Source: Myxococcales bacterium
GTDB lineage: Bacteria; Myxococcota; Myxococcia; Myxococcales; JAJYLH01
Length of the DNA stretch: 64,000 nt
Assembly: GCA_021787845.1 (NCBI GenBank)
Contig: JAJYLH010000008.1
Coordinates: forward strand, 62,001 to 126,000
Reading direction: 5' to 3'
Shown here piece by piece: positions 1-64,000 of this stretch. The notes beneath the pieces were generated by a model. That model had not been told where the DNA came from and did not search any database. It was given only the letters and a program-made list of their open reading frames with translations. Within the stretch, counting starts at the first letter, position 1; each line of letters opens with the position of its first letter. A program made the position numbers and the translations under genes.

Positions 1-220
1 CGCCGAGGTCGGCCGGCGGGTCGAAAATCCGGAGCGGGTCGGCCGGGGACGAAAGCGCTGCTACCGAGCTTTTTGGCGGTGGCGGCCGGTCGTCGGCCGC
101 AGGGGGCGCGACGAAGGTGCGACGCGAACAACGCGGGCACGTGAGGCGCGCGCCCGACTCGGGAATCTGCCGGACATCGACCTCGAGACTGGCGTGACAG
201 CTCTCGCACTCGATGCGCAT
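1..220 (-). CDS. N-terminal fragment of a zinc-ribbon protein (runs off left edge)
   Basis: The minus strand is open from an ATG at 220 to the window edge, giving 73 visible residues. The first 32 residues form a zinc ribbon of the MJ0042 type: Cys5-x2-Cys8, about twenty residues, then Cys28-x2-Cys31. A Pro/Ala-rich linker follows. In deltaproteobacteria this ribbon usually caps the N terminus of a larger regulatory or secretion-associated protein, but the downstream domain lies outside the window, so no function can be given. The frame differs from the longer overlapping open frame starting at 411, which has no recognisable content. The next gene upstream, purH, lies about 200 bp away on the same strand. 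Confidence 0.65.
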   Translation of the reverse strand, partial: MRIECESCHASLEVDVRQIPESGARLTCPRCSRRTFVAPPAADDRPPPPKSSVAALSSPADPLRIFDPPADLG

Positions 221-417
221 CGATGGGGCTCGACCGTCCGCCCTCGGCACCGGGCGAGCCGGTCGGCCGAACCAGCGGAGAAAGCCATGATACGGAGATT
301 CGCTCCGCCGCTTTCACGCCGAGGCTCGAGTGCCCTTCGCGGCGTTCCCGGCTCGGTCTCACGAGACCGCGAGGCCCAGAACGCTTGCCTCGACCGGCCG
401 CTCCGGTTCACGCCCCG

Positions 418-1962
418 TCAGTGCCGGAAGTGCCTCTCGCCGGTGAAGAGCAGGGCGATACCGCTCTCGTTGGCCGCGCGGATCACCTCTTCGTCACGGA
501 CGCTGCCGCCAGGCTCCACGGCAGCGGTGATGCCCACCTCGACGCCGGCGAGGAGCGCGTCGGGAAAGGGGAAGAAGGCGTCGCTCGCCAGCATCGACCC
601 GCGCGCGCGCGCACCCGCGCGCTGGGCGGCGATGCGCACGGAATCGACCCGGTTCGGCTGACCGGGCCCGACGCCCATCACCACCCCGTCCTTAGCCAGC
701 ACGATTGCGTTCGAGCGAACGTGCTTGCATACCGCCCAGGCGAGCGCGAGATCGCTCAGCTCGGCCTCCGTCGGCGCTCGCCGCGACACCACCTTCGCCT
801 GGCGGACGTCGGTGAGAGCGAGATCGCGGCTCTGGACCAGTAGCCCACCGGGAATGGAGCGCAGCTCCAGCTTTCCGAGACCGCTGGAGCACTCCGGCAG
901 GGCGACCGCTGGCAGATCGAGGAGGCGCAGGTTCTTCTTCTTCGCCAGCACCTCCCGCGCATCTGCCGAATACGACGGCGCGACCACCACTTCCAGGAAG
1001 AGCTTCGCCATCTCCTCGGCGGTCGCCCGATCGACCTCGTGAGAGTGCGCGACGATGCCGCCGAAAGCGCTGACCGGGTCGCCGTCGCGGGCATGCTGGT
1101 AGGCCTCGAGGACGCTCGCCGCGCGCGCCACCCCGCACGGGATCAGGTGCTTGACGACCACGCAGGCGGGTTCGTTCGAGCGCGGCACGTCGACGAGGCA
1201 GCCGACCGCGGCCGCGGCGTCGAGCAGGTTGTTGTACGAAAGCTCCTTGCCCTGGAGGACCTTGGCGCTCGCGACCGACGGCTCGGCGACGCCGGGAAAC
1301 CGATAGAGCGCCGCGGACTGATGCGGGTTCTCGCCATAGCGCAGGGTCTGCTGGCGTTCGACCGTCAGCGAGAGGGTCTCCGGTAGCGCTTCCGCCCCTC
1401 TCTGGCCCAGATACTCGGCGATGGCGCTGTCGTAGGCCGCGGTGTGGGCGAAGGCGCGCGCCTGGAGGGCGCGGCGAAACTCCGGCGTCACGCCCTCGTC
1501 GAGGGCCCGCAAGACCGCCGGATAGTCCTCGGGGCGGCAGACCGGGAGCACCCGCGCCGCGTTCTTCGCCGCCGAGCGGAGCATCGACGGCCCGCCGATG
1601 TCGATCTGCTCGATCGCCTCCTCGAAGGTGTGCGGCCGCGCAACCGTCTGGCGGAAGGGGTACAGGTTGACGACGGCGATGTCGATGAGCTCCAGGCCGG
1701 CGCGGGCGATGTCCGCCTGGTCGTCGTCGCGCTCCGGCCGCGCGAGCAGGGCGCCGTGGACCTTGGGGTGCAAGGTCTTCACCCGGCCGCCCAGCATCTC
1801 GGGCGCCCCGGTGAATTCCTCGACCAGACGCGCGGTGACGCCGGCTTGCGCGAGCGCGCGCCCGGTGCCGCTCGTCGCGACGATCTCGACGCCGCGTCGA
1901 ACGAGCCCGCGGGCGAGCTCGACGAGCCCGGTGCGATCGGAGACGGAAACGAGCGCGCGCAT
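418..1962 (-). CDS. purH: Bifunctional AICAR transformylase / IMP cyclohydrolase PurH
   Basis: This enzyme carries out the last two steps of de novo IMP synthesis in the cytoplasm: formylation of AICAR with 10-formyl-tetrahydrofolate, then ring closure. The ATG at 1962 gives 514 residues, the usual PurH length; the open frame extends further upstream but only as antisense of the FHA gene. The N-terminal MGS-like cyclohydrolase domain (about 1-145) contains GGRVKTLHPKVHG and NLYPF. The transformylase part shows RYGENPHQ, LQGKELSYNNLLDA, the catalytic Lys-His near residue 271, ASDAFFPF, and a C-terminal PGGSVRDEEVI followed by RHFRH. The loop around the catalytic Lys-His reads KHLIPCG where many bacterial enzymes have KHxNPCG; other family members also vary here. 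Identification is secure. Confidence 0.98.
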   Translation of the reverse strand: MRALVSVSDRTGLVELARGLVRRGVEIVATSGTGRALAQAGVTARLVEEFTGAPEMLGGRVKTLHPKVHGALLARPERDDDQADIARAGLELIDIAVVNLYPFRQTVARPHTFEEAIEQIDIGGPSMLRSAAKNAARVLPVCRPEDYPAVLRALDEGVTPEFRRALQARAFAHTAAYDSAIAEYLGQRGAEALPETLSLTVERQQTLRYGENPHQSAALYRFPGVAEPSVASAKVLQGKELSYNNLLDAAAAVGCLVDVPRSNEPACVVVKHLIPCGVARAASVLEAYQHARDGDPVSAFGGIVAHSHEVDRATAEEMAKLFLEVVVAPSYSADAREVLAKKKNLRLLDLPAVALPECSSGLGKLELRSIPGGLLVQSRDLALTDVRQAKVVSRRAPTEAELSDLALAWAVCKHVRSNAIVLAKDGVVMGVGPGQPNRVDSVRIAAQRAGARARGSMLASDAFFPFPDALLAGVEVGITAAVEPGGSVRDEEVIRAANESGIALLFTGERHFRH

Positions 1963-2063
1963 CTTCGGGTCCCTTCGCGGATTCGAGGTCCGCCGGCTGC
2001 CGTCCGGTCCTCTGATACGGCGCGCGTTCGGCGCTGCCCCTCGGGGGGCCCCCGCGCCGGCGT

Positions 2064-3230
2064 TCACGCCGCCTTCAGCATCTCGACGCGCAAGACCTCG
2101 CGGCCCATCAGCACCGAGTCGCCATCCCGCAGCGGTCTTGCCTCCCGGGTGCCCATCCGCAGGTAGGTACCGCTCGTGTCTTCCATGTCTTGCAGCACCG
2201 CCGCTTCGCCGAGCAACGACAGCTCCGCGTGGTGGACCGACAGCCCCGTGTCCTTCGGAAAGGTCAGGTCGCACCCGGTGCGCCCGACGGTGAGCTTCGC
2301 CGCCGCGCGCCGACAGACCCGTCCGATGCCGCCGCCATCGAGAAGCTCTTCGACCACGATCATCCGGTCCATCGCCACGGGTCCGCCGTGCAGCGCCGGC
2401 GACCGGATGGTCACCGGCAGCACTCCCGCAAACCTCAAGTGCCGCTGCCCCACGACGAAGACGTCGCCCGGGCGCACCCAGGCCGGCTCGCGCAGCCGAA
2501 GAAAGATGCCGTTGGGCGCCGCCTCGTCTCGGACGTAGAGCTGGGGACCCTGAAAGAAGAAGGTCGCCTGCAGAGCGGAGACGAACGGGTCGCCGGCGAG
2601 CGCCACCGGAACCGGGCCGCTGCCCGCCCCGCTGGGGTTCGGTCCCAGCTCGAAACTGCGTCCCTCGCCCAGCGTGCCCTCGACGACGACCAGCCGCGCC
2701 TGGGCCTTCGCCGAATCGGTGGGCGGACGCAGAGGCTGGCCGCAGCTTGTGCAGTAGCGGGCGCGGGTCGGGTTCAGCGCGCCGCAGGAGCCGCACGCCA
2801 GCGAGGCGGCCGGCGTCGGATCCCGGATGACGGGAGCGGTCCAGCCCGGCGGGAGCGCATCCGGTGACAGAAGCGGGGACGGCGGCGCGGCATCCGGCGT
2901 CGGGCGTCCGGCGGGCCGGACTTCGAGCTCGGTGACCTCCGAGGCGGCGCTCTTCGGCGCCAATTCCGGCCCGGAAGCCGCCCCCGGCGCCTCGATGGGT
3001 AAGACCGCTGCCGGGGCTCTCTTGCCCTCGAGGCGGCCAGCGGCGCCCGCGGCCGTGTCGGGTGCGAGGGGCTTCCCGCAAGCGAGACAGGCGGCCGCGC
3101 CGGGCTCGTTGTAGGCGTCGCACGCCTCGCAGACCTCGGCGAGCCGACTGGACAGCGGCAGCGGTGCCGAACAGCGTGCACAGGCCGCCGCCGGCTCGTT
3201 CTCGAAGCCGCACTGTCCACACCGCACCAT
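2064..3230 (-). CDS. Zinc-ribbon protein with two FHA domains
   Basis: This 388-residue cytoplasmic protein has three zinc ribbons: CGQCGFENEPAAACARC at the N terminus, CEACDAYNEPGAAACLACG near residue 33, and CGSCGALNPTRARYCTSCG near residue 145. A Pro/Ala-rich spacer separates the second and third. Two FHA folds follow, at about 195-275 and 300-385; the second has the classical GRTGCD, SVHHAEL and DTSGTYL elements of a phosphothreonine-binding domain. The first is more diverged but keeps GDPFVSALQA and NGIFL. FHA domains bind Thr-phosphorylated partners of Ser/Thr kinases, which are abundant in Myxococcota; the partner is unknown. It lies 101 bp upstream of purH on the same strand, with no functional link apparent. 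Confidence 0.88.
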   Translation of the reverse strand: MVRCGQCGFENEPAAACARCSAPLPLSSRLAEVCEACDAYNEPGAAACLACGKPLAPDTAAGAAGRLEGKRAPAAVLPIEAPGAASGPELAPKSAASEVTELEVRPAGRPTPDAAPPSPLLSPDALPPGWTAPVIRDPTPAASLACGSCGALNPTRARYCTSCGQPLRPPTDSAKAQARLVVVEGTLGEGRSFELGPNPSGAGSGPVPVALAGDPFVSALQATFFFQGPQLYVRDEAAPNGIFLRLREPAWVRPGDVFVVGQRHLRFAGVLPVTIRSPALHGGPVAMDRMIVVEELLDGGGIGRVCRRAAAKLTVGRTGCDLTFPKDTGLSVHHAELSLLGEAAVLQDMEDTSGTYLRMGTREARPLRDGDSVLMGREVLRVEMLKAA

Positions 3231-3371
3231 GCGCGGCGCATCCTAGAAGAGAACCCTGCCGCCGGCGAAGATGAGCGGCGGCGGTGGCGCCGAATAGCGG
3301 GCTTGCGGGTTTCCCAGCTCGCCGGAGATCCGCGATTTCGCTTCAACCCGGGCCGCGCGCAAGGGTCGATC

Positions 3372-3394
3372 GGACCGATCCGACCGATCGGTCC
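3372..3394. repeat. CCGATCGG-type inverted repeat, copy 1
   Basis: Perfect 9-bp arms, GGACCGATC and GATCGGTCC, are separated by CGACC. Related palindromes occur at 11286-11309 and 59834-59880, all intergenic. Confidence 0.75.
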
Positions 3395-3419
3395 TTGCGG
3401 CGGGCAGGCTCCTCGCCAA

Positions 3420-3760
3420 GGTGCTGGAAACAAATGACCTGGACACTTTCGGGCGCTTTCTCGTTCCCGTTCATCGAAGAGCGTAGTCGAAGGACGGGCG
3501 GGAACGCCCTGGGCCGCTCGCCCTCCGACGAAGTTCATCCTGAGCTACCAAGCCACGAAATCTTCGCGCGGCGCGCAAGTTCTCGACCCCAGGCGGCAAG
3601 ACTTGGTGGCACGGGCGTCCTCGCGCGTCATCGCCGTGAAAGCCCAGCCGAACCCACCGGCATGGCAGGTTCCCGATCACGGGCGAGGACGCTGCGAGGA
3701 CGCCCGTGCCGCTGTCCCGCTCATCTCCAAGATCGAGCTTGGGCTACGGGCGATAGCCCC
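3420..3760. repeat. Composite dispersed repeat, copy A
   Basis: Three blocks match a second copy at about 17817-18125. GGTGCTGGAAACAAATGACC (3420) matches GGTGCTGGAAATAGATGACC at 17817 in the same orientation. A block around 3530-3620 (GACGCCCGTGCCACC and GCGAAGATTTCGTGGC when read on the minus strand) and one around 3700-3750 (AAGCTCGATCTTGGAGATGA on the minus strand) match 17960-18090 in the opposite orientation. The copies are clearly related but diverged. No transposase or gene lies within. Confidence 0.6.
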
Positions 3761-3869
3761 GCGCTCGGCTTGCCGGAGGGCTCAGGGTGAGCGGTCCAGG
3801 ACAGCACGACTTGTCAAAGTCATTTCTGTTCCGGCCAGTAACGATGGCCTACACCGCTGCCGCCCAACG

Positions 3870-4481
3870 TCAGGGCAGCAGCTCGGTGTTCCAGTAGGCC
3901 ATGTCGGCGACGGTGAGGAACGGCCGCCACTCCTCGTAGAAGCGGGCGGGAGCCCGGAACGCCGGCGTCCAGCGGGGTCGCACCGGTTTCTTCATCAACC
4001 GCAGCCCGGCCTCTTCCGGCGTGCGCCCGCCCTTCTTCAGGTTGCACTTGATGCAGCTACAGACCACGTTTTCCCAGGTGGTCAGGCCGCCGCGCGAGCG
4101 CGGGACGACGTGGTCCAAGTTCAGCTCGGAGCGCGGGAACTTGCGGCCGCAGTACTGGCAGCGGCTGCCGTCGCGGGCGTAGATGTTCGCGCGGGAGAAG
4201 CGCACCCGGCTCTTGGGGAGCATCTCGTAGCCGACGAGGACGATGACCCGCGGCACCTTCAAGCGCGAGCGGGTGGTGCCCAGGCGCGTCTCGCCCTCCT
4301 GCGCGCGGGTCGCCTCGGAGAGCGCGCTCCAACTGTCGAAGTCGAAGGTGCGCCAGTCGTGGTCGATGGCGCGCGCGACGCCTTCGTAGAGCTGGACGAA
4401 CGCGCGGCGGGCGCTCGTGATGTGAATCGGCTGGTAGAGCCGGTTCAGGACGAGCACGTCGCTGGACAGAATCGCTTCCAC
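3870..4481 (-). CDS. HNH endonuclease family protein
   Basis: This 203-residue protein has a C-terminal HNH nuclease domain. Zinc-binding CQYC lies at about 108-111, with a second Cys cluster (CSCIKC) at 141-146. The catalytic-type Asp-His pair is in LNLDHVVPRSRGG (122-133), with an Asn near 138. I chose the GTG at 4481, preceded by GGGAGC five bases upstream, because the conserved N terminus ILSSDVLVLNRLYQPIH begins just after it; the frame stays open to 4655 but that extra sequence is Arg-rich. Proteins of this family occur as stand-alone core genes in many deltaproteobacteria; the biological role is not known. It is not next to other defence or mobile genes here. Confidence 0.88.
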   Translation of the reverse strand: MEAILSSDVLVLNRLYQPIHITSARRAFVQLYEGVARAIDHDWRTFDFDSWSALSEATRAQEGETRLGTTRSRLKVPRVIVLVGYEMLPKSRVRFSRANIYARDGSRCQYCGRKFPRSELNLDHVVPRSRGGLTTWENVVCSCIKCNLKKGGRTPEEAGLRLMKKPVRPRWTPAFRAPARFYEEWRPFLTVADMAYWNTELLP

Positions 4482-4518
4482 TTGGCTCCCGTCGGCCGGA
4501 CAAAGCGCGCGTGGCCTT

Positions 4519-5160
4519 TCAAGCGCCCTCGAAGAACAGCTCCGAGAGCGCGGGCGCATCCCCGTCGAGCGAAGTCGCGGCAAGCCGATCGAGCGCCGCG
4601 GCGCAGGGCCGCCCCCGCCTCGGATGCCTCGTCGCCGGCGACGGTGCGCGTCCAAAGGGCACGGCGCCGTCCCGACTTCGCGCGACTATCGGCGTTTCTC
4701 CTCTTCGCAGCAACGCCGACAGCGCGCTCGTCCGCTCGACCCGCCCCTCGACAGCATACGACTCGTTTGGTTCCGTGGGCTTCGTGCCGCCGCCCGACAC
4801 GGCGCCTGCCGACGCCGCGGAGGACTCGGGATGCCTGCGGAGAAGTGATTTCGCGGGCGCGCCGCCGAATGCTCGCCGGTCTCCACGCCCTCTTCGAGCG
4901 GCCGGGATCGCGCTCGCAAGATCGGGTGAGCGGATGCGCGCAGCTCTTCGACGAGCGCCGCGCCGACCGCGAGCCCAGCACGAGGGCCGCCGAGGGGCTT
5001 GTCGCCGGGAAAGACCACGATGGCGCGTCGACCGATGGCTCGCGAGGAACGCCGGCATCGCAGGGTCGCCGAGCAACACCCGGGTCGAGGGCAGCGTCGA
5101 TCGCGGAAGCGATGGATCGCGCTCCGGCAAGTCCCGCGATCGTTGCAACGCCGCCGATGG
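4519..5160 (-). pseudogene. selA: Remnant of selA (L-seryl-tRNA(Sec) selenium transferase), C-terminal part
   Basis: Fragments in all three minus frames together read as the C-terminal third of SelA. GVPREPSV (near 5050-5030) is followed in another frame by VVFPGDKPLGGPRAGLAVG (about 5018-4962), the SelA pyridoxal-phosphate lysine motif, normally FSGDKLLGGPQAG. AHPILRA comes next, then LLRRGETPIVARSRDG (about 4700-4655). The tail TVAGDEASEAGAALRR and LDRLAATS lie in two different frames. The spacing from the lysine motif to the end (about 160 codons) matches intact SelA. At least two or three frameshifts are needed, and the 5' two thirds are missing, replaced by a lipoprotein gene on the other strand. 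SelA converts Ser-tRNA(Sec) to Sec-tRNA(Sec); this copy cannot make it. An intact copy may exist elsewhere. Confidence 0.75.
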
Positions 5161-5283
5161 GATTACGGCCGGCGTGGTACGATCGGCGGTGGAAAAAGCG
5201 GCTTGCGGTCCGTTTCGGGCTGCAAGGCGCGCGATCGCTCGCTCAGAGGCGTTCGGCCTCGCCTGGATTCTTCCGGAGTCCGC

Positions 5284-6723
5284 ATGTCCCGTTCGGTCTA
5301 CGTCGCCGCCGTCGCAGTCGCCTTGTTGAGCTGTTCGAGTTCGGTCTCGCCCCCCGACGGCGGTTCCGCCAAGTGTAGCGCCAGCAAGGACTGTCCGAGC
5401 GGCAAGTTCTGCGTGTCGGGCGAGTGCAAGGCGCTCCCCTGCGGCGGCCAGTGCAACAGCGACGAGATCTGCCAGAACGACAACTGCGTCGCCGCCGACG
5501 GCTTCGCCTGCGCCCAGAACCCGGCCGTGTGCCCGACCGCGTTCACCTGCTCCGCCGCCGGCGTTTGCGCGCGAAGCTGCAGCGCGGACACCGACTGCAC
5601 CCAGCCCGGCTTCACGAATTGCAACGTCGACCTTGGCACCTGTGGGGAGTGCTCGTTCGACTCCGACTGCACGGGCGCCAAGAAGTTCTGCGACCCGACG
5701 ACCGGGATGTGCGTCGGCTGCGTCGATGCGACGAGCTGCGGCGCATCCAGCGGGAAAATCTGTGATCCGAGCACGCACGAGTGCGTCCAGGGCTGCCACA
5801 CGGCGGACGACTGCCCTGTCGGAGAGCGTTGTGAAGGGGGCAGCAGCACTACCGTGGGGCGATGCGTCCAGTGCGACCCGGCGACGCAAGCGCAGGACTG
5901 CCTGACGTCGCCGGACACCGTCTGCGACCCGGACTCGCACCAGTGCGTCGAATGCTTGAGCAACAACGACTGCATTTCGACCGGCCAGTGCAACACCACC
6001 GAGCACAAGTGCGTTCAGTGCGTGGAGAACGACGTGTGCGACAAGGGCCAGATCTGCGACCTGGCCTCGAATAGTTGCGTCGCCGGCTGCGTCACCGGCA
6101 GCGCGTCGAACTGCCCGACGTCGGCGCCGGTCTGCGACCCGAACGAGGGCGACAATGGCACCTGCGTCCAGTGCCTTCACGACCTCGATTGCCAGCGCAC
6201 GCAAGTCTGCGACGAGGGCGCGAAGACCTGCGTGACCGGCTGCGTCGGCGAGAGCGGCACGCCCGACGACAGCCGCTGCATCTACACCGGCAGCGGAACG
6301 CCGCCGACCGACGTCTACTGCGAAGGCGACATAGGCCCGCGCGGCCAGTGCGTCGAGTGCCGCAACGCGCAAGACTGCCCGAGCACCGAGACCTGCGACG
6401 CCACCAAGCACGTCTGTCACTGCAAACAGACCGGCGACTCGTGCACCGCGAACAGCGATTGCGGCTACGACCCGAGCACCGGCAAGTGCCCGCCGACCGG
6501 CGGCGTACTGGGAGCGGCCTGCCTCGCGCAGATCGAATGCGTTCCGAACAGCTCGTACACCCAGATCTCCCCGATCTGTTCTCAGTACGGCACCGGCATG
6601 AAGGGGAACAAGAACTACAGCGGGCCCCAGTGGGGTTGTCCCTCGGGCTACTTCACGGTGGACGGCAAGGACGTGAACGGCGCCCCGCACGCCTTCTGCG
6701 TTCCGCTCTCCGACTGCCCGTGA
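5284..6723 (+). CDS. Cysteine-rich repeat lipoprotein
   Basis: This is a 479-residue secreted protein with a lipoprotein signal (VAAVAVALLSC, acylated Cys near 17). Almost the entire mature part is a run of short modules of the form C-x(2-3)-D-x-D-C ... C-D-x(3-7)-C-V-x(2)-C, each about 35-45 residues, repeated roughly nine to ten times. Such modules are typical of surface lipoproteins of Myxococcota and are presumed to be disulfide-stabilised spacers. No catalytic motif is visible. The C-terminal 80 residues depart from the repeat and may form a separate small domain. Its stop codon overlaps the start of the next lipoprotein gene (TGATG), so the two are probably translationally coupled and could act together at the envelope. 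Confidence 0.85.
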   Translation: MSRSVYVAAVAVALLSCSSSVSPPDGGSAKCSASKDCPSGKFCVSGECKALPCGGQCNSDEICQNDNCVAADGFACAQNPAVCPTAFTCSAAGVCARSCSADTDCTQPGFTNCNVDLGTCGECSFDSDCTGAKKFCDPTTGMCVGCVDATSCGASSGKICDPSTHECVQGCHTADDCPVGERCEGGSSTTVGRCVQCDPATQAQDCLTSPDTVCDPDSHQCVECLSNNDCISTGQCNTTEHKCVQCVENDVCDKGQICDLASNSCVAGCVTGSASNCPTSAPVCDPNEGDNGTCVQCLHDLDCQRTQVCDEGAKTCVTGCVGESGTPDDSRCIYTGSGTPPTDVYCEGDIGPRGQCVECRNAQDCPSTETCDATKHVCHCKQTGDSCTANSDCGYDPSTGKCPPTGGVLGAACLAQIECVPNSSYTQISPICSQYGTGMKGNKNYSGPQWGCPSGYFTVDGKDVNGAPHAFCVPLSDCP

Positions 6724-8306
6724 TGTCGCGCTGGCTCTTGCTCATGCCGCTGGCGCTGTCCGCGGCGATGTGCGCCAAGAAGCCCGCCGCGAGCCCCACG
6801 GCAGCGCCGCCGAAGCCCAACCGGACCTTCACCCTCGTGGTCACTAGCTCCGTTCTCGGTAACCTGGAGCCCTGCGGCTGCTCGCGTGACCAACGAGGCG
6901 GTATCGCGCACGCGGCCGCGGCCATCGACGCCATTCGCAAGGAAGGGCAGCCGGTCATCGTCGTCGACGGGGGCGACCGCTTCTTCCCGAGCGCGAAGAC
7001 GCCGGCCGACCCGCTCGCCGCCGGAGCCGAGGATCTCCAGGCCCGCGCGATGGTCCAGGCGACCCGCGCCATGCGCTACGTGGCACTGGTTTTGGGCGCA
7101 CGCGATGCGGCGCATCCGTCGTTCTTCGCCGGGCCGAAGCTGCCATTGCTCGTCGGCGAAGACGCGATGCGGCAGCGTATCCCGCACGCTGCGGTGTGGA
7201 TCGTTCGCCGGATCGGCTCGGGTCCGAAGTCACCGAAGCTCGGCCTCCTGCCGCTGGGCGCGGGTGCAAACGCGCCCGAGCTCCTCGCGACTCGCGCGCG
7301 GCAGATGCGGGAGGCGGGCGCCACCGTCATCGCGGCCTTCGTCGATCGGACCTTCGAGGATGCGAAGCGCCTCCTCCCGGCGGCGAAAGCGGCGGGCGTC
7401 TCGTTCGTCTTCGCGACCCGCAGCGACGACCCCGAGACCGGTCACTCGGCCGCGCTGACCGGCACCGCTCCCGCCCTCTTCGCGGTCGCGCCGCGCGGTC
7501 AGGAAATCCTCCGGCTCGACGTTTCCCCGGGGGGCCCCCAAGGTGCCCTGTTCGTCGAGGTCGCCGGCGCCGGCGAGCGCACGCAGACGCTCGAGGTGCT
7601 GAAGCAGCGCATCGCCCTCCTCCGGAGCGAGCTGCAGGGCGCGAGCCCCACCGACCCGCTGACGAAGCTGAAGACCGACAAGCTCCTCGCGTTGGAAGGC
7701 CGCCGCGCCCGTCTCGCCGCGAGTCCTCCGCCACCGCTGCCGGTGAACGAGAACGCTTATGCCTACTCGTTCGTCGCGATGACCCCGACACTTCCGAAGT
7801 CCCCGGCGGTGCAGGCGGTGATCGACCAATTCCATCGGGACGCGGCCGCGGCGAGCCTCGCGTACCTGCGCGCGCACCCGCGGCCGTGCCCGCGCGCGCG
7901 CCCGGGAGAAGCGACCTACGTCGGCGCTGGGCGGTGCGCCTCCTGCCATCCGGCAGCGTTTTCGGTCTGGAAGAAGACGGCGCACGCCCGCGCGTATCAG
8001 GCCCTGGTCGAGCGCGGCCGGCAGTTCGACGTCGCCTGCATCGGCTGTCACGTGGTCGGCTACGAGAAGCCGGGCGGCGCTTGCTCCATCGCCGAGGTGA
8101 AGGGGCGGGAGAACGTCCAGTGCGAGTCGTGCCACGGCCCGGGCTCGCTCCACGCGAAGACGGGGGATCCGAAGCTCATCGCGACGCGCGTTTCGGAAGC
8201 GACCTGCCGCGCCTGCCACGACCCGGTGAACTCGCCGCACTTCAATTTTCACACATATTTGCCGCAGATCCTCGGCCCCGGACACGGCCAGCCGGGCAGA
8301 CGCTGA
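6723..8306 (+). CDS. Lipoprotein: 5'-nucleotidase-like domain fused to tetraheme cytochrome c
   Basis: This 527-residue protein starts at the ATG overlapping the upstream stop and has a lipoprotein signal ending LSAAMC. Residues about 30-330 resemble the metallophosphoesterase domain of UshA/5'-nucleotidase-type proteins (NLEPCGC, GGIAHA, VIVVDGGDRF). The metal-binding Asp-x-His normally found just before the NLEPCGC block is replaced by Ser-rich sequence, so catalysis is doubtful. The C-terminal 130 residues carry four CxxCH haem c sites (CASCH, CIGCH, CESCH, CRACH), arranged as in cytochrome c554-like proteins. It is likely a periplasmic or surface electron-transfer lipoprotein. Coupling to the Cys-rich lipoprotein suggests the two work at the same membrane site. 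The substrate is unknown. Confidence 0.85.
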   Translation: MSRWLLLMPLALSAAMCAKKPAASPTAAPPKPNRTFTLVVTSSVLGNLEPCGCSRDQRGGIAHAAAAIDAIRKEGQPVIVVDGGDRFFPSAKTPADPLAAGAEDLQARAMVQATRAMRYVALVLGARDAAHPSFFAGPKLPLLVGEDAMRQRIPHAAVWIVRRIGSGPKSPKLGLLPLGAGANAPELLATRARQMREAGATVIAAFVDRTFEDAKRLLPAAKAAGVSFVFATRSDDPETGHSAALTGTAPALFAVAPRGQEILRLDVSPGGPQGALFVEVAGAGERTQTLEVLKQRIALLRSELQGASPTDPLTKLKTDKLLALEGRRARLAASPPPPLPVNENAYAYSFVAMTPTLPKSPAVQAVIDQFHRDAAAASLAYLRAHPRPCPRARPGEATYVGAGRCASCHPAAFSVWKKTAHARAYQALVERGRQFDVACIGCHVVGYEKPGGACSIAEVKGRENVQCESCHGPGSLHAKTGDPKLIATRVSEATCRACHDPVNSPHFNFHTYLPQILGPGHGQPGRR

Positions 8307-8337
8307 GCTCTAGCGGCGTCGATTGACAGGAGCGCTC

Positions 8338-9231
8338 ATGATCGTCATGGACAAGGTTCAGAAGCTGTTGCAGGCGGTGCTGGTCGCCCGGGGCGCGAAG
8401 GTGATGCGTCGCGACATCGCCGGCTCGTCGATGCAGTGGTACGAGCTCGACGGCGAGCCGGGCGCGCCGCCGGCGGTCTTCGTGCATGGTCTGGGTGGGG
8501 CGGCGACCAACTTCTTCTCCGTCCTCCCTCCCCTGCGCAAGAGCTTCTCGCGCCTCTACGTGCCGGACCTGCCAGGCCACGGCTTCACCCTTCTCGCGCC
8601 GGGCGAAGCGCCGCGGGACACCCTCGGCCACTTCGCCGCCCTGAACGGTTTTCTCGACGCGGTCGTCCGCGAGCCCGCCGTCCTGGTGGGCAACTCCTTG
8701 GGGGGAGCGCTGTCGATCGGCATCGGCCTCGTGCGCCCGCAAACCCTGGGCTTGGGCTTGCTCTCCCCGGCAGGGGCGCCGCTCGGCGGCGACGACGTGA
8801 CGCAGCTCAAGGAGCATTTCCATCTCGCCACCCGGCGCGACGCGGTCCGGATGGTCGGGCGGATGATGCACCGGCGGCCGCCCGGAACCTGGCTCGTCGC
8901 GCGCGACCTGCGGGAGGCGTTCGACTCGCCGGTCGTCCACGGCGTCGTCGACCAGACCAGCGCGGGCGATTCCCTCGACCGGGAACGGCTGCGCGCGCTG
9001 AAGATGCCGGTGACGCTGGTGTGGGGCGAGTCCGACAGAATCCTACCGCGCAGCTCCCTCGACTACTTCCGCGATGCGCTGCCGCCGGGTGCGCACATCG
9101 AGGTGTTCGAACGCTGCGGTCACGTGCCGATGATCGAGCGTCCCCGGCGCACGGTCCGGGTGCTCGCGAGGCTCGCGCGCGAGGCGGCCGAGTACCGGCG
9201 CGGCGCCGTCCCGAGCCGTCGGGCAGGGTGA
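8338..9231 (+). CDS. Alpha/beta hydrolase
   Basis: This 297-residue serine hydrolase has the oxyanion motif VHGLGG near 55, the nucleophile elbow GNSLGG near 118, the acid in WGESDRILP near 235 and the catalytic His in CGHVPMIERP near 263, so the triad is complete. The start at ATG 8338 is favoured by AGGAG five bases upstream; a TTG 15 bases earlier and an ATG 9 bases later are also in frame. There is no signal peptide, so it is probably cytoplasmic. Closest in style to esterase/lipase and C-C hydrolase-type family members; the substrate cannot be told from sequence. It follows the cytochrome lipoprotein by about 30 bp and may be co-transcribed. Confidence 0.9.
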   Translation: MIVMDKVQKLLQAVLVARGAKVMRRDIAGSSMQWYELDGEPGAPPAVFVHGLGGAATNFFSVLPPLRKSFSRLYVPDLPGHGFTLLAPGEAPRDTLGHFAALNGFLDAVVREPAVLVGNSLGGALSIGIGLVRPQTLGLGLLSPAGAPLGGDDVTQLKEHFHLATRRDAVRMVGRMMHRRPPGTWLVARDLREAFDSPVVHGVVDQTSAGDSLDRERLRALKMPVTLVWGESDRILPRSSLDYFRDALPPGAHIEVFERCGHVPMIERPRRTVRVLARLAREAAEYRRGAVPSRRAG

Positions 9232-9339
9232 GCGGTGCCCGACAGCGGCACCGAGAAATTGACCGTCCCGCGCCGGGGAGGCGATACTCGTCGGGCGTTT
9301 TCTCCTCTTGAGGCCGCGCGCGCGGCTCGCCGGGTGCGG

Positions 9340-11244
9340 ATGCCCGCCAAGCTCTTGATCGTCGCGATGTTGCTCGCCGGGTTGGCGCCGGCGACCGCCC
9401 GCTCGGCGCCACCGCCGAACCCGGATGCGCAGCCGCGGAAGCAAGCGGTTGCGCCGGCGTCGACTGGAAACGCCGCTAGTGGACAGAAGCGGTCTCATTC
9501 GCCGGGAGCGGTGAAGCCTGGCGGGCAGACAGCCGCGGCGACGTCAATCGGTCAGCAGAAGCCTTCCAGCCCGACGCCACCGGTCACGGCGAGCGCGGCG
9601 TCGCGAAAAGCCGTGGCGAAGGCCACGGCGGCGCCGGCGGCCGCGACTGACGACGCGGCGGGGGCGGATTCGACCGACGCGACCGGCATCGAGGAGCAGG
9701 TCACGCAGAGCAGCCGGGAGCTGCAGGAGATGCAGCAGGCCGAGGACCAGGCGCTCTCGGCGACGGTGGGGGGCCCCCGGGGTGTGCACCTGCTCGGGGT
9801 GGCGAACCCGCTCAGGCTGCGAGCGGCGGACCCGTTCGGGCGGGAGACGGCGGGAGAGACTCCTGCAGCGCTACCGCAGCTCGGCGACGCAGGCGAGGTG
9901 CTCCAGGAGCTGAGCGGGATCGATCTCGCCACCTTGAAGCGGCAGTACGACATTCCGGTCGAGGTGAACGACGACGTCATCGCGTGCATCCGGTTCTTCC
10001 AGACCGGGGGGCGGAAATGGTTCACGAAGTGGCTCGAGCGCAGCCACGTGTGGATTCCGGTGGAGCGGCCGATTCTCGCGCAGGAAGGGGTGCCGCTCGA
10101 CCTCGTGTACCTGTCGATGATCGAGAGCGGGTTCTCGGAGTACGCCTATTCGTGGGCGAGCGCGAGCGGGCTGTGGCAGTTCGTGCGGGGGACGGGGCGG
10201 CTCTACGGAGTCCGCGACGATTTCTGGGTGGACGAGCGGCGCGACCCGGTCAAAGCGACGCGGGCGGCGGCGCAGTACCTGAAGAGCCTGCACGACCAGT
10301 TCGGGGACTGGTACCTCGCCTGGGCGGCGTACAACGCCGGCGCGGGCCGGATTCAGGCGGCGATCAACCGCTACGGCACGCGCGATTTCTGGCAGCTCGC
10401 CCACGACGGCCGCGCTTTGCGCCCGGAGACCAAGCAGTACGTGCCGAAGCTCATCGCCGCCGCGTTGATCGCCAAGCACCCGAAGCGCTTCGGCTTTGCC
10501 GATCCGGTGGTGCCCAGCGCACCGTACCGGTACGACGAGGTGGAGGTGCCCGACGCGACCGACCTGGCGGTGGTCGCGCGCGCGGCGGGGGTCTCCACCG
10601 CTGCCGTCCAGCGTCTCAACCCGGCGCTGCGGCGCTGGTGCACGCCGCCCAGGCGGGCGGGCCACGGCTACCTCGTCAAGCTGCCATTCGGCACCAAGGT
10701 TCGGTTCCTCGCCGAGTTCGCGAAGATCAAGCCGAGCCAGCGGCTGACCTTCCGCCACCATCGCATCCATCGCGGCGACACCCTGGGCGCCATCGCGCGG
10801 GCATTCCGGACGCCGCTGTTCGCGATCGAGCGGCTCAACCACATCCGCAATCCGCGCCGGCTCCGCCTGGGCCAGGAAATCATCATCCCGTTGCCGACCC
10901 AGCTCGCGAAGTACTATCCGGACCGCCCTGACCGCTTTCAGGCGAGGCGCCGGGTCCGACCTGGCTGGCAGCGCCACGCGCGTCGTTGGCGGCGCCGGTC
11001 GGCGCGGGTCGCCTGGCGCGGCCGGAACCGGTCCCGTCGCGTCGCCCGCGGCCGGTACGTCGTGCGCGCCGGCGACACGGTCTGGTCCATCGCGCAGAAG
11101 TTCGGGGTGGCGGTGGGCGAGCTGCGTCGCTGGAACCGGCTCTCGTGGCGGGCGATGCACCGGCTCCAGGTCGGACGGATGCTGGTCGTCGCCCCCCGGA
11201 ACCGCCGCCGGGCAGCCAGGGAGACCGGCGAAGAGGGCGGGTAG
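9340..11244 (+). CDS. mltD: Membrane-bound lytic murein transglycosylase D-like, two LysM domains
   Basis: This periplasmic enzyme cleaves the MurNAc-GlcNAc bond of peptidoglycan to leave 1,6-anhydro ends. From ATG 9340 it is 634 residues with a signal sequence (LLIVAMLLAGLAPATARSA). A low-complexity Ala/Thr/Pro region follows, then an SLT domain (about 240-385) with the catalytic Glu in MIESGFSEYAYS near 262, ASGLWQF, and the AYNAGAGRI motif. Two LysM peptidoglycan-binding modules follow: RGDTLGAIARAFRTP (about 473-523) and RAGDTVWSIAQKFGV (about 573-620), joined by an Arg-rich stretch that is unusual for a periplasmic linker. The frame extends upstream to 9235 but lacks a signal there. It lies just downstream of the hydrolase gene and converges with phoH. 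Confidence 0.93.
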   Translation: MPAKLLIVAMLLAGLAPATARSAPPPNPDAQPRKQAVAPASTGNAASGQKRSHSPGAVKPGGQTAAATSIGQQKPSSPTPPVTASAASRKAVAKATAAPAAATDDAAGADSTDATGIEEQVTQSSRELQEMQQAEDQALSATVGGPRGVHLLGVANPLRLRAADPFGRETAGETPAALPQLGDAGEVLQELSGIDLATLKRQYDIPVEVNDDVIACIRFFQTGGRKWFTKWLERSHVWIPVERPILAQEGVPLDLVYLSMIESGFSEYAYSWASASGLWQFVRGTGRLYGVRDDFWVDERRDPVKATRAAAQYLKSLHDQFGDWYLAWAAYNAGAGRIQAAINRYGTRDFWQLAHDGRALRPETKQYVPKLIAAALIAKHPKRFGFADPVVPSAPYRYDEVEVPDATDLAVVARAAGVSTAAVQRLNPALRRWCTPPRRAGHGYLVKLPFGTKVRFLAEFAKIKPSQRLTFRHHRIHRGDTLGAIARAFRTPLFAIERLNHIRNPRRLRLGQEIIIPLPTQLAKYYPDRPDRFQARRRVRPGWQRHARRWRRRSARVAWRGRNRSRRVARGRYVVRAGDTVWSIAQKFGVAVGELRRWNRLSWRAMHRLQVGRMLVVAPRNRRRAARETGEEGG

Positions 11245-11544
11245 GGGCCGGTTTCTGGAGGCGGTCCTTCGGCGCGCTCGCTCGACGATCCGACCGATCG
11301 GTCGGATCGGCGGCGCTGACGCCATGACTTCCGCTCTAACGGAAGGCTGGCGCCGGAAAAATCAGTGGCGCAGGGCCTCCGGCCCGGCAAGCGTCGGGTT
11401 TCGCGAGCCGCTATGGCCAGAGGCCCATCGCCGCCGTTTGTGACCGGGGTCGGGGCTTGGAGCGGAGTCATCGCCCGCCCACGCCCCAGGCGCCGGCGCG
11501 ACCGACGAGGAATGGTTCGCCGGGCGCCCCAGGCCGACCCGCGT
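11245..11544. other. Intergenic region between convergent mltD and phoH
   Basis: This 300-bp gap holds no gene. Its only distinctive element is the 24-bp palindrome at 11286-11309, well placed to act as a bidirectional terminator although it has no T-tract. Confidence 0.6.
11286..11309. repeat. CCGATCGG-type perfect palindrome, copy 2
   Basis: This is a 24-bp perfect palindrome whose half-site is CGATCCGACCGA. It sits between the ends of two convergent genes. It is the same motif family as 3372-3394 and 59834-59880. Confidence 0.85.
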
Positions 11545-12861
11545 TCAGAGCACCGTCGCCGCGAGCTCAGCGAGAGGGCTTCTCTCTCCCTTGACGAGGG
11601 AGACGTGGCCGGCGAGCTTCTCGCTCTTGAATTTGTTGACCACGTGGATGAGGCCGTTGTTGGTGGCGTCGACGTAGGGGTTGTCGATCTGCCAGGGGTC
11701 GCCGGTGAGGACGATCTTCGTCGCCTCTCCCGCGCGGGTGAGGATGGTCTTCACCTCGTGCGGCGTCAGGTTCTGCGCCTCGTCGACGATGATGTACTGC
11801 CCGGGAATGCTGCGGCCGCGGATGTACGTCAACGGCTCGATCGCGATGATCCCGAGGTCCAAGAGCTCCCGATACGACCGCCCGCTCTTCTTGTCCTTTT
11901 GCGACAAGCCCATCAGGAACTCGACGTTGTCGAAGATCGGCTGCATCCACGGGTTGAGCTTCTCCTCGACGCTGCCGGGGAGGTAGCCGATGTCGCGGCC
12001 GAGCGGAAAGATGGGCCGGCTGACGAGGAGGCGGGTGAAGACCTGCTCCTCCATCGTCTTCTGCAGACCAGCAGCGATGGCGAGGAGCGTCTTCCCGGTC
12101 CCGGCCTTGCCGACGATGGTGACGAGCTTGATCTCGTCGTTGAGCAACAGGTCGAGAGCGAACGCCTGCTCCTTGTTGCGCGCCCGGATGCCCCAGACGC
12201 CGCCTTGCATCGTCTTGATGATGGGGACGTAGCGGTCCTTCCCCGGATGGTACTTGGCGAGCGCGGTGTGGCTCAGGTTCGTCTCGTCCTTGAGGATGAC
12301 GTATTCGTTGGGGGCGTGGTCGCTCGACTCCGGCTGGAGCTCTCCCGCCTGATAGAAGCGGTCGATCTCCTCTTTCGGCAGAGTCACCTCGCGCACGCCG
12401 GTGTAGTACTCGCGCTCTTCGACCTTGTCGTGCTCGTAGTCCTCGGTCTCCAACCCCAGCGCGTCGGCCCGGATGCGCAGGTTGACGTCCTTGGTGAGAA
12501 AGACGGTCCGGCGCCCCTCGGATGCGCCCTTGTCCCGGACCGCCATCGCCACCGAGAGGATGCGGGCGTCCGCCTTGTGCGCGTCGAGCACCGCCGGCAG
12601 TTGCACGCCCTCGAGAGCGACGAAGAGCTTGCCGCCCCCCGGCAGCTCTACGCCCACCGACAGCGGTCCTAGACCCCGCAGCTCATCGAGCTGCCGCGAG
12701 ACCTGGCGCGCCGAGCGGCCCAGCTCGGAGAGCTCCCGCTTGAAGGAGTCGACCTCCTCCAGGACGTAGATGGGAATGAAGACGTCGTTGTCCTCGAACG
12801 AAAAGATCGCCCGCGAATCGTGGAGGAGGACGTTGGTGTCGAGCACGTAGTTCTTCTTCAT
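11545..12861 (-). CDS. phoH: PhoH-family protein (PIN domain plus PhoH ATPase)
   Basis: This 438-residue protein has an N-terminal PIN nuclease-like domain (1-140; acidic residues in VLDTNVLLHD, VLEEVDSFK and KADARIL) and a C-terminal PhoH P-loop ATPase. Walker A is GKAGTGKT at 251-258, and Walker B is in YIIVDEAQNLTPHE near 345, followed by TGDPWQID. This PIN-PhoH arrangement is the YlaK/PhoH2 type, whose members have been reported as ATP-dependent RNA helicases and ribonucleases. Its exact role in this organism is unknown. It is the last gene of the operon ftsB - diguanylate cyclase - CsgG-like - phoH; only 3 bp separate it from the gene before. Confidence 0.93.
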   Translation of the reverse strand: MKKNYVLDTNVLLHDSRAIFSFEDNDVFIPIYVLEEVDSFKRELSELGRSARQVSRQLDELRGLGPLSVGVELPGGGKLFVALEGVQLPAVLDAHKADARILSVAMAVRDKGASEGRRTVFLTKDVNLRIRADALGLETEDYEHDKVEEREYYTGVREVTLPKEEIDRFYQAGELQPESSDHAPNEYVILKDETNLSHTALAKYHPGKDRYVPIIKTMQGGVWGIRARNKEQAFALDLLLNDEIKLVTIVGKAGTGKTLLAIAAGLQKTMEEQVFTRLLVSRPIFPLGRDIGYLPGSVEEKLNPWMQPIFDNVEFLMGLSQKDKKSGRSYRELLDLGIIAIEPLTYIRGRSIPGQYIIVDEAQNLTPHEVKTILTRAGEATKIVLTGDPWQIDNPYVDATNNGLIHVVNKFKSEKLAGHVSLVKGERSPLAELAATVL

Positions 12862-12864
12862 TCG

Positions 12865-13962
12865 TCACTGAGCGGCGCCGGACGCGCCCATAGGGGCAGG
12901 GGAGCTGATGACCGAGACCGCTCCACCTCCCCGGGAGCCCGAGTGGAAAGGAAAGACGCAGAGACCGAAGCTGAAGGTTCCCGACAACGCCCCCGCGATG
13001 ACCAGCGCGGTGGAGGCGCCGCTGGGGGTCGCGTTCTTTCCCGCCGCCTCGGCCCAGACGCCGCCCACCGCGAGGAGCGCTCCCCCGAAGACGCCCCAGA
13101 CCCAAGGTTTTTTCAGGGTGGCGAGAAAGCCGCCGGAAGAGCGGGTGGCGGGAGGGGAGGCGCTCGCTGCGAAGGTCGGCACCGGTGTCGGGGGGCTCGA
13201 TTTCGCAGGGGTACCGGAAGGGGCGCCGGTCGCCGGCGGCGCTTTCGGTGCCTTCGGCAGGGCCGGCGCCTGCGTCGTGCCCGCCGCGGTCGGTGTGGTC
13301 GGTGTGGCGGGCGCGGCCGGCGCGGCCGCTGGGCTCGCGCTCGGGGAAGCCGGCTTCGGCGCCGCGAGAAGCTTCAAGTCGGCGATGGCCTTCTGTCCCG
13401 CGGCGAGCGCCCGCTGTCCCAGGCCGGGCGGCTGCGCTTGGGGGAATAGCTGCTGGACCAGCCCGGGCATGTCGTCGATGAGCTTCGATGCCTCGGTTTC
13501 CTTCTGGTAGGCGCTCCTGTCGACCTGCGCGGTGCCGACGTCGATCACCCGCAGGGTGAGCACGGTGTACCGGTCGATCTTCCCGAGAGAGCCGATGCAG
13601 AGCTTCTCGACGCCGAGAGACCCGGCGATTTCGGCCATGCAGGAGACGTCGCTGCAGCCGAGCATCGTCCGCTTCTGCTCCAGGCCGAGCAGGCTCTGCA
13701 CCTGGGCGCTCGTGGTCACCTCGAGGTCCGGCACCTTCCCGAGCTCGACCGCGAGCACGTCGGTCAGCGTCGCCGCGACGTCCTTGTTCACCCCCTGGGC
13801 GCGGATGTCGAAGACGGCGAGCTTGACCTTTCGCGCCTTCTTCGCCGGCTTCGCCTCCGCCGCCCGCCCGAGGGGCGCGGGCAGGGCGAGCGCGCAGCTA
13901 ATGAGCAGGATGACCGAACCGGACGGGCCACCGCGCACGGGTCGCTTCCTCCCGAGAAACAA
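12865..13962 (-). CDS. Exported CsgG/LpoB-like domain protein with Pro/Ala linker
   Basis: This 365-residue protein has an N-terminal signal (ISCALALPAPLGRAAEA). A domain of about 110 residues (about 45-155) resembles the CsgG/LpoB-type fold common in Myxococcota: KLAVFDIRAQGV, TDVLAVELGKV, and a Cys pair in MLGCSDVSCMAEIAGSLGV. Residues 200-275 are a Pro/Ala/Ser/Thr-rich linker. The C-terminal part has two hydrophobic stretches (about 285-340) that could anchor it in the inner membrane. The family is linked to outer-membrane assembly and stress sensing, but no specific role can be assigned. It lies between a diguanylate cyclase and phoH with gaps of 40 and 3 bp, so probably one transcript. 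Confidence 0.8.
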   Translation of the reverse strand: MFLGRKRPVRGGPSGSVILLISCALALPAPLGRAAEAKPAKKARKVKLAVFDIRAQGVNKDVAATLTDVLAVELGKVPDLEVTTSAQVQSLLGLEQKRTMLGCSDVSCMAEIAGSLGVEKLCIGSLGKIDRYTVLTLRVIDVGTAQVDRSAYQKETEASKLIDDMPGLVQQLFPQAQPPGLGQRALAAGQKAIADLKLLAAPKPASPSASPAAAPAAPATPTTPTAAGTTQAPALPKAPKAPPATGAPSGTPAKSSPPTPVPTFAASASPPATRSSGGFLATLKKPWVWGVFGGALLAVGGVWAEAAGKNATPSGASTALVIAGALSGTFSFGLCVFPFHSGSRGGGAVSVISSPAPMGASGAAQ

Positions 13963-14002
13963 GCGCCGTTCTACCAGAAAAGGCCGGCCACGCGCAGATG
14001 CC

Positions 14003-16294
14003 TCATCCGGCGGCGGGAGTGGTCGGTCGGTCGAGGCCGGCCAGGACCACGCGGTTTCGCCCGCCGCGCTTGGCCTCGTAGAGCGCCTCGTCGCTCGCCC
14101 GGGTCAGCTCCTCGAACGAGTGGCCGTGGGTCGGCAGCGCGCTGACGCCGAGGGACATCGTCACCTGGAGGGGGCCGGCGGTCGTCGGGACGGCCGCCGA
14201 TTCGAGGCGCCGCCGGATGCGCTCGGCCAGCTCCCGCGCGCCCTCGGCGCCGGTGTTCGGCAGCACCAGCACGAACTCCTCGCCGCCGAAACGGCCGACG
14301 ACGTCCGCTTCCCGCGCTTCCGCCTCGAGCGCCTGCGCCACCGCCTTGAGGACCTCGTCGCCGACGGCGTGCCCGTGGACGTCGTTGACCTTCTTGAAGT
14401 GGTCGACGTCGCACATGACGAGCGCCAGCGGTCTCTGGTAGCGGGAGGCCTCCTGGACAGCGCGATGGGCGAGGTCGTCGAGCTCACGCCGGTTGGAGAG
14501 GCCGGTGAGGCCGTCGATGGTGGCGAGGCGGGAGATCTCCGCGAGGGCGAGAGCGCGGGCGAGGGCGCCCGCCGCGAGGGGCGAGAGCGCTTCCAGTCGG
14601 CGCTTGGCCTCCGGGTCGACGGCGCCGCGGGCCTTCGCTCCGGCCACCAGGGTGCCGAGGGTCTTCCCTCCCGCGACCAGGGGAACCACCCGGAGGGAGC
14701 CGAGACCGGCGAGCTTCAGGTCGAAGAGCTTCACTCGCTCGAAGACCCCCGGCGGCCGCGCCGGCAGGGCGCTTCCGAGCCGCACCACGTGCGCGACGAT
14801 GCCGTCGTTGTCGTCGTAGACGAGCCCGTCCACCTCGCTCGCCCGCCCGCCTTCGGCCGCGACCACCCGGTGCGAGGTGCGGGAGCCCTCCCGCTCGACG
14901 AGGGTGAGCGCGGACAGGTCGAGCCCGCCGGCCAGCTCCCGGAGGAGCTTCACCGTGGCGCGGCCGACCTCGTCGATGGTGGCGGCGCGGTTGAGCTCCT
15001 CGGCGGCGCGCTGCATCCGGTCCTGCTGGTCCTTCGCCTGGTGCAGCTCGCCGACCAGCCGCTCCGCTTCCGCTGCCCGAGCGATCTGCGCGGCGACTTC
15101 GACCAGGTATTGCTCGTCCCGGTCGGTGAACGGCTCCGCCTCCAGCCGGTCGCACACGAGGACGCCCCGGACGTAACCGGTGCCTTCCACCGTCCGCTCG
15201 ATGACCGGGGCGGCGAGGACCGCGCGAATGGGCACCGAGCGGGTGTACCAGGTGATGCCGCCCATCTTGCCGGACGCCCGAATCGCTTGCGCGTGCCGGA
15301 GCACGCTGCCGAGGACCCCGTCGCCGGCCGGCAGCGGTCCCGCTTGGAGGAGCCCCGCCGGACAGCGGCCATCGCGCAGGGCGATGGTCTGGTCGTCGCC
15401 CGACAGCCAGTAGAGCGCGAGCGCGTGCGGGCCCAGGGCCACCTGAGCGCTTTCGAGGATCGAGCCGACCGCGCGTTCGACCTCGAGCACCGCGCCCAAG
15501 AGCATCCGGCCAGCGGTCGCCTCTTGCGCTTCTGCCGGCAGCCCGTCGCGCGAGCGGTCGGCGACGATCAGGCGCAGGCTACGGGCACTCTCCTCGGCGT
15601 CGCGCAGGCGCCGCTCGACCGCGTGCGTCTCGTAGGCGCGGGCGGCCGACAGCTTTGCCGAGAGCACGAGGTGGTAGAGGAGGGCGAAGACCACCATGAA
15701 GCCCACCTGCACCGAGAGCGCCCGCCAGTCGGAGAGGAGCGCATCCGTGCTGGCGAAGCGCAGCACGTCGGCGGCGACGCAAGCGCCCACCAGGCCGAGA
15801 GTGGCCCGCCGGGGAAGCGGCGCGATGGCGAAGAAGGCCGCGAGCAGGTAGACGAGCGGGTAGAGGTGGCTGTCGCGGTCGCCGCTGAGCTGGACGATGG
15901 CGTAGGCGAGGTCCAAGAGGACGAGCCCGAGCGCGAAATCGAGCCGCACAGGAACGCGGCGCCCGTGGGACCAGCGGGAGAAGCGCCAGGCGACGGCGAC
16001 GAGGGCCAGGAGGGCGAGAGGCAGGGCGAGCGTCCAGCCGGGGATCGGCAGCGGTCTCGTATAGCCGCCCGCGACGAAGAGGGCGGCGAAGGCGAGGCCG
16101 AGCCCGGCGAGCCCGTGGCGGCGGGTGGCGCGCAAGAACCGCTCGAGCGGGGGCGCCACCCGGAGGCGGGCGACGGGGCGGGCGGCGAGGTCGCGTCGGG
16201 CGCGGGCGCGGGCGACGGCGGAAGGGGAGGGAATGCGTCCCGGCGGCGCTGCCGGAGGGCGGGAAAGGCGCGGTTGAGCCAGAGCGTTCGCCAT
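14003..16294 (-). CDS. Membrane diguanylate cyclase with tandem GAF domains
   Basis: This 763-residue signalling enzyme is predicted to make cyclic di-GMP. It has an Arg/Pro-rich N terminus and about six hydrophobic segments between residues 60 and 220. Two GAF-like sensory regions follow (about 255-420 and 425-590), then a GGDEF domain with the active-site signature RFGGEEF near 668. An RxxD inhibitory site (READ) lies five residues before GGEEF, so product inhibition is expected. The substrate-binding region DHFKKVNDVHGH is intact, so the enzyme should be active. It is immediately downstream of ftsB (27 bp) in an operon with the CsgG-like gene and phoH, hinting at a link between c-di-GMP and the envelope or division. 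Confidence 0.92.
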   Translation of the reverse strand: MANALAQPRLSRPPAAPPGRIPSPSAVARARARRDLAARPVARLRVAPPLERFLRATRRHGLAGLGLAFAALFVAGGYTRPLPIPGWTLALPLALLALVAVAWRFSRWSHGRRVPVRLDFALGLVLLDLAYAIVQLSGDRDSHLYPLVYLLAAFFAIAPLPRRATLGLVGACVAADVLRFASTDALLSDWRALSVQVGFMVVFALLYHLVLSAKLSAARAYETHAVERRLRDAEESARSLRLIVADRSRDGLPAEAQEATAGRMLLGAVLEVERAVGSILESAQVALGPHALALYWLSGDDQTIALRDGRCPAGLLQAGPLPAGDGVLGSVLRHAQAIRASGKMGGITWYTRSVPIRAVLAAPVIERTVEGTGYVRGVLVCDRLEAEPFTDRDEQYLVEVAAQIARAAEAERLVGELHQAKDQQDRMQRAAEELNRAATIDEVGRATVKLLRELAGGLDLSALTLVEREGSRTSHRVVAAEGGRASEVDGLVYDDNDGIVAHVVRLGSALPARPPGVFERVKLFDLKLAGLGSLRVVPLVAGGKTLGTLVAGAKARGAVDPEAKRRLEALSPLAAGALARALALAEISRLATIDGLTGLSNRRELDDLAHRAVQEASRYQRPLALVMCDVDHFKKVNDVHGHAVGDEVLKAVAQALEAEAREADVVGRFGGEEFVLVLPNTGAEGARELAERIRRRLESAAVPTTAGPLQVTMSLGVSALPTHGHSFEELTRASDEALYEAKRGGRNRVVLAGLDRPTTPAAG

Positions 16295-16321
16295 CGTCGG
16301 ATAACCCTTCGTGCGATCGGG

Positions 16322-16618
16322 TCAACGCAGCTCGAACAGGAGCTCGTGGTTCTTCACGTACCCGCTTTCGCGTGCGGCCCGCTCGAGCCCGGCGGGGTCG
16401 CCGCGAATCGCCCGGGCCTGGCGCCGCAGGTCCGCCACCTGGGCCCGCAGCTTCGCGTTCTCGGTGTCGAGCCGCGCGAGGTCGGCGCCGAGCTTCGTCC
16501 ACAGCCGCAGCCCTTTCGGATCCCGGTAGAGCTTCAGGCCAAGGGCAGCGATGACGACCCCCGTCGCGGCCAGGAGCAGCCGCCGGCGACCGGAAGAGCG
16601 AGCGTTGGCGGAGCCCAT
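16322..16618 (-). CDS. ftsB: Septum formation initiator FtsB/DivIC-like
   Basis: This small 98-residue bitopic membrane protein has one transmembrane helix (LLLAATGVVIAALGLKLY), a coiled coil rich in Leu, Ala and Arg (about 45-75), and the C-terminal signature ARESGYVKNHELLFEL typical of FtsB/DivIC. These proteins bridge FtsQ/DivIB and FtsL in the divisome. The ATG at 16618 is preferred, with AAGG about six bases upstream; a GTG one codon earlier is possible. It is the first gene of a four-gene minus-strand operon and is divergent from the hypothetical gene at 16762, so its promoter must lie in the roughly 140-bp gap. Confidence 0.85.
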   Translation of the reverse strand: MGSANARSSGRRRLLLAATGVVIAALGLKLYRDPKGLRLWTKLGADLARLDTENAKLRAQVADLRRQARAIRGDPAGLERAARESGYVKNHELLFELR

Positions 16619-16761
16619 CACCGCCTTGCGAGCGTAGTCGCCGCCGGTGCCGGCGCAAGTTTTCGAACCGCTTGCCGGCCGCCCGGCGCGGGGCGAGACT
16701 CGCCTCGGCGGATGGCGGTTCTTGCGGGCGGGCCGGCGGCGAGGCCAGGGGAAGGGCGTCG

Positions 16762-17664
16762 ATGAACGCGCCGGGGATTTGGCTCGTCAGCCGGCGGGCG
16801 TTCCGGATGGCGACGAACGCGGGGCCGGGTGAGAAGCAGGAGGGGAGCCCCCCAGGGCTACCGCCGCTGTTCCCACCGTTGTCGCCGCATCCGGTGCACC
16901 TGGCGGCCGCCCGGGCGAACAGCACGGCTTTCGACGAGTTCCTGAAAGGCGCGGCCCGCGCCCTCGGTCAAGCGGTGGATCGCTGGGCGAGGCTGGCGGT
17001 CCTGGTCGGCGTGGAAGTCGAAGGCGCGTTCGCTCGCGGCGGAAGGTTGGTCGCGCCACCCTTGGAGCCGCTGATTATCCGCGCGTCGCCCCACCGGATG
17101 ACCCAGCAGCAGCGCTACCTTCGAGCGATAGCGCGTGCGGTCGGCTTGGCTTGGGACGAGTGGGCGCGCGGGTGCTCGGTTCCGGGGCTGCCCTGGATCT
17201 CCGCGGCCACGGCCCGGAACGGGGCGAACCCGGAATCCGGCTGGTCGGCGCCGCTCCTGCTTCTTTCATCTTCCGGCGAGGCGGCGCTCGGCCAGGAATC
17301 GCTCGCGCGGTCGATGACCCGGGCGTTCGCCGACCCGCGCGCGCCGCACCAGGGTCCGCTCTTCCAGGGGCTCGCGAGCGGCATTTCCACGATGTTCCTC
17401 GCCTGGATGACGCAGGCGCGGGTGACCCGGGTCGCCCTCCGGCGGCGCCCGCGCCCGGGGTCATCTCTCGGCATCGCCGCGATGGGGCCGGGCGGCCTCT
17501 TGAGCCCGCCCTCGGAGGCAGCGCTCCTGCTGAGCGTGACGCCGGGCGAAGTCGAGCGGTGGTCCGTCGCGGTGGAGACGCTGGAGAAGCGTGCGGCGGA
17601 GGTCGAGCGGCACGTGGACGAGGCGAGGCAAGCGCTCGCACCGGCACCTGAGCCGTCTCGATAG
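16762..17664 (+). CDS. Uncharacterised protein, C-terminal coiled coil
   Basis: This 300-residue protein is not recognised. The ATG at 16762 has GGAAGGG seven bases upstream; an ATG at 16807 is an alternative, and the frame is open further upstream. The sequence is mostly Ala/Arg/Leu with predicted helices. Residues about 75-215 include a hydrophobic stretch with several Trp, Gly and Pro residues but no transmembrane segment. The last 45 residues (from TPGEVERW) are a likely coiled coil. The composition somewhat resembles phasin-like or structural helical proteins, but no motif supports naming it. It is divergent from ftsB and followed by a repeat-filled gap. Confidence 0.6.
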   Translation: MNAPGIWLVSRRAFRMATNAGPGEKQEGSPPGLPPLFPPLSPHPVHLAAARANSTAFDEFLKGAARALGQAVDRWARLAVLVGVEVEGAFARGGRLVAPPLEPLIIRASPHRMTQQQRYLRAIARAVGLAWDEWARGCSVPGLPWISAATARNGANPESGWSAPLLLLSSSGEAALGQESLARSMTRAFADPRAPHQGPLFQGLASGISTMFLAWMTQARVTRVALRRRPRPGSSLGIAAMGPGGLLSPPSEAALLLSVTPGEVERWSVAVETLEKRAAEVERHVDEARQALAPAPEPSR

Positions 17665-17723
17665 CGAATCGGCGATTCCTGAGCGGGTGGCCAAGAAATC
17701 AGCCTGCTGGGCGGCGGACCGCG

Positions 17724-17753
17724 CGTCCCTCGACCGCGCTCTTCGATGAGCGG
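17724..17753 (+). repeat. Short dispersed repeat (CGTCCCTCGAC...GATGAGCGG)
   Basis: It matches 21421-21449 and 51746-51774 in the same orientation and 3468-3496, 17870-17898 and 21365-21390 in reverse. The shared ends are C(G/A)TCCCTCGAC and GATGAGCGG. Confidence 0.7.
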
Positions 17754-17816
17754 CTGTCGTCGCCGCGCGTCGAGATCTGCGCTCGCCGGACAGACTCTTC
17801 GGGGTCAGGGTGCTCA

Positions 17817-18125
17817 GGTGCTGGAAATAGATGACCGGACCGATGTTCGGGAGTTCTTCTCGTTCCTACTCATCCTGAGCGCGAGTCGTGGGGCGAGGGA
17901 GGAGCGCGCCAGTGCCCCAATCGCCCGTCCTTCAACTGGCGCCCAGCGTGGGCGGGCGCCCGCAACGGAAGCTCGATCTTGGAGATGATCGGGATAGTGG
18001 CACGTGCGAGGACGCCCGTGCCACTGAGTCCTGCTGCGTGGGATCGAGGATTTGCGTGCGGCGCAAAGATTTCCTGGCCTGATAGATCAGGACGAACGGC
18101 CGGAAACTCGAGCGAGGTGTGGTCA
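17817..18125. repeat. Composite dispersed repeat, copy B
   Basis: Related to copy A (3420-3760), with the left block in the same orientation and the right blocks inverted. Its right end (TCAGGACGAACGGCCGGAAA at 18089 onward, then CGAGCGAGGTGTGGTCA) also matches, inverted, the sequence at about 21220-21270. It is therefore at least a three-copy family in this window. Confidence 0.6.
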
Positions 18126-18241
18126 CCCCGATAAGAATGCCGGGTCAGATTATCCGTCCTGGGCGCTCCCCGGCGGCTGGGAGAAGCGAATACTTGATCT
18201 CGATTGCCGGGCTGCCTACCGTCCGGCGCCCGAGGGTGAGG

Positions 18242-19003
18242 ATGGCGGAGACAGCAGGTCTACGCAAGCGGTCCCGGAAGGCGGCGGCGGAGCCGAGACC
18301 AAGAGAGGCGCGCGCGGCGGTCACACCGGGGCCGGGACCAAAGCCTCGGGGCCGGCCGCGGCAAGAAATCGTGCCCGCGCTCGCCAGGGCCATCGAGACC
18401 GCCACCGACCTGCTCGCATCCGCCGGCGCCGAGGACGCCCTCACACGCTACAAGGTGGCAAGAATCGTCGCGCACGTGAAAGGCGCTCCTGGTAGGTACG
18501 GGGAACGAGCGGTCGGCACGCTGGCGCGTTCGATCAAGATCGGCAAGAAGACGCTGTACCACTACGCGGAGGTGGTCGAGACCTGGGACCCGAGAGAGTT
18601 TCGCAAGCTCGCCTCCCGACGGGGCTCCGGCGGGCGCGCGCTGCCGTGGTCGATGTTTCTCGAGCTGGCCCTGATTCGGGACGGGCGCAAGCGTGCCGCG
18701 CTGATCGAAACGGCGTTCGCGAAGGACCTTTCTGTTCGCGCCATTCGAAAAATCGTTCCGGGGGGCGTCGAGGATCGGCCGGACGAATTCTTGGAATCGT
18801 TTCTTCGAAAGTCGGCTCGCTTCGCCTCGCTGGTGGAAGTGTTGCGCGATCGGCTCGTGAAGGGCGACGTGGAGTGGAACAGGGAGCTCCTGACGAGCTG
18901 CCGCGATTCGCTGGGCGACTTGTCGAAGAAGCTCCCGGTGGTCGTCGGCGCGCTCCGTCAGCTCAACGGCGGCAGCGCGGCAACGCGAGGAACCGGCGAG
19001 TGA
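18242..19003 (+). CDS. Unrecognised, possibly DNA-binding protein
   Basis: A soluble protein of 253 residues from the ATG at 18242 (the frame is open to 18119). The N terminus is basic, with an Arg/Pro-rich tail. The core (about 40-165) contains KVARIVAHVKGAPGRYGERA followed by KKTLYHYAEVVETW. That has the feel of the N-terminal helical part of DUF1016/YhcG-type proteins, or of a helix-turn-helix-like domain, but the match is by eye and weak. A second part, SVRAIRKIV and later ESFLRKSARF, is helical. No nuclease motif is seen. It is monocistronic and is followed 20 bp later by a 26-bp perfect palindrome that could be its terminator or operator. Confidence 0.65.
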   Translation: MAETAGLRKRSRKAAAEPRPREARAAVTPGPGPKPRGRPRQEIVPALARAIETATDLLASAGAEDALTRYKVARIVAHVKGAPGRYGERAVGTLARSIKIGKKTLYHYAEVVETWDPREFRKLASRRGSGGRALPWSMFLELALIRDGRKRAALIETAFAKDLSVRAIRKIVPGGVEDRPDEFLESFLRKSARFASLVEVLRDRLVKGDVEWNRELLTSCRDSLGDLSKKLPVVVGALRQLNGGSAATRGTGE

Positions 19004-19022
19004 GCGCGACCCGGCGTCCGAG

Positions 19023-19048
19023 GAAAAGTCTCGACGTCGAGACTTTTC
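19023..19048. terminator. 26-bp perfect palindrome, possible terminator or operator
   Basis: The half-site GAAAAGTCTCGAC is followed directly by its exact reverse complement, ending CTTTTC. As RNA it would fold into a stable stem with a short loop and a small U-rich 3' arm, consistent with a terminator for the gene ending at 19003. The perfect dyad with no spacer is equally consistent with a dimeric protein-binding site. Confidence 0.55.
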
Positions 19049-19281
19049 GTTTCCACGTTTAGACCAAACGGCGGCGTCTGTGGTGCGGCTCGGCCGAAGG
19101 TCGTGGACCTGGAGCCACCCGATGAGCGTGTTTGCCTTTGGGGGCGGACAAAGAACGGTCTCCGACAGGTCGGTCGACCCCACCGTCGTCTTTCGCGGCT
19201 GGGCTCGTGCGTCGACGGGGCTCCTGCCCAGCACGGACGGAGGCTCGAGCGGCTGGCGCGGGAATCCGGGGTCGCCGCCGC

Positions 19282-19311
19282 TTGACAGGCCGCTGCCGGC
19301 CGGCGTAACGT
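19282..19311 (+). promoter_or_regulatory. Predicted sigma-70-type promoter of the proline-rich micro-gene
   Basis: A perfect -35 box TTGACA (19282-19287) is followed after 18 bp by TAACGT (19306-19311), a -10 with three or four of six consensus bases. A strong Shine-Dalgarno AAGGAGG (19326-19332) follows. A perfect TTGACA is notable in such GC-rich DNA. Confidence 0.5.
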
Positions 19312-19337
19312 CGCCGCCATCTTTCAAGGAGGGTCCC

Positions 19338-19424
19338 GTGCTCAACTGGCGTCCGAACCCGAAACCACGACCGAGACCGACTCCGAAGCCGCCGCCTTCT
19401 CCGAGGCCCAAGCCGGCGGTGTAG
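19338..19424 (+). CDS. 28-residue proline-rich cationic micro-protein
   Basis: A GTG start lies five bases after AAGGAGG, and the frame ends at TAG 19422-19424. The peptide begins Met-Leu-Asn-Trp and then has eleven consecutive X-Pro dipeptides, with X = R,N,K,R,R,T,K,P,S,R,K, ending Ala-Val. That is 12 prolines, 4 Arg and 3 Lys with no acidic residue (charge about +7). It should form a polyproline-II helix. The spacing and composition recall proline-rich cationic peptides such as the Bac7/apidaecin type, but no relationship is claimed. It is convergent with the radical SAM gene ending at 19645, 220 bp away. Expression is unproven; promoter and ribosome site make it more credible than a random frame. 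Confidence 0.45.
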   Translation: MLNWRPNPKPRPRPTPKPPPSPRPKPAV

Positions 19425-19644
19425 CCGGGACGCCTCCTGCCGAGATCGGATCGATCGAGCCTTGCGCTCTTTGCGGAGCGCGAGAGCGAGGCGGTCGTTC
19501 TTCGGGCGGTGGCGATCGAGACGGTGCGTCGGCGGAATGTCGTTTCCGCGGCGTTCGAGGGTGCCGTGCCCCGCGTTCGAGGGCTCGCCGGGCAGGAGCG
19601 CCGCGGGCGGGCGTGGCTCGGCTGTTTCAACGCGAGCTTCTCGG

Positions 19645-21081
19645 CTAACGCAATCCTCCGAGAACGGAAGCGGCGACCGCGCTCAGGGCGTCGGCGAAGT
19701 CTCGGGCGGTCAGGCTGCGTATCCGGAGGAGCTGCCGGGCGATGATCCTCGGACGAAGGTAGAACGACAGATGGGCCTTTCGCTGGAAGGCCACGATCGT
19801 CCGGTCATCCAGTCCGTCGGGGAGGTAGACGGGCGGCATTTGGTGCGTCGGGTAGCTCGTGTACCGGCGCCAGTTGTCCGGTTGCCTGAGGCGGCCGGAC
19901 GCCAAGAGGTCGTCGTGAAGCGGCGTCCCCGGGTAGGGGACGAAGACCGTGTACTTCGCGAAGTCGAGGTCCAGCTCCTTCGCGTAGTCGATGCTGCGTT
20001 GCATCGACTCGCGGGTCGCGCCGGGAACGCCGAGCATGAAGAAGCCCACCACCTGCACCCCGGCTTTCCGGCAGGCTTCCACGGCTTTCATTCCGGCGTC
20101 GACGCTCGCCCCTTTCCTCAGGCGCGAGAGCTCCTCCGGGTCGGCCACTTCGAAGCCGAACATCACCCGGCGCAGCCCCGACTCGCGCAGGGCCTGCATC
20201 AGCTCCAGGTCGACGAGGTCGGTCCTGGTCTCCGTGATCCAGACCTGGCGCCGGTGCAGCCCTCGACGGACGAGCTCCGCGGCGTAGGCGAGGCCTTCCC
20301 TTTTTGTCAGAGGGAAAATCGGGTCGACGAACGACGGCTGCACCCAGCCGTAACGGCTGTGCATCGCCTCGACCTCGTCCGCGATGTTGGCGACGCTCCG
20401 GCACCGGCGGACTCTCCCCATCACTCGCAGGGAGCAGTAGGTGCAGCCGAAGGGACAGCCGCGGGAGCCGAGGACGAGAAACCCGGGGTCGCGGACCCGG
20501 GCGAAGCTCAGAATCCGGTAGCGGCTCATGGGGAAGAGGTGCCAGGCGGGAAAGGGCAGCGAGTCCAGGTTCTCGACGTAAGGACGCGGCGCGGTCGCCA
20601 CCACCCGCTCGCCGTCGAGAAAAGAGATTCCCAGGACCCGGGAAAGGTCGACAGACGGCCTCGACAGCTCCCGGGCGAGCTCGACCAGGGTGACCTCGCC
20701 CTCCCCGTGGACGACGACGTCCGCCTGGCGAGAGCGGAGCAGCTCCTCGTGGTAGAGCCCGGCGTGGATGTTGCCGGCGACGATGTGGGCCTCGGGCGCC
20801 CCGGCCCGGATGGCGGCGACGACTCGGGGCGCCTCGGACATCACGGAGGTGATGAGGGAGAGGCCGACGATGGTCGGAGCGGCCTGCCGGACCGCCGCCT
20901 CGAGTCGGGAGGCGTCCCCGCCCGCGAGGGCGTCGTCGTAGACCTGGACGTCGATCCCCGCCGCCTCGAGGGCCGCCGCCAGGATGGCGAGGGTGATCGG
21001 AGGCATCTGGGCGAACACTTTCCCGTAGTACCCGCCGAGGTGATCGGGCGACCGGTAGATATTGACGAGCAGCACCTTCAT
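19645..21081 (-). CDS. B12-binding domain radical SAM protein 1
   Basis: A 478-residue member of the B12-binding radical SAM superfamily (methyltransferases, ring-forming enzymes and others). The N-terminal Rossmann-like cobalamin domain (1-180) has VHGEGEVTLVELAREL, the GEGE motif of this family. The radical SAM domain carries the [4Fe-4S]-binding Cys-x3-Cys-x2-Cys in RGCPFGCTYCS (about 206-213), followed by FVDPIFPL and FGFEVADPEEL blocks. No classical B12 lower-ligand DxHxxG motif is apparent. The ATG at 21081 gives the conserved start MKVLLVN. The substrate is unknown. It ends convergent with the proline-rich micro-gene and starts beside repeat-rich DNA. Confidence 0.9.
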   Translation of the reverse strand: MKVLLVNIYRSPDHLGGYYGKVFAQMPPITLAILAAALEAAGIDVQVYDDALAGGDASRLEAAVRQAAPTIVGLSLITSVMSEAPRVVAAIRAGAPEAHIVAGNIHAGLYHEELLRSRQADVVVHGEGEVTLVELARELSRPSVDLSRVLGISFLDGERVVATAPRPYVENLDSLPFPAWHLFPMSRYRILSFARVRDPGFLVLGSRGCPFGCTYCSLRVMGRVRRCRSVANIADEVEAMHSRYGWVQPSFVDPIFPLTKREGLAYAAELVRRGLHRRQVWITETRTDLVDLELMQALRESGLRRVMFGFEVADPEELSRLRKGASVDAGMKAVEACRKAGVQVVGFFMLGVPGATRESMQRSIDYAKELDLDFAKYTVFVPYPGTPLHDDLLASGRLRQPDNWRRYTSYPTHQMPPVYLPDGLDDRTIVAFQRKAHLSFYLRPRIIARQLLRIRSLTARDFADALSAVAASVLGGLR

Positions 21082-21260
21082 GTAGCGGGTTCCCCTCTCT
21101 TCCTGCGGGCCACCCGGCCGATTCCCTCTGCCGGCGACGGCGGTCCCCATCCGCTCGTCGGGCCCACGCTAACAGGTTCTCTGCGGCAAGCGACGCGAGC
21201 CCGCCTTCTCGCGCGGACGGCTTTTCGGGATGACCGCACCTCGCTCGCGTTTCTGGCCGC

Positions 21261-21377
21261 TCGTCCTGAGCGGTCATCCTGAGCGGTCATCCTGAGCGGT
21301 CATCCTGAGCGGTCATCCTGAGCGGTCATCCTGAGCGGTCATCCTGAGCGGTCATCCTGAGCGGTCATCCTGAGCGC
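21261..21377. repeat. 13-bp tandem repeat, nine copies
   Basis: Nine head-to-tail units of tcatcctgagcgg; the first (21261) reads tcgtcctgagcgg and the last ends gc instead of gg. There are no spacers, so it is not CRISPR. The unit is one end of the short dispersed element, which continues intact after the array (cagtcgaaggacg). Confidence 0.9.
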
Positions 21378-21420
21378 CAGTCGAAGGACGAAGGACGGGC
21401 GGCCCGTGCGGCACCGCGCT

Positions 21421-21449
21421 CGTCCCTCGACCACCCTCGGGATGAGCGG
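21421..21449 (+). repeat. Short dispersed repeat
   Basis: CGTCCCTCGACCACCCTCGG followed by GATGAGCGG; same family as 17724-17753 and 51746-51774. Confidence 0.7.
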
Positions 21450-21728
21450 CATTGCCCACCCGGCTTTGCGCGGTCAACCCGAGCATCCTCGCGCGGATGG
21501 CGTCCGCCATGGCCGCCGGAAGGTCGAGGCGCGCCGCCGTCGAAGCCCTCGGCGGGCTCGCCGCGGGCAGGAAGAGGACGGGGCGAGCGTTCGAAAGAGC
21601 GCCTCTTTCTCGCTCGGCGGCTTGATGGCATGGTACCCGCGCCGGAGCCGTTCCCGCGGGGACTGCTGGAGGGCTCCCCGACGGCTCGGGGCCGAAGGCC
21701 GCCACCGCCAGCTCGCGGAGACCATCTC

Positions 21729-23183
21729 ATGCACGTCGTCTTCGTCCAGGACAACGGCATCAACGAGTCGCTCGCGCTGACCGACGTCTCGGCCTGCGTC
21801 AAGGCGGCGGGCCACACGACGGCGCTGTTGCTCGAGCGGGAGGAGCGGGACCTGCGGCAAGCCATCGCTCGCGAGAATCCCGACCTCATCCTCATCACTT
21901 CCGCCATCCTCGCTCACCGATGGACCTTGCGGATGGTGGAGCGCGTTCGTCGCTGGTTTCCCGAGACCCCGCGGGTGCTTGCCGGCTCGCACCCGACGCT
22001 CTACCCGGACATCCTCGGCTTCGACGGCGTGGAGATGATCATCGTCGGCGAGGCGGAGCGCTCCCTCGTCGCGCTGGTGGACGCCTTGGCGGGCAAGACG
22101 CCGTTCGAACAGGTGCCGGGCCTCCATTTCAAGCGCGGCAAGTCCATCCACCGAAACCCTCTCGGGCCGCTGGTGAGCGACCTCGACGCCTTGCCGCTCC
22201 CGGACCGGGACCTCTATTTCGACCGCTACCCTTTCACCGGCCGCTTCCCCTGGAAGAAGTTCACGAGCGGGCGGGGCTGCGTGCACAACTGCTCGTTCTG
22301 CTACCAGCCGACCTATCGGGCGATGACCCGCGGCCACGGTCCCTACCTGCGCCGCAAGTCTCCAGAGCGGGTGGTGAGGGAGGTCAACGCGGTCGCCGCC
22401 CGGCACCGGGTGACCAACGTCCACTTCTCCGACGACCTTTTCGTGACCAACGCGGCGTGGGTGCGGGACTTCGCGGAGATCTATCCCCGGCGGGTCGGCA
22501 TCCCTTTCTCGCTCAACACCTCGGCGGAGCTCGTGACCGAGGAGGCGGTGCGGCTACTCGCCGGCGCCGGCTGCCGGGCGATCGCGATGGGCGTGGAGAC
22601 CTCCGACGAGAAGCTGCGCCGGTCGATTCTGGCCAAGGAGGTGTCTACCGATGCCATCCGCAAGGCCGCTCGGCTCATCCGTGACCACGGCATCAAGCTC
22701 GTCACCTTCAACATGGTGGGAGCGCCGGGCGAGACGCCGGCGGATGTGCTCGAGACCATTCGCTTCAACGCCGAGCTGGGTACCGACCTCCCCCGGGTTT
22801 CCATCTGCTTCCCGCTCCCGGGAACGCCGATTGCGAAAGAGCCGCTCGCCGGTCGCGAGGGCACGCGGCCGGACGTCTACGAGTTGCCGGACTTGGAGGA
22901 CGCCCGGTTCGACGAGGTGTTCTTCGCGAGCGCCAAGCCCCACGAGGCGGAGCTCATCAACCTCTTCCACCTCTTCACCCTGGGCGTTTCCCATCCACGG
23001 CTGATCCCGCTCATCCGCCGCCTCGCGCGCCTTCCGAAGGGGCGGCTCTACGCCCTCTCGAGCGTCCATCGGATGCTCGAGGAACGCTCCGTCTACGGCC
23101 TGTCGCTCCGGGAGGGCCTCGACTACTTCTGGCATGTCGGCACGCCCGACCGCCGGACGACCAACTTCGTGAGCCTCGTCTGA
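21729..23183 (+). CDS. B12-binding domain radical SAM protein 2
   Basis: A 484-residue B12-type radical SAM protein. The N-terminal cobalamin-like domain (1-165) has MIIVGEAERSLVALV; the cluster motif is in RGCVHNCSFCYQP (Cys184, 188, 191). HFSDDLFVTN, MGVETSDEKLRRSI and FPLPGTP follow, as in the superfamily. The ATG at 21729 matches the usual MHVVFVQ-like start; the frame is open upstream but repeat-derived. The C-terminal 110 residues (from YELPDLEDARF) are partly duplicated 1.5 kb downstream as a decayed fragment (24402-24727), flanking the SGNH gene. The substrate is unknown. Confidence 0.9.
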   Translation: MHVVFVQDNGINESLALTDVSACVKAAGHTTALLLEREERDLRQAIARENPDLILITSAILAHRWTLRMVERVRRWFPETPRVLAGSHPTLYPDILGFDGVEMIIVGEAERSLVALVDALAGKTPFEQVPGLHFKRGKSIHRNPLGPLVSDLDALPLPDRDLYFDRYPFTGRFPWKKFTSGRGCVHNCSFCYQPTYRAMTRGHGPYLRRKSPERVVREVNAVAARHRVTNVHFSDDLFVTNAAWVRDFAEIYPRRVGIPFSLNTSAELVTEEAVRLLAGAGCRAIAMGVETSDEKLRRSILAKEVSTDAIRKAARLIRDHGIKLVTFNMVGAPGETPADVLETIRFNAELGTDLPRVSICFPLPGTPIAKEPLAGREGTRPDVYELPDLEDARFDEVFFASAKPHEAELINLFHLFTLGVSHPRLIPLIRRLARLPKGRLYALSSVHRMLEERSVYGLSLREGLDYFWHVGTPDRRTTNFVSLV

Positions 23184-23330
23184 GGTGTGCCCTCGAGACA
23201 TCTCCGAGCGGGCGACACCGCCCCCACTCGCCATCGGAGCATCGACGGTCGACTTGACGACGTGGCGCGATTCGATGGAAAGTGGCGACGGCCGAACGTG
23301 AGACGTCGCGCGCGAAGGGACAACGCATCA

Positions 23331-24377
23331 ATGCGAAACAAGAACGTGCCCAAGTCACTCGGGACCCGAGTTTGGACGATCACCAAGCGCGCAGTGCTGG
23401 TACTGCTCGTCCTCTTCATCGCCTTGGAGGTTTCCCTTCGATTCGTCCTCGGAAACCTGGACGTTGCTCCGATGACGGTCCACCCTTCTGATGGACGTTG
23501 CGTGGGTCTCGAGCCCAACGGCCATGTGGTTTACACCGGATGGTGGTGGAAGATCCCGGCGGTGAAGGAGGACGCGAACAAGTACGGGTACCGCGGCCCG
23601 GCCCGCCCACAGGCGAAGCCGCCAGGAACCCTTCGCATTGCCTTGATGGGAGACTCGTTCGTCTATGGGCAGGGCGTCCTCACCAACCAGACCATTTCCG
23701 CTTACCTCGAACCGATGCTCTACAAGGATACCGGCCGACGTTGGCAGGTCCTGAACTTTGGAATCCCTGGCCTCAACCTGAATGAGGAAGACGACCAGCT
23801 CCGGCAGTTCGCTTCCCGTTGGCATCCCGACGTCGTCCTTGAATTTCTCTTTTCAAACGATTTCGAACCGCCGATCTGCGCCCAGCTCCATCACAAGCTC
23901 TTCTTCTTCGCGCTCAAACACGTCTATTCGCTGCGCTTCTTCTTGGCGCGGTCGCGCAAGTTCGTGCAGATGCTCGACCCCGACCCCCTCCCTGCCCCGC
24001 CGCAGGTCCTTTTTCAAGAAGCCTTCGACCGCTTCAAGAACGAGGCTGAGAAGATCCATGCTCGGTTCGGTGTCGTGGTTATCGCCGACCCGATGTATTA
24101 TTTCGCTCGAAAGACTGGACATCGGCGGCGCTTGTCCCTGAAGGAGGTCGCCCAACTGCATGCGAAGTTTCCTGCCTGGATGAGCCAAACCCATCTTCCG
24201 TGGCTTGACGGGCGCACCTGGTGGGGACCTCACGGAACCTTGCCGCAGATTCCGGGTGAGGGGCACTTCACCGCGGCGGGGGATCGGATGATCGCCCAGA
24301 CCGTCGCGCGATGGCTGCTCTCCTCGGGACTGCTCAACGCGCCGCCGGTCCAGGCGCCGTCGGCGGACAAACGGTGA
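23331..24377 (+). CDS. Membrane-anchored SGNH/GDSL-type hydrolase
   Basis: A 348-residue protein with one N-terminal transmembrane helix (AVLVLLVLFIALEVSL, about 21-36) and a periplasmic SGNH hydrolase domain. Block I is LMGDSFVYGQGV (nucleophile Ser near 108), and the C-terminal Asp/His block is probably GEGHFTAAGDRMIA near 308-321. An Asn-containing block occurs in LEFLFSNDFEP. These enzymes often add or remove acetyl or other acyl groups on surface glycans. The GC content is visibly lower than in the neighbouring genes, and the gene is bracketed by the intact and decayed copies of the same radical SAM 3' end, suggesting insertion of this segment. Confidence 0.8.
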   Translation: MRNKNVPKSLGTRVWTITKRAVLVLLVLFIALEVSLRFVLGNLDVAPMTVHPSDGRCVGLEPNGHVVYTGWWWKIPAVKEDANKYGYRGPARPQAKPPGTLRIALMGDSFVYGQGVLTNQTISAYLEPMLYKDTGRRWQVLNFGIPGLNLNEEDDQLRQFASRWHPDVVLEFLFSNDFEPPICAQLHHKLFFFALKHVYSLRFFLARSRKFVQMLDPDPLPAPPQVLFQEAFDRFKNEAEKIHARFGVVVIADPMYYFARKTGHRRRLSLKEVAQLHAKFPAWMSQTHLPWLDGRTWWGPHGTLPQIPGEGHFTAAGDRMIAQTVARWLLSSGLLNAPPVQAPSADKR

Positions 24378-24401
24378 CCGGCACATGTCCGGCCGCGACG
24401 G

Positions 24402-24727
24402 CAGACGCCGGGATTCTACGAACTGCCGGACATGGAGGACACATGGTTCGGCGAAGTGTTCTTCGCGAGCGCCAAGCCCCACGAGGCGGTAGTTCATCAA
24501 CCTCGTCCACCTCGTCACCCCGGGCGTTTCCCGGACGCGGCTGATCCCGCTCGTCCGCCGCCTCGCGCGCCTTCCGAAGGGGCAGCTCTATGCCCTCTCG
24601 AGCATCCATCGGATGCTCGAGGAACGCTCCGTCTACGGCCTGTCGCTCCGGGACGGCCTCGATTACTTCTGGCATTTCGGTACGCCCGACCGACGGATGA
24701 CGAACTTCGTGACAGCCTCGTTTGAGG
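24402..24727 (+). pseudogene. Duplicated, frameshifted 3' end of the upstream radical SAM gene
   Basis: About 320 bp match the last part of the gene ending at 23183 almost base for base by eye. In one frame it reads YELPDMEDTWFGEVFFASAKP; after an extra base near 24490 it continues in another frame as MLEERSVYGLSLRDGLDYFW and FGTPDRRMTNFV. There is no start codon and no radical SAM core, so it is a non-functional partial duplicate. It lies 24 bp after the SGNH gene. Confidence 0.85.
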
Positions 24728-25177
24728 TCTTTCCACCCCCGCGGTGTTTTCGCCGGCCACGCGACATGCCGGCGGCTTGGCCGCTTGGTCAACGAAGACG
24801 GGCTATCGCCTTCGTTCAGGCGATGGCGATGTCTGCCGTCACCTTGAACACGCTTGGAGCATCGGGCGTTCTTTGCCAGATGTGGAGTATTATAGGCAGC
24901 TCCAACCGAAAGTTGCTGCCGCATCGATCGATTACCTTCGGGAGGAGCCGCATGCTTCGCGAGCCGAGAATGCCTCGGCGCGCTCCACGCGCGGTTCAAC
25001 GTGAACGCTGACGACAGCCGTCAACCTGAGCGAACCGGAATAGCCCGTAAACAAGAATTGGTGGAAGCGGCGAGCCTTCCTCGCCAACAGGTGGAGCAGC
25101 CGCTGGAGCCGTCTTCACAAGAGACCGATCCTGATCTCGATTTCTCGACCTCATCGTCCGCGGGAACGGGAGCCTTC
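24728..25177. other. Intergenic region, lower GC
   Basis: I see no gene, RNA or strong repeat in these 450 bp. The base composition is less GC-rich than the surroundings. The 18-base string GCTCCACGCGCGGTTCAA near 24981 recurs near 43436. Confidence 0.4.
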
Positions 25178-26185
25178 TCAAGATCGCCGGAGGTCAAGGT
25201 GAGCGAGGGCGCCAGACAGCGTCGGCATCAAGCAAGAAATGAAAGTCTTCTCGTGCACCAGCGCCTTGACTGCGATGGCGGCCCGCGGGTACGGAGGGAA
25301 TCCACACCCCTCGCAGAGTGGCGCCAATGGCTCGCCTGCCAGCGCACGTGCCCGGCGCGCACGCAGGACCGGACCGTTCCACAGCGTTTCGACCGATTCT
25401 TCCCGCAGGTCGCCATCCGAGAGGCCTTCGTCGAAGGTCCACAAGTGGTATGGGCACGTCGTCGCATGGCCATCCCAGTAGACATAGAGCTTGCGCCACA
25501 GATAGAAGTGGGTGTGCGCGCTGGCACAGGTGGCGACCAACGAGCCGCTTGCCAGGCTCGGATCACGTGACACGTCGATGAAACGCTCAAACCGTACGCC
25601 ATCGATAGGGAGGGTCCGGGCGAAGGCGACGAAGGAACCGAAGTGGGACTTGAGCTGGTCTGTCAAGACGGCAGAAAGATGCACGACCGTAGGGGCATGG
25701 CGCGTCCGGACGACCTCCGCCAAGTAATGGAGATTCTCGATCACGAGCTCGAATTGACCCCCTCTTCGCAGGTCCCGGTAGCGCACCGGGTCGTCGGTGT
25801 CGAGTGACACGATCATGTGCGATAGGCCGGCAGCCACGAGCAGCTCCGAGGTCCTGCGGTCCAGCCTGGTGCCGTTGGTCGTAATCGACGACGCGATACC
25901 GAGGCCGGCGAGCGTGGCGACCATGCGGTCGATGGCTGGGTGCAGCAGCGGTTCCCCGTACGTGTACAGGTTCACCAGCTCGGTCCCTCCGGCCAGCCCC
26001 GTCGCGATGTGGTGAAAGAGTTCCAGGCCCATCTCGCCGACCGGGCGGTCCATCCGGGTGCGCGGGCATGACGCGCAAGACAGGTTGCACCGATTCGTCG
26101 GTTCGAGATACACCTCGGCGGGTCTCGACGCCGACCGCTCGGAGCGAACCAGGTAGCGCAGGGCGGACTCCAGGTGAGTCGTCAC
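25178..26185 (-). CDS. Radical SAM protein with SPASM-like C-terminal domain
   Basis: A 335-residue radical SAM enzyme of the short PqqE/MoaA-like type. The cluster motif CNLSCASC (Cys33, 37, 40) lies early in EPTNRCNLSCASCPR. YTYGEPLLHP and SSITTNGTRLD are classical family blocks. The C-terminal third has a Cys-bearing segment (CASAHTHFYLWRKLYVYWDG, then TTCPYHLW and LCEGCGFPP), a SPASM/twitch-type auxiliary cluster domain used in peptide and glycan maturases. It starts at a GTG (26185) with GGAAAAG upstream. No obvious precursor peptide is adjacent. It probably modifies a product of this locus; whether peptide or sugar is unknown. Confidence 0.88.
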   Translation of the reverse strand: MTTHLESALRYLVRSERSASRPAEVYLEPTNRCNLSCASCPRTRMDRPVGEMGLELFHHIATGLAGGTELVNLYTYGEPLLHPAIDRMVATLAGLGIASSITTNGTRLDRRTSELLVAAGLSHMIVSLDTDDPVRYRDLRRGGQFELVIENLHYLAEVVRTRHAPTVVHLSAVLTDQLKSHFGSFVAFARTLPIDGVRFERFIDVSRDPSLASGSLVATCASAHTHFYLWRKLYVYWDGHATTCPYHLWTFDEGLSDGDLREESVETLWNGPVLRARRARALAGEPLAPLCEGCGFPPYPRAAIAVKALVHEKTFISCLMPTLSGALAHLDLRRS

Positions 26186-26414
26186 GGCTTTTCCGTTTCC
26201 CTCGCCTCGGTGGCAAGGAGCATCCGCGGTGGGACGAGCGTGAGAGCGTTCCCGGTGCTCCCCGAGAGAACATCCATATCACACCTTCGCAGACGCGCGG
26301 CAAGGGATAGACAGACCGTCCTCCGTCCGTGTGCCGGCCGAATCACCGGTCTCCCGACCTCACGGCTCGGCTTCGCTCGTCGTTTTCCGCGGCTCTTGGG
26401 CATATTCGTGTCTT

Positions 26415-28052
26415 CTAGTGCATTCGCCAGCACCAGGGCTGGCTCCAGGTCAGATGGCCGCACGGTGGCTTGGCTCTCTCAGCCCGCGAGGCGGCCTCGG
26501 AGCGGTCGCCGGGCGGCTGAATCAGCAACACGCCGGCGGCTGAAAGCACGTAAATTCCCTTCTCGGTGGCGACTGCGGCTTCGGGCTTGGCGCCGACCTT
26601 CCAGCTACCGTCCTGCGTGCAGTCGGGGCGAAGGAGGCGCACGGTGCCGCCGATGTAGTCGATAAGGACGATGCGTTGGCGATAGGGTTCCCACCTGACC
26701 GTCGACTGGAACGGCACCCCGCAGAGGCGTCGGGCCTTGTGCGTCGACAAGTCGAACGTCCAAAGGGCGCCGGTCACATCGGTCGTCAGATACGCGAGGT
26801 CGTCCTGCGGCGTCCGAAGGGCGACCGATCCCGAGAGAAACGGCAGCCGGGCATGCCAGAGCACACGCAAGGACGGAGCGTCCATGAGGGCGACAAAGCC
26901 GCCACCCACATGGCCGCCGCTCACGAGAAACGTGTGGGGAGCGGGCCCCGGCCCCATATCACAGCATTGGTCGCCCACCTCGGCGATGCCAACCGATTGG
27001 AGGTTCACGCCCTGCGCCGGTCCCGGGTCAGAGACGTCGACGGTGACCACGGTCGGGTTGATGCTCATCGCCACCACGGCATCCGGCGGCACCGCGACGG
27101 CCGCGCCGGATTCGGAAAAGCGCCCGAGTCCGAACTTATCGACGCTCACCTCGGCGACCGTGGACAGGTCACTCTTTCGTGCCACCACGATGGCTTTGGA
27201 GAACCACGAATAGTAAGCGAAGCGGTCGGACCCTGGCGCGACCGCGAGCGAGCGGGTTTGGTTCGCACGCAGCCAGATCGGGCGCCCGCCGCCCAGGGGG
27301 ATCCGCCAGACGTTCGGCTGGTGCAGTTGGTTGTCACCGAGTGTCTGGCCCAGGGTTGCCCAGGCCACCTGCTGTCGCTCGGAGACCGCGAGAGCGCGCG
27401 GGTAGTGCCAGGCGACGCGCTCCGCCTTGGGCAGCGCCTGGGCATCGAACAGGACATGGACGCCCGGTTGTCGCTCGAGATCGGCTCGCGTCGGCTGCGG
27501 CAGGACGACGTGATAGAAGACGACGAGAAGGCCGTAGAGCAAGCCGATCGGCATCAGCATCACCACGATGCCGCGCAACTGCCGGAGGCGCACGACCAGG
27601 ACTTCGACTGTCGCAAGCCACAGAAGCGCGGCGATGGCCGTGAGCCATGGGGTGTAGGCCATGAAGTGGAGGCCGCGCCAGGGGATGCCGCACCACGCGC
27701 CCCGAAAGAACACGCTGTCGGTATGGTAGGGAAATTCGACCAAGAGATAGACGAACGCGGTCCACAAGGAGAGTCGTCCGACCAGGCCGAGCGCGAGGAG
27801 AATCCGAGCGAGCAAGCCGCGGCGCGCCGCGCGGAGGCCCTCGGCACGCCCTTCGACCTGCCAAGTCACCCCGAGCTCGGCACACGCCAGAACGCCGAGC
27901 ACCATCCATGTGGCGGCGGGACCGACCGTGCGCGAGCCGAGGCGCAACCACTGAACCCAGGCGACGGCGACCGCCGCCAGGGAATAGAACACAAGCAGAA
28001 GGACGCGTACCCGAAGCCGTTCGCGCCCCAAGAAAGCCGGTCTACTCTCCAT
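26415..28052 (-). CDS. Polytopic membrane protein with C-terminal beta-propeller-like domain
   Basis: A 545-residue protein not belonging to a family I recognise. From the ATG at 28052 (a GTG 17 codons earlier is possible) it has about five or six hydrophobic segments in the first 220 residues (VLLLVFYSLAAVAVAWVQWL, IVVMLMPIGLLYGLLVVFYH and others). It is followed by about 330 residues of beta-rich, repeat-like sequence (RIPLGGGRPIWL, VAPGSDRFAYYSW, WTFDLSTHKARRLCG), as in WD40/YVTN-type propellers. The same architecture recurs in the gene at 38445-39998. It could be a surface sensor or scaffold of the locus. It lies 230 bp from the SPASM enzyme and 180 bp from the next radical SAM gene, all on the same strand. 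Confidence 0.75.
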   Translation of the reverse strand: MESRPAFLGRERLRVRVLLLVFYSLAAVAVAWVQWLRLGSRTVGPAATWMVLGVLACAELGVTWQVEGRAEGLRAARRGLLARILLALGLVGRLSLWTAFVYLLVEFPYHTDSVFFRGAWCGIPWRGLHFMAYTPWLTAIAALLWLATVEVLVVRLRQLRGIVVMLMPIGLLYGLLVVFYHVVLPQPTRADLERQPGVHVLFDAQALPKAERVAWHYPRALAVSERQQVAWATLGQTLGDNQLHQPNVWRIPLGGGRPIWLRANQTRSLAVAPGSDRFAYYSWFSKAIVVARKSDLSTVAEVSVDKFGLGRFSESGAAVAVPPDAVVAMSINPTVVTVDVSDPGPAQGVNLQSVGIAEVGDQCCDMGPGPAPHTFLVSGGHVGGGFVALMDAPSLRVLWHARLPFLSGSVALRTPQDDLAYLTTDVTGALWTFDLSTHKARRLCGVPFQSTVRWEPYRQRIVLIDYIGGTVRLLRPDCTQDGSWKVGAKPEAAVATEKGIYVLSAAGVLLIQPPGDRSEAASRAERAKPPCGHLTWSQPWCWRMH

Positions 28053-28232
28053 GTCGTCCCTTGTCGCATCCCAAGTCAGAGCGACCCCCAGCGATGCTCG
28101 CACACCGGCCTCGGGGGCGCAACGCGAGAGTCCGCGCGACGAACCGTGTCACCGAGCGAGAGCATGCCTCTTGATGAAGCCCGGCGGCAGAAAAGGCAGG
28201 AATCGGGCGCCCGGCAGATCCCTGATGCGAGC

Positions 28233-29765
28233 TCATCCATCGTACCACGCGGGCCGGACCAGGCGGGTGTAGTTGTCGTGGCGGAAAGGGTTCAAGCGCT
28301 GTCGGAGGGAGTCGATGAACACCCGGGCGCTGACCAGGGTGAACCAGGAGTACATGTTCCGTCGATAGGCGGTGCGGGAAAGCAGTCCCTTGACCAGCCA
28401 GGCTGGGCGGACGAACTCCCTCGCCATCTCGATCATGGCCAGGTCGATCTCGTCGCGGGACATGTGTTCTGACGCCATCACCGGCGTGGAGAGGTCGAAG
28501 TAGTCGAAGTCCTCGATCTCCAGCCAACCCTTGGCCTTGGCCTCGTTCCACAGGGCGGTGCCCGGGAAAGGCGTGGCCGGATGAAACGCCGGGTAGTCGG
28601 CGTCGATGCGCCTGGCGAACTCCAACTGCCGTCGCAGCGTGGCGGGCGTCTCGTGGCGCACCCCGACGATGAAGGTCGCCTGTCGAAAGACCTCCGGGTA
28701 CTTGCGCTTGAGGAGATCGAACGTCTGGACCGAGCGGCTGTTCGAGTAGAAGGGCTTGCCCCATCCCTCCAGGTCGTCGTCCTCGGCCCGCTCCACCCCG
28801 ATGCAGACATGGCGTAGACCGCTGCGGACCAATTTCTCGAACACGCCGTTCTTCTCATCGCGCAGCACCAGGTCCGCGCGCATGAACGCGAACCAGTTCA
28901 GCGGCCAGCCCTTGCGCAGGAGAGCCGTCGCGAATTCGTCGTTCCACTTGGAGTTGATGTTGAAGGCCGGGTCGACGAACACCAGACACCGCTGGCCGTG
29001 TTTCTTGTAGAGGACCTCGATTTCGGCGACGGTCCGTTCCACCGATTTCGTCCGCCACCGCGCCGAGAGCGTCTCGCACCCGTCGGGGCCCTGCTTGCGG
29101 TCGGCCATCTGGGTCCACCACACGCAGAACGAGCACTGCGCCGCGCATCCCCGGCTGTGATGAATGGTAGCTCCCCCGGGGCTGAAAAGAAGCTTCGCCT
29201 GGCCGTACTTCGACATCGGCATCAGGTCGTAGGCCGGCATCGGCAGGGAGTCGAGGTCGGCGATCAGCGCCCGGGGTTTGGTTGTCTCCACCTTCCCGTC
29301 TCGAAGAAATGAGACCCCATCGACCTGCCGGGCCGCGGCGGGGTCGCCGTCGCGTAGCGTCCGCACCAACTCGAGCAAGGTGATTTCGCCCTCGCCCCGA
29401 ACGATGAAGTCGATGGGGTGGCGTGGCAGGTACAGCTCCCCGAGGTTCGTGAAGTGGGCACCCCCGAGCACGGTGACGATGTCCGGGTCGATTCGCTTGA
29501 CCAGCTCCACGAGCTTGAGAACCTCGCCCGCGTAGAGCGCGTGGTTCTCACCCGCGCCGACGACGTCCGGGCGGAAAGCGCGAATCCGCGCTTCGAGCGA
29601 CCTCCATCCGACCTTCTCGGGCATGCAATCCAGAACCTGGACCTCGATTCCGTCCTCGCGCAGGACGGCGGCCAGGCTGGGTAACGACTGGGGAAGAAGA
29701 TAGTTGTCCTCCTCATTCATGTAAGGCCAGAGGAGCCGTGGAGGCGAAACCAGTAGGACCTTCAT
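28233..29765 (-). CDS. B12-binding domain radical SAM protein 3
   Basis: A 510-residue B12-type radical SAM protein. MKVLLVSPPRLLWPY opens a cobalamin-binding-like domain (1-190) with VRGEGEITLLELVRTL. The cluster motif lies in RGCAAQCSFCVWW (about 203-211). Later blocks FVDPAFNIN, CIGVERAEDDDLEGW and FPGTALW fit the superfamily. The sequence between the cluster and FVDPAF is somewhat longer than in the paralogues here. Its product and substrate are unknown; it sits at the head of a minus-strand series with the propeller-like membrane protein and the SPASM enzyme. Confidence 0.9.
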   Translation of the reverse strand: MKVLLVSPPRLLWPYMNEEDNYLLPQSLPSLAAVLREDGIEVQVLDCMPEKVGWRSLEARIRAFRPDVVGAGENHALYAGEVLKLVELVKRIDPDIVTVLGGAHFTNLGELYLPRHPIDFIVRGEGEITLLELVRTLRDGDPAAARQVDGVSFLRDGKVETTKPRALIADLDSLPMPAYDLMPMSKYGQAKLLFSPGGATIHHSRGCAAQCSFCVWWTQMADRKQGPDGCETLSARWRTKSVERTVAEIEVLYKKHGQRCLVFVDPAFNINSKWNDEFATALLRKGWPLNWFAFMRADLVLRDEKNGVFEKLVRSGLRHVCIGVERAEDDDLEGWGKPFYSNSRSVQTFDLLKRKYPEVFRQATFIVGVRHETPATLRRQLEFARRIDADYPAFHPATPFPGTALWNEAKAKGWLEIEDFDYFDLSTPVMASEHMSRDEIDLAMIEMAREFVRPAWLVKGLLSRTAYRRNMYSWFTLVSARVFIDSLRQRLNPFRHDNYTRLVRPAWYDG

Positions 29766-29927
29766 TTCGGTCCGATCTCCTTACGGTCATGGAGCGCAAT
29801 GGACGAGCGCACCCGGGTCGCCGACGAACGATCGAGAATCGAGCCGCCGAGATCACCCCTCGGCGTTTTCGCGAGCCTATCGTCCTTCGTGGCGCCTGTC
29901 AACGCTCACGATCCGAACGTGCCAGGG

Positions 29928-31244
29928 CTACTCGTCCGTGGTCGAGGTCCCGGAGGTTTCGTCGAGCGCGTCCGCGTCCGAGGGTTCCGCGCCGATCAAA
30001 GCGTCGAGCGAACCCTTCACGTCCCAGCGAAAGACATCCCCGCTCACCAGGCCATCGAGCGTTTCTCCAGTTTGCCGCGCCATCCGGCCGCGGGCTTTTT
30101 CCTCCACCCGCAACGCCTTTTCCGCGGCGTGGTCACAGTACTTGCAATCGGCGCAGGACCGTTCGAAGCAGTCATTTCGCACGAAGTAGTCGAGAAAGCC
30201 GTCGAGCTTTCGGTTGTCCAGATAGAAGCCATCCGTCTTGGCGATCTTCGAGGCCGAACGGCGGAGCTTGACCACGTTCACGAGCCTCGGCCTCAGGTAG
30301 TAGCGCACCTGCCTCCAGAGCGCCTGGTATCCCCAGGCGCCGACGGTCCGGTTCGCCGGGAAGCCGAGCAGCTCGAAAAGGTTCCCGTCGAAGCGCCGTT
30401 GCCGGTAGGCGTCGACGATCTGTCCGATCTGCGGAGTCACCATGATCCGATTGACCAGCTTCAGCCGGTCGATGCCCAGGTCTTCGTAGGCGCCCTGGTC
30501 CTCCGGCCGAATCCAGGCGGCGCGGAGGAAGTTCGCCGGGGTTCGCAACGCGTCGTTCAAACAGTGCAGACGACAGTAGTCGAGCACGAAGCCGTGGAGC
30601 GGGTGTCCCTCCTGGGAGGCGTGCCCTTCGATGATCCCATGGTAGTGATCGTACGGACACTGGTGGACGCAGAGCAGGTTCCCAATCACCTGGAGCTCGA
30701 TGTCCACCGCGCGTCGAATCGCCGCCATCGTCTTGAAGCTCCGGCCCACCCCGGTGACCGAGAGCGTGATGCAGTCGGCGCCCAAGTCCTGCCAACGTCT
30801 CGCGCGCTGGGGGTTGGCCACGCCGGCAAAGGTCGAGACCGACACCTCCAAGCGGGGATGATGGCGCTTGACGAGCTCCAAGAGGTAGGGGATGGTGACC
30901 GTCACCTCGTCAGCGCCGGCCTGATCGATCCACTCGAGCAGACTGCGCAGCTTGCGCTGGCCGGCCCGGCTGAACTCCTGGTTGTTGAGGCTGGGGGAGT
31001 TGAGCACGTAGTTGAAACGAAGCCCGGCCCGATGGCACTCGGCGATGTGGGCCTCAGCCCGCTTGCGGCTGACCGACGGAAGCAGCACCGGCGAGCGGCC
31101 TCCTCCGACGAAATCCACCGGCAGTCGGGCATAGATGCTGTGCGCCCGTGGTCCTTTCACCCGCTCCACCAGATCCGGCTGAAAATTCGAGGGGATGACG
31201 AGCTTCATGGGCGAGCGCTCTCTCGATGCGGGTGTCCGACTCAT
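29928..31244 (-). CDS. Peptidase U32-family-like protein
   Basis: A 438-residue protein related to the U32 family (TrhP/RlhA/UbiU-type, mostly O2-independent hydroxylases using prephenate and an Fe-S cluster, not true peptidases). It shows the early GGGRSP and YVLNSPSLNN blocks and the central EVSVSTFAGV. Cys pairs occur in LLCVHQCPYDH and DYCRLHC, plus a C-terminal CFERSCADCKYC cluster that may bind further metal. The ATG at 31244 has AAGGAG six bases upstream; the conserved start MKLVIPSNF at 31208 is the alternative. It lies between a radical SAM gene and a methyltransferase. The substrate is unknown. Confidence 0.75.
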   Translation of the reverse strand: MSRTPASRERSPMKLVIPSNFQPDLVERVKGPRAHSIYARLPVDFVGGGRSPVLLPSVSRKRAEAHIAECHRAGLRFNYVLNSPSLNNQEFSRAGQRKLRSLLEWIDQAGADEVTVTIPYLLELVKRHHPRLEVSVSTFAGVANPQRARRWQDLGADCITLSVTGVGRSFKTMAAIRRAVDIELQVIGNLLCVHQCPYDHYHGIIEGHASQEGHPLHGFVLDYCRLHCLNDALRTPANFLRAAWIRPEDQGAYEDLGIDRLKLVNRIMVTPQIGQIVDAYRQRRFDGNLFELLGFPANRTVGAWGYQALWRQVRYYLRPRLVNVVKLRRSASKIAKTDGFYLDNRKLDGFLDYFVRNDCFERSCADCKYCDHAAEKALRVEEKARGRMARQTGETLDGLVSGDVFRWDVKGSLDALIGAEPSDADALDETSGTSTTDE

Positions 31245-31314
31245 GTGAAGCTCCTTCTCCCGACACCAGACTCCGCCGCGACGCCTCGCTGCCGTTCTGC
31301 TCGCCGTTGCGACG

Positions 31315-31869
31315 CTAGCACGAACCGCCCCCTCGACCAATCGCCGACCGGGCGCTCAACCGGTGGACCTGGAAGTTCACCGGAATCCGGAGCGGAAAGA
31401 ACCGGTGCGATAGCGGCATCCATGCGAGATGATCCTTTCGGCCGAGATGCTCGAAGCGCCCTTGAGAAAGGCGCTCGATCTCCAGGGAACCGAACGGAGA
31501 AACGTTGACGAAGAGGGCGCTGGCGATCCGGTCCCACCAACGCCGGGGCGTTCTCTCTCCCATCCCGACCAGCAGGAGATTTCCTCCCGGGCGGAGAACC
31601 CGGTGCACTTCCCGAAGATAGCGCTCCCGCCGCTTGCGTCCTTCGATGTGGTGGAGGCAGCCGCGGTCGGAAACCAAGTCGAAGGTCTTCTCGCGAAAAG
31701 GCAGGGCCAAGCTGTCGGCGGCGAGGTAGCCAATGATGCCGGCGCGCGAAAAACTCGCCGCCATCTGTGCTGCCTCCACCACGTAATCGACCCCAACGAA
31801 GTCCATCCCGGTCATGCCTTGGAGCCGCCGGGTGAAACCGCCCGCACCGCTTCCCAAGTCCAAAGCCAT
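31315..31869 (-). CDS. Class I SAM-dependent methyltransferase, N terminus frameshifted
   Basis: The open frame from ATG 31869 gives 184 residues beginning right at motif I (LDLGSGAGGF). VHRVLRPGGNLLLVG follows as in class I methyltransferases. The family normally has 40-50 residues before motif I. Upstream in the same frame, without a start codon, the DNA encodes WEELDYLPTIQLLLSDLLPP. Before that, in another frame, an ATG at 32017 opens MFFIGKGREPNWLDTLLPWL. Removing one base near 31950 would join them into a protein of about 230 residues. So this is either a single-base frameshift in the genome or a sequencing error. The acyltransferase gene lies upstream on the same strand. Confidence 0.75.
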   Translation of the reverse strand: MALDLGSGAGGFTRRLQGMTGMDFVGVDYVVEAAQMAASFSRAGIIGYLAADSLALPFREKTFDLVSDRGCLHHIEGRKRRERYLREVHRVLRPGGNLLLVGMGERTPRRWWDRIASALFVNVSPFGSLEIERLSQGRFEHLGRKDHLAWMPLSHRFFPLRIPVNFQVHRLSARSAIGRGGGSC

Positions 31870-32169
31870 ACCGGCCTTCGGCGGCAGGAGGTCGGACAGC
31901 AGCAGTTGGATGGTGGGCAGGTAATCCAGCTCCTCCCAAGGGCCGGGCCTACCGCCTCAGCCACGGTAGTAACGTGTCCAACCAGTTTGGTTCACGACCT
32001 TTCCCAATGAAGAACATCCACCATCGACCGGACGTTTCGCCGCTGTGATCGACCGCCTTCCCGCTGAAATCTCGGGTCCGCTGCCCATGAGCAACTCGCG
32101 CGCCGGTGGCGCGGTGGCGACGCGATACCGAAATGTCGGCATGGCTGTCTGGGCTGCCTCCCTGGCGCG
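31870..32169. other. Out-of-frame 5' part of the methyltransferase plus spacer
   Basis: 31870-32017 holds the displaced N-terminal coding sequence of the methyltransferase (see the preceding entry). 32018-32169 shows nothing convincing. Confidence 0.5.
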
Positions 32170-32670
32170 TCAGGTGCCGGCGTGCGAGGCGCGCGCTGGC
32201 CGGGCTGGGTTCCCATAGACCACCGCTCCCGCTGGCACGTCATGCGTGACGACCGCTCCGGCGCCGACCAAGGCTCCCGCACCAATCCGCACCCCGCATC
32301 GGATCGTCGCCCCGGAGCCGATCGAGGCGCCGCGCTCCACCACGGTCTCCTCGAGGGTCCAGTCGCCGTCGCCCGCAATTTCGCCGTTGGCCGTGGTCGC
32401 CCTGGGAAACCGGTCGTTCGTAAAGATGACGTGGTGTCCGACGAACACCTCGTCTTCGATGCGCACGCCCGTGCAAAGGAACGAGTGAGACGAGATCTTG
32501 CAGGCCCGGCCGATGTGCACCCCACGCTGGATCTCGACGAACGCGCCGATGCGGGAGCCGTCGCCGATGACGCACTCGTACGCGTTGACGAACGCGGCAA
32601 ACCGTACGCCCTCCCCGACCTCGACCGCACGCAGCACGCACTTCGGGTCGTCTACATCGAGGCGTTTCAT
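32170..32670 (-). CDS. Left-handed beta-helix acyltransferase (WlbB/WbpD-like)
   Basis: A 166-residue hexapeptide-repeat acetyltransferase with imperfect [LIV]-G-x4 repeats throughout (IGDGSRIGAFVEI, IGRACKISSH, IGSGATIRCGVRIGAGALVGAGAVV). The loop VIFTNDRFPRA is typical of the N-acetyltransferases that acetylate the 3-amino group of UDP-2-acetamido-3-amino sugars (WlbB, WbpD). Full-length for the family. It ends in the usual VYGNPARPAR. With the divergent Gfo/Idh dehydrogenase and DegT aminotransferases it would complete a three-step route to a 3-acetamido-3-deoxy nucleotide sugar; the exact sugar is inferred only. Confidence 0.88.
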   Translation of the reverse strand: MKRLDVDDPKCVLRAVEVGEGVRFAAFVNAYECVIGDGSRIGAFVEIQRGVHIGRACKISSHSFLCTGVRIEDEVFVGHHVIFTNDRFPRATTANGEIAGDGDWTLEETVVERGASIGSGATIRCGVRIGAGALVGAGAVVTHDVPAGAVVYGNPARPARASHAGT

Positions 32671-33259
32671 GGGAGTGCTCCTCAGCGAAAGCGGCCACCC
32701 GGCACCGACGGCCGGGGATGGACCTTAGCCCAGCTTCGGCAGGAGCGCCAGAGGTCGGAAATCGGGCGCCGGCAGAGCCCGCGCGTGGACCGCGTTCATC
32801 CTGAAGAACCACTGGGAGGGAAGTGCCCGGAACGAGAACGACGCTCACGGCTTGCCGTGCTCGGGGTGGTCGGGATCGATGCGGGTCGCAGGCTGGCCCG
32901 ACCGGAACGGTGGCCGAGGATTCGCCGAGACCTGCCTGGTCCGGCGCTCCCATGCCCGCCTGCCTCAGCACCCCCCGAGCAAGACGCACCGATTCTGGCG
33001 GAACGCCGGGATCCAGGAATAGGGTCGACCCGAGACCTCGTGGTCGGCCCTGACCAAGCAAGGAGAAGACGTCGGGCTTCCCGCGTGGCGCCAGCGACCC
33101 CACTGACACTTGAAGGCGAGAGTCTGGCGGAGTATGAGAGGGGCGCTCGCATGGGGCGAGCGGCATGACCGGGGCGTCCGCGACACCGGATCGCTCCCAC
33201 CGGACGCGAGCAGGCGGAAGGGACTTGCCTGCTTTGGCGCGGGGTCGACAGAGCTCGAG
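32671..33259. other. Divergent intergenic region
   Basis: These 589 bp separate the divergent acyltransferase and dehydrogenase genes and should hold both promoters. Overlapping long frames on both strands are Arg/Pro-rich and lack family features. I see no convincing gene or repeat. Confidence 0.5.
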
Positions 33260-34264
33260 ATGCGCGCGGCCGTCATCGGATACGGATACTGGGGACCGAA
33301 GCTGGCGCGGAATATCGCCGCCTGCGAGGGATGCGAGGTGGAGGTGGTTGCCGAGGTGAACCCGGCGCGCCTCGACCGTGCGCGCAGGGACGGCTACGCC
33401 CGGCTGTGCACGAGCGACGCCGAGGCGGCCATCGACGACCCTCGCGTCGACGCCGTCGTCGTCGCCGTGCCCGTGACCCGGCACTTCGAGATCGCGCGGG
33501 CGGCGCTCGCAGCGGGGAAGCACGTGTTGGTCGAGAAGCCCATGGCGCGATCGGTGGCGGAGGCAGAGTCCCTCATCGCGCTCGCGACAGCGCGGCGGCG
33601 CGTCCTGATGGTCGACCACACGTTCGCGTATTCGGGCGCGGTGGAGTTGATTCGCCGCTTGATCGACGAGGGAAAGCTGGGCGCGCTGACGCATTTCGAC
33701 TCCACGCGGATGAACCTGGGAATCGTGCAGGAAGACGTCAGTGTTCTCTGGGACCTCGCCGCGCACGACCTGTCGATTCTGGCGTTCCTCCACGATGAGC
33801 ACCCCCTCCGCGTCCACGCGACCGGGGGCTGTGGTCCGCCCGGCCAGCCCCACGTCGGCCATTTGACGCTGGAGTACGACTCTGGCTTTCACGCTCACGT
33901 CGGCGTCTCGTGGATCTCGCCTGTCAAGCTCCGTCCGACGCTCATCGGCGGAAAGCGTCGGAGCATCCTCTACGACGACCTCCATCCGAGCGAGAAGGTG
34001 CGCGTCTACGACATCGGGCCGGAGATCCGGTCCGACGACGACCGGTCGCGGAGGGCTTTCGAGTTGCGCGCGAGCGACGTCTGGGTTCCGCTGGTGAGCC
34101 AGCACGAGCCGCTGGCGCACGTGGTCGGCGACTTCGTCTCGGCGTGCTCGCAAGGGACGCTTCCCCGTGCCAGCATGTCGAGCGGGCTGTGGGTCGTGCG
34201 CGTCCTCGCCGCTGCGGATGAGTCGCTGGCCCGCGGCGGAAGCCCGGTGACGATCGAATGGTGA
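33260..34264 (+). CDS. Gfo/Idh/MocA-family oxidoreductase (WlbA-like)
   Basis: A 334-residue NAD(P)-dependent sugar dehydrogenase. The Rossmann motif is GYGYWGPK near residue 6; the substrate-site Lys is in VLVEKPMA (about 90-97), and the second catalytic block is DLAAHDLSI. The ATG at 33260 gives MRAAVIGYGYWG, as in homologues; the frame is open upstream to 33110. In sugar-nucleotide pathways such enzymes oxidise C3 before transamination. It is the first gene of a five-gene plus-strand operon with overlapping ends and would feed the DegT enzymes downstream. Confidence 0.9.
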   Translation: MRAAVIGYGYWGPKLARNIAACEGCEVEVVAEVNPARLDRARRDGYARLCTSDAEAAIDDPRVDAVVVAVPVTRHFEIARAALAAGKHVLVEKPMARSVAEAESLIALATARRRVLMVDHTFAYSGAVELIRRLIDEGKLGALTHFDSTRMNLGIVQEDVSVLWDLAAHDLSILAFLHDEHPLRVHATGGCGPPGQPHVGHLTLEYDSGFHAHVGVSWISPVKLRPTLIGGKRRSILYDDLHPSEKVRVYDIGPEIRSDDDRSRRAFELRASDVWVPLVSQHEPLAHVVGDFVSACSQGTLPRASMSSGLWVVRVLAAADESLARGGSPVTIEW

Positions 34265-35049
34265 CGCCTTCTGGCGATCTGAAGAGGTCCCGAACCGTGA
34301 CATCTCCTCGAGGCCCCATCTTCGACGCCCACTGCCACGCGGGCACCTGGGCCGCCCCGGACTTCCTGGGCCAGGCTTCCGACCCGGGCGAGGTGGCCGG
34401 GACGCTGCTGCGCGCCGGGGTGTCGCGCGCTCTCGTGATGCCGACCGACCAGCGCGACAACGCCGGCCTGCTCGAGTGGGCTCGTGTCTACGAGGGTCCG
34501 CTGTCGCTGCGAATCGCGATGTGGGTGGCGCCAGCGGACAACGGGCTGGTCGAGGATGTCCGGTCGCACCGCGACCAGATCTCAGCGTTGAAGATTCATC
34601 CATCGTTCAGCCGCCGCCGCGTCACCGACCCCGGATTCGCGCCGTTGCTCGAGCTGGCGGGCGAGCTCGCGCTGCCCGTGATCGTGCATTGCGGACGCTG
34701 GCAGGAGATGGCCAGCTTTCGTTTCGCGATCGAGGCGGCGCGGTGCCATGCCGACACCACGTTCGTGCTCGCTCACATGGGCGGCGACCAACCGGCGCTG
34801 GTGGTCGGTGCGGCGGAGGCCATCGCCAGAGAGGGCCTGCGCAACGCGTATCTCGGCACCGAGTGTGTTCGCGAATACTGGGCGATCCAACGGGCGCTCG
34901 CCATCGTCGGCCCGGAGCGCATCGTTTTCGGCAGTGATCACAACCTTCACCACCCGGCCGTCGGCCTCGCGATCATCGATGCCCTCGGCCTGGCGCCGCA
35001 AGTCGAGAGGCGGATCCTTTGGGACAACGCGGTGGCGCTGTTCGGATGA
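34258..35049 (+). CDS. TIM-barrel amidohydrolase-family protein
   Basis: A 263-residue metal-dependent hydrolase of the amidohydrolase-2 type. The metal-binding DAHCH lies near 23-27. Further ligands are His in PVIVHCGRW and in VLAHMGGDQ and Asp in VFGSDHN near 228, and the substrate-loop Lys in ALKIHPSF is present. The ATG at 34258 overlaps the end of the dehydrogenase gene (ATGGTGA); a GTG at 34297 with AGAGG upstream is an alternative start. Such enzymes hydrolyse or decarboxylate small ring compounds or lactones. Its position inside a sugar-nucleotide operon suggests it processes a pathway intermediate, but no substrate can be named. Confidence 0.85.
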   Translation: MVTPSGDLKRSRTVTSPRGPIFDAHCHAGTWAAPDFLGQASDPGEVAGTLLRAGVSRALVMPTDQRDNAGLLEWARVYEGPLSLRIAMWVAPADNGLVEDVRSHRDQISALKIHPSFSRRRVTDPGFAPLLELAGELALPVIVHCGRWQEMASFRFAIEAARCHADTTFVLAHMGGDQPALVVGAAEAIAREGLRNAYLGTECVREYWAIQRALAIVGPERIVFGSDHNLHHPAVGLAIIDALGLAPQVERRILWDNAVALFG

Positions 35050-35140
35050 CCGCGATGTCGGCTTGCCCCAAGGGAGGGCGCGTCAGCCGATGCTGGGCCT
35101 TGCGGATCGAGCCACCGGCGTGCTCGTGAAGGAGCCTGAC

Positions 35141-36244
35141 TTGTGGGACGTCCCTTTCTTCGACCTCACCCGCCAATACCATGCCTTGCGCACGGAGATC
35201 CTGGAGGCCGTCGACCGGGTTCTCTCCGAGGCGGCGTTGAGCCAAGGGCCTTACGTGGAACGTTTCGAAGCGGGCTTCGCCGAGCTCTGTGGCACACGGT
35301 ACTGCGCGGGCGTGAGCTCAGGGACCGATTCGCTCCACCTCGCGCTCCGGGCGCTCGGCGTCGGACCGGGAGACGAGGTCATCGTCCCCGCGAACACGTT
35401 TGTCGCCACCGCTTGGGCTCCTCTCTACCTCGGTGCGCGGCCCGTCTTCGTCGACGTCGATCCCCTCACTTGGAACATCGATCCGCAGGCGGTCACGGTG
35501 GCGCTCGGTCCTCGGACGCGTGCGGTCATTGCCGTCCACCTCTACGGCCAGCCCGCGGACATGGACGCCTTGCGAGCCGTCACGGCCGGGCGTGAGGTCG
35601 CGTTGCTGGAGGATGCCGCGCAAGCGCACGGCGCGCGCTACCGTGGGCGGCCGGTCGGTAGCCTCGGCGTGGCGGCGGCGTTCTCATTCTATCCGTCGAA
35701 GAACCTCGCGGCCTACGGCGAGGCGGGCGCGGTGACCACGTCGCGCCCCGACCTGGTCGCGCGGGTCCAAACCATGCGTAACCAGGGAGTACGCCGGCCT
35801 GGCCGGCACGAGGTGCTTGGCTTCAACATGCGGATGGACGGCGTCCAGGCGGCGGTGCTGCTGGTGAAGCTGCGTCATCTCGCTGAATGGAATGCCCGCC
35901 GCGCGAGCATCGCCGAACGCTATCGGGCGGCCCTTCGGGGCACTGGCCTGGCGGCACGCACCGAACCCGGGGATGTCGAGCCCGTTCACCATCTGTTCGT
36001 CGTGCAGGCCTCGGACCGCGAGGCGCTCGAGCAGCACCTTCACCGCCGCGGCATCGAGACCCGGCGCCACTACGAGCTACCGTGTCACCTGCAGCCGGCT
36101 CTGGCCGCCTACGGCGGCGGGCCCGGCTCGTTGCCCATCGCGGAGCGCCTCGCCGAGCATGGGGTCTCGCTGCCGCTCTTTCCGGAGATGACCGATGCGC
36201 AGGTGGAGCAGGTCGCCGCGGCGCTGGCCGAGTCAGGTCGATGA
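35141..36244 (+). CDS. DegT/DnrJ/EryC1 aminotransferase 1
   Basis: A PLP-dependent sugar aminotransferase, 367 residues if started at TTG 35141, which follows a perfect AAGGAG by six bases and gives the typical N terminus WDVPFFDLTRQY. An ATG at 35090 is an alternative. Family blocks: SSGTDSLHLALRALGVGPGD, ANTFVATAW, LEDAAQAHGA, and FYPSKNLAAYGEAGAV with the PLP Lys near 187. Such enzymes install the amino group on C3 or C4 of keto sugar nucleotides using glutamate. It overlaps the epimerase gene by ATGA, so they are translationally coupled. The closest functional guess is a WlbC-like C3 aminotransferase. Confidence 0.92.
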   Translation: MWDVPFFDLTRQYHALRTEILEAVDRVLSEAALSQGPYVERFEAGFAELCGTRYCAGVSSGTDSLHLALRALGVGPGDEVIVPANTFVATAWAPLYLGARPVFVDVDPLTWNIDPQAVTVALGPRTRAVIAVHLYGQPADMDALRAVTAGREVALLEDAAQAHGARYRGRPVGSLGVAAAFSFYPSKNLAAYGEAGAVTTSRPDLVARVQTMRNQGVRRPGRHEVLGFNMRMDGVQAAVLLVKLRHLAEWNARRASIAERYRAALRGTGLAARTEPGDVEPVHHLFVVQASDREALEQHLHRRGIETRRHYELPCHLQPALAAYGGGPGSLPIAERLAEHGVSLPLFPEMTDAQVEQVAAALAESGR

Positions 36245-37254
36245 GCAACCCGGTCCGAGTCCTTGTCACGGGTGGGGCCGGCTTCATCGGTTCCCACCTG
36301 GTTGATCGTCTGCTCGCCGGCGGCTACCGGGTACGTGTCCTCGACAATCTGAGCAACGGGAGTCTGGATCGCCTCGGCTCCGCCCTCGCCGCGGGAGCGG
36401 AGCTCGAGCTTGGTGACGTCCTCGACGCGGACATCTGTCGACGCGTGACCGAGAGCATCGATGTCGTATACCACCTGGCGTGCCTGGGCGTGCGCCACAG
36501 CCTCCACGCGCCGGTCGAGAACCTGCGGGTGAACACGATGGGGGCCGCCCGAGTCTTCGAGGCTGCGCGAAGCGCCGGCGTTCGCCGCGTCGTCTACGTT
36601 TCGTCGTCCGAGGTCTACGGCGGCACCACGGCCGTCCCCCAGTCCGCCGGGGCGACCCCACCGGCGCCGTTGACGCCGTACGCCGCGGGCAAGCTCGCGG
36701 GCGAGCATGTCGCCCGGGCCTACGCTTCGACATTCGGGCTGGACGCGGTGGTCTTGCGCTTGTTCAACACCTACGGCCCGCGCTCCCACCACGAGGGCGA
36801 CGCGGGCGAGCTCATCCCGCGAACGATCACGCGGCTGCTGACTGGTCAGCCACCGGTCGTCTTCGGCGATGGTGGTGCCTCGCGCGACCTCGTCTATGTC
36901 GAGGACATGGCCGAGGCTCTAGCGCGCGCACTCGAGATCCGGGCGCTGTCCGGACAAACGCTCGACGTGGGCAGCGGCGTCGAGCTCTCGGTGCGCGAGA
37001 TCGTCGCGCGCCTACAGGAGCTGACCGACACTGGCGGCCGCGTGCCGCTGCGCCTGCCGGCCCGACCAGGAGATACGCAGCGGCTGCGCGCCGATCCGAA
37101 CCCGTTCGCCCGGGCGACGGGCTTCGTTCCTCGGACCGACCTCGACGACGGTTTGCGGCGGACGGTGGCTTATTTTCGCGACCTGAACGCGCGCGGGCTG
37201 CTGGATGTGATGCCACCGTTGACAAACTGGGGCGAGGACGGAGGCGGACGGTGA
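36241..37254 (+). CDS. NAD-dependent sugar epimerase/dehydratase
   Basis: A 337-residue extended short-chain dehydrogenase acting on nucleotide sugars. The NAD motif is TGGAGFIGSHLVD near residue 9; catalytic residues are Ser in VYVSSSEVYGG and the Tyr-x3-Lys in TPYAAGKLAGE (about 148-152), followed by RLFNTYGPR. It starts at the ATG overlapping the upstream stop and ends overlapping the next GTG, so it is coupled on both sides. It could be a 4-epimerase, a 4,6-dehydratase or a UDP-glucuronate-type enzyme; sequence alone does not decide. Confidence 0.92.
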   Translation: MSNPVRVLVTGGAGFIGSHLVDRLLAGGYRVRVLDNLSNGSLDRLGSALAAGAELELGDVLDADICRRVTESIDVVYHLACLGVRHSLHAPVENLRVNTMGAARVFEAARSAGVRRVVYVSSSEVYGGTTAVPQSAGATPPAPLTPYAAGKLAGEHVARAYASTFGLDAVVLRLFNTYGPRSHHEGDAGELIPRTITRLLTGQPPVVFGDGGASRDLVYVEDMAEALARALEIRALSGQTLDVGSGVELSVREIVARLQELTDTGGRVPLRLPARPGDTQRLRADPNPFARATGFVPRTDLDDGLRRTVAYFRDLNARGLLDVMPPLTNWGEDGGGR

Positions 37255-38405
37255 CGCGCATACCGATCGCACGCCCACTTCTGGGTGACACCGAGCAAGA
37301 CGCCGTCGCCGAGGTGTTGCGGAGCGGGTGGATTACGCAAGGCCCGCGAGTCGAGGCGTTCGAGAAGGCCGTCGCCGCACGGGTCGGCGCCCGAGAAGCG
37401 GTAGCGGTTTCGAGCTGCACCGCTGCCTTGCACCTGGCACTCGTCGTGGCCGGCGTCGGTCCCGGCGACGAGGTGATCTGCCCGAGCCTCAGCTTCGTCG
37501 CGACCGCCAACGCCATTGTGCATGCCGGAGCGCGTCCGGTTTTCGCCGAGGTCGATCCGGCGACCTGGTGTCTGGACCCGGCCGACGTTGAGACCCGCAT
37601 CACCGAGCGGACGCGGGCGGTGATGCCGGTACATCAGGTGGGAATGCCCGCCGACCTGGACGGGCTTGGGGCTGTGTGCGGCCGGCATGGGCTCCAGCTC
37701 ATCGAGGATGCGGCCTGCGCTCTGGGTTCGGAATACCACGGGCGCCCTGTCGGCGCCGGCGCCTATCTCGCTTGCTTTTCCTTCCACCCACGCAAGATCC
37801 TGACCACCGGGGAAGGTGGGATGATCGTCACCTCCAGCTCGGAGCTGGCATCCCGGTTGCGGCGCTTGCGCCACCATGGGATGTCGATCGACGATCGTGT
37901 CCGGCACGAGGCCAACACGCCGCTCGAAGAGGACTACCTCGAACGAGGGTGGAACTACCGGATGAGCGACCTGCACGCCGCGGTCGGCCTGGCGCAGCTC
38001 GAGCGCCTCGGCGGTATCCTCGATGCCCGGCGGCAGATCGTCGCGCGCTACCGCCGGGCGCTGGCGGGCCTCCCAGCCATGCTCGCACCCTTCGAGCCGC
38101 CCGGTCGGCGGACGAACCACCAGTCGCTGGGGCTGACGCTCCTGCCTGACGCGCCCATCAGCCGAGACGCGCTGATGGCAAGGTTGCTCGATGCCGGGAT
38201 CGCGACGCGACGCGGAATCATGACCATCCACCGCGCGTCGGCCTACCGGGACGCCGTGGGCGACCTGCGTCTGCCCCATTCGGAGGAAGTGTCCGACCGC
38301 AGCCTGCTCTTGCCGCTGTTCGTGCCGATGAACGGCGAAACCGTCGATCGCGTGTGCGCCGAGTTGCGCTGCGCGCTCAGCGGCTGTCGACAACTCGAGC
38401 GGTAG
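37251..38405 (+). CDS. DegT/DnrJ/EryC1 aminotransferase 2
   Basis: A second PLP sugar aminotransferase of 384 residues, starting at GTG 37251 with GGAGG six bases upstream and overlapping the epimerase stop. N-terminal IPIARPLLGDTEQ resembles ArnB/PseC-like members; SSCTAALHLALVVAGVGPGD, EDAACALGSEY and FSFHPRKILTTGEGGM (PLP Lys near 180) follow. NYRMSDLHAAVGLAQL is the substrate-side signature. The differing N terminus suggests a 4-amino rather than a 3-amino transferase, so the pathway may make a diamino sugar; inference only. It is the last gene of the operon and converges with the propeller-like membrane protein 39 bp away. Confidence 0.92.
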   Translation: MTRIPIARPLLGDTEQDAVAEVLRSGWITQGPRVEAFEKAVAARVGAREAVAVSSCTAALHLALVVAGVGPGDEVICPSLSFVATANAIVHAGARPVFAEVDPATWCLDPADVETRITERTRAVMPVHQVGMPADLDGLGAVCGRHGLQLIEDAACALGSEYHGRPVGAGAYLACFSFHPRKILTTGEGGMIVTSSSELASRLRRLRHHGMSIDDRVRHEANTPLEEDYLERGWNYRMSDLHAAVGLAQLERLGGILDARRQIVARYRRALAGLPAMLAPFEPPGRRTNHQSLGLTLLPDAPISRDALMARLLDAGIATRRGIMTIHRASAYRDAVGDLRLPHSEEVSDRSLLLPLFVPMNGETVDRVCAELRCALSGCRQLER

Positions 38406-38444
38406 GCGCTGGCTGTCCTGGGAGCAACGGCCGCGGGAAGGCCA

Positions 38445-39998
38445 TCAGTGCTTTGGTGCTCCCCCTGCGTCGGTCACGGGAGCGAGGACGGGAAGCGCCG
38501 AGGCAGGAATCCGGATGAGCCCGGCCTTGCTGGCGGCGTAGACGGCGCCGGACGTCGGGTCGAACGCCAGCGCGCGCAGGTAGCGGCCGACGAAGATCGG
38601 GCGGCCGACCCGCGTCATCGACGGCAGGCTGTAGGTACGCACGCCCCCGTCCCAGGCGCCGCCGACGAAGACGCGCTGTCCAAGCACGTCGGCCGTAATC
38701 GGCCGCGGGATGAAGCCGACCGGTACCGTTCGCACAGGGTCGAGGTCCGTGAGGCGGTAGAGGTGGACGGCGTTTCGAACGATGTCGGTCTGCAGAAGGA
38801 GGCCCACCTGGGGAGCGGTGGTCAGGCACCCGGCTCCGAAGTAGACGTGCTGGGTGAAAAGCCTTCGGGTCTCGAGGTCGAACGCCCCGACGAGCGTGCC
38901 GGCGAAAGCCAGATAGGCGTATCGGCTTCCTGGCGCATGAACACCGTCAAGAATGTTGACCGCAACACCCTTCCGGGGACGGAGATCGATCCATCGCACG
39001 GCGCGGGGGTTCGAGGCTGAGAACACCCCGTACCGGCCTTCCTGGCCGAAGGCGAACATCTGGTCGCGCGAGACGTCGTACACGAGGTTGTTGACCTCCG
39101 GCGTCGAGACCTTGTCGACAAGCCGCAGGCGGTGGCGCCTGGTCAGCCGAAACACCGCGATGTCGCTTCCGCGCCTGCCGCGACCGACCAGCGTGACCCA
39201 TACCTGATGGCGGGCGGCGTCGTAGGCGAAGCTTTCCGGAAGCTTCTCCGCTCCCAGCGCGGTTACCGACAGCGGTCCGGCGGAGGGTCGGTCGAGCGAA
39301 TACACCGCCAAGCGATTGCCCTGAGGATTGCGCCAAAACGGGGTCATCTGGTTGCTGGCCGATTTGAACGAGGCCAGAAGAAGACGTTCCTGGGGCAGGA
39401 TGAGGATTTTGTAAGGCTGTGATCCGGTGCTCATCCACGAAAGAGGTGAAATCCGCTGTATCGGCTGCCGGGCGCTCTCGACCTGCCACTCGTGACTCGA
39501 CGGGGGGTGCCAAAGCCAGGTCACCGCCACGAGCCAGGCTGTCCCCTCGAGCAGGACGCAGGTGGCGACCACGAGCCGCAGCACAGGCCGCAAGGCCGGG
39601 ATTCGCGTCCATGCGACGGTTCGTGCGGCGAGCGCCACGACGGCGACCGACACCATCGCAACCAGACCGAGACCGGAAAAGAGTGCCACGATCGCGGTTC
39701 CCAGGAACAAAGAGAAAGCCAGAATCAGTGTCGCCCCGAGGTAGGCGACCCACCGCAGCGGCGCGGTGACCTGGCGCGCCCGAGGGGGGAGGCGGTCCAC
39801 GAAGGCGAGCGAGGCGCCGGCGGCCAGCCAGATGGCCGCCAGCTCCGGCCAGAGGTCCGGCCTTGGAAACAAGAGCCAGCGGGCACTCACCGCGAGGATC
39901 AGCGCATACGCCAGGACGGTCCAGGGCCAGAGCCACTTGGCAAGCGCGCCAAAGCCCGGTCGGCGACTGACTTCCTCGGCTCTCTTGCCCGCGCTCAC
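38445..39998 (-). CDS. Second membrane protein with C-terminal beta-propeller-like domain
   Basis: A 517-residue protein with the same layout as 26415-28052. About five hydrophobic helices lie within residues 20-170 (WTVLAYALILAVSARWLLF, ATLILAFSLFLGTAIVALF and others), followed by about 340 residues of short beta repeats (VYSLDRPSAGPL, VWVTLVGRGRRGSDIAVFRL, PVGFIPRPITADVLGQRVFVGG) suggesting a YVTN/WD-like propeller outside the membrane. Sequence similarity to the other copy is low, so common origin is suggested only by architecture. It starts at GTG 39998. No enzyme motif is seen; a sensor, receptor or assembly scaffold role is possible. Confidence 0.75.
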   Translation of the reverse strand: MSAGKRAEEVSRRPGFGALAKWLWPWTVLAYALILAVSARWLLFPRPDLWPELAAIWLAAGASLAFVDRLPPRARQVTAPLRWVAYLGATLILAFSLFLGTAIVALFSGLGLVAMVSVAVVALAARTVAWTRIPALRPVLRLVVATCVLLEGTAWLVAVTWLWHPPSSHEWQVESARQPIQRISPLSWMSTGSQPYKILILPQERLLLASFKSASNQMTPFWRNPQGNRLAVYSLDRPSAGPLSVTALGAEKLPESFAYDAARHQVWVTLVGRGRRGSDIAVFRLTRRHRLRLVDKVSTPEVNNLVYDVSRDQMFAFGQEGRYGVFSASNPRAVRWIDLRPRKGVAVNILDGVHAPGSRYAYLAFAGTLVGAFDLETRRLFTQHVYFGAGCLTTAPQVGLLLQTDIVRNAVHLYRLTDLDPVRTVPVGFIPRPITADVLGQRVFVGGAWDGGVRTYSLPSMTRVGRPIFVGRYLRALAFDPTSGAVYAASKAGLIRIPASALPVLAPVTDAGGAPKH

Positions 39999-40146
39999 TT
40001 AGGACCCCATCGGACGAGATCCAATGGCGTGGGGCGCTCGAAATCTGGGGGCTCTGGCCTGGCCAGCGAGAATCTTCATCGGCGCGAGACTAGACCGGCG
40101 TCGTTTCCACCGTCAAGCCGGCGCAGTCAGAGGGGAGAAACTCGGC

Positions 40147-41118
40147 TCAGGCAGGCGTCCGACGAACCAGGTACACGTCGCCGCCCTGGCAACGAAATCC
40201 GGCATCCTCCACCACCCGCAGCATGTTCGGGGCCCCCAGCCGAACGCGTCCGGTCAGAAAGCGCACGCGCGGCGCCAGATGCCGCACGACGCCGCGCTCC
40301 AACGCGTGTCCGTAGCCGCGGCCATGCACCGTCGGGTCCGTGAAAGTGACACGCTCGTGCGTGAACAGGTGCGAGGCGACACCCTCGGGATAGCGAGAAA
40401 TCGCGCTGGCGTTGAAGCCCACCGGCGCGCCGCGGTCCAACAGGGTCACCGACAGGTCAGCGAACCGCCCGGCACAGCAGTTGCGAGTCATCTCAACGAG
40501 GTACTCGCGCCGGCGCTGGGCGGGCAGGTCGGGCTCGTGCTCGAGCCACGAGATCCCCCTCACTCGCTCGGCCATGTCCAGCACGCGATCCAGGTGCGCC
40601 TGCTCGAAGGGAATCACCTCGAAAGCGCCCGCCGGCTCGCGGACCAGCGCCGCCGATTCGATCGCTTGCGTGTCGCAGACCATTTTGAGGCTGGTCCACG
40701 CGACGCGCCACCCGGTCCGTTGGAGAATCGCGATCGCTCCGTGGCAACGACCGTCCACGACCGCATGAACGTGCTCGAGACCGAGCCGGCGAGCTTCAGG
40801 TCCCAGCCTCGCGGCGAGCGCAGCCTCCGCCTCGGCCGAGCTTCCTTCGAAGACGGTCACCTGGCCCCTGGCCACCCCGAAGAACGCGGTGTCCCAGGCC
40901 GAGGGGGTGAGCACCGCCACGCCCTCGAGCTCGCGCCCGCCAGCGGCGCCAAGGACGACGCCGCCCTGCTCCGCGTCAGACGCGACCTGCGCCCTCGCGA
41001 GCCGGGCGACCGCCGCGCTGTCCAGAAGCCGGTCCCACGTCGCGGCATGCCAGGTGTGGCGCCGGAAGAATGCCTCCACCGCGTCGAGGTCCGTTCGCCC
41101 GAGTCGTACGACATCCAT
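40147..41118 (-). CDS. GNAT-family N-acetyltransferase-like protein
   Basis: A 323-residue protein that appears to contain two GNAT-like halves. The C-terminal one has TVHGRGYGHALERGVVRHLA, the acetyl-CoA-binding R/Q-x-x-G-x-G/A block, and PNMLRVVEDAGFR. The N-terminal half (1-150) ends in ILQRTGWRVAWTSLKMV, a diverged copy. The ATG at 41118 overlaps the glycosyltransferase stop by four bases (ATGA). It probably acylates the product of the ligase-glycosyltransferase operon; the acceptor is unknown. Confidence 0.82.
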   Translation of the reverse strand: MDVVRLGRTDLDAVEAFFRRHTWHAATWDRLLDSAAVARLARAQVASDAEQGGVVLGAAGGRELEGVAVLTPSAWDTAFFGVARGQVTVFEGSSAEAEAALAARLGPEARRLGLEHVHAVVDGRCHGAIAILQRTGWRVAWTSLKMVCDTQAIESAALVREPAGAFEVIPFEQAHLDRVLDMAERVRGISWLEHEPDLPAQRRREYLVEMTRNCCAGRFADLSVTLLDRGAPVGFNASAISRYPEGVASHLFTHERVTFTDPTVHGRGYGHALERGVVRHLAPRVRFLTGRVRLGAPNMLRVVEDAGFRCQGGDVYLVRRTPA

Positions 41119-41837
41119 CAGCCGGCTCTCCCCGCGCGGGTATTCTCCAGTTTGAACCGGACCGCCGCGAGCAGTGCTTCGGCGGCGAGCCGGCTCAGGC
41201 GTACAGCTCCATAAGATGAACGTCCCTCCCTTGCGCGCGAGAAGTCGATGTTCACCTCGGCCAGTCGCGAGCGCACCAGCGTCCTCAGCCAATGGGCGAA
41301 GGCCGGATCGCGGAATGCCTCGATCCCGGTTTCGCGCCGCCAGGCTTTGACGAGGCACGCGACATCGTGCACGCGCAAGCCGGACAGTCGCCGCAGCAGC
41401 GAGTTGAGCGCCTTCGATCCGGCTCGGCGCCACAAGGGGTCGTTCCGCCTCGTGCGCCTGCCGCAGACCACGTCGGTCGTGACATCGAGGCGCGACGCCA
41501 GTGCTGGCAACACCCATGGATCGTGCTGGAGGTGTGCCTCGGTGGTCACGACGACGGTCGTGTCGGCCGCCCGAAACCCTTCCAACAGCGCCGAGTGAAG
41601 ACCCCTGTTTCTTCGGAACCGCAGCAAGCGGACACCGTCCCGGCCCTCTGCCCACGCATCGAGCACCTCACCGGAGCCGTCGGTGCTGCCGTCGTCGACC
41701 AGGACGACCCTCATTCGCTTCCCGACCCCCTCTCGGAGGGTGTCCACTTGCTCCAGCGTACGAGCGAGGTTGGGGGCCTCGTTGAAGACCGGAATGAGCA
41801 GGGTGAAAGCGCCTCCGTCGGTCACGGGCGTTCTCAT
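41118..41837 (-). CDS. Family 2 glycosyltransferase
   Basis: A 239-residue GT-A glycosyltransferase. It opens with FTLLIPVFNEAPNLARTLEQ, has VVLVDDGSTDGSGEVLD with the nucleotide-binding Asp residues, and RFRRNRGLHSALLEGF. Where related enzymes have a DADLQ-like metal site it reads TTEAHLQHDP, so the usual DxD is altered (Glu-Ala-His). No transmembrane segments are present, unlike DPM-type enzymes with C-terminal helices. It overlaps both neighbours by ATGA and is translationally coupled between the ligase and GNAT genes. Confidence 0.88.
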   Translation of the reverse strand: MRTPVTDGGAFTLLIPVFNEAPNLARTLEQVDTLREGVGKRMRVVLVDDGSTDGSGEVLDAWAEGRDGVRLLRFRRNRGLHSALLEGFRAADTTVVVTTEAHLQHDPWVLPALASRLDVTTDVVCGRRTRRNDPLWRRAGSKALNSLLRRLSGLRVHDVACLVKAWRRETGIEAFRDPAFAHWLRTLVRSRLAEVNIDFSRAREGRSSYGAVRLSRLAAEALLAAVRFKLENTRAGRAG

Positions 41838-43138
41838 CGCCTGCGCCGGTCGTGGAAGCGTTGCGGCTTCCTCTTGCCGTCGACGGCGACGCTGCGTGCG
41901 ACCTCCTGCGCCGTGGTCACCACGACCTCCGGCCGGAAACGCATTCTGGCCAGGAAGCGGCCGACGATCGTGCCGGTGAGCGTGCCGGCGTCCACGCCGT
42001 CGGCGGGCGCCGCGTGGATTCTCAACTGTTCGCACCCAACCTCATCCGTGTATGCCTCGAACCAGTAGTCCTCGACTCCGGGCTCCGCGAGGAGGAGGCT
42101 CTCCACTGCCGACGGGTAGAGCGACACACCACCCTTCGGCTTGAGCATGTCGTCCAGTCTTCCGATGATCGGCCCCAAGCGGTCCGACGTGAGACCGCAC
42201 TTGCACGGCTCGCGGACCAGGAACGTGACATCCTCGATGGCATAGCGGATCAGGGGGAGGCCCCGGTAGAGCAGCGAGGTCGCGACCAGCCGTCCGGGCT
42301 TCCCGTCCGGCAGCGGCGTGCCTGTCGTCGGGTCTACCACCTCGAACCAGTGGGCTTCCGGGTGCGTGTGGAAGCCTTGATGGGCGTCACATTCTGCTCC
42401 ACTGAAACCCAGTTCCGTGGTGCCGTAGACGGCCCTGACGTCGACGCCCGGCCAGAGACGCTCGATCTCGCGCCCCAGCTCATTGCGGCCGAGTCCCTCC
42501 TCGAGAACGTTCTCGTTAACGACGAGCAGCTTGCGCACGCCCAACCGTTTCCCGACGGCGGCCAGGCCCAGCCGGCGACTGAAGCTCGCGGTCGCGAAGA
42601 ACCCATCCGCGCCGAGCTCGGCCGCGGTCTGCACTTGCCCATCCGAGTCCCCCGCCCCGAACCTGACCGTCCCCGCGCCTGCGGCCTGGAACGACATCCA
42701 GAAGTCGATGCCCGCGACCCACATCTTCGCGCCGAGCGGTAGGGTGAGCTGGAAGAGGTCGCCCTCCTCGACTCCGGCGACTCGGAGCAACTCGCCCCCC
42801 TGGTGCCCGAGATGCGCCAGATCCCCGGCGCTGTACCGGAACACGACGGGCAACCCGGTGGTCCCGCTGGTGACAAAGACTTCCCGGGTCCCGCGGGGGG
42901 GGACGGTCTGCAGCTCGGCCAGGTGCTCGCGCAGGTCGGACTTTGTCATCAGGGGTAGTCGGTACAGGTCGTCAGCCGATCGCACGCCGTCGGGGTCGAG
43001 CCCGACCGCGGCCATCCGCCGACGATGGAACGGGCTCGTGGCCGCCGCGAAGCGCAGCAGGTCCCGCAGGGCGGCGACGCGCCAGGCCTGCGCCTCCTCG
43101 TGGCTCCATCGGAAAGACCCCCCAACCGACGCCTTCAT
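41834..43138 (-). CDS. Phenylacetate-CoA ligase-like (PaaK/CapK) adenylating enzyme
   Basis: A 434-residue member of the adenylate-forming superfamily, PaaK/CapK-like. The P-loop is VFVTSGTTGLPVVF (about 85-98); VYGTTELGFSG and IGRLDDMLKPKGGVSLYPS are the ATP- and hinge-associated motifs. A Cys pair in REPCKCG could hold metal. CapK-type members in polysaccharide clusters are thought to activate carboxylic acids for transfer to sugars. From ATG 43138 it heads a coupled three-gene operon with a glycosyltransferase and a GNAT protein, consistent with attachment of an acyl or amino-acyl group to a glycan. The substrate acid is unknown. Confidence 0.88.
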   Translation of the reverse strand: MKASVGGSFRWSHEEAQAWRVAALRDLLRFAAATSPFHRRRMAAVGLDPDGVRSADDLYRLPLMTKSDLREHLAELQTVPPRGTREVFVTSGTTGLPVVFRYSAGDLAHLGHQGGELLRVAGVEEGDLFQLTLPLGAKMWVAGIDFWMSFQAAGAGTVRFGAGDSDGQVQTAAELGADGFFATASFSRRLGLAAVGKRLGVRKLLVVNENVLEEGLGRNELGREIERLWPGVDVRAVYGTTELGFSGAECDAHQGFHTHPEAHWFEVVDPTTGTPLPDGKPGRLVATSLLYRGLPLIRYAIEDVTFLVREPCKCGLTSDRLGPIIGRLDDMLKPKGGVSLYPSAVESLLLAEPGVEDYWFEAYTDEVGCEQLRIHAAPADGVDAGTLTGTIVGRFLARMRFRPEVVVTTAQEVARSVAVDGKRKPQRFHDRRRR

Positions 43139-43677
43139 CGCACCACCCTGCAAAGGGACCTGCCGTCGATGTCCCTCTACCAGCTCGCCTGGGCGGATGT
43201 CAAACGGCGGGGACCCACCGGGCGCAACTTCCTTCCGATTCTCGTCGGTATTTCCCGAGGGCCGCTCGCCCGGGTGCCGAGCAAGAAACTTGGTGCTTCT
43301 TCCTCCAACGCGCATGCCGGCAGCCTAAGATCATCTCCTTCGAATGCGTGGCCGCGAGGCTAGCCAAAGGCTCCTGGTTCATCGATCGACTTCTGTAGGA
43401 GCCACTTCTCCGCATCTGGCGTAAACCCGCCAGACGCTCCACGCGCGGTTCAAGGTTGGCCTCGTGCTCGACCTGAAGACGATTGACCCCTGCGTCCCGA
43501 AAGTCGAAGTTCCCAGGTACCCGGTAGCCCCGGCCTGTCCCACCGATTCGAGCAGACGCACAGCTTGGCTGGCCCGCGTGGCAGGCACCAGGGACGCTTG
43601 TATCTTACCCTCAGACGCGCGAGCCAGTCGCCTCCTCGCTTGAGCGGAAAGTCCATTCCCGGCCCAGGGGAACCCCT
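43139..43677. other. Intergenic region
   Basis: No gene, RNA or strong repeat is seen in these 539 bp, apart from the 18-base string shared with about 24981. Small open frames on the minus strand lack ribosome sites. Confidence 0.4.
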
Positions 43678-46161
43678 TCAGCTCGCCCTGTCATCGTGTC
43701 GCGCCAGCCTCCAGAGTTGGCCGAGCCCGCCGTAACGCTCTTCGATCGCCCCGTGGGTACACACCTCATGGCAGCAGAAGCAGGAGACGCACTGGTCAGC
43801 GTCGATCCGAGGCGTCGGCTCCATCGCGATCGCGTCGACCGGACAGACCGACATGCACATCTCGCACTTCTGACACCGCTTGGGGTCGATGCGGGGCCGG
43901 AGCGTGAAGGTCCGGAAATGAAGCTGGGTGATGAACGTCCCGATGGCCGGGTGGAGCGGAGGCGGAAGGCGGAAGGGCACCCGGACAGCAGCGGGATCCT
44001 CGCCAACGACGAGGATGTCCTCGACCCTCCCCTCCCCGAGGCCGAGCCTTGCGGCCGCATCGAGCACCGGTTGGGGGCGACGGTCCATCCCGGAGACCCG
44101 TGCCGACATCCGGTCGAGCGCCACGAGGTCGGTCGACCCGAGGAGCAGCCCGAGCTGTCTGGGCGTCCCCTGGCCGGGACCGCTGCCCTCCATCCCCACG
44201 ATGCCATCGGAAATCGCGAAACCCAGGGGCAGAGCCCGGGCGATGGCGGCGACGACGCGGGCGAACTCCGCCGAGCTGAGGGTCCCGTGCAGCCGCCGCC
44301 GGTCAGAAGGGGCGACGCACCCGAAGAGGTTCTTCACCGCGCCGGTCCCCCCGGTGAAGACGTGGGTCTTGACCTTCGCCAGCGAGAGGACACGGTCGAC
44401 GGTCAGGGCGCGCTCGGAGATTCCCACCTCGAGCCCGGGGAGCACCTCCACCTTACGAAAGCCGTCCTGCGCGAGGTTCACCCACTCGACTCGTTCCTCC
44501 TCGCAGACCGAGAAGTAACCCGCCCGCCTCGAGGCGGTCACCGGACCGACGCCCTCTTGGTAGGCCGGCAGATCGCCGACCAGAGGCCGCGCGCCGGCAT
44601 CGCGCAGCGCCCGAACGCAAGCCCGAACCACCTCCGGATGGGTGACCACCGCCGATTCCGGCTTGGCGCTGCGCAACATGTTCGGCTTGACGAGAATGGT
44701 CTCCCCGGGACGTCCGAGCGCCTTCACGCCACCGAACGGGGCGAGCATCGCCTCCAGCGATCGCGAGACCTCCTCGGCCCGATAGCTCGAGCAACGCACG
44801 AGGCTCACCGTCGGCTCCGGGCGGTACCCGGCCATCGCCTCTTTCGATCGGAGGACTGCAGCGGCAGAGGCGGCCAGGCGCTTCACGCCGCCGAGGCTCC
44901 GTAGCTGCGTCGCCTGGCTCGCGATCACCTGTGGACGTAGGTAGAACCAGCGGGTGAGCTCGCGTTGTGCCCCAGGCAGGCTCGGGTCGGCCGCCGCGCG
45001 AGCCGCGCGCTCCAAGGCGTCTTCCGCCAGCCCCGGACGGCCTTGAAACACGTTGAACGACGCGAGGTCCGGGCGCAGCTCGCGAACCGCCGCCCGATAG
45101 CGCTCCTGGTGGCGACCGTCGTCCGCGGTCAGCCCGAGGACGAAGTGCGCCGAGGTCTTCAAGCCCGCCCGGCGGCAGCGAAGGAACGCCTCCCGCAGGA
45201 CGTGGAAGCTCAAGTTCTTCTTCTCGGCGCGCAGAACCTCGTCGCTCGGGGCCTCGACCCCGAGGTGGACCATGAAGCACCCGGAGCGCACGAGCAGCGA
45301 CACCATCTCGTCGTCGAGGAAATCGGCCCGGGTGAAAGCGTTCCACCGAAACGGCGCCCCGCGCGCGATGAGCCCTTCGCAGAAAGCGCGCGCCTGGGCC
45401 CGGTCGTAGCCGAAGCTCGCGTCGCGAACCCAGAGGTTATGCACCCCTCGAGCCGCCACCTGGTCCAACTCCTCGAAAACGGAGTCGAGGTCGCGAACCT
45501 GGACCGGAAACCGTTTGACGACGCAGAACCGGCACTGGAAGGGGCAACCCAGGCTCAGCATCGTGCTGTGGAAGGGGCGGCCATCGTAGAAGGGAAGCCG
45601 GTAGCGATCGGTGAGGAACTGGTCGAGGGCGGGAGTCGGATAGGAGAAGGTCCGCCCCCGCGGTCGCCCAGGGGACGGAGCGCCGCGAACCCGGACGTCG
45701 GCCGCCACCCGGCGGTGAAAGAAGTCGGTCAACGACGGGGAGGCGACGTAGTTGAGCACGCCATCGAGCATCGGCCAGGCTTCGAACGGATCGCCGCGGG
45801 GGAACTGAACGACGTCGCCGGCGCCGACGAAGACCGCCTCGGGCAGGCGCTCGCGCAGCCGCGCCAGGAAGGACCGGTCCTCCTCTTCGGAAGCGCTTCC
45901 CACGAGCGAGAAGACGAGCGCGGGCCGGACGGAGACCGCCATGCGCACAGCCTGCGCGAAGCCCCTCCGCTCGGCGACCGCGTCCAGGAGCCGCACCTCG
46001 AACTCTCTTGCCAGGAAACCGCTTTGAATCAGGAGGTCGTTCGGGTGCCAGACGTAGTCGGACTTGGAGATCTGGCTGTGGTAGTGGTCGCGGAAGACGA
46101 TCCGGCGCGACGGGGGATTGACGAGCAACGCGACCGGTTTCTGGGTGGCTCGCAGCTCCAT
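43678..46161 (-). CDS. Radical SAM - DUF362 - 2x[4Fe-4S] ferredoxin fusion
   Basis: An 827-residue three-part protein. Residues 1-190 are a diverged B12-like domain (starts ALLVNPPSRR; GEGE motif not evident). The radical SAM cluster motif is in LGCPFQCRFCVVKRF (about 203-211), with VRDASFGYD and VHLGVEAPSDEVL. Residues about 440-740 match DUF362: ILVKPNMLRSAKPES, VVTHPEVVRACVRALRDAGA, LAKVKTHVFTGGTGAVKNLFG, ISDGIVGMEGSGPGQG. The C terminus has two classical 4Fe-4S motifs, CQKCEMCMSVCPVDAI and CVSCFCCHEVCTHGAI. DUF362 often occurs with such ferredoxins; adding the radical SAM part is unusual. The ATG at 46161 has AGGAGG five bases upstream. It may supply its own electrons to the radical SAM site; the substrate is unknown. 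Confidence 0.9.
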   Translation of the reverse strand: MELRATQKPVALLVNPPSRRIVFRDHYHSQISKSDYVWHPNDLLIQSGFLAREFEVRLLDAVAERRGFAQAVRMAVSVRPALVFSLVGSASEEEDRSFLARLRERLPEAVFVGAGDVVQFPRGDPFEAWPMLDGVLNYVASPSLTDFFHRRVAADVRVRGAPSPGRPRGRTFSYPTPALDQFLTDRYRLPFYDGRPFHSTMLSLGCPFQCRFCVVKRFPVQVRDLDSVFEELDQVAARGVHNLWVRDASFGYDRAQARAFCEGLIARGAPFRWNAFTRADFLDDEMVSLLVRSGCFMVHLGVEAPSDEVLRAEKKNLSFHVLREAFLRCRRAGLKTSAHFVLGLTADDGRHQERYRAAVRELRPDLASFNVFQGRPGLAEDALERAARAAADPSLPGAQRELTRWFYLRPQVIASQATQLRSLGGVKRLAASAAAVLRSKEAMAGYRPEPTVSLVRCSSYRAEEVSRSLEAMLAPFGGVKALGRPGETILVKPNMLRSAKPESAVVTHPEVVRACVRALRDAGARPLVGDLPAYQEGVGPVTASRRAGYFSVCEEERVEWVNLAQDGFRKVEVLPGLEVGISERALTVDRVLSLAKVKTHVFTGGTGAVKNLFGCVAPSDRRRLHGTLSSAEFARVVAAIARALPLGFAISDGIVGMEGSGPGQGTPRQLGLLLGSTDLVALDRMSARVSGMDRRPQPVLDAAARLGLGEGRVEDILVVGEDPAAVRVPFRLPPPLHPAIGTFITQLHFRTFTLRPRIDPKRCQKCEMCMSVCPVDAIAMEPTPRIDADQCVSCFCCHEVCTHGAIEERYGGLGQLWRLARHDDRAS

Positions 46162-46290
46162 GGGCACCTCCTCCTCGAGCGCCCACGAGCTTGCCGATTC
46201 CAGAGGCTCCCTCGCAACTTCTTTTCGGGCGCTCGTTCGGCCGGACGCGTCGGGTCGCCAACCTCGTCAGCAGGCACGCCGCGCCTCGGA

Positions 46291-48138
46291 TCAGCGGCAT
46301 CCCGCTCCCGAGGAGCGGTTCCCATCGGTCGCCGGTCCCGGCTGGCCGTCGTCCCTCACAGCAGCGAGGTGGTTCGGGCCCGGAACGACTTTCGAGAAGA
46401 AATGCATGTCGGCGCGGCCGCTCGCGATGGTGGCTCCGTCTCGGACCGCGACCAGGGCCGCCCGCTTGAGGAACAGGCTCACCGTGAGCGCTACCGTCCC
46501 CCGGCCTGGCGGGATGACCAGGGCCAGAAGCCCCCACGGAGCGATCGCCGCCACCCACTCGTGGCCGAACGTTTCGGGACCGGGCGGATGGGGCACGACG
46601 AGCAGGGCATTCGCCTCGGCCGGTGCCTCGACCTCGCCCCCGAGGTGAACCCGAGCCTCGTCTACCCGCGTCACGAGCGGAGCGGACGCCGGCGCGAACA
46701 CCCCGCCGAGGTGCTGGGGAAAGACGATGCCCGCGCGGCCGGCCAGACGAATCGTTTCGGCCGCATTCTGGAGGCGAAGGACCGTCCGAGCGGGGACGAT
46801 GGAGAAGCGTAGGCTCGGCAAGAGCGCGAGCCGTACCTTCTTCCACTGGGCGATGGCCTCTTCCCAGTAGCCCCGCAGCGGGCCTTCCCCGGCAGACCAT
46901 TCGGTCGGATCGGCTTTCAAGTCGTCGAGGTCCCCGAACGGGGCCATCGAGGCGGCGAGCGGGGGGGTGAGCAGGCGCGCCGCGTCGAAGGTCCACAAGG
47001 GCTCCATCGTGGCCGAGAGCTCGTCGAGGCCGGGGAGGGGAAGACCATCGGTCGGACGCAAGAGTGCCCACGGGCTGGCCAGCGACTTGCGGGTTCGTCG
47101 CAGGGTCGGCGAAATCGCCTCGTCCATCGCTGCCGCGGTGGTGACCTCGGAATGCCAAAGCTCCAAGTCGATACGCCCCGACCGCTCGATGCGCTCCGCG
47201 GCCCTCCGCCAGCCGGTCATCTGCGCGGCGAGAGAGCGGGAGTCGGGTGGCGGCACGTGCTCCGCGGGCGCGACCGCGGACAGGTTGACGAGACCCCCGA
47301 ATGCGCGCTCCAGAGCGTCGAGATCTTCGCAGGCGGGCGGCGTGCACAGGAAGAGCCGGACGAGCTCGAAGGGGAACGGTCCCGCCCGGGCGAGCGCCAG
47401 GGAGTGTTCCCTCAAGACCGATGCCGGAATCCGCCCCAAGAAGAGGCTGATCTGCCGGAGGCCCATTTCCGCGCCCCGACGGATTTGGGCGACGAGCCCC
47501 GAAGGAGAGCGGTGGAGCACTCCCCTCCCAAACGTCGAGGCAAACGAGCCGTAGCAGGTGGGGCAGCGCATGGGGCAGCCGCGAACGACCGGCAGCGTGG
47601 GGGCGTGAGAGAAGGCGCGGCTGTCCCAGGTTCGGGCGTTCTCGAAGGCGGGAAACCAGTCGGTCGAGAGGCAGTCCGTGGCGTCGAACTCGGCGGGGGT
47701 CATCCGCAGCCGGGGAGTGAAAACGGGGCCGGGGAGCACGAGGTTGGGAATCGCGGTCGGCGGCCTGCCCTCCAAGACCGCCTCGACGAGCGCGCGAAAG
47801 GAGGTTTCGGAGTCGCCGACGATCACCGCGTCGATCGGATGGCGCTGGACGAGTTGGGCGCCATAGTGACCGGCGGTGATGCCGCCGACGACAACGAACG
47901 CGGCCGGATGGACCCGACGGATCCGCTCGAGAAGGCGTTCGAAGGCTGGCAGGGCAATGGCCCAGTGCAGGTCGACGGCGACGATTCGCGCCGCCACGAT
48001 CTCCTCGTCGCGCACCTCGAAGGCGTACCGGCCGAGCTTGGGCCGGTCCAGCGCGTTCATAGACGAGATGGCGCCAGCGGGAACCGCGAGGTCGTTCATG
48101 TGCCCGCCGGGATGGATGTAAAGAACCGTCAGCGGCAA
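46291..48138 (-). CDS. B12-binding domain radical SAM protein 4, extended C terminus
   Basis: A 615-residue protein. The N-terminal cobalamin-type domain (1-165) begins LTVLYIHPGGHMNDLA and includes VIVGDSETSFRALVEAVL. The radical SAM motif is in RGCPMRCPTCYGSF (about 184-193). The core resembles the superfamily until about residue 350. The remaining 260 residues are not recognised and include a beta-rich end (VALTVSLFLKRAALVAV) not seen in the other radical SAM proteins here. The start is TTG 48138, with GGGGAG six bases upstream, judged by the conserved N terminus. It lies about 130 bp upstream of the fusion gene on the same strand. Confidence 0.85.
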   Translation of the reverse strand: MPLTVLYIHPGGHMNDLAVPAGAISSMNALDRPKLGRYAFEVRDEEIVAARIVAVDLHWAIALPAFERLLERIRRVHPAAFVVVGGITAGHYGAQLVQRHPIDAVIVGDSETSFRALVEAVLEGRPPTAIPNLVLPGPVFTPRLRMTPAEFDATDCLSTDWFPAFENARTWDSRAFSHAPTLPVVRGCPMRCPTCYGSFASTFGRGVLHRSPSGLVAQIRRGAEMGLRQISLFLGRIPASVLREHSLALARAGPFPFELVRLFLCTPPACEDLDALERAFGGLVNLSAVAPAEHVPPPDSRSLAAQMTGWRRAAERIERSGRIDLELWHSEVTTAAAMDEAISPTLRRTRKSLASPWALLRPTDGLPLPGLDELSATMEPLWTFDAARLLTPPLAASMAPFGDLDDLKADPTEWSAGEGPLRGYWEEAIAQWKKVRLALLPSLRFSIVPARTVLRLQNAAETIRLAGRAGIVFPQHLGGVFAPASAPLVTRVDEARVHLGGEVEAPAEANALLVVPHPPGPETFGHEWVAAIAPWGLLALVIPPGRGTVALTVSLFLKRAALVAVRDGATIASGRADMHFFSKVVPGPNHLAAVRDDGQPGPATDGNRSSGAGCR

Positions 48139-48411
48139 TCGTCACTCCCCGCGCCCGTTGGGCACCCGGTCCACTCGGGCGACAGGCTAACACCGTCTTC
48201 CTCTTCGAGCGCGACCGGGCTCGAACACGCCTGGCAGCCTGGATGTCTCGCGTAATCTGACTACAAGCTTTGATGAGTTGTCTCCAGTTCTTCGTTGCCC
48301 GCCAGGCGAGCGCTTCTTTCGGGAGATCACCGAAACGCCTCGTGGACGGCGAGACGCTAGCGCCCAAAGGAAGCTTCTGCTATCTACTTGGACCGCGAGG
48401 GGGCGAGAAGC

Positions 48412-49374
48412 ATGACGAGCGGTCCGAGCATCGTCGTCGGTGTCCGCGGGGAAGCCGGCGAGGATGAGGTGAATCGGCTGATCGGGGCCGGGGCGGGAGA
48501 GCTGTTCGTCGGCTACGTGCCCGGCTGGTGGTCGGACCGCTTCGGGTTCGAGCTCTCCCCCAATCGCCGCTACCGCCGCCCGAGCCAGCTCACCACCCGC
48601 GACCGCCTGGCGGGAATCTGCCGCGTCGCGAAGGCGCGCGGCGTGCCGGTGATCGTCACCTTGAACGAGCACTTCACGACCCCCGCGATGTGGGAGCTCG
48701 AACAACGGCTCATCGCCGAGGCCCTCGACGCCGGGGTCCAGGGCGCGGTCGTCGCCGACCCTTCGATCATCGGGCCGCTGCGGGCGCGCGGGCTCTCCCG
48801 CATCCACGTCAGCGGCGAGGCCGGGGTCTACAACCGCGCCTTCGTCGAGGTGCTCATCGCCGAGGGGGTCTCGCGCGTCATCTTCCCTCGAGAGCTGTCC
48901 CTGGCCGACATCGACCGCCTCGCCCGCAGGACCGCCGCCGCCGGGCTGGAGAGCGAGGTCTTCGCCATGGGAGAGCCTTGCGTCTTCGACGGGGCGCGCT
49001 GCTTCGCCGAACACGGCTACGGCTTCGCGAAGGACTTCTGCAACGATCATCTCGTCAAGCTCGTCCGGCGCCGCACCTCCGGGACCGAGAGCCCGGTGAA
49101 GAGCGTGGCCCTCGACCAGGTCGCCTCCGGTCCGTCGGTGCTCGAGCTGGGGAAGTGCGGGCTGTGCTCCTTGCCGGCCCTCCTTGCCGCCGGGGTCACC
49201 CACCTCAAAGTCCCCGGGCGCGCCTCGATGGCCGAGAAAGGCGTCAGGCTCTTGCGCGCCGCGCTCCAGGCACTCGAGAGCGGTCCCGCCGACCTGCCGG
49301 CGCTCCTCGGCGAGCCGGGCCTTTGCGCTTCCGGAGGGTTCTGCTACCACCCCGAGGTCCGACGTGGGGTTTGA
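48412..49374 (+). CDS. Peptidase U32-like protein, UbiU-type
   Basis: A 320-residue U32-family protein. Blocks VADPSIIGPLRARG, HVSGEAGVYN and IFPRELSLADI match UbiU-like proteins. Its cysteines at 190, 197, 210 and 249 (plus 252) show spacings 7-13-39, very close to the four [4Fe-4S] ligands of E. coli UbiU (7-17-39). UbiU with UbiV hydroxylates ubiquinone precursors without O2, using prephenate as oxygen donor. The gene overlaps the UbiV-like gene by 11 bp, so the pair is coupled. Its location beside radical SAM genes suggests a different acceptor, or a quinone-related role; unproven. The ATG at 48412 follows a G-rich ribosome site. Confidence 0.8.
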   Translation: MTSGPSIVVGVRGEAGEDEVNRLIGAGAGELFVGYVPGWWSDRFGFELSPNRRYRRPSQLTTRDRLAGICRVAKARGVPVIVTLNEHFTTPAMWELEQRLIAEALDAGVQGAVVADPSIIGPLRARGLSRIHVSGEAGVYNRAFVEVLIAEGVSRVIFPRELSLADIDRLARRTAAAGLESEVFAMGEPCVFDGARCFAEHGYGFAKDFCNDHLVKLVRRRTSGTESPVKSVALDQVASGPSVLELGKCGLCSLPALLAAGVTHLKVPGRASMAEKGVRLLRAALQALESGPADLPALLGEPGLCASGGFCYHPEVRRGV

Positions 49375-50281
49375 GCTGGCGGTCCATCTCCCGTCGCTGG
49401 AGAGCCTTCAACGCCAGACGGCCCTCGCCGCCTCGCCCACCCTCGACGCCTTGCGGTTCGAGAGACGAACAGACCTGGAGCGGTTAGGGTGGGCGGCTGC
49501 GGTGAAGGAGGCCGTCCGCCGGGCCGGCCACGGGCGGATCGCCAGAATCTACTTCGGCTCTGAGGTCTGCCCGGCGTTGGCGCCCACCGAGGAGCAGGCG
49601 CGCGCGGCAGGCCGGTGGCTCGCCCAGGCGGGCATCGCCGGCAGCTTCGTCGCGGGGGTGGTCACCGAACGGGACTTCGCCGCCGCCCTCGCCACCGCGC
49701 GGGCGTTCGCCCAGACGGCCCCGGCGCCGGAGATCGTCGCCAACGATTGGGGCTTCGCCGCCGCGGTCGCTTCCTCGGGGCTCGAGGTGGAGCTCGGGCG
49801 CTTTCTCTTCAAAGCCAAGCGGATGCCCCGCAGCGCCGGGAGCCCGCCGCGCCCCGACCTCCCGGAAGGAACCGACGCCATCCCGGTGGTGGTCGAGCAA
49901 GTCTCCCAGCTCGCCGAGCACCCGGCCGACGCACCGTGGTTCGTGGAGTTCGCTCGGCGCGTGGCTGGAAACTGCCGCGTCCAGACGGAGGTGGTCCCCC
50001 AGGGATTGCGCGACCGGCCGGCGCCGCCTCTTCCCGCGACGCTTCTCGTTCCCTGGACGTACGTCACCGGAGGAGGCCAGTGCCCGCTCTTCCCGGCGGG
50101 GCCCGAGGGCTGCACTGCCGTCTGCAAAGACGCCTACGTCGTGCCGGAGTTTCGCGAGCGCTACCTGCCGATGGTCCAAGCCGGCCGGGCGGTCTTTCTG
50201 CAGGCGACCGGTTTGATCGCCACGTTCTCTTCGATGGCCCGGTTCGACCGAATCGCCCTCGAACCCGGCCTGCCGCTGTGA
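49364..50281 (+). CDS. U32-like partner protein, UbiV-type
   Basis: A 305-residue protein starting at GTG 49364 inside the end of the UbiU-like gene. ARIYFGSEVCPAL near residue 60 corresponds to the YLGE-x-C region of UbiV, and PEIVANDWGFAAAV to its E-A-x-D-x-G block. Cysteines at 69, 240, 250 and 254 (with an extra one at 204) resemble the UbiV 4Fe-4S pattern (C39, C180, C193, C197), the last two with the same 4-residue spacing. Together with the upstream gene it probably forms a heterodimeric O2-independent hydroxylase-like complex. It converges with the tolC-like gene. Confidence 0.7.
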   Translation: MGFELAVHLPSLESLQRQTALAASPTLDALRFERRTDLERLGWAAAVKEAVRRAGHGRIARIYFGSEVCPALAPTEEQARAAGRWLAQAGIAGSFVAGVVTERDFAAALATARAFAQTAPAPEIVANDWGFAAAVASSGLEVELGRFLFKAKRMPRSAGSPPRPDLPEGTDAIPVVVEQVSQLAEHPADAPWFVEFARRVAGNCRVQTEVVPQGLRDRPAPPLPATLLVPWTYVTGGGQCPLFPAGPEGCTAVCKDAYVVPEFRERYLPMVQAGRAVFLQATGLIATFSSMARFDRIALEPGLPL

Positions 50282-50431
50282 TCGTCCGCGCGCTCCACGG
50301 ACGCGCGGCGCGGCTCCCCAACGCAAGGTCGTCGACGGCCGGTCGCTCGCGGCGCGAATGCCTCGGAGAGGAGGATCGCCGCCGCCCGGAGCAAGCGCCG
50401 CAGCCAGGCGTCGGCCGAGCGCGCGGTCGCG

Positions 50432-51730
50432 CTACCGCCCGAGCGCCCGTTCGAGGGCGACCTCGACGATCGCCCGCTCGTAGTTGGCGCGCACCAGGTT
50501 CAGCTTCGCCTGAGTCAGCGCCGCCTGGGCCGACAACAGATCCGTCGTGGTCGCGGTCCCGAACTTCACCAGCGCTTTCGTCACCCGGTAGGCCTCCTGG
50601 GCACTGGCGATGCCGGTGCGGGCGACGTCGACCGCGCTCGCCGCCGCCTCGACCTGCGACAGGCGGCTCGCCACCTCCAGCGAGATCGACCGGCGCTCCG
50701 CTTCGACCTGTGCCTCGGCCGCCGCCGCCCGCTCGGCGGCCGCCTGGGCCTGATACCAGTCCGCGCCCCACGAGAACGGCGCCCACGAAAGCTGCAAGCC
50801 GAGATAGGCCTCGTCCTTCACCGCCAGGACCTGCCCCTCGAGGTGCACGTAGGCCGCGCTCAGGTCGATGTCCGGGGCGAGAGACCACCTCGCCGCGTCG
50901 CTCTGGTGGCGCGCCGCCCGCGCCTCGCTCTCGGCCGCCGCCAGCTCCGGGCGGTCCCGCGACGCGAGCCGTTCGGCATCGGTCAAGGTCGGCGGCGCCG
51001 GTGTCGCCAAGCTCGACGGCTCGACGAAGTCGGCGTCGGAATCGAGCGGGAGGCCCAGCGCCGTCAAGAGGCCCTGGCGGGCGACGTCGGCGGCGACCTG
51101 GGCCTGGAGCACCTCCTGGCGAGCGTTGGCGACCGCGGTGTCGATGCGCAAGACGTCGGCGTTGGTCACCTCTCCCGCCTTCAGGCGCGACTTCGCGACG
51201 GAAAGCTGGTCGGAGAGCTGCTGGACCGAGGCCTGGGCGATCTTCGCGGTCGCGCGGGCTTCGAAGAGGCGGTAGAGCCCGGTCTTCACCCGCGCGGTCA
51301 GGTCTGCTTCCAGCGCGTGCTCGGCCTTCTGGGCGGCGGCGGCGGTCTCGTTCGCCGCGCGGTAGCGGTCGCTCAAGCCGACGAGGCCCAGGAGCGGTTG
51401 TGCTGCCCCCAGCACGAAGGCGTTGGTGTTGATGTCGTGGACGGCGAGCGTCGCCGCCGGCGCGTGAGGGATGATGGCGAAGGAGATGTCGGGGCTCGTG
51501 AAGTAGTGCTGCTGGGTGTCGCTCACGTGGACGCCGGGCAACAGGCGCCCCCGCACCGAGAGCGCCTGGTCCTCCGCGGCGGCGACGTCGGCACGGGCGG
51601 CGGCGATCTGCGGGCTCGCCGCGATCGCGAGCCGGACCGCCTGGTCGACGGTCAGCCGCTCGGGCGCGGCCGAGGCGGCCATCGGGATGGCGAGAGCGCA
51701 AGCGAGTAGCAGGAGCGGTGAAGCTTTCAT
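50432..51730 (-). CDS. TolC-like outer-membrane efflux protein
   Basis: A 432-residue outer-membrane channel subunit. The signal peptide (LLLLACALAIPMAASAA) is followed by two OEP repeats of long alpha-helical, Ala/Glu/Gln-rich sequence (LTVDQAVRLAIAASPQIAAA opening the first; SLEVASRLSQVEAAASAVDV in the second). The ATG at 51730 is preferred; an ATG six codons earlier is in frame. It forms the outer-membrane duct of a tripartite pump. It is the last gene of the tetR - emrB-like - emrA-like - tolC-like operon, separated by a 101-bp gap that holds a short dispersed repeat. Confidence 0.93.
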   Translation of the reverse strand: MKASPLLLLACALAIPMAASAAPERLTVDQAVRLAIAASPQIAAARADVAAAEDQALSVRGRLLPGVHVSDTQQHYFTSPDISFAIIPHAPAATLAVHDINTNAFVLGAAQPLLGLVGLSDRYRAANETAAAAQKAEHALEADLTARVKTGLYRLFEARATAKIAQASVQQLSDQLSVAKSRLKAGEVTNADVLRIDTAVANARQEVLQAQVAADVARQGLLTALGLPLDSDADFVEPSSLATPAPPTLTDAERLASRDRPELAAAESEARAARHQSDAARWSLAPDIDLSAAYVHLEGQVLAVKDEAYLGLQLSWAPFSWGADWYQAQAAAERAAAAEAQVEAERRSISLEVASRLSQVEAAASAVDVARTGIASAQEAYRVTKALVKFGTATTTDLLSAQAALTQAKLNLVRANYERAIVEVALERALGR

Positions 51731-51745
51731 GGTGTGCTTCGCGGC

Positions 51746-51774
51746 CATCCCTCGACTGCGCTCGGGATGAGCGG
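51746..51774 (+). repeat. Short dispersed repeat
   Basis: CATCCCTCGACTGCGCTCGG followed by GATGAGCGG; same family and orientation as 17724-17753 and 21421-21449. It lies between the emrA-like and tolC-like genes. Confidence 0.7.
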
Positions 51775-51831
51775 GTGATTCTCGGCGGCCATCGACCGCG
51801 GCTTCGACCAGGGCTAGACGCACGCTACGAC

Positions 51832-53067
51832 CTACTTCCCGAAATAGACGGTGACTTCGGCGGAGAGCCCGGCGCGCATCGGCAGGTCGGGCGGGCGCTT
51901 CCAAACGATACGGACCGGGACCCGCTGCACGACCTTGACGAAGTTGCCGGAAGCGTTGTCGGCCGGCAGGAGCGAGAAGCTCGCGCCGGTGCCGCCGGAG
52001 AGGCTCGCGACGGTGCCCTCGAAGGTGCGGCCGTAGGTGTCGACGTCGATGTCGGCCCGGTCGCCCGGCCGCATCCGGCCGATCTGTGTCTCCTTGAAGT
52101 TCGCGACGACGTAGGTCTCGTTCGGCACCAGCTCCGCGATCGGCTGCCCCGGCTGGAGGAGCGCGCCCACCCGCGCGCTCACCTTCGAGGCGACGCCGTC
52201 CGCCGGCGCGTGGATCTTCGTGTACGACTCCTCGAGCGTCGCGAGGTCCAGCGCCGCCTGCGCGCTCTGCACCCGCGCGTCGGCGACGGCTGCGTTCGCC
52301 CGCGCGGCCGCGATGCGCGCGTCGATGGGCGCCGTCTGTCCCAAGCGCCCCAGCGCCGCGTCGACCTGCGTCTTCGCCGCGACCTGCCCGTGCTCGGCCG
52401 CTTGCAACTGAGCCTGAGCCCCCGACAGCGCCGCCTGGGCGGCGTCGAAAGCGAGCTGGGCGTTGTCCAGAGCCGCCTGCGGCACCGCGTTCGCCGCCCG
52501 CAGCTCCTTCGCCCGGCCGAGCGCGAGCTTCGCCTGCGCCGCGCCGGCCTTCGCCCGGTCGAGCCCGGCCTTCGCCGCCGCCACCTGCGCCGCCGCGGTC
52601 TCCACCTGCGCCGACGAGCCGGACAGCATCGCTCTCGCACTGGAGAAGCCCCCTCGAGCAGTCGCCGCGACGATGCGCACCTGCGCGTCGGCCGCCTGCG
52701 CCATCGCCTGGGCGGTCTGAAGCCCCGCCTTCGCCTGCTCGAGCCGCGCCGCGTATTGCGAGTCGTCCAGGGTCGCGATGATCTGGCCCTTCTTCACCGG
52801 CTGGTTGTCGGCGACGGCCACCGACGCCACCACGCCCGGCACCCGCGCGGAGATCGCGACCACCTCGGCCTCGACCGTCGCGTCGTCGGTGTCGACCTGG
52901 TTTCGCGTGAGGTACGCGTAGACCCCGATGCCGGCGAGCACTGCGATAAGGGCGGTCCCCAGGGCCAGGAAGGCGCGCTTGGGCGAGCGCGGCTTGCCCG
53001 GAGCGGGCTTGGGTGGCGCGTACGCGTCGGCTTCGGTCGGCGCCTCTTTCAAGTGCGCGGCTTCCAT
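51832..53067 (-). CDS. EmrA/HlyD-family membrane fusion protein
   Basis: A 411-residue periplasmic adaptor with one N-terminal transmembrane helix (FLALGTALIAVLAGIGVYAYL, about 33-53). A split biotinyl-lipoyl domain (VVASVAVADNQPVKKGQIIA and HAPADGVASKVSARVGALLQ) flanks an unusually long Ala-rich coiled-coil hairpin (about 110-270). The C-terminal beta-barrel has VVANFKETQIGRMRPGD, the EmrA signature. It couples the inner-membrane MFS pump to the TolC-like duct. It starts immediately after the emrB-like stop, so coupled translation is likely. Confidence 0.94.
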   Translation of the reverse strand: MEAAHLKEAPTEADAYAPPKPAPGKPRSPKRAFLALGTALIAVLAGIGVYAYLTRNQVDTDDATVEAEVVAISARVPGVVASVAVADNQPVKKGQIIATLDDSQYAARLEQAKAGLQTAQAMAQAADAQVRIVAATARGGFSSARAMLSGSSAQVETAAAQVAAAKAGLDRAKAGAAQAKLALGRAKELRAANAVPQAALDNAQLAFDAAQAALSGAQAQLQAAEHGQVAAKTQVDAALGRLGQTAPIDARIAAARANAAVADARVQSAQAALDLATLEESYTKIHAPADGVASKVSARVGALLQPGQPIAELVPNETYVVANFKETQIGRMRPGDRADIDVDTYGRTFEGTVASLSGGTGASFSLLPADNASGNFVKVVQRVPVRIVWKRPPDLPMRAGLSAEVTVYFGK

Positions 53068-54702
53068 CTACTCCATCTCCAGGTGCGCCTTGGGCCGCTT
53101 GCGCAGCTCGCGCACGTTTATGGTCTTGAGGAAGAACACCACCGGAAGCACCGACAGGAACAGCACTCCCACGAAGAGGAAGATGCGGTCGAACGAGAGG
53201 ACCATCGCCTGGCGCATCACGGTGCCGTAAAGCGACTGGATGGCGCCGGCGTGGGCGCTCGCCGGGTCGAACCCCTTGGCCATCAGACCGTGCTGCACCA
53301 GGCTGAGCCGCTGGGCTACCGCTGGGCGGGTGGGCGAAAGGTGGGCGACGAGCGCGGTCTGGGCGTCGTTCGAGTAGTTCCCCAACAGGGTCGCGAAGAT
53401 GGCGATGCCGACCGCGCCGCCGACCAGCCGGATGAGCGAGTTCAAGCCCGTGGCGTCGGTCATATGCTTGCGCGGAATGCGCGCGAGGGCGGTCGTCGTC
53501 AGCGGGACGAAGAGGCAGGAGAAGCCGGCGCCCTGGACCAGGATGGCGAAGATGATGTCGTGGGAGGACGAATCCAGGTTCAGGTGGGCCATCTGGATCG
53601 AGCCCAGGCTCACGAGGACGACGCCGGTCGCGATGATGTAACGCGCGTCCACCCGGTTGAAGAGCCAGCCGACGAGCGGGGTGGTGATCGACATGATGAA
53701 GACGCGCGGCATCAGGGCCATCCCCGACTGGAAGGCGGTAAAGCCGAGCATGTCCTGCATGAAGACCGGCAGGAGGAACATGTTCGCCATCAGCATCAGG
53801 AACTGGAGCCCGCCGATGACGGTGCCCGAGAGGAACGAGGGCTCCTTGAACAGACGGATGTTGACCGCGGGCACCTTGGCGTAGAGCTCGCGGATGACGA
53901 AGGCGACGAGGGCGAAAACGACGAAGATCGTCAATCCGGTGATCAGCCGGGAGTCGAACCAGTTGTCCTGCTGTCCCTGCTCGAGGACGTATTCCAGGCC
54001 GGCGAGGCCGGTCGACAACAGGCCGATGCCCCACCAATCCATGTTCTTTCGCTGGAGCGCGGCCTCGGTCTTCAGGCGCTGGGTCTCCTCCTTGGGCTCG
54101 TGGACGAAGGCCCACACCATCGAGAGGCCGAAGAGGCCGATGGGGATGTTGATGTAGAATATCCACGGCCAGGAATAACGGTCGATGATGTAGCCGCCGA
54201 GCGTCGGCCCCAGCGCCGGGCCGATCATCACCGCGAGGCCGAACAGCGCCATCGCCATGCCCTGCTCCTCGAGCGGCCAGGTGCGGCGCAGAATCGACTG
54301 CTCGGTGGGCTGAAGCGCGCCCGCTCCCAACCCCTGGAGGAAGCGGAAGGCGACGAGCTCGGGGAGCGTGTGGGCCATCCCGCACAGGGCACTGCCGGCG
54401 AGGAAGATGCCGAGGCAGGTCATGTAGACCCGCTTCTGGCCGAAGAGCCGCGACAAGAACGCGGTCAGCGGCATCACCACCACGTTCGCGAGCGCGAAGC
54501 CGGTGACGACCCAGGTGATTTCCTGGAGGGTGGCGCCGACCGAGCCGCGCATGTGGTCGAGGGCGACGTTGACGATGGACCCGTCGATGGCGCCCATCAG
54601 GGTGCCGAAGCTGACCGATACCGTGACCAGCCACTTGTTCGGCGCTTGGTCCTGCGCGACTGGCAGGCCACCGAAGGGCGCGGATATCACCGCTTCAGCC
54701 AT
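53068..54702 (-). CDS. EmrB-family 14-TM MFS drug:proton antiporter (DHA2)
   Basis: A 544-residue major-facilitator efflux pump of the DHA2 (14-helix) family. Motif D1 is GAIDGSIVNVAL in helix 1. LSRLFGQKRVYM is the motif A loop, RFLQGLGAGALQPTEQSIL is motif B, and GPALGPTLGGYI is motif C, diagnostic of antiporters. It exports hydrophobic compounds in exchange for protons, together with the adaptor and TolC-like gene. Its start overlaps the tetR stop by eight bases, so it is coupled to the repressor. Confidence 0.95.
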   Translation of the reverse strand: MAEAVISAPFGGLPVAQDQAPNKWLVTVSVSFGTLMGAIDGSIVNVALDHMRGSVGATLQEITWVVTGFALANVVVMPLTAFLSRLFGQKRVYMTCLGIFLAGSALCGMAHTLPELVAFRFLQGLGAGALQPTEQSILRRTWPLEEQGMAMALFGLAVMIGPALGPTLGGYIIDRYSWPWIFYINIPIGLFGLSMVWAFVHEPKEETQRLKTEAALQRKNMDWWGIGLLSTGLAGLEYVLEQGQQDNWFDSRLITGLTIFVVFALVAFVIRELYAKVPAVNIRLFKEPSFLSGTVIGGLQFLMLMANMFLLPVFMQDMLGFTAFQSGMALMPRVFIMSITTPLVGWLFNRVDARYIIATGVVLVSLGSIQMAHLNLDSSSHDIIFAILVQGAGFSCLFVPLTTTALARIPRKHMTDATGLNSLIRLVGGAVGIAIFATLLGNYSNDAQTALVAHLSPTRPAVAQRLSLVQHGLMAKGFDPASAHAGAIQSLYGTVMRQAMVLSFDRIFLFVGVLFLSVLPVVFFLKTINVRELRKRPKAHLEME

Positions 54703-55321
54703 GCCGCCGGCCCGCCCCGTGGAGGAAGAAGCGCACCAGCTCGCCGGTGCTCGCGCGCGCGTCGAGGTCGCCCTCGAAGAACGCCCGGACGATGACCGCC
54801 CGCGCGGCGCCCAAGAGAAGCGTCGGCGCGAGCTTCGCGAGGCCGGGGTCGACTTCGCCCGCCTCGATGCCGCGGTCGACCAGCACCTGAAGGCGCTTGC
54901 GGATTTCCAGCATCGCGCCGCGGGTGCTGCTGGTCTTCGCGCGGGCGCGCGCGGCGCCGCGGTCGACCTCGCCCTGGAGCAACACCGAGAAGAACGGCCG
55001 GTGCGACTCGTAGTTGTCGAAGAGCGCTTGGAGCACGCCGGAAAGCTGCTCGCGAAACGGCCGGTCCGCCTGCGCGAGCTGGGCGTCGAGCGCCTCGTTC
55101 ACCCCGGCCTTGCGCGCGCGGATGAGCGCGCACAGCACCGCCTCCCGGTCGTCGAAGTGGTTGTAGAGCGTGCCGACGGAGACGCCGGCGACCTGCGCGA
55201 TGCGCTCGACCCGCGCCGTGCGCACGCCTTCGGCCGCGAAAACCGTCTCCGCCGCGTCGAGGATGGCCTCCGCCGTCGCTTCCCGAATCCGCTCTCTAAG
55301 TTTTGAACGAGCCTTCACCAT
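54695..55321 (-). CDS. TetR-family transcriptional repressor
   Basis: A 208-residue repressor. The N-terminal helix-turn-helix (about 25-65) contains ILDAAETVFAAEGVRTARVE and IAQVAGVSVGTLYNHFDDRE, the TetR hallmark. The C-terminal ligand domain is helical. It is first in the operon with the EmrB-EmrA-TolC-type pump and overlaps the pump gene by eight bases. A 19-bp inverted repeat (55338-55356) lies in the promoter just upstream and is the likely operator, so it should repress its own operon and be released by a pump substrate. The chosen ATG leaves a very short leader; a GTG one codon later is possible. Confidence 0.93.
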   Translation of the reverse strand: MVKARSKLRERIREATAEAILDAAETVFAAEGVRTARVERIAQVAGVSVGTLYNHFDDREAVLCALIRARKAGVNEALDAQLAQADRPFREQLSGVLQALFDNYESHRPFFSVLLQGEVDRGAARARAKTSSTRGAMLEIRKRLQVLVDRGIEAGEVDPGLAKLAPTLLLGAARAVIVRAFFEGDLDARASTGELVRFFLHGAGRRHG

Positions 55322-55331
55322 CCGGCACGAG

Positions 55332-55360
55332 CTTCTAACGCGAGTCCGACTCGCGTGCAA
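55332..55360 (-). promoter_or_regulatory. Efflux operon promoter with TetR operator in the spacer
   Basis: The perfect inverted repeat ACGCGAGT-CCG-ACTCGCGT (55338-55356) starts directly next to a minus-strand -10-like TAGAAG (55332-55337). It fills the 17-bp spacer up to the -35-like TTGCAC (55355-55360), overlapping the latter by two bases. This is the textbook position for TetR-type repression by promoter occlusion. Confidence 0.65.
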
Positions 55361-55693
55361 GCGGGCGCGAAAACCGCTGGCGAGCGAGCGAGTTTCGCAT
55401 CGGGCAGAGGTTCAGCCGGTCGGCTTGCGGCACGTCGTCGCGGGCGGCAGCCGCGTCGGTCGCCCGCGCGGATCCGTTGCACGATGTCGTGAACGGCAGT
55501 CGGCAAGTCAGTCGCGCCGCGGATCCTCACCGCGATCGTCGGGGAGCGGCACGCCGGCTGAAGGCCGGCCCGCAGGTGTGGAATTCGTCGTCGTCCGCGG
55601 AACGAATCCTCGTGGCCGGCCACGCGGGACGGTTGGCTGGCGATAGGTCCGAGGCGCGAATCGACGCGGCTCGGCGCTGTGCGGGCGCGAAGC

Positions 55694-55722
55694 TCGACTT
55701 CAGGCACGGGAGTTGCTCTAAT
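55694..55722 (+). promoter_or_regulatory. Predicted promoter of the S74-domain lipoprotein gene
   Basis: TCGACT (4/6 match to TTGACA), 17 bp, then TCTAAT (5/6 match to TATAAT), 33 bp before the start codon. Supported by spacing only. Confidence 0.35.
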
Positions 55723-55755
55723 GCGGCCCAGCGCTCGTCCTCACAGGAGCCGAAG

Positions 55756-57003
55756 ATGAAGCCATCGCTTTCCCTCGCGTTCGTTCTCGTCTCGAGCCTG
55801 GCGGCCGGCTGCGGCACGACGGGCGACCACTCGAACGGCAGCGGCAGCCAGTACGGCGCGATCACGGGCGACTGGAAGTGCACCTGCCCGTCCGGCGTGG
55901 CGACCTGCAAGCTGAAATGTCCCGACGGCACGGCCGGCGAGTGCCAGGGCGGGCAACCGTTCTGCGACGTCAGCTCGGCCGACGGCGGCTACGCCTGCGC
56001 CTGCCCGAATGGCGCCGCGAGCTGCTCCATCACCTGCCCGGACGGAACCAAGGCCGAGTGTACCGACGGCGAGCCCGACTGCCAGCCCGGAAGCCCGGGC
56101 CTGTGCTGCCCGGCTGGCAGGGACTTCTACGCCTGCGCGTTCCCGGACGGCGGGAGCGGTTTCGCTTGCCACAACTCGAACATGGGCTGCGCGAGCTCGA
56201 TGACCTGCGGCCAAGGCTGCGACGAGGTCGTGACCGGCCGTTGCGGCGGCAGCAGTGTTGGCACCGAGGACGGCGGGAGCGGCGGCCCGGAGACCTGCTG
56301 CCCGGCCGGGTGGGATCTCTATTCGTGTACGTTCACGGACGGCGGGAGCGGTCAAGCTTGCCACAACCCGGAGCTGGGCTGCGCGAGCTCGTCGACCTGC
56401 GGCGAGGGCTGTGACCAGGTCGTGACCGGCCGCTGCGAGAGCGACGGTGGCACGAGCGGCGACGGTGGCAGCGCCGGCTTGCAGTGGTACACGACGTGCG
56501 GCTATCCGGTTTGCGGACCCGGCGGCGACGGCGGGAGCGGCGACGACGGCTGTCCCGCGGCGGGGACGCCGTGCGCGCAGGAGGGCGCGACCTGCGGGAC
56601 GGCCACGGCGGCGGACTGCGGCGTGACGCTGGTCTGCGCGAGCGAGGATCCGAAGGGGGGTCCCGGAGGGTGCCCGATCTCGTCGCGGCGCTACAAGGAC
56701 GACATCCACTACGTCGGCGCGGCCCAGCTCGAACGGCTCCACGAGGACGTGCTCGGCCTCAAGCTCGCGACCTACAAGTACCTGCCGAACGTGGCGGATC
56801 CGAAGCCGACGCACCTCGGGTTCATCATCGAGGACAGCCCGCGCTCGCCCGCGGTCGACGGCGCGCACCATCGCGTCGATCTCTACGGCTACGTCAGCAT
56901 GGTCGTCGCCGGGATGCAGGTGCAGGAGAAGGAAATCGCGCAGCTCCGCCAGGAGCTGAAGGCGACCCGGACCGACCTGAATTCCTGCCGCGCTGGCAAG
57001 TAG
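55756..57003 (+). CDS. Cys-rich lipoprotein with C-terminal peptidase S74-like chaperone domain
   Basis: A 415-residue lipoprotein (signal ending SLAAGC). It carries two kinds of internal duplication: two copies of about 30 residues (CPSGVATCKLKCPDG and CPNGAASCSITCPDG) and two of about 50 residues (CCPAGRDFYACAFPDGGSG and CCPAGWDLYSCTFTDGGSG, each ending VVTGRC). The C-terminal 100 residues, from SSRRYKDDIHYVG through HLGFIIEDSPRSPAV to a coiled end, resemble the peptidase S74 / endosialidase intramolecular chaperone domain usually found on phage tail spikes. That fold helps trimerise fibrous proteins and then cleaves itself off. ATG 55756 has AGGAG seven bases upstream. Confidence 0.8.
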   Translation: MKPSLSLAFVLVSSLAAGCGTTGDHSNGSGSQYGAITGDWKCTCPSGVATCKLKCPDGTAGECQGGQPFCDVSSADGGYACACPNGAASCSITCPDGTKAECTDGEPDCQPGSPGLCCPAGRDFYACAFPDGGSGFACHNSNMGCASSMTCGQGCDEVVTGRCGGSSVGTEDGGSGGPETCCPAGWDLYSCTFTDGGSGQACHNPELGCASSSTCGEGCDQVVTGRCESDGGTSGDGGSAGLQWYTTCGYPVCGPGGDGGSGDDGCPAAGTPCAQEGATCGTATAADCGVTLVCASEDPKGGPGGCPISSRRYKDDIHYVGAAQLERLHEDVLGLKLATYKYLPNVADPKPTHLGFIIEDSPRSPAVDGAHHRVDLYGYVSMVVAGMQVQEKEIAQLRQELKATRTDLNSCRAGK

Positions 57004-57294
57004 GAGTGGTGCCGCTCGGCGCGGGCGTCGTGCCAGACGCGGTTCACAACGAGCGAAATCTCATCGGTCGAGCCGCGTCGGGACCGGCGGCTGGGGCGTA
57101 GCCCGCGGACCCGCGCCGGCTCCGCTCCGACGGTCGATGGTGCCCGGGGCATCGTTTCGGGCGCGCTTCGAGGCGGTCGCGCGGGTGCATCGCGCCCCTC
57201 CGGCACATGTCCGATGCGCCCGAGCGGCTTCTCGCTTACCCTCGCGCGCTTTCGTCCCGGGTGCTTGGGGACGGCGCGGGAGGCGTGAGGACGC

Positions 57295-58245
57295 GTGAAA
57301 CGTCGATGGGCGACAGCTCTGGCGCTCGTCTTTCTCGCGTTCTGCGCGGCTCCGTCCTTCCATTCGAACGGCACCTGGACGCGCGATTGGGCGGCGTATC
57401 CCGCCGTGGCGACCGCGACCGCTCCTGGTGACCTGTGGGCGATTTCCGACGTCCACGGCGGGTACGACCGCGCGGTGACGCTGCTCGAGAACGCGCATCT
57501 CGCGACCATCGACGGGAGCGGCGCCGCCACTTGGACCGGCGGCGACGCGGTGCTGGTCGTGGTCGGCGATCTCATCGACAAGGGTTCGCAGTCGGTGGAG
57601 ACGGTCGATCTCTTCCGCGAATTGGTCGCCGGCGCGCCGAAGACCGGCGGCAAGGTCATCGTCACGCTCGGCAACCACGAAGCGGAGCTCCTGGTCGACC
57701 CGGAGATGAGCAAGGCGAAAGCGCTCCAGGCCGAGCTCGCCTCGATGAGCGTGACGCCGGAACAATTCGCGTCGACCTCGACCCGCTGGGGCCTGTTCAT
57801 CCACGAGCTGCCGATCGCGGCGCTGGTCAGCGGCTGGTTCTTCGTCCACTCCGGCGATGCGGGCGGGCGGACCATCGCGGCGCTCGCCTCGCAGTTTCGG
57901 GCGGTCGTCGATGCGGACGACTGGAACGCGGACGTGCTGACGGGCTCGGCGTCGCCCTTGGAGTCGCGGGATTGGTACGACGCCTCGACGCTGGCGACCG
58001 ATCTGTCGGCGCTCGGGGCGAAGCACATCGTGATGGGACACGACCCGCACGCGTTCTCGGAAGAGGGCGATATCCGCGCGCACTTTTCCGGCGAGCTCGT
58101 GCACATCGACACCGGCCTGAGCCCGGCGGTCGACTACTCCAAAGGCAAGCTGCTCGAGGTCGTCGGCGCCGGGACCGCGGACGAGGTCGCGTACTCCGTC
58201 AACGACAAAGGAAATCGGACCGCGCTCGACCTGACAGAACCTTGA
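57295..58245 (+). CDS. Exported Shewanella-like metallophosphatase
   Basis: A 316-residue calcineurin-like phosphoesterase with an N-terminal signal (ALALVFLAFCAAPSF; the Cys may make it a lipoprotein). The active-site blocks are complete: DVHGGYDRA near 52, GDLIDKGSQS near 91, TLGNHEAEL near 126, VHSGDAGG near 184 and MGHDPHAF near 247. This order and GDLIDKG fit the PPP-like bacterial protein phosphatases (Slp type). GTG start at 57295. The substrate could be a phosphoprotein or nucleotide in the periplasm. It is followed after 19 bp by another phosphoesterase lipoprotein. Confidence 0.88.
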   Translation: MKRRWATALALVFLAFCAAPSFHSNGTWTRDWAAYPAVATATAPGDLWAISDVHGGYDRAVTLLENAHLATIDGSGAATWTGGDAVLVVVGDLIDKGSQSVETVDLFRELVAGAPKTGGKVIVTLGNHEAELLVDPEMSKAKALQAELASMSVTPEQFASTSTRWGLFIHELPIAALVSGWFFVHSGDAGGRTIAALASQFRAVVDADDWNADVLTGSASPLESRDWYDASTLATDLSALGAKHIVMGHDPHAFSEEGDIRAHFSGELVHIDTGLSPAVDYSKGKLLEVVGAGTADEVAYSVNDKGNRTALDLTEP

Positions 58246-58264
58246 ACGATCGAGGAGACCTGCG

Positions 58265-59722
58265 ATGCTTCGACCTCTCACGCTCGGCGCGCTCGCGGCG
58301 ATGGTTTTTCTCGCGGCTTGCCCGCAGAGCTCGAACTCGAACCAGAACAACGGCGGCGACTGCGCCGACTGCCTGAAGGACTCGGACTGCAAGGCCGGGG
58401 ACGTCTGCGTCCAGGTCGGCGCGAGCTCCGGGTGCTTGCCCGAGTGCGAGAACGGCTTCTGCGAGGGCGGCGGGACCTGTTCCATCAAGCTGGACAACGC
58501 CGGGTTGCAGAAAGAGGTCTGTGTCGGCACCCAAGATCCCTGCGCCGCGTTCAGTTGCGAGTCCTGCCCGGCGGGAACGACCTGCAACGCCATCGCGAAG
58601 ACCTGCGTTCCCAACAGCGGCAACGGCATCACCGGCGGACCGCAACTGTGCGGGGTCTTGGCGTCGCCCGAGATGAACGGCGTCTGCTGCAAGTGTCCGA
58701 CCGGCCAGAGCTGCGCGAACAACGGCTGCCTGGGCGGCTGGTGGTGCGACACCTCGAAATGCGCGTGCGCCGCGCCGCCGGCAACCTGCAGCAACCCGAA
58801 TCCGCCTCCTCCCAACGGCGGCTGGGACGGACAGCCGGTGACGGGCACCGTTGGCAACGCGGGCGGCACGGTGTCGCGGCTCCTCTTTGCGGTCATCGGC
58901 GACACCCGGCCGGCGAACGAATGGAAGTCGTCGAGCGACGAGAGCCGGTACCCGTATCCGAGCCAGGTCATCTCGACCATCTATCAGGACGTCACCGGGC
59001 TCAGCCCGCGGCCGAGCTTCGTCATCTCGACCGGCGACTACATGTACGCGGACCCGAGCAGCAACATGGGCGCCCGGCAGATTGCGCTCTACCAGCAGGC
59101 GGAGCAGGTCTTCCCGAACCCGGTCTTCCACGCGCTCGGAAACCACGAGTGTACCGGCTACACGGTGAGCGAGTGCGGCCCCAACGGGCGTGACGGGAAC
59201 ACCAACAGCTACGAAGCCTTCCTGAACGCCTGGGTGAAGCCGCTCGGCTACAACTTGCCCTACTACGCGCTGCACTTCACCGGCTCGGACGGAAAGTGGA
59301 CCGCGAAGATCATCCTCGTCGCCGCGAACGCCTGGGATTCGACGCAGGCGAACTGGCTCCAAGGGCAGCTCTCGCAGCCGACGACTTTCACCTTCGTCGT
59401 TCGCCACGAGCCGCCGGACACGCGCTGCTCCAACGGCTCCTGCCCCTGGGCGCAATCGGAGAGCCTCATCCGGTCGCACCCGCTGACGCTGGAGATCAAC
59501 GGACACACCCACACCTTCTACTTCGAGAAGTCGAGCCCGAGCTTCCTCATCGTCGGCAACGGCGGCGCGCCCTCGAGCGGCAGCGGCAGCCAGGGCTTCG
59601 GCTACGCCACGGTCTCCCAGATTTCCGACACCCAGGTGGTCGTCTCGCAGTTCGACTACTCGAGCCCCAACGCCACGCCGTCGCGCACCTGGACCATCGA
59701 CGCCAACGGGACCATTCACTGA
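58265..59722 (+). CDS. Cys-rich lipoprotein with metallophosphoesterase domain
   Basis: A 485-residue lipoprotein (signal ending FLAAC). Residues about 30-185 are Cys-rich modules (CLKDSDCKAGDVC, CPAGTTC, CPTGQSC). Residues about 205-430 are a calcineurin-like metallophosphoesterase of the purple-acid-phosphatase type, with VIGDTRPA near 212, STGDYMYADP near 257, ALGNHECTG near 293, RHEPPD near 380 and NGHTHTF near 413. The enzyme therefore probably hydrolyses phosphate esters at the cell surface. It follows the preceding phosphatase gene within 19 bp and is likely co-expressed. Confidence 0.88.
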   Translation: MLRPLTLGALAAMVFLAACPQSSNSNQNNGGDCADCLKDSDCKAGDVCVQVGASSGCLPECENGFCEGGGTCSIKLDNAGLQKEVCVGTQDPCAAFSCESCPAGTTCNAIAKTCVPNSGNGITGGPQLCGVLASPEMNGVCCKCPTGQSCANNGCLGGWWCDTSKCACAAPPATCSNPNPPPPNGGWDGQPVTGTVGNAGGTVSRLLFAVIGDTRPANEWKSSSDESRYPYPSQVISTIYQDVTGLSPRPSFVISTGDYMYADPSSNMGARQIALYQQAEQVFPNPVFHALGNHECTGYTVSECGPNGRDGNTNSYEAFLNAWVKPLGYNLPYYALHFTGSDGKWTAKIILVAANAWDSTQANWLQGQLSQPTTFTFVVRHEPPDTRCSNGSCPWAQSESLIRSHPLTLEINGHTHTFYFEKSSPSFLIVGNGGAPSSGSGSQGFGYATVSQISDTQVVVSQFDYSSPNATPSRTWTIDANGTIH

Positions 59723-59833
59723 CCAGGGCCGACGGCGAAGACCCGGCGGACGCTTGGGGAGCTTCGCCGGCTGCCGATTGAGCGGAGCCCGCGCATTTTC
59801 GTGTGTCCTCCGGCGGCAGAGCGGTTACCAACT

Positions 59834-59880
59834 CGACCGATCGGACCGATCGGTCGGATCCGTCCGATCGGTCCGATCGG
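59834..59880. repeat. CCGATCGG-type near-palindrome, copy 3
   Basis: A 47-bp near-perfect palindrome made of GACCGATCGG units, centred on GGATCC. It is the longest of the three CCGATCGG elements and lies between the lipoprotein gene and the methyltransferase gene. Confidence 0.85.
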
Positions 59881-59957
59881 CGCGAACCCGGACGGCGGCT
59901 TTACGCCGAGCAAGGCACGACGCCGGACCCACCCCAGAGCCGCGAGCGGATGACCCC

Positions 59958-60623
59958 ATGACCAACTCTCCTGACCACGCGCATCACGGCGAGCACGCGC
60001 ACGAGCACGGGCTCGACCACCCCGACGTCGAGCGCGACCGTTTCGGCAACCCGGCCGATCTCGCGGCCTACCTGGCGCGGCTGGAAGGCCCGGAGCGAAC
60101 GGAATGGCAGAAGCCGGACGAGGTGGTGCGCTCGCTCGGCCTGCGGCCGGGCCAGAGCGTCTGTGAAATCGGCGCCGGGCCGGGCTATTTCAGCCTCCGG
60201 CTCGCCCGGGCGGTCGGCGCGGAAGGTACTGTCTTCGCGGTCGAGGTGGAGCCGCGCATCCTCGCGGTGCTGCGCGAGCGGCTGTCCCAGGCGGGCACCC
60301 GCAACGTGGTGCCGGTGCTGGGCTTCCCCGACGACCCGCTGGTGCCGCCGAGAAGCTGCGATCTCGTGCTGGCGATCAACGCTTTCCATCACATCCCCGA
60401 CGGCACCGCATTTCTCCGGCGGCTGGCGCGGACGCTCAAGCCGGGCGGGCGAATCGTGAACATCGACTTCCACAAACACGAGCTGCCGGTCGGCCCGCCG
60501 TCTGATCACAAGATGGCGCGCGAAGACTTCCTCCAACACGCCCGCGCCGCCGGGCTCGACCTCGCCGAGGAGCTTTCGCTCTTGCCGCACCAGTACTTCC
60601 TCGTGCTGCGACCGCGCGGGTGA
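59958..60623 (+). CDS. Class I SAM methyltransferase with His-rich N terminus
   Basis: A 221-residue methyltransferase. SAM motif I is EIGAGPGYF near 71, with acidic loop VEVEPRIL near 95, INAFHHIPDGTAFL near 140 and LKPGGRIVNIDFHKHE near 163. The first 20 residues are His-rich (DHAHHGEHAHEHGLDH), which could bind metal such as Ni or Zn. The family includes UbiE-like and arsenite methyltransferase-like enzymes, but the Cys pattern of ArsM is absent. The ATG at 59958 has a weak ribosome site; upstream frames are repeat-derived. Confidence 0.88.
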   Translation: MTNSPDHAHHGEHAHEHGLDHPDVERDRFGNPADLAAYLARLEGPERTEWQKPDEVVRSLGLRPGQSVCEIGAGPGYFSLRLARAVGAEGTVFAVEVEPRILAVLRERLSQAGTRNVVPVLGFPDDPLVPPRSCDLVLAINAFHHIPDGTAFLRRLARTLKPGGRIVNIDFHKHELPVGPPSDHKMAREDFLQHARAAGLDLAEELSLLPHQYFLVLRPRG

Positions 60624-60817
60624 ACCCATCCCATCGAGCTCGACGCGTTCGACTCCTGGCGGGGTAGGACGCGCGCGGGTGGCCGGAGAAACGAGGCTTT
60701 GCGGGGAGCATGTGCCGCAAGGTCCCGAGAAACGGCGCGGTCTGTGGTCGGTCGCGCGGATCGGGTGAGGCCACGGGCGTTTGACGATTCTCGAGCGATG
60801 ATCTACGGTCAGCGGCG

Positions 60818-61501
60818 ATGTTCGGGCCGCTCGCCAGATGCTCCGCCGCGGTTCTAGTGCTTTCTGCCTGTGCGACGTCGGAGATCCGCTCGAATCCCGT
60901 CGCGCGCATCGCATGGCCGCCAGAGGTTGGTTACCAGGACGGAGAAGCCGAGTGTCCGCGCGCGCTGCCGGCCGATCTTCTGAGTATCGACGGGCTCCGT
61001 CCCGGACGCGGCCTCGACGACGACCTCGCGGATGGCGTGCGCATCTTCGGGCCGTCACCGCTGCTCCACGCGGGCGATGCGGGAGCGAGCCGGTCTTGGC
61101 GATGCTGGTCGGCCGCGAACGGCGATGGCACCGTGGTCGTCGAGTCGACGGGGCTGGGAATCTGGTGGGAGCTTCGCGTCCTGGGACCGGAAATCGCGTT
61201 CGAGGGACGCGACCAGTGTCCGAGAAGCAAGAAGGTCGGTCGCTGGCTCGCGACGGGAAACGGAATCCGCCTCGGCCTGGCGCGGGCGCGCGTCGAGTCG
61301 CTGGTGGGAGCCGCGACGAAGGCCTCTCGCGGCTGGTTCGAGCGGATGTGCTTCTCCAAGCAGAAGATGACGCCAGCGGAGTCGGCAAGCATGAAGGCGC
61401 CTGCGGGAAACGACTTCTGGGGCATTGCTTCATGGTTCCGCGGCGTCTTCGCCGGCGGACGCCTCGCCGGATTCAGCATCGGATGGTCCGAGTCGTGGTG
61501 A
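60818..61501 (+). CDS. Uncharacterised lipoprotein
   Basis: A 227-residue lipoprotein (signal AAVLVLSAC, acylated Cys near 18). No domain is recognised. It has several Trp and Cys residues and a GLGIWWELRVLG stretch, suggesting a compact beta-rich fold. It is preceded by TTGACG at 60781, but a good -10 is not evident. Ends about 200 bp before the Septu operon, which is on the opposite strand. Confidence 0.7.
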   Translation: MFGPLARCSAAVLVLSACATSEIRSNPVARIAWPPEVGYQDGEAECPRALPADLLSIDGLRPGRGLDDDLADGVRIFGPSPLLHAGDAGASRSWRCWSAANGDGTVVVESTGLGIWWELRVLGPEIAFEGRDQCPRSKKVGRWLATGNGIRLGLARARVESLVGAATKASRGWFERMCFSKQKMTPAESASMKAPAGNDFWGIASWFRGVFAGGRLAGFSIGWSESW

Positions 61502-61566
61502 GCCGCTCCCTGGCGGCGTTCGCCGGCTCGACGGTCCGCGGACTTGCTTTCATCCGAAAGCTGCGG

Positions 61567-61692
61567 TCACCACACCACCTTCACCCCGGCCCATTCCCCG
61601 GCGCTCTCGTCGCCGACGAGGAACGAGGCTCCGTGGGCGAGGGCGGTGTCCGCGATGTCGATGCGGCGGGGCGCGGAAATCAGTCTGTTCAT
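61567..61692 (-). pseudogene. C-terminal remnant of a VapC-type PIN toxin
   Basis: A 41-residue frame 17 bp downstream of ptuB reads PRRIDIADTALAHGASFLVG and ends GVKVVW. It resembles the last helix and strand of PIN-domain toxins (D-A-x-x-A-A-x-A-L-x-x-G-A-T ... G-L-x-V), but the first two thirds, with the catalytic acids, are missing. Either a decayed toxin gene or an unrelated short frame. Confidence 0.35.
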
Positions 61693-61709
61693 TCGCCGTC
61701 AGGAAACGA

Positions 61710-62330
61710 TCATGCGTAGAGCCGACCTCGACCCGTGCCGGCGTGCAGATGCTGCCGAATGGCCGTGACGAACTCGGGCGCGCCGTGGGTCGCGTGGTCG
61801 ATCTCCAGTTGCAGGTCAGCACCATCGAGCCTGTCGATCGTTCGAAGGACTTCGCGCCGACGATGGACGAGCTCGGGATGATCGAGCTTCAGAACGCGAA
61901 GCGCTTCGGCCGCGTCGTCGGTCCGCCCGAATCCGCCGAAGACCGCGACGGTTCCATCGCCGAAATAGCGAAATGCGCGTTCACAGCCCTCGTCCAGCGG
62001 CGTCAGAGGCAACGTCTGGGCTCCCTTCGCGTCTCCGCAGGAGCCCTGGCGCATGCAGCTCGCGAGCAGGTTGTCGTAGGTCACGTCCAACTCGCCATGC
62101 TCACTTCGCGAATCGAGATGCTCGATGTGGGAGCTGGTTTCCGTCGCCTCGACACGGCTCTCGCAGTAGCAACACAGCCTGCGCTGCTCGTCGACGAGAT
62201 GTTCCTTCAAACGCTGCTTGGTAACGGGATCCGAATCGAGCGCGCCCCAAGAAGGTGTCCAATCCGGGGAGCTGCCACGCAGCCAGTCGGAGAAGAACGT
62301 CGGAGCATGCTGCTTGACGATCCTACGCAC
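61710..62330 (-). CDS. ptuB: Septu system HNH endonuclease PtuB
   Basis: A 206-residue HNH nuclease of the PtuB/TIGR02646 type. CCYCE lies at 53-57, His-x2-His in SHIEHLDS near 68-71, an Asn in YDNLLASC (87), and Cys92/Cys98 in the zinc-knuckle end, then CGDAKG. In Septu phage-defence systems PtuB is the DNA-cutting effector bound to the ATPase PtuA. It starts at GTG 62330, overlapping the ptuA stop by eight bases, so the two are co-translated. Confidence 0.9.
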   Translation of the reverse strand: MRRIVKQHAPTFFSDWLRGSSPDWTPSWGALDSDPVTKQRLKEHLVDEQRRLCCYCESRVEATETSSHIEHLDSRSEHGELDVTYDNLLASCMRQGSCGDAKGAQTLPLTPLDEGCERAFRYFGDGTVAVFGGFGRTDDAAEALRVLKLDHPELVHRRREVLRTIDRLDGADLQLEIDHATHGAPEFVTAIRQHLHAGTGRGRLYA

Positions 62331-63606
62331 GCCGAGCCTCCGCGCGACGAATCAGCACGTCGATGCGTCCGAGCTCGGGCTCTCCCGGCCCGAGCCTGCG
62401 CTCCAGGTCGGCTCGAAGCTTCTTCGCTTCGTCGAGGCGGTCGTCGTCGAGCGCGACATAGAGCTCGTGGAGCAAGTCCTTGACATCGGACTTGCGCTCG
62501 GGGACGCCCAGGACCGCCTCGAGAATGAGGTCCGACGTGCGCCCGAACGTCGTGGGCCGCTCGACGGTCATGGTTCCATCGGGAGCGCGCTGGAGCACGA
62601 CGACCTTTCCCGGCTCGATGGCGCTCAGGACCTGCGGCGAATGGGTCGTGACGACGAACTGAACATTCGGGAAGACCTGAGGCAGCTTCTCCGGAACCAT
62701 CCGCTGCCAGGCCGGGTGCAGGTGCAGCTCGAGCTCGTCGATGAGAATAATACCTTCGGCTTCGAGGCGGTTCAGCGGGGTCAGCGCGGCCATCGCAAGC
62801 CGGCGCGCGATGTCGGCGAAGAGCAACATCACTGTTTTCTCGCCGGGCGCCAACTCAGCCACGTCGAGATCCACTCGGTCTTTTGTGACCGTGATCTTCT
62901 GCGCCGTCCGTCGGACCCGCAAATTCTTGAGGTGTGGCATCCCTTGGCCGATAGCCTGGCGTACCGCTTCAAGCTGCCCATCCCGTGCTTGAGGATCATC
63001 GCGGATGATCTCGTTCTCATAACTCTCCCGCGCGAGAAGCCATTTGAGAAACTCCGAGTAACCGTCAAATGCCTCAGCGTAGGCTTGCCGGCGTTGTAGT
63101 CGGAAAGGCTCCTCCTGAGTTCTGGCCGGATTCAACGCTTCGATCGTCCGCTCGTCGCGGTAGTAGCCAATCGCAAAGAGTGGGACCAGCTCAGATTGCT
63201 CTAGCAACTTGGCGAAGACCGCCTGCGCATCAAGCAGGGATCGATCCAGCTCGACCGTCGCTACGCCAGGGGGTGTATCAGGCTCGACCCGTTCGAGCGT
63301 CACGCCGCAAGTAGTCGTACGGCCAAGAAGCTCAATGGTGGCATCGACTCGTGCCTGCGAACGTCCTTCGCGAACGTCGAACGTTCGTGTCGTTGGAACT
63401 TCCGTGCCGAATTTTCCCGGCGCGTATTCGACGGGTTCCTTCGACTCCGGTTGGACGAGGTGGCGAAGCACCAGCGCGATGGCCTCGATGATCGCGGTCT
63501 TCCCGACGCCGTTGACGCCCGCGAGGACGGTCATCTTGTCATCGAGGTCGAGCGACAGCTCCGCGATGCCGCGAAAGTCTTTCAGATGAAGAGACTTGAT
63601 CTTCAC
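62323..63606 (-). CDS. ptuA: Septu system ATPase PtuA
   Basis: A 427-residue AAA/ABC-like ATPase of the OLD/RecF-type. It begins LHLKDFRGIAELSLDLDDKM, has Walker A GVNGVGKT at 31-38, and the signature/Walker B region ILIDELELHLHPAWQRMVP near 290, followed by FVVTTHSPQVL. In Septu it senses infection and controls the PtuB nuclease. GTG 63606 has GGAGG six bases upstream. It is the second visible gene of a possible three-gene operon. Confidence 0.92.
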   Translation of the reverse strand: MKIKSLHLKDFRGIAELSLDLDDKMTVLAGVNGVGKTAIIEAIALVLRHLVQPESKEPVEYAPGKFGTEVPTTRTFDVREGRSQARVDATIELLGRTTTCGVTLERVEPDTPPGVATVELDRSLLDAQAVFAKLLEQSELVPLFAIGYYRDERTIEALNPARTQEEPFRLQRRQAYAEAFDGYSEFLKWLLARESYENEIIRDDPQARDGQLEAVRQAIGQGMPHLKNLRVRRTAQKITVTKDRVDLDVAELAPGEKTVMLLFADIARRLAMAALTPLNRLEAEGIILIDELELHLHPAWQRMVPEKLPQVFPNVQFVVTTHSPQVLSAIEPGKVVVLQRAPDGTMTVERPTTFGRTSDLILEAVLGVPERKSDVKDLLHELYVALDDDRLDEAKKLRADLERRLGPGEPELGRIDVLIRRAEARRA

Positions 63607-63699
63607 GTTCCACCTCCACTCCGAAATTGAGCACGTCGCGCCTTCACGCGGCTGGCCGGTTCGTCTCTTGGTCGACGACGCCGCCGGCGCGAGTCAGCA

Positions 63700-64000
63700 T
63701 TAGCTCTTTCGCTTTGGCAGGGAAACAACCTCCAGGTTTTCGAGTCGGTTCGCAGCCCCTTTTGCCGCTGGTCGTCCGCGTCCGCGCTTCCCATCCGGCT
63801 CCTCCTCCGCGACCGCGATCTCGGCCTCGTACAGCACGTCACGGTAGCCCACCTCGACCGATTGTTGGGTCTGGCGCAACCGCGCGTCCACAGCGGGCGC
63901 GACCAGCCCCTGGTAAATCTTGGGCGCGACGGACCTCGTGTCGTGAAAGGCGAAGCGCAGCTTGTCGGTGTCGAACGCCGTCAGGCGACCCTGAACGCGG
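63700..64000 (-). CDS. C-terminal part of an unidentified protein upstream of ptuA (runs off right edge)
   Basis: The last 99 codons of a gene entering from the right edge end at TAA 63700-63702, 93 bp before ptuA. The visible sequence contains LTAFDTDKLRFAFHDTRSVA and a Gly/Arg-rich basic stretch (GKRGRGRPAAK) near the end. It may be a third component of the Septu operon or an unrelated gene; I do not recognise it. Confidence 0.6.
   Translation of the reverse strand, partial: RVQGRLTAFDTDKLRFAFHDTRSVAPKIYQGLVAPAVDARLRQTQQSVEVGYRDVLYEAEIAVAEEEPDGKRGRGRPAAKGAANRLENLEVVSLPKRKS

Follow-up and report, generated by a model that had tools for sequence, protein, structure and literature searches.

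The locus considered here raises the question of what a gene of 28 codons, encoding a proline-rich cationic peptide, might do among genes for B12-binding radical SAM enzymes. The window, by which we mean the whole 64,000-nucleotide stretch of DNA analyzed, carries the gene and its signals as follows.

19282..19287, plus strand: −35 element TTGACA, read from the sequence; TTGAC is common upstream of family members.
19306..19311, plus strand: −10-like element TAACGT, separated from TTGACA by an 18-nt spacer; homologues have −10-like boxes at the same place.
19326..19332, plus strand: ribosome-binding site AAGGAGG, 5 nt before the GTG; GGAGG-like sites precede most homologues.
19338..19424, plus strand: micro-gene of the WRP micropeptide family, read from the sequence, with a GTG start and a 28-aa product (MLNWRPNPKPRPRPTPKPPPSPRPKPAV); its homologues share a conserved frame, and the family is under purifying selection.

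The gene runs from GTG at 19338-19340 to TAG at 19422-19424. A first-pass annotation of this DNA had described 28 codons, a perfect −35 box, a strong AAGGAGG at ideal spacing, and a product with eleven X-Pro dipeptides, seven positive charges (Lys or Arg), and no acidic residue (Asp or Glu), all of which the sequence bears out. The −10 box that it called plausible is present, but it is weak, matching TATAAT at three of six positions behind the 18-nt spacer, and for these two reasons a generic promoter scan calls nothing at the micro-gene. Because the open reading frame extends well upstream of the GTG (ORF 19080-19424), the assignment of the start relies on the ribosome site and on the homologues. 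The peptide has no signal sequence by inspection, and a pattern search finds a single copy of the gene in its own genome (6.24 Mb, 153 contigs). No tandem repeat is called at the micro-gene locus, which rules out a tandem-repeat artefact as its origin. Further upstream, the gene at 18119-19003 is closely followed, at 19023-19048, by a perfect 13-bp inverted repeat (GAAAAGTCTCGAC/GTCGAGACTTTTC), and a near-identical palindrome occurs on another contig (C79) of the same genome.

The peptide is a poor query. Alone, its 28 residues gave low-complexity matches only against 146 relatives, and a DNA search with the micro-gene region returned no syntenic relative in its own order. Matches to a GGAGG...X-Pro pattern were due to chance and lay inside ordinary genes, reversed-pattern controls for the degenerate X-Pro searches also gave matches, and WRPxPKP matches in the phylum of the window were chance as well, the window excepted. 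Look-alikes on three contigs (L095-L097) either came from a different protein or were embedded in other reading frames; on the first of these, from another genome of the same order, an unrelated 120-aa proline-rich ORF (MIVRPTPPFPRPKPGPRPTPP...) begins at about position 1012 behind AAGGAGG. Related contigs were located instead by means of a neighboring gene.

19645..21150, minus strand: enzyme A, a B12-binding radical SAM protein with Pfam B12-binding and Radical_SAM domains; convergent neighbor of the micro-gene.

The first related contig (L080) carries MMHSWRPAPKPSPRPVPKPRP behind TTGACAGGCCG...TACTAT and TTGGAGG in a layout that matches the window, and a second related genome carries MKHWRPAPKPRPRPSPSPKP behind TTGACA...TATATT. 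Five genomes in the group of that first contig have A orthologues above 60% identity, each with a micro-gene on the same contig; the remaining three peptides are MTNWRPAPKPAPRPIPRPQPKP, MLISWRPAPKPTPRPAPGPYPKP, and MENWRPNPKPSPRPAPKPGMPKPFA. With the window included, all six genomes that hold such an orthologue have both the micro-gene and a second B12-binding radical SAM enzyme, B, on that contig. Relatives of the peptide beyond low-complexity noise were absent from NCBIfam, and none was found in the PDB or in plasmids; viral contigs did not yield the WRPSPRPKPGPK-type pattern, nor did the open-access literature yield the motif or a description of the family.

The homologues follow the consensus M-x(1-4)-W-R-P-x-P-[K/R]-P..., and the commonest form is MNWRPSPRPKPGPK followed by one to three residues. 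In most genomes the core is about 12 residues long, and it is longer in the clade of the window. Two cases from the phylum of the window encode MNWRPNPRPKGIRPKK and MKGKSWRPAPRPKPRPRPTSK. In ten genomes three cores stand head to tail, as in MNWRPSPRPKPGPKSWRPSPRPKPGPKSWRPSPRPKPGPKS, with one residue between cores and with repeats that differ synonymously, in their choice of codons. The core WRPSPRPKPGPK is identical at the protein level in 21 genomes that spell it with 20 different DNA sequences (pS 0.42, pN 0). Across all first cores, a set that holds one spurious row (L285), pS is 0.62 and pN 0.20, and the relation is reversed in the other two frames. A strict search rule matched 34 times in 0.86 Mb of B loci and once in 0.93 Mb of DNA from other loci; ten Markov simulations of the same loci contained no such ORF.

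The frame, start, and ribosome site, on whose conservation in relatives the first-pass annotation had staked its proposal, are all conserved among the homologues, which share the Met-x-W-R-P start and the position of TTGACA. Its claim that the gene has its own promoter is supported: TTGAC stands within 100 nt upstream in 38 of the 39 copies checked, against a background of 5.9% of windows, and −10 counterparts in the homologues read TACTAT, TACAAT, GACAAT, or TATATT. In one genome (G193) there is no TTGACA, and the ribosome site of the micro-gene is closely preceded, on L174 shortly before 13912, by a perfect inverted repeat, GGCTCAGAGGTTGTC/GACAACCTCTGAGCC. Judged from these comparisons, the micro-gene belongs to a family of tiny genes that has no name and is strongly conserved, and its translation, evident from the pattern of selection, is well supported.

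Two further enzymes of the same kind are encoded in the window.

28233..29765, minus strand: enzyme B, a B12-binding radical SAM protein; the gene tied most tightly to the micro-gene family.
21630..23183, plus strand: enzyme C, a B12-binding radical SAM protein by Pfam, with 35-38% identical relatives in four of the five other close clusters (G147, G149, G150, and G193).

B12-binding and Radical_SAM domains are present in both A and B, and the CxxxCxxC motif can be seen in B, where it is invariant. In the five close clusters, A orthologues are 61-67% and B orthologues 61-74% identical to the window copies; B has 46 further relatives at 49-55% identity among 379 genomes, and two in the sample of its own phylum. 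The nearest NCBIfam model is BchE, with 186 bits for A and 177 bits for a B orthologue against a cut-off of 481. Scores for the RiPP-associated models are far below the curated cut-offs for A and for a B orthologue, the latter reaching 84 for ApyD (NF050148; cut-off 750) and 83 for TIGR03975 (cut-off 282). The nearest solved chains are AprD4-type (6fd2), CysS, and TokK, and a structure of B predicted from a three-row alignment is too poor to use (mean pLDDT 53).

The surroundings hold other features of note. Between A and C, at 21266-21376, lies a tandem array of a 13-nt unit (CTGAGCGGTCATC), part of which recurs near 17870. A Peptidase U32 family gene (29928-31340, minus strand) sits directly upstream of B, and no counterpart came up in the comparison with the other close clusters. 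A Radical SAM/SPASM protein is encoded at 25178-26185 (minus strand); its nearest model is TIGR04317, a tungsten-enzyme maturase, far below cut-off. At 43678-46167 (minus strand) an 829-aa fusion of Radical_SAM, DUF362, and 4Fe-4S domains is 58% identical to the product of a gene between the micro-gene and B in G148.

A scan of the DNA around 54 B loci, drawn from two of the phylum-level groups sampled by the search tool, found a linked micro-gene at 40. The other 14, some of them on short contigs, include one clade of four. Usually the micro-gene stands directly before B, or before a class I SAM methyltransferase that many loci have in between; micro-methyltransferase-B and micro-B-A are the common orders. 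In G147, G149, and G150 micro-B-A lie on one strand. In the reverse test, the peptide pattern alone, run on 379 genomes, returned five short, closed WRP micro-ORFs with the start next to the Trp, all near B. Nearly all other matches, apart from a few in G267, G227, and G495, were checked and discarded. The pattern needs six X-Pro units and misses the commonest short form, and the reverse test therefore covers the window-like type only. Searches with this long pattern extended to 574 genomes. These genomes carry many B12 radical SAM genes, which makes neighborhood weaker evidence than usual. Nevertheless, the linkage of the micro-gene to B is well supported by these locus comparisons, which establish that the peptide gene and the promoter element ahead of it are conserved and that the gene is linked to B.

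Most B loci lie among housekeeping genes, unlike a typical natural-product cluster. The flanks recognized by eye (ruvABC, lpxC, yebC, enolase, and thiolase) indicate a chromosomal locus that was probably inherited vertically. In a tree of B, the window falls next to G193, micro-gene carriers occur on both sides of the midpoint root, the two carriers from the phylum of the window sit on long branches, and absences are scattered apart from the one clade of four.

What, then, could the peptide do? Among the roles first suggested for it was that of a substrate of the radical SAM enzymes nearby, and this is the reading we favor, since the family adjoins one family of B12 radical SAM enzymes in dozens of genomes and the peptide is thus probably their raw material. 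We predict that the micro-gene is translated and probably well expressed, that its product is a leaderless substrate peptide, and that the W-R-P-x-P-[K/R]-P... core forms the functional unit of this peptide. B would modify this core, helped by A and in many genomes by the class I SAM methyltransferase, perhaps through C-methylation, to give a RiPP-like product; there is a proposal that B12 radical SAM enzymes methylate Val, Phe, and Pro in bottromycin (PMC5682303). The tandem copies, together with a strict core and variable flanks, suggest that the core is the unit recognized or released. Purifying selection, with pN of 0 and synonymous changes in 21 genomes, marks a gene-encoded precursor as expected of a RiPP. 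Few residues precede the WRP core, however, and in most members few follow it, so a separate leader or follower is lacking, and the missing leader counts against the peptide being a substrate. So do the 14 B loci that lack a linked copy, the housekeeping setting of most B loci, and the fact that neither a protease nor an exporter was seen among the conserved neighbors. Weighing these points, we put the probability of a leaderless RiPP-like substrate of B, with A as partner and often a methyltransferase, at roughly 0.6; the action of the enzymes on the peptide, the residues they alter, and the function of the product are inferred. A bolder extension, which we offer tentatively and at somewhat less than even odds, is that the family represents a new and ancient leaderless micro-RiPP class, with an invariant 12-residue WRPSPRPKPGPK-type core, single or triple, on which a dedicated B12 radical SAM enzyme and methyltransferase act, and with a product whose role in two phylum-level groups is conserved and physiological rather than antibiotic.

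The same absence of a leader/core division fits the main rival, in which the peptide acts unmodified as a cationic, polyproline-II-like ligand of one of the enzymes in the system, serving as an activator, scaffold, or chaperone of B or A, with tandem copies providing multivalency. The strict conservation of the whole core, charges and Trp included, and an association with B that comes without obvious RiPP accessory genes could be explained in this way. Tandem cores one residue apart are, however, more typical of multi-core precursors, and no receptor domain was identified, so we consider an unmodified ligand unlikely.

We find it more doubtful still that the peptide is a bacterial proline-rich antimicrobial or signaling peptide resembling Bac7 or apidaecin that is exported after modification. 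In its favor, the composition and repeat pattern are like those of such peptides, whose insect members are encoded as pre-pro-polyproteins (PMC11549390). Against it, the sequence is invariant rather than diversifying, the gene context is one of housekeeping, and neither a signal peptide nor an exporter was seen in the conserved neighborhood.

A cis-acting leader peptide or attenuator, in which translation of the X-Pro run or stalling within it governs downstream methyltransferase or radical SAM genes, would account for the gene having its own promoter and for its place ahead of a co-oriented methyltransferase or B gene in about 30 loci, an arrangement that fits an operon or a leader. The ribosome-stalling leader of the first-pass annotation is nevertheless not supported: in seven loci (the window, L178, L297, L302, L307, L312, and L313) the next downstream gene is convergent rather than co-oriented. 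Nor is polyproline stalling a family feature, as the PPP run occurs in the window peptide only and is absent from the homologues. With selection acting on protein and not on nucleotide sequence, and with triple-core versions in existence, the convergent neighbors argue for a trans-acting peptide and leave a cis-acting leader very improbable. Finally, GC-rich DNA readily gives rise to X-Pro repeats, a tendency illustrated by the many chance pattern matches, but a chance ORF is already contradicted by homologues with conserved frame, start, promoter element, ribosome site, and linkage and a commonest form with pN of 0, and its likelihood is negligible.

Genes of 15 to 40 residues are easily missed by routine gene callers, and this one is very strictly conserved all the same. 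The WRP peptide points to a likely substrate for a B12 radical SAM enzyme family without an assigned one; substrate assignment for such enzymes is a long-standing bottleneck, and the peptide-enzyme pair is concrete and testable. If confirmed as a substrate, the peptide would stand out among ribosomal precursors: unusually short, without a leader, multi-copy in some cases, and apparently physiological in its role.

Overall, the system combines features of several known ones. The BchE, HpnJ, and HpnR families of B12 radical SAM enzymes act on porphyrins or hopanoids, and we know of no micropeptide associated with them. Their NCBIfam models are the closest to A and B, but A and a B orthologue remain below the BchE cut-off. 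Bac7 and apidaecin share cationic X-Pro repeats, and some such peptides are encoded as tandem copies, but they are secreted animal peptides; the likeness of the WRP peptide to them is compositional only, with no exporter seen. As with mycofactocin and PQQ-type peptide-derived redox cofactors, a small conserved peptide gene is linked to a radical SAM enzyme (PMC3023750), whereas here the main enzyme is of the B12 type, cores can be in tandem, and the peptide resembles no NCBIfam entry beyond low-complexity noise. B12-dependent radical SAM RiPP systems (the bottromycin C-methyltransferases, PoyC, rSAM_ocin_1/TIGR03975, and ApyD/NF050148) differ in that their curated models exclude A and a B orthologue by a wide margin and in that the WRP peptide is leaderless, its core hardly varies, and neither a protease nor an exporter was seen among its conserved neighbors. 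They nonetheless share with this locus a short ribosomal peptide gene beside genes with B12-binding and Radical_SAM domains, and the methylation proposed for bottromycin includes proline (PMC5682303).
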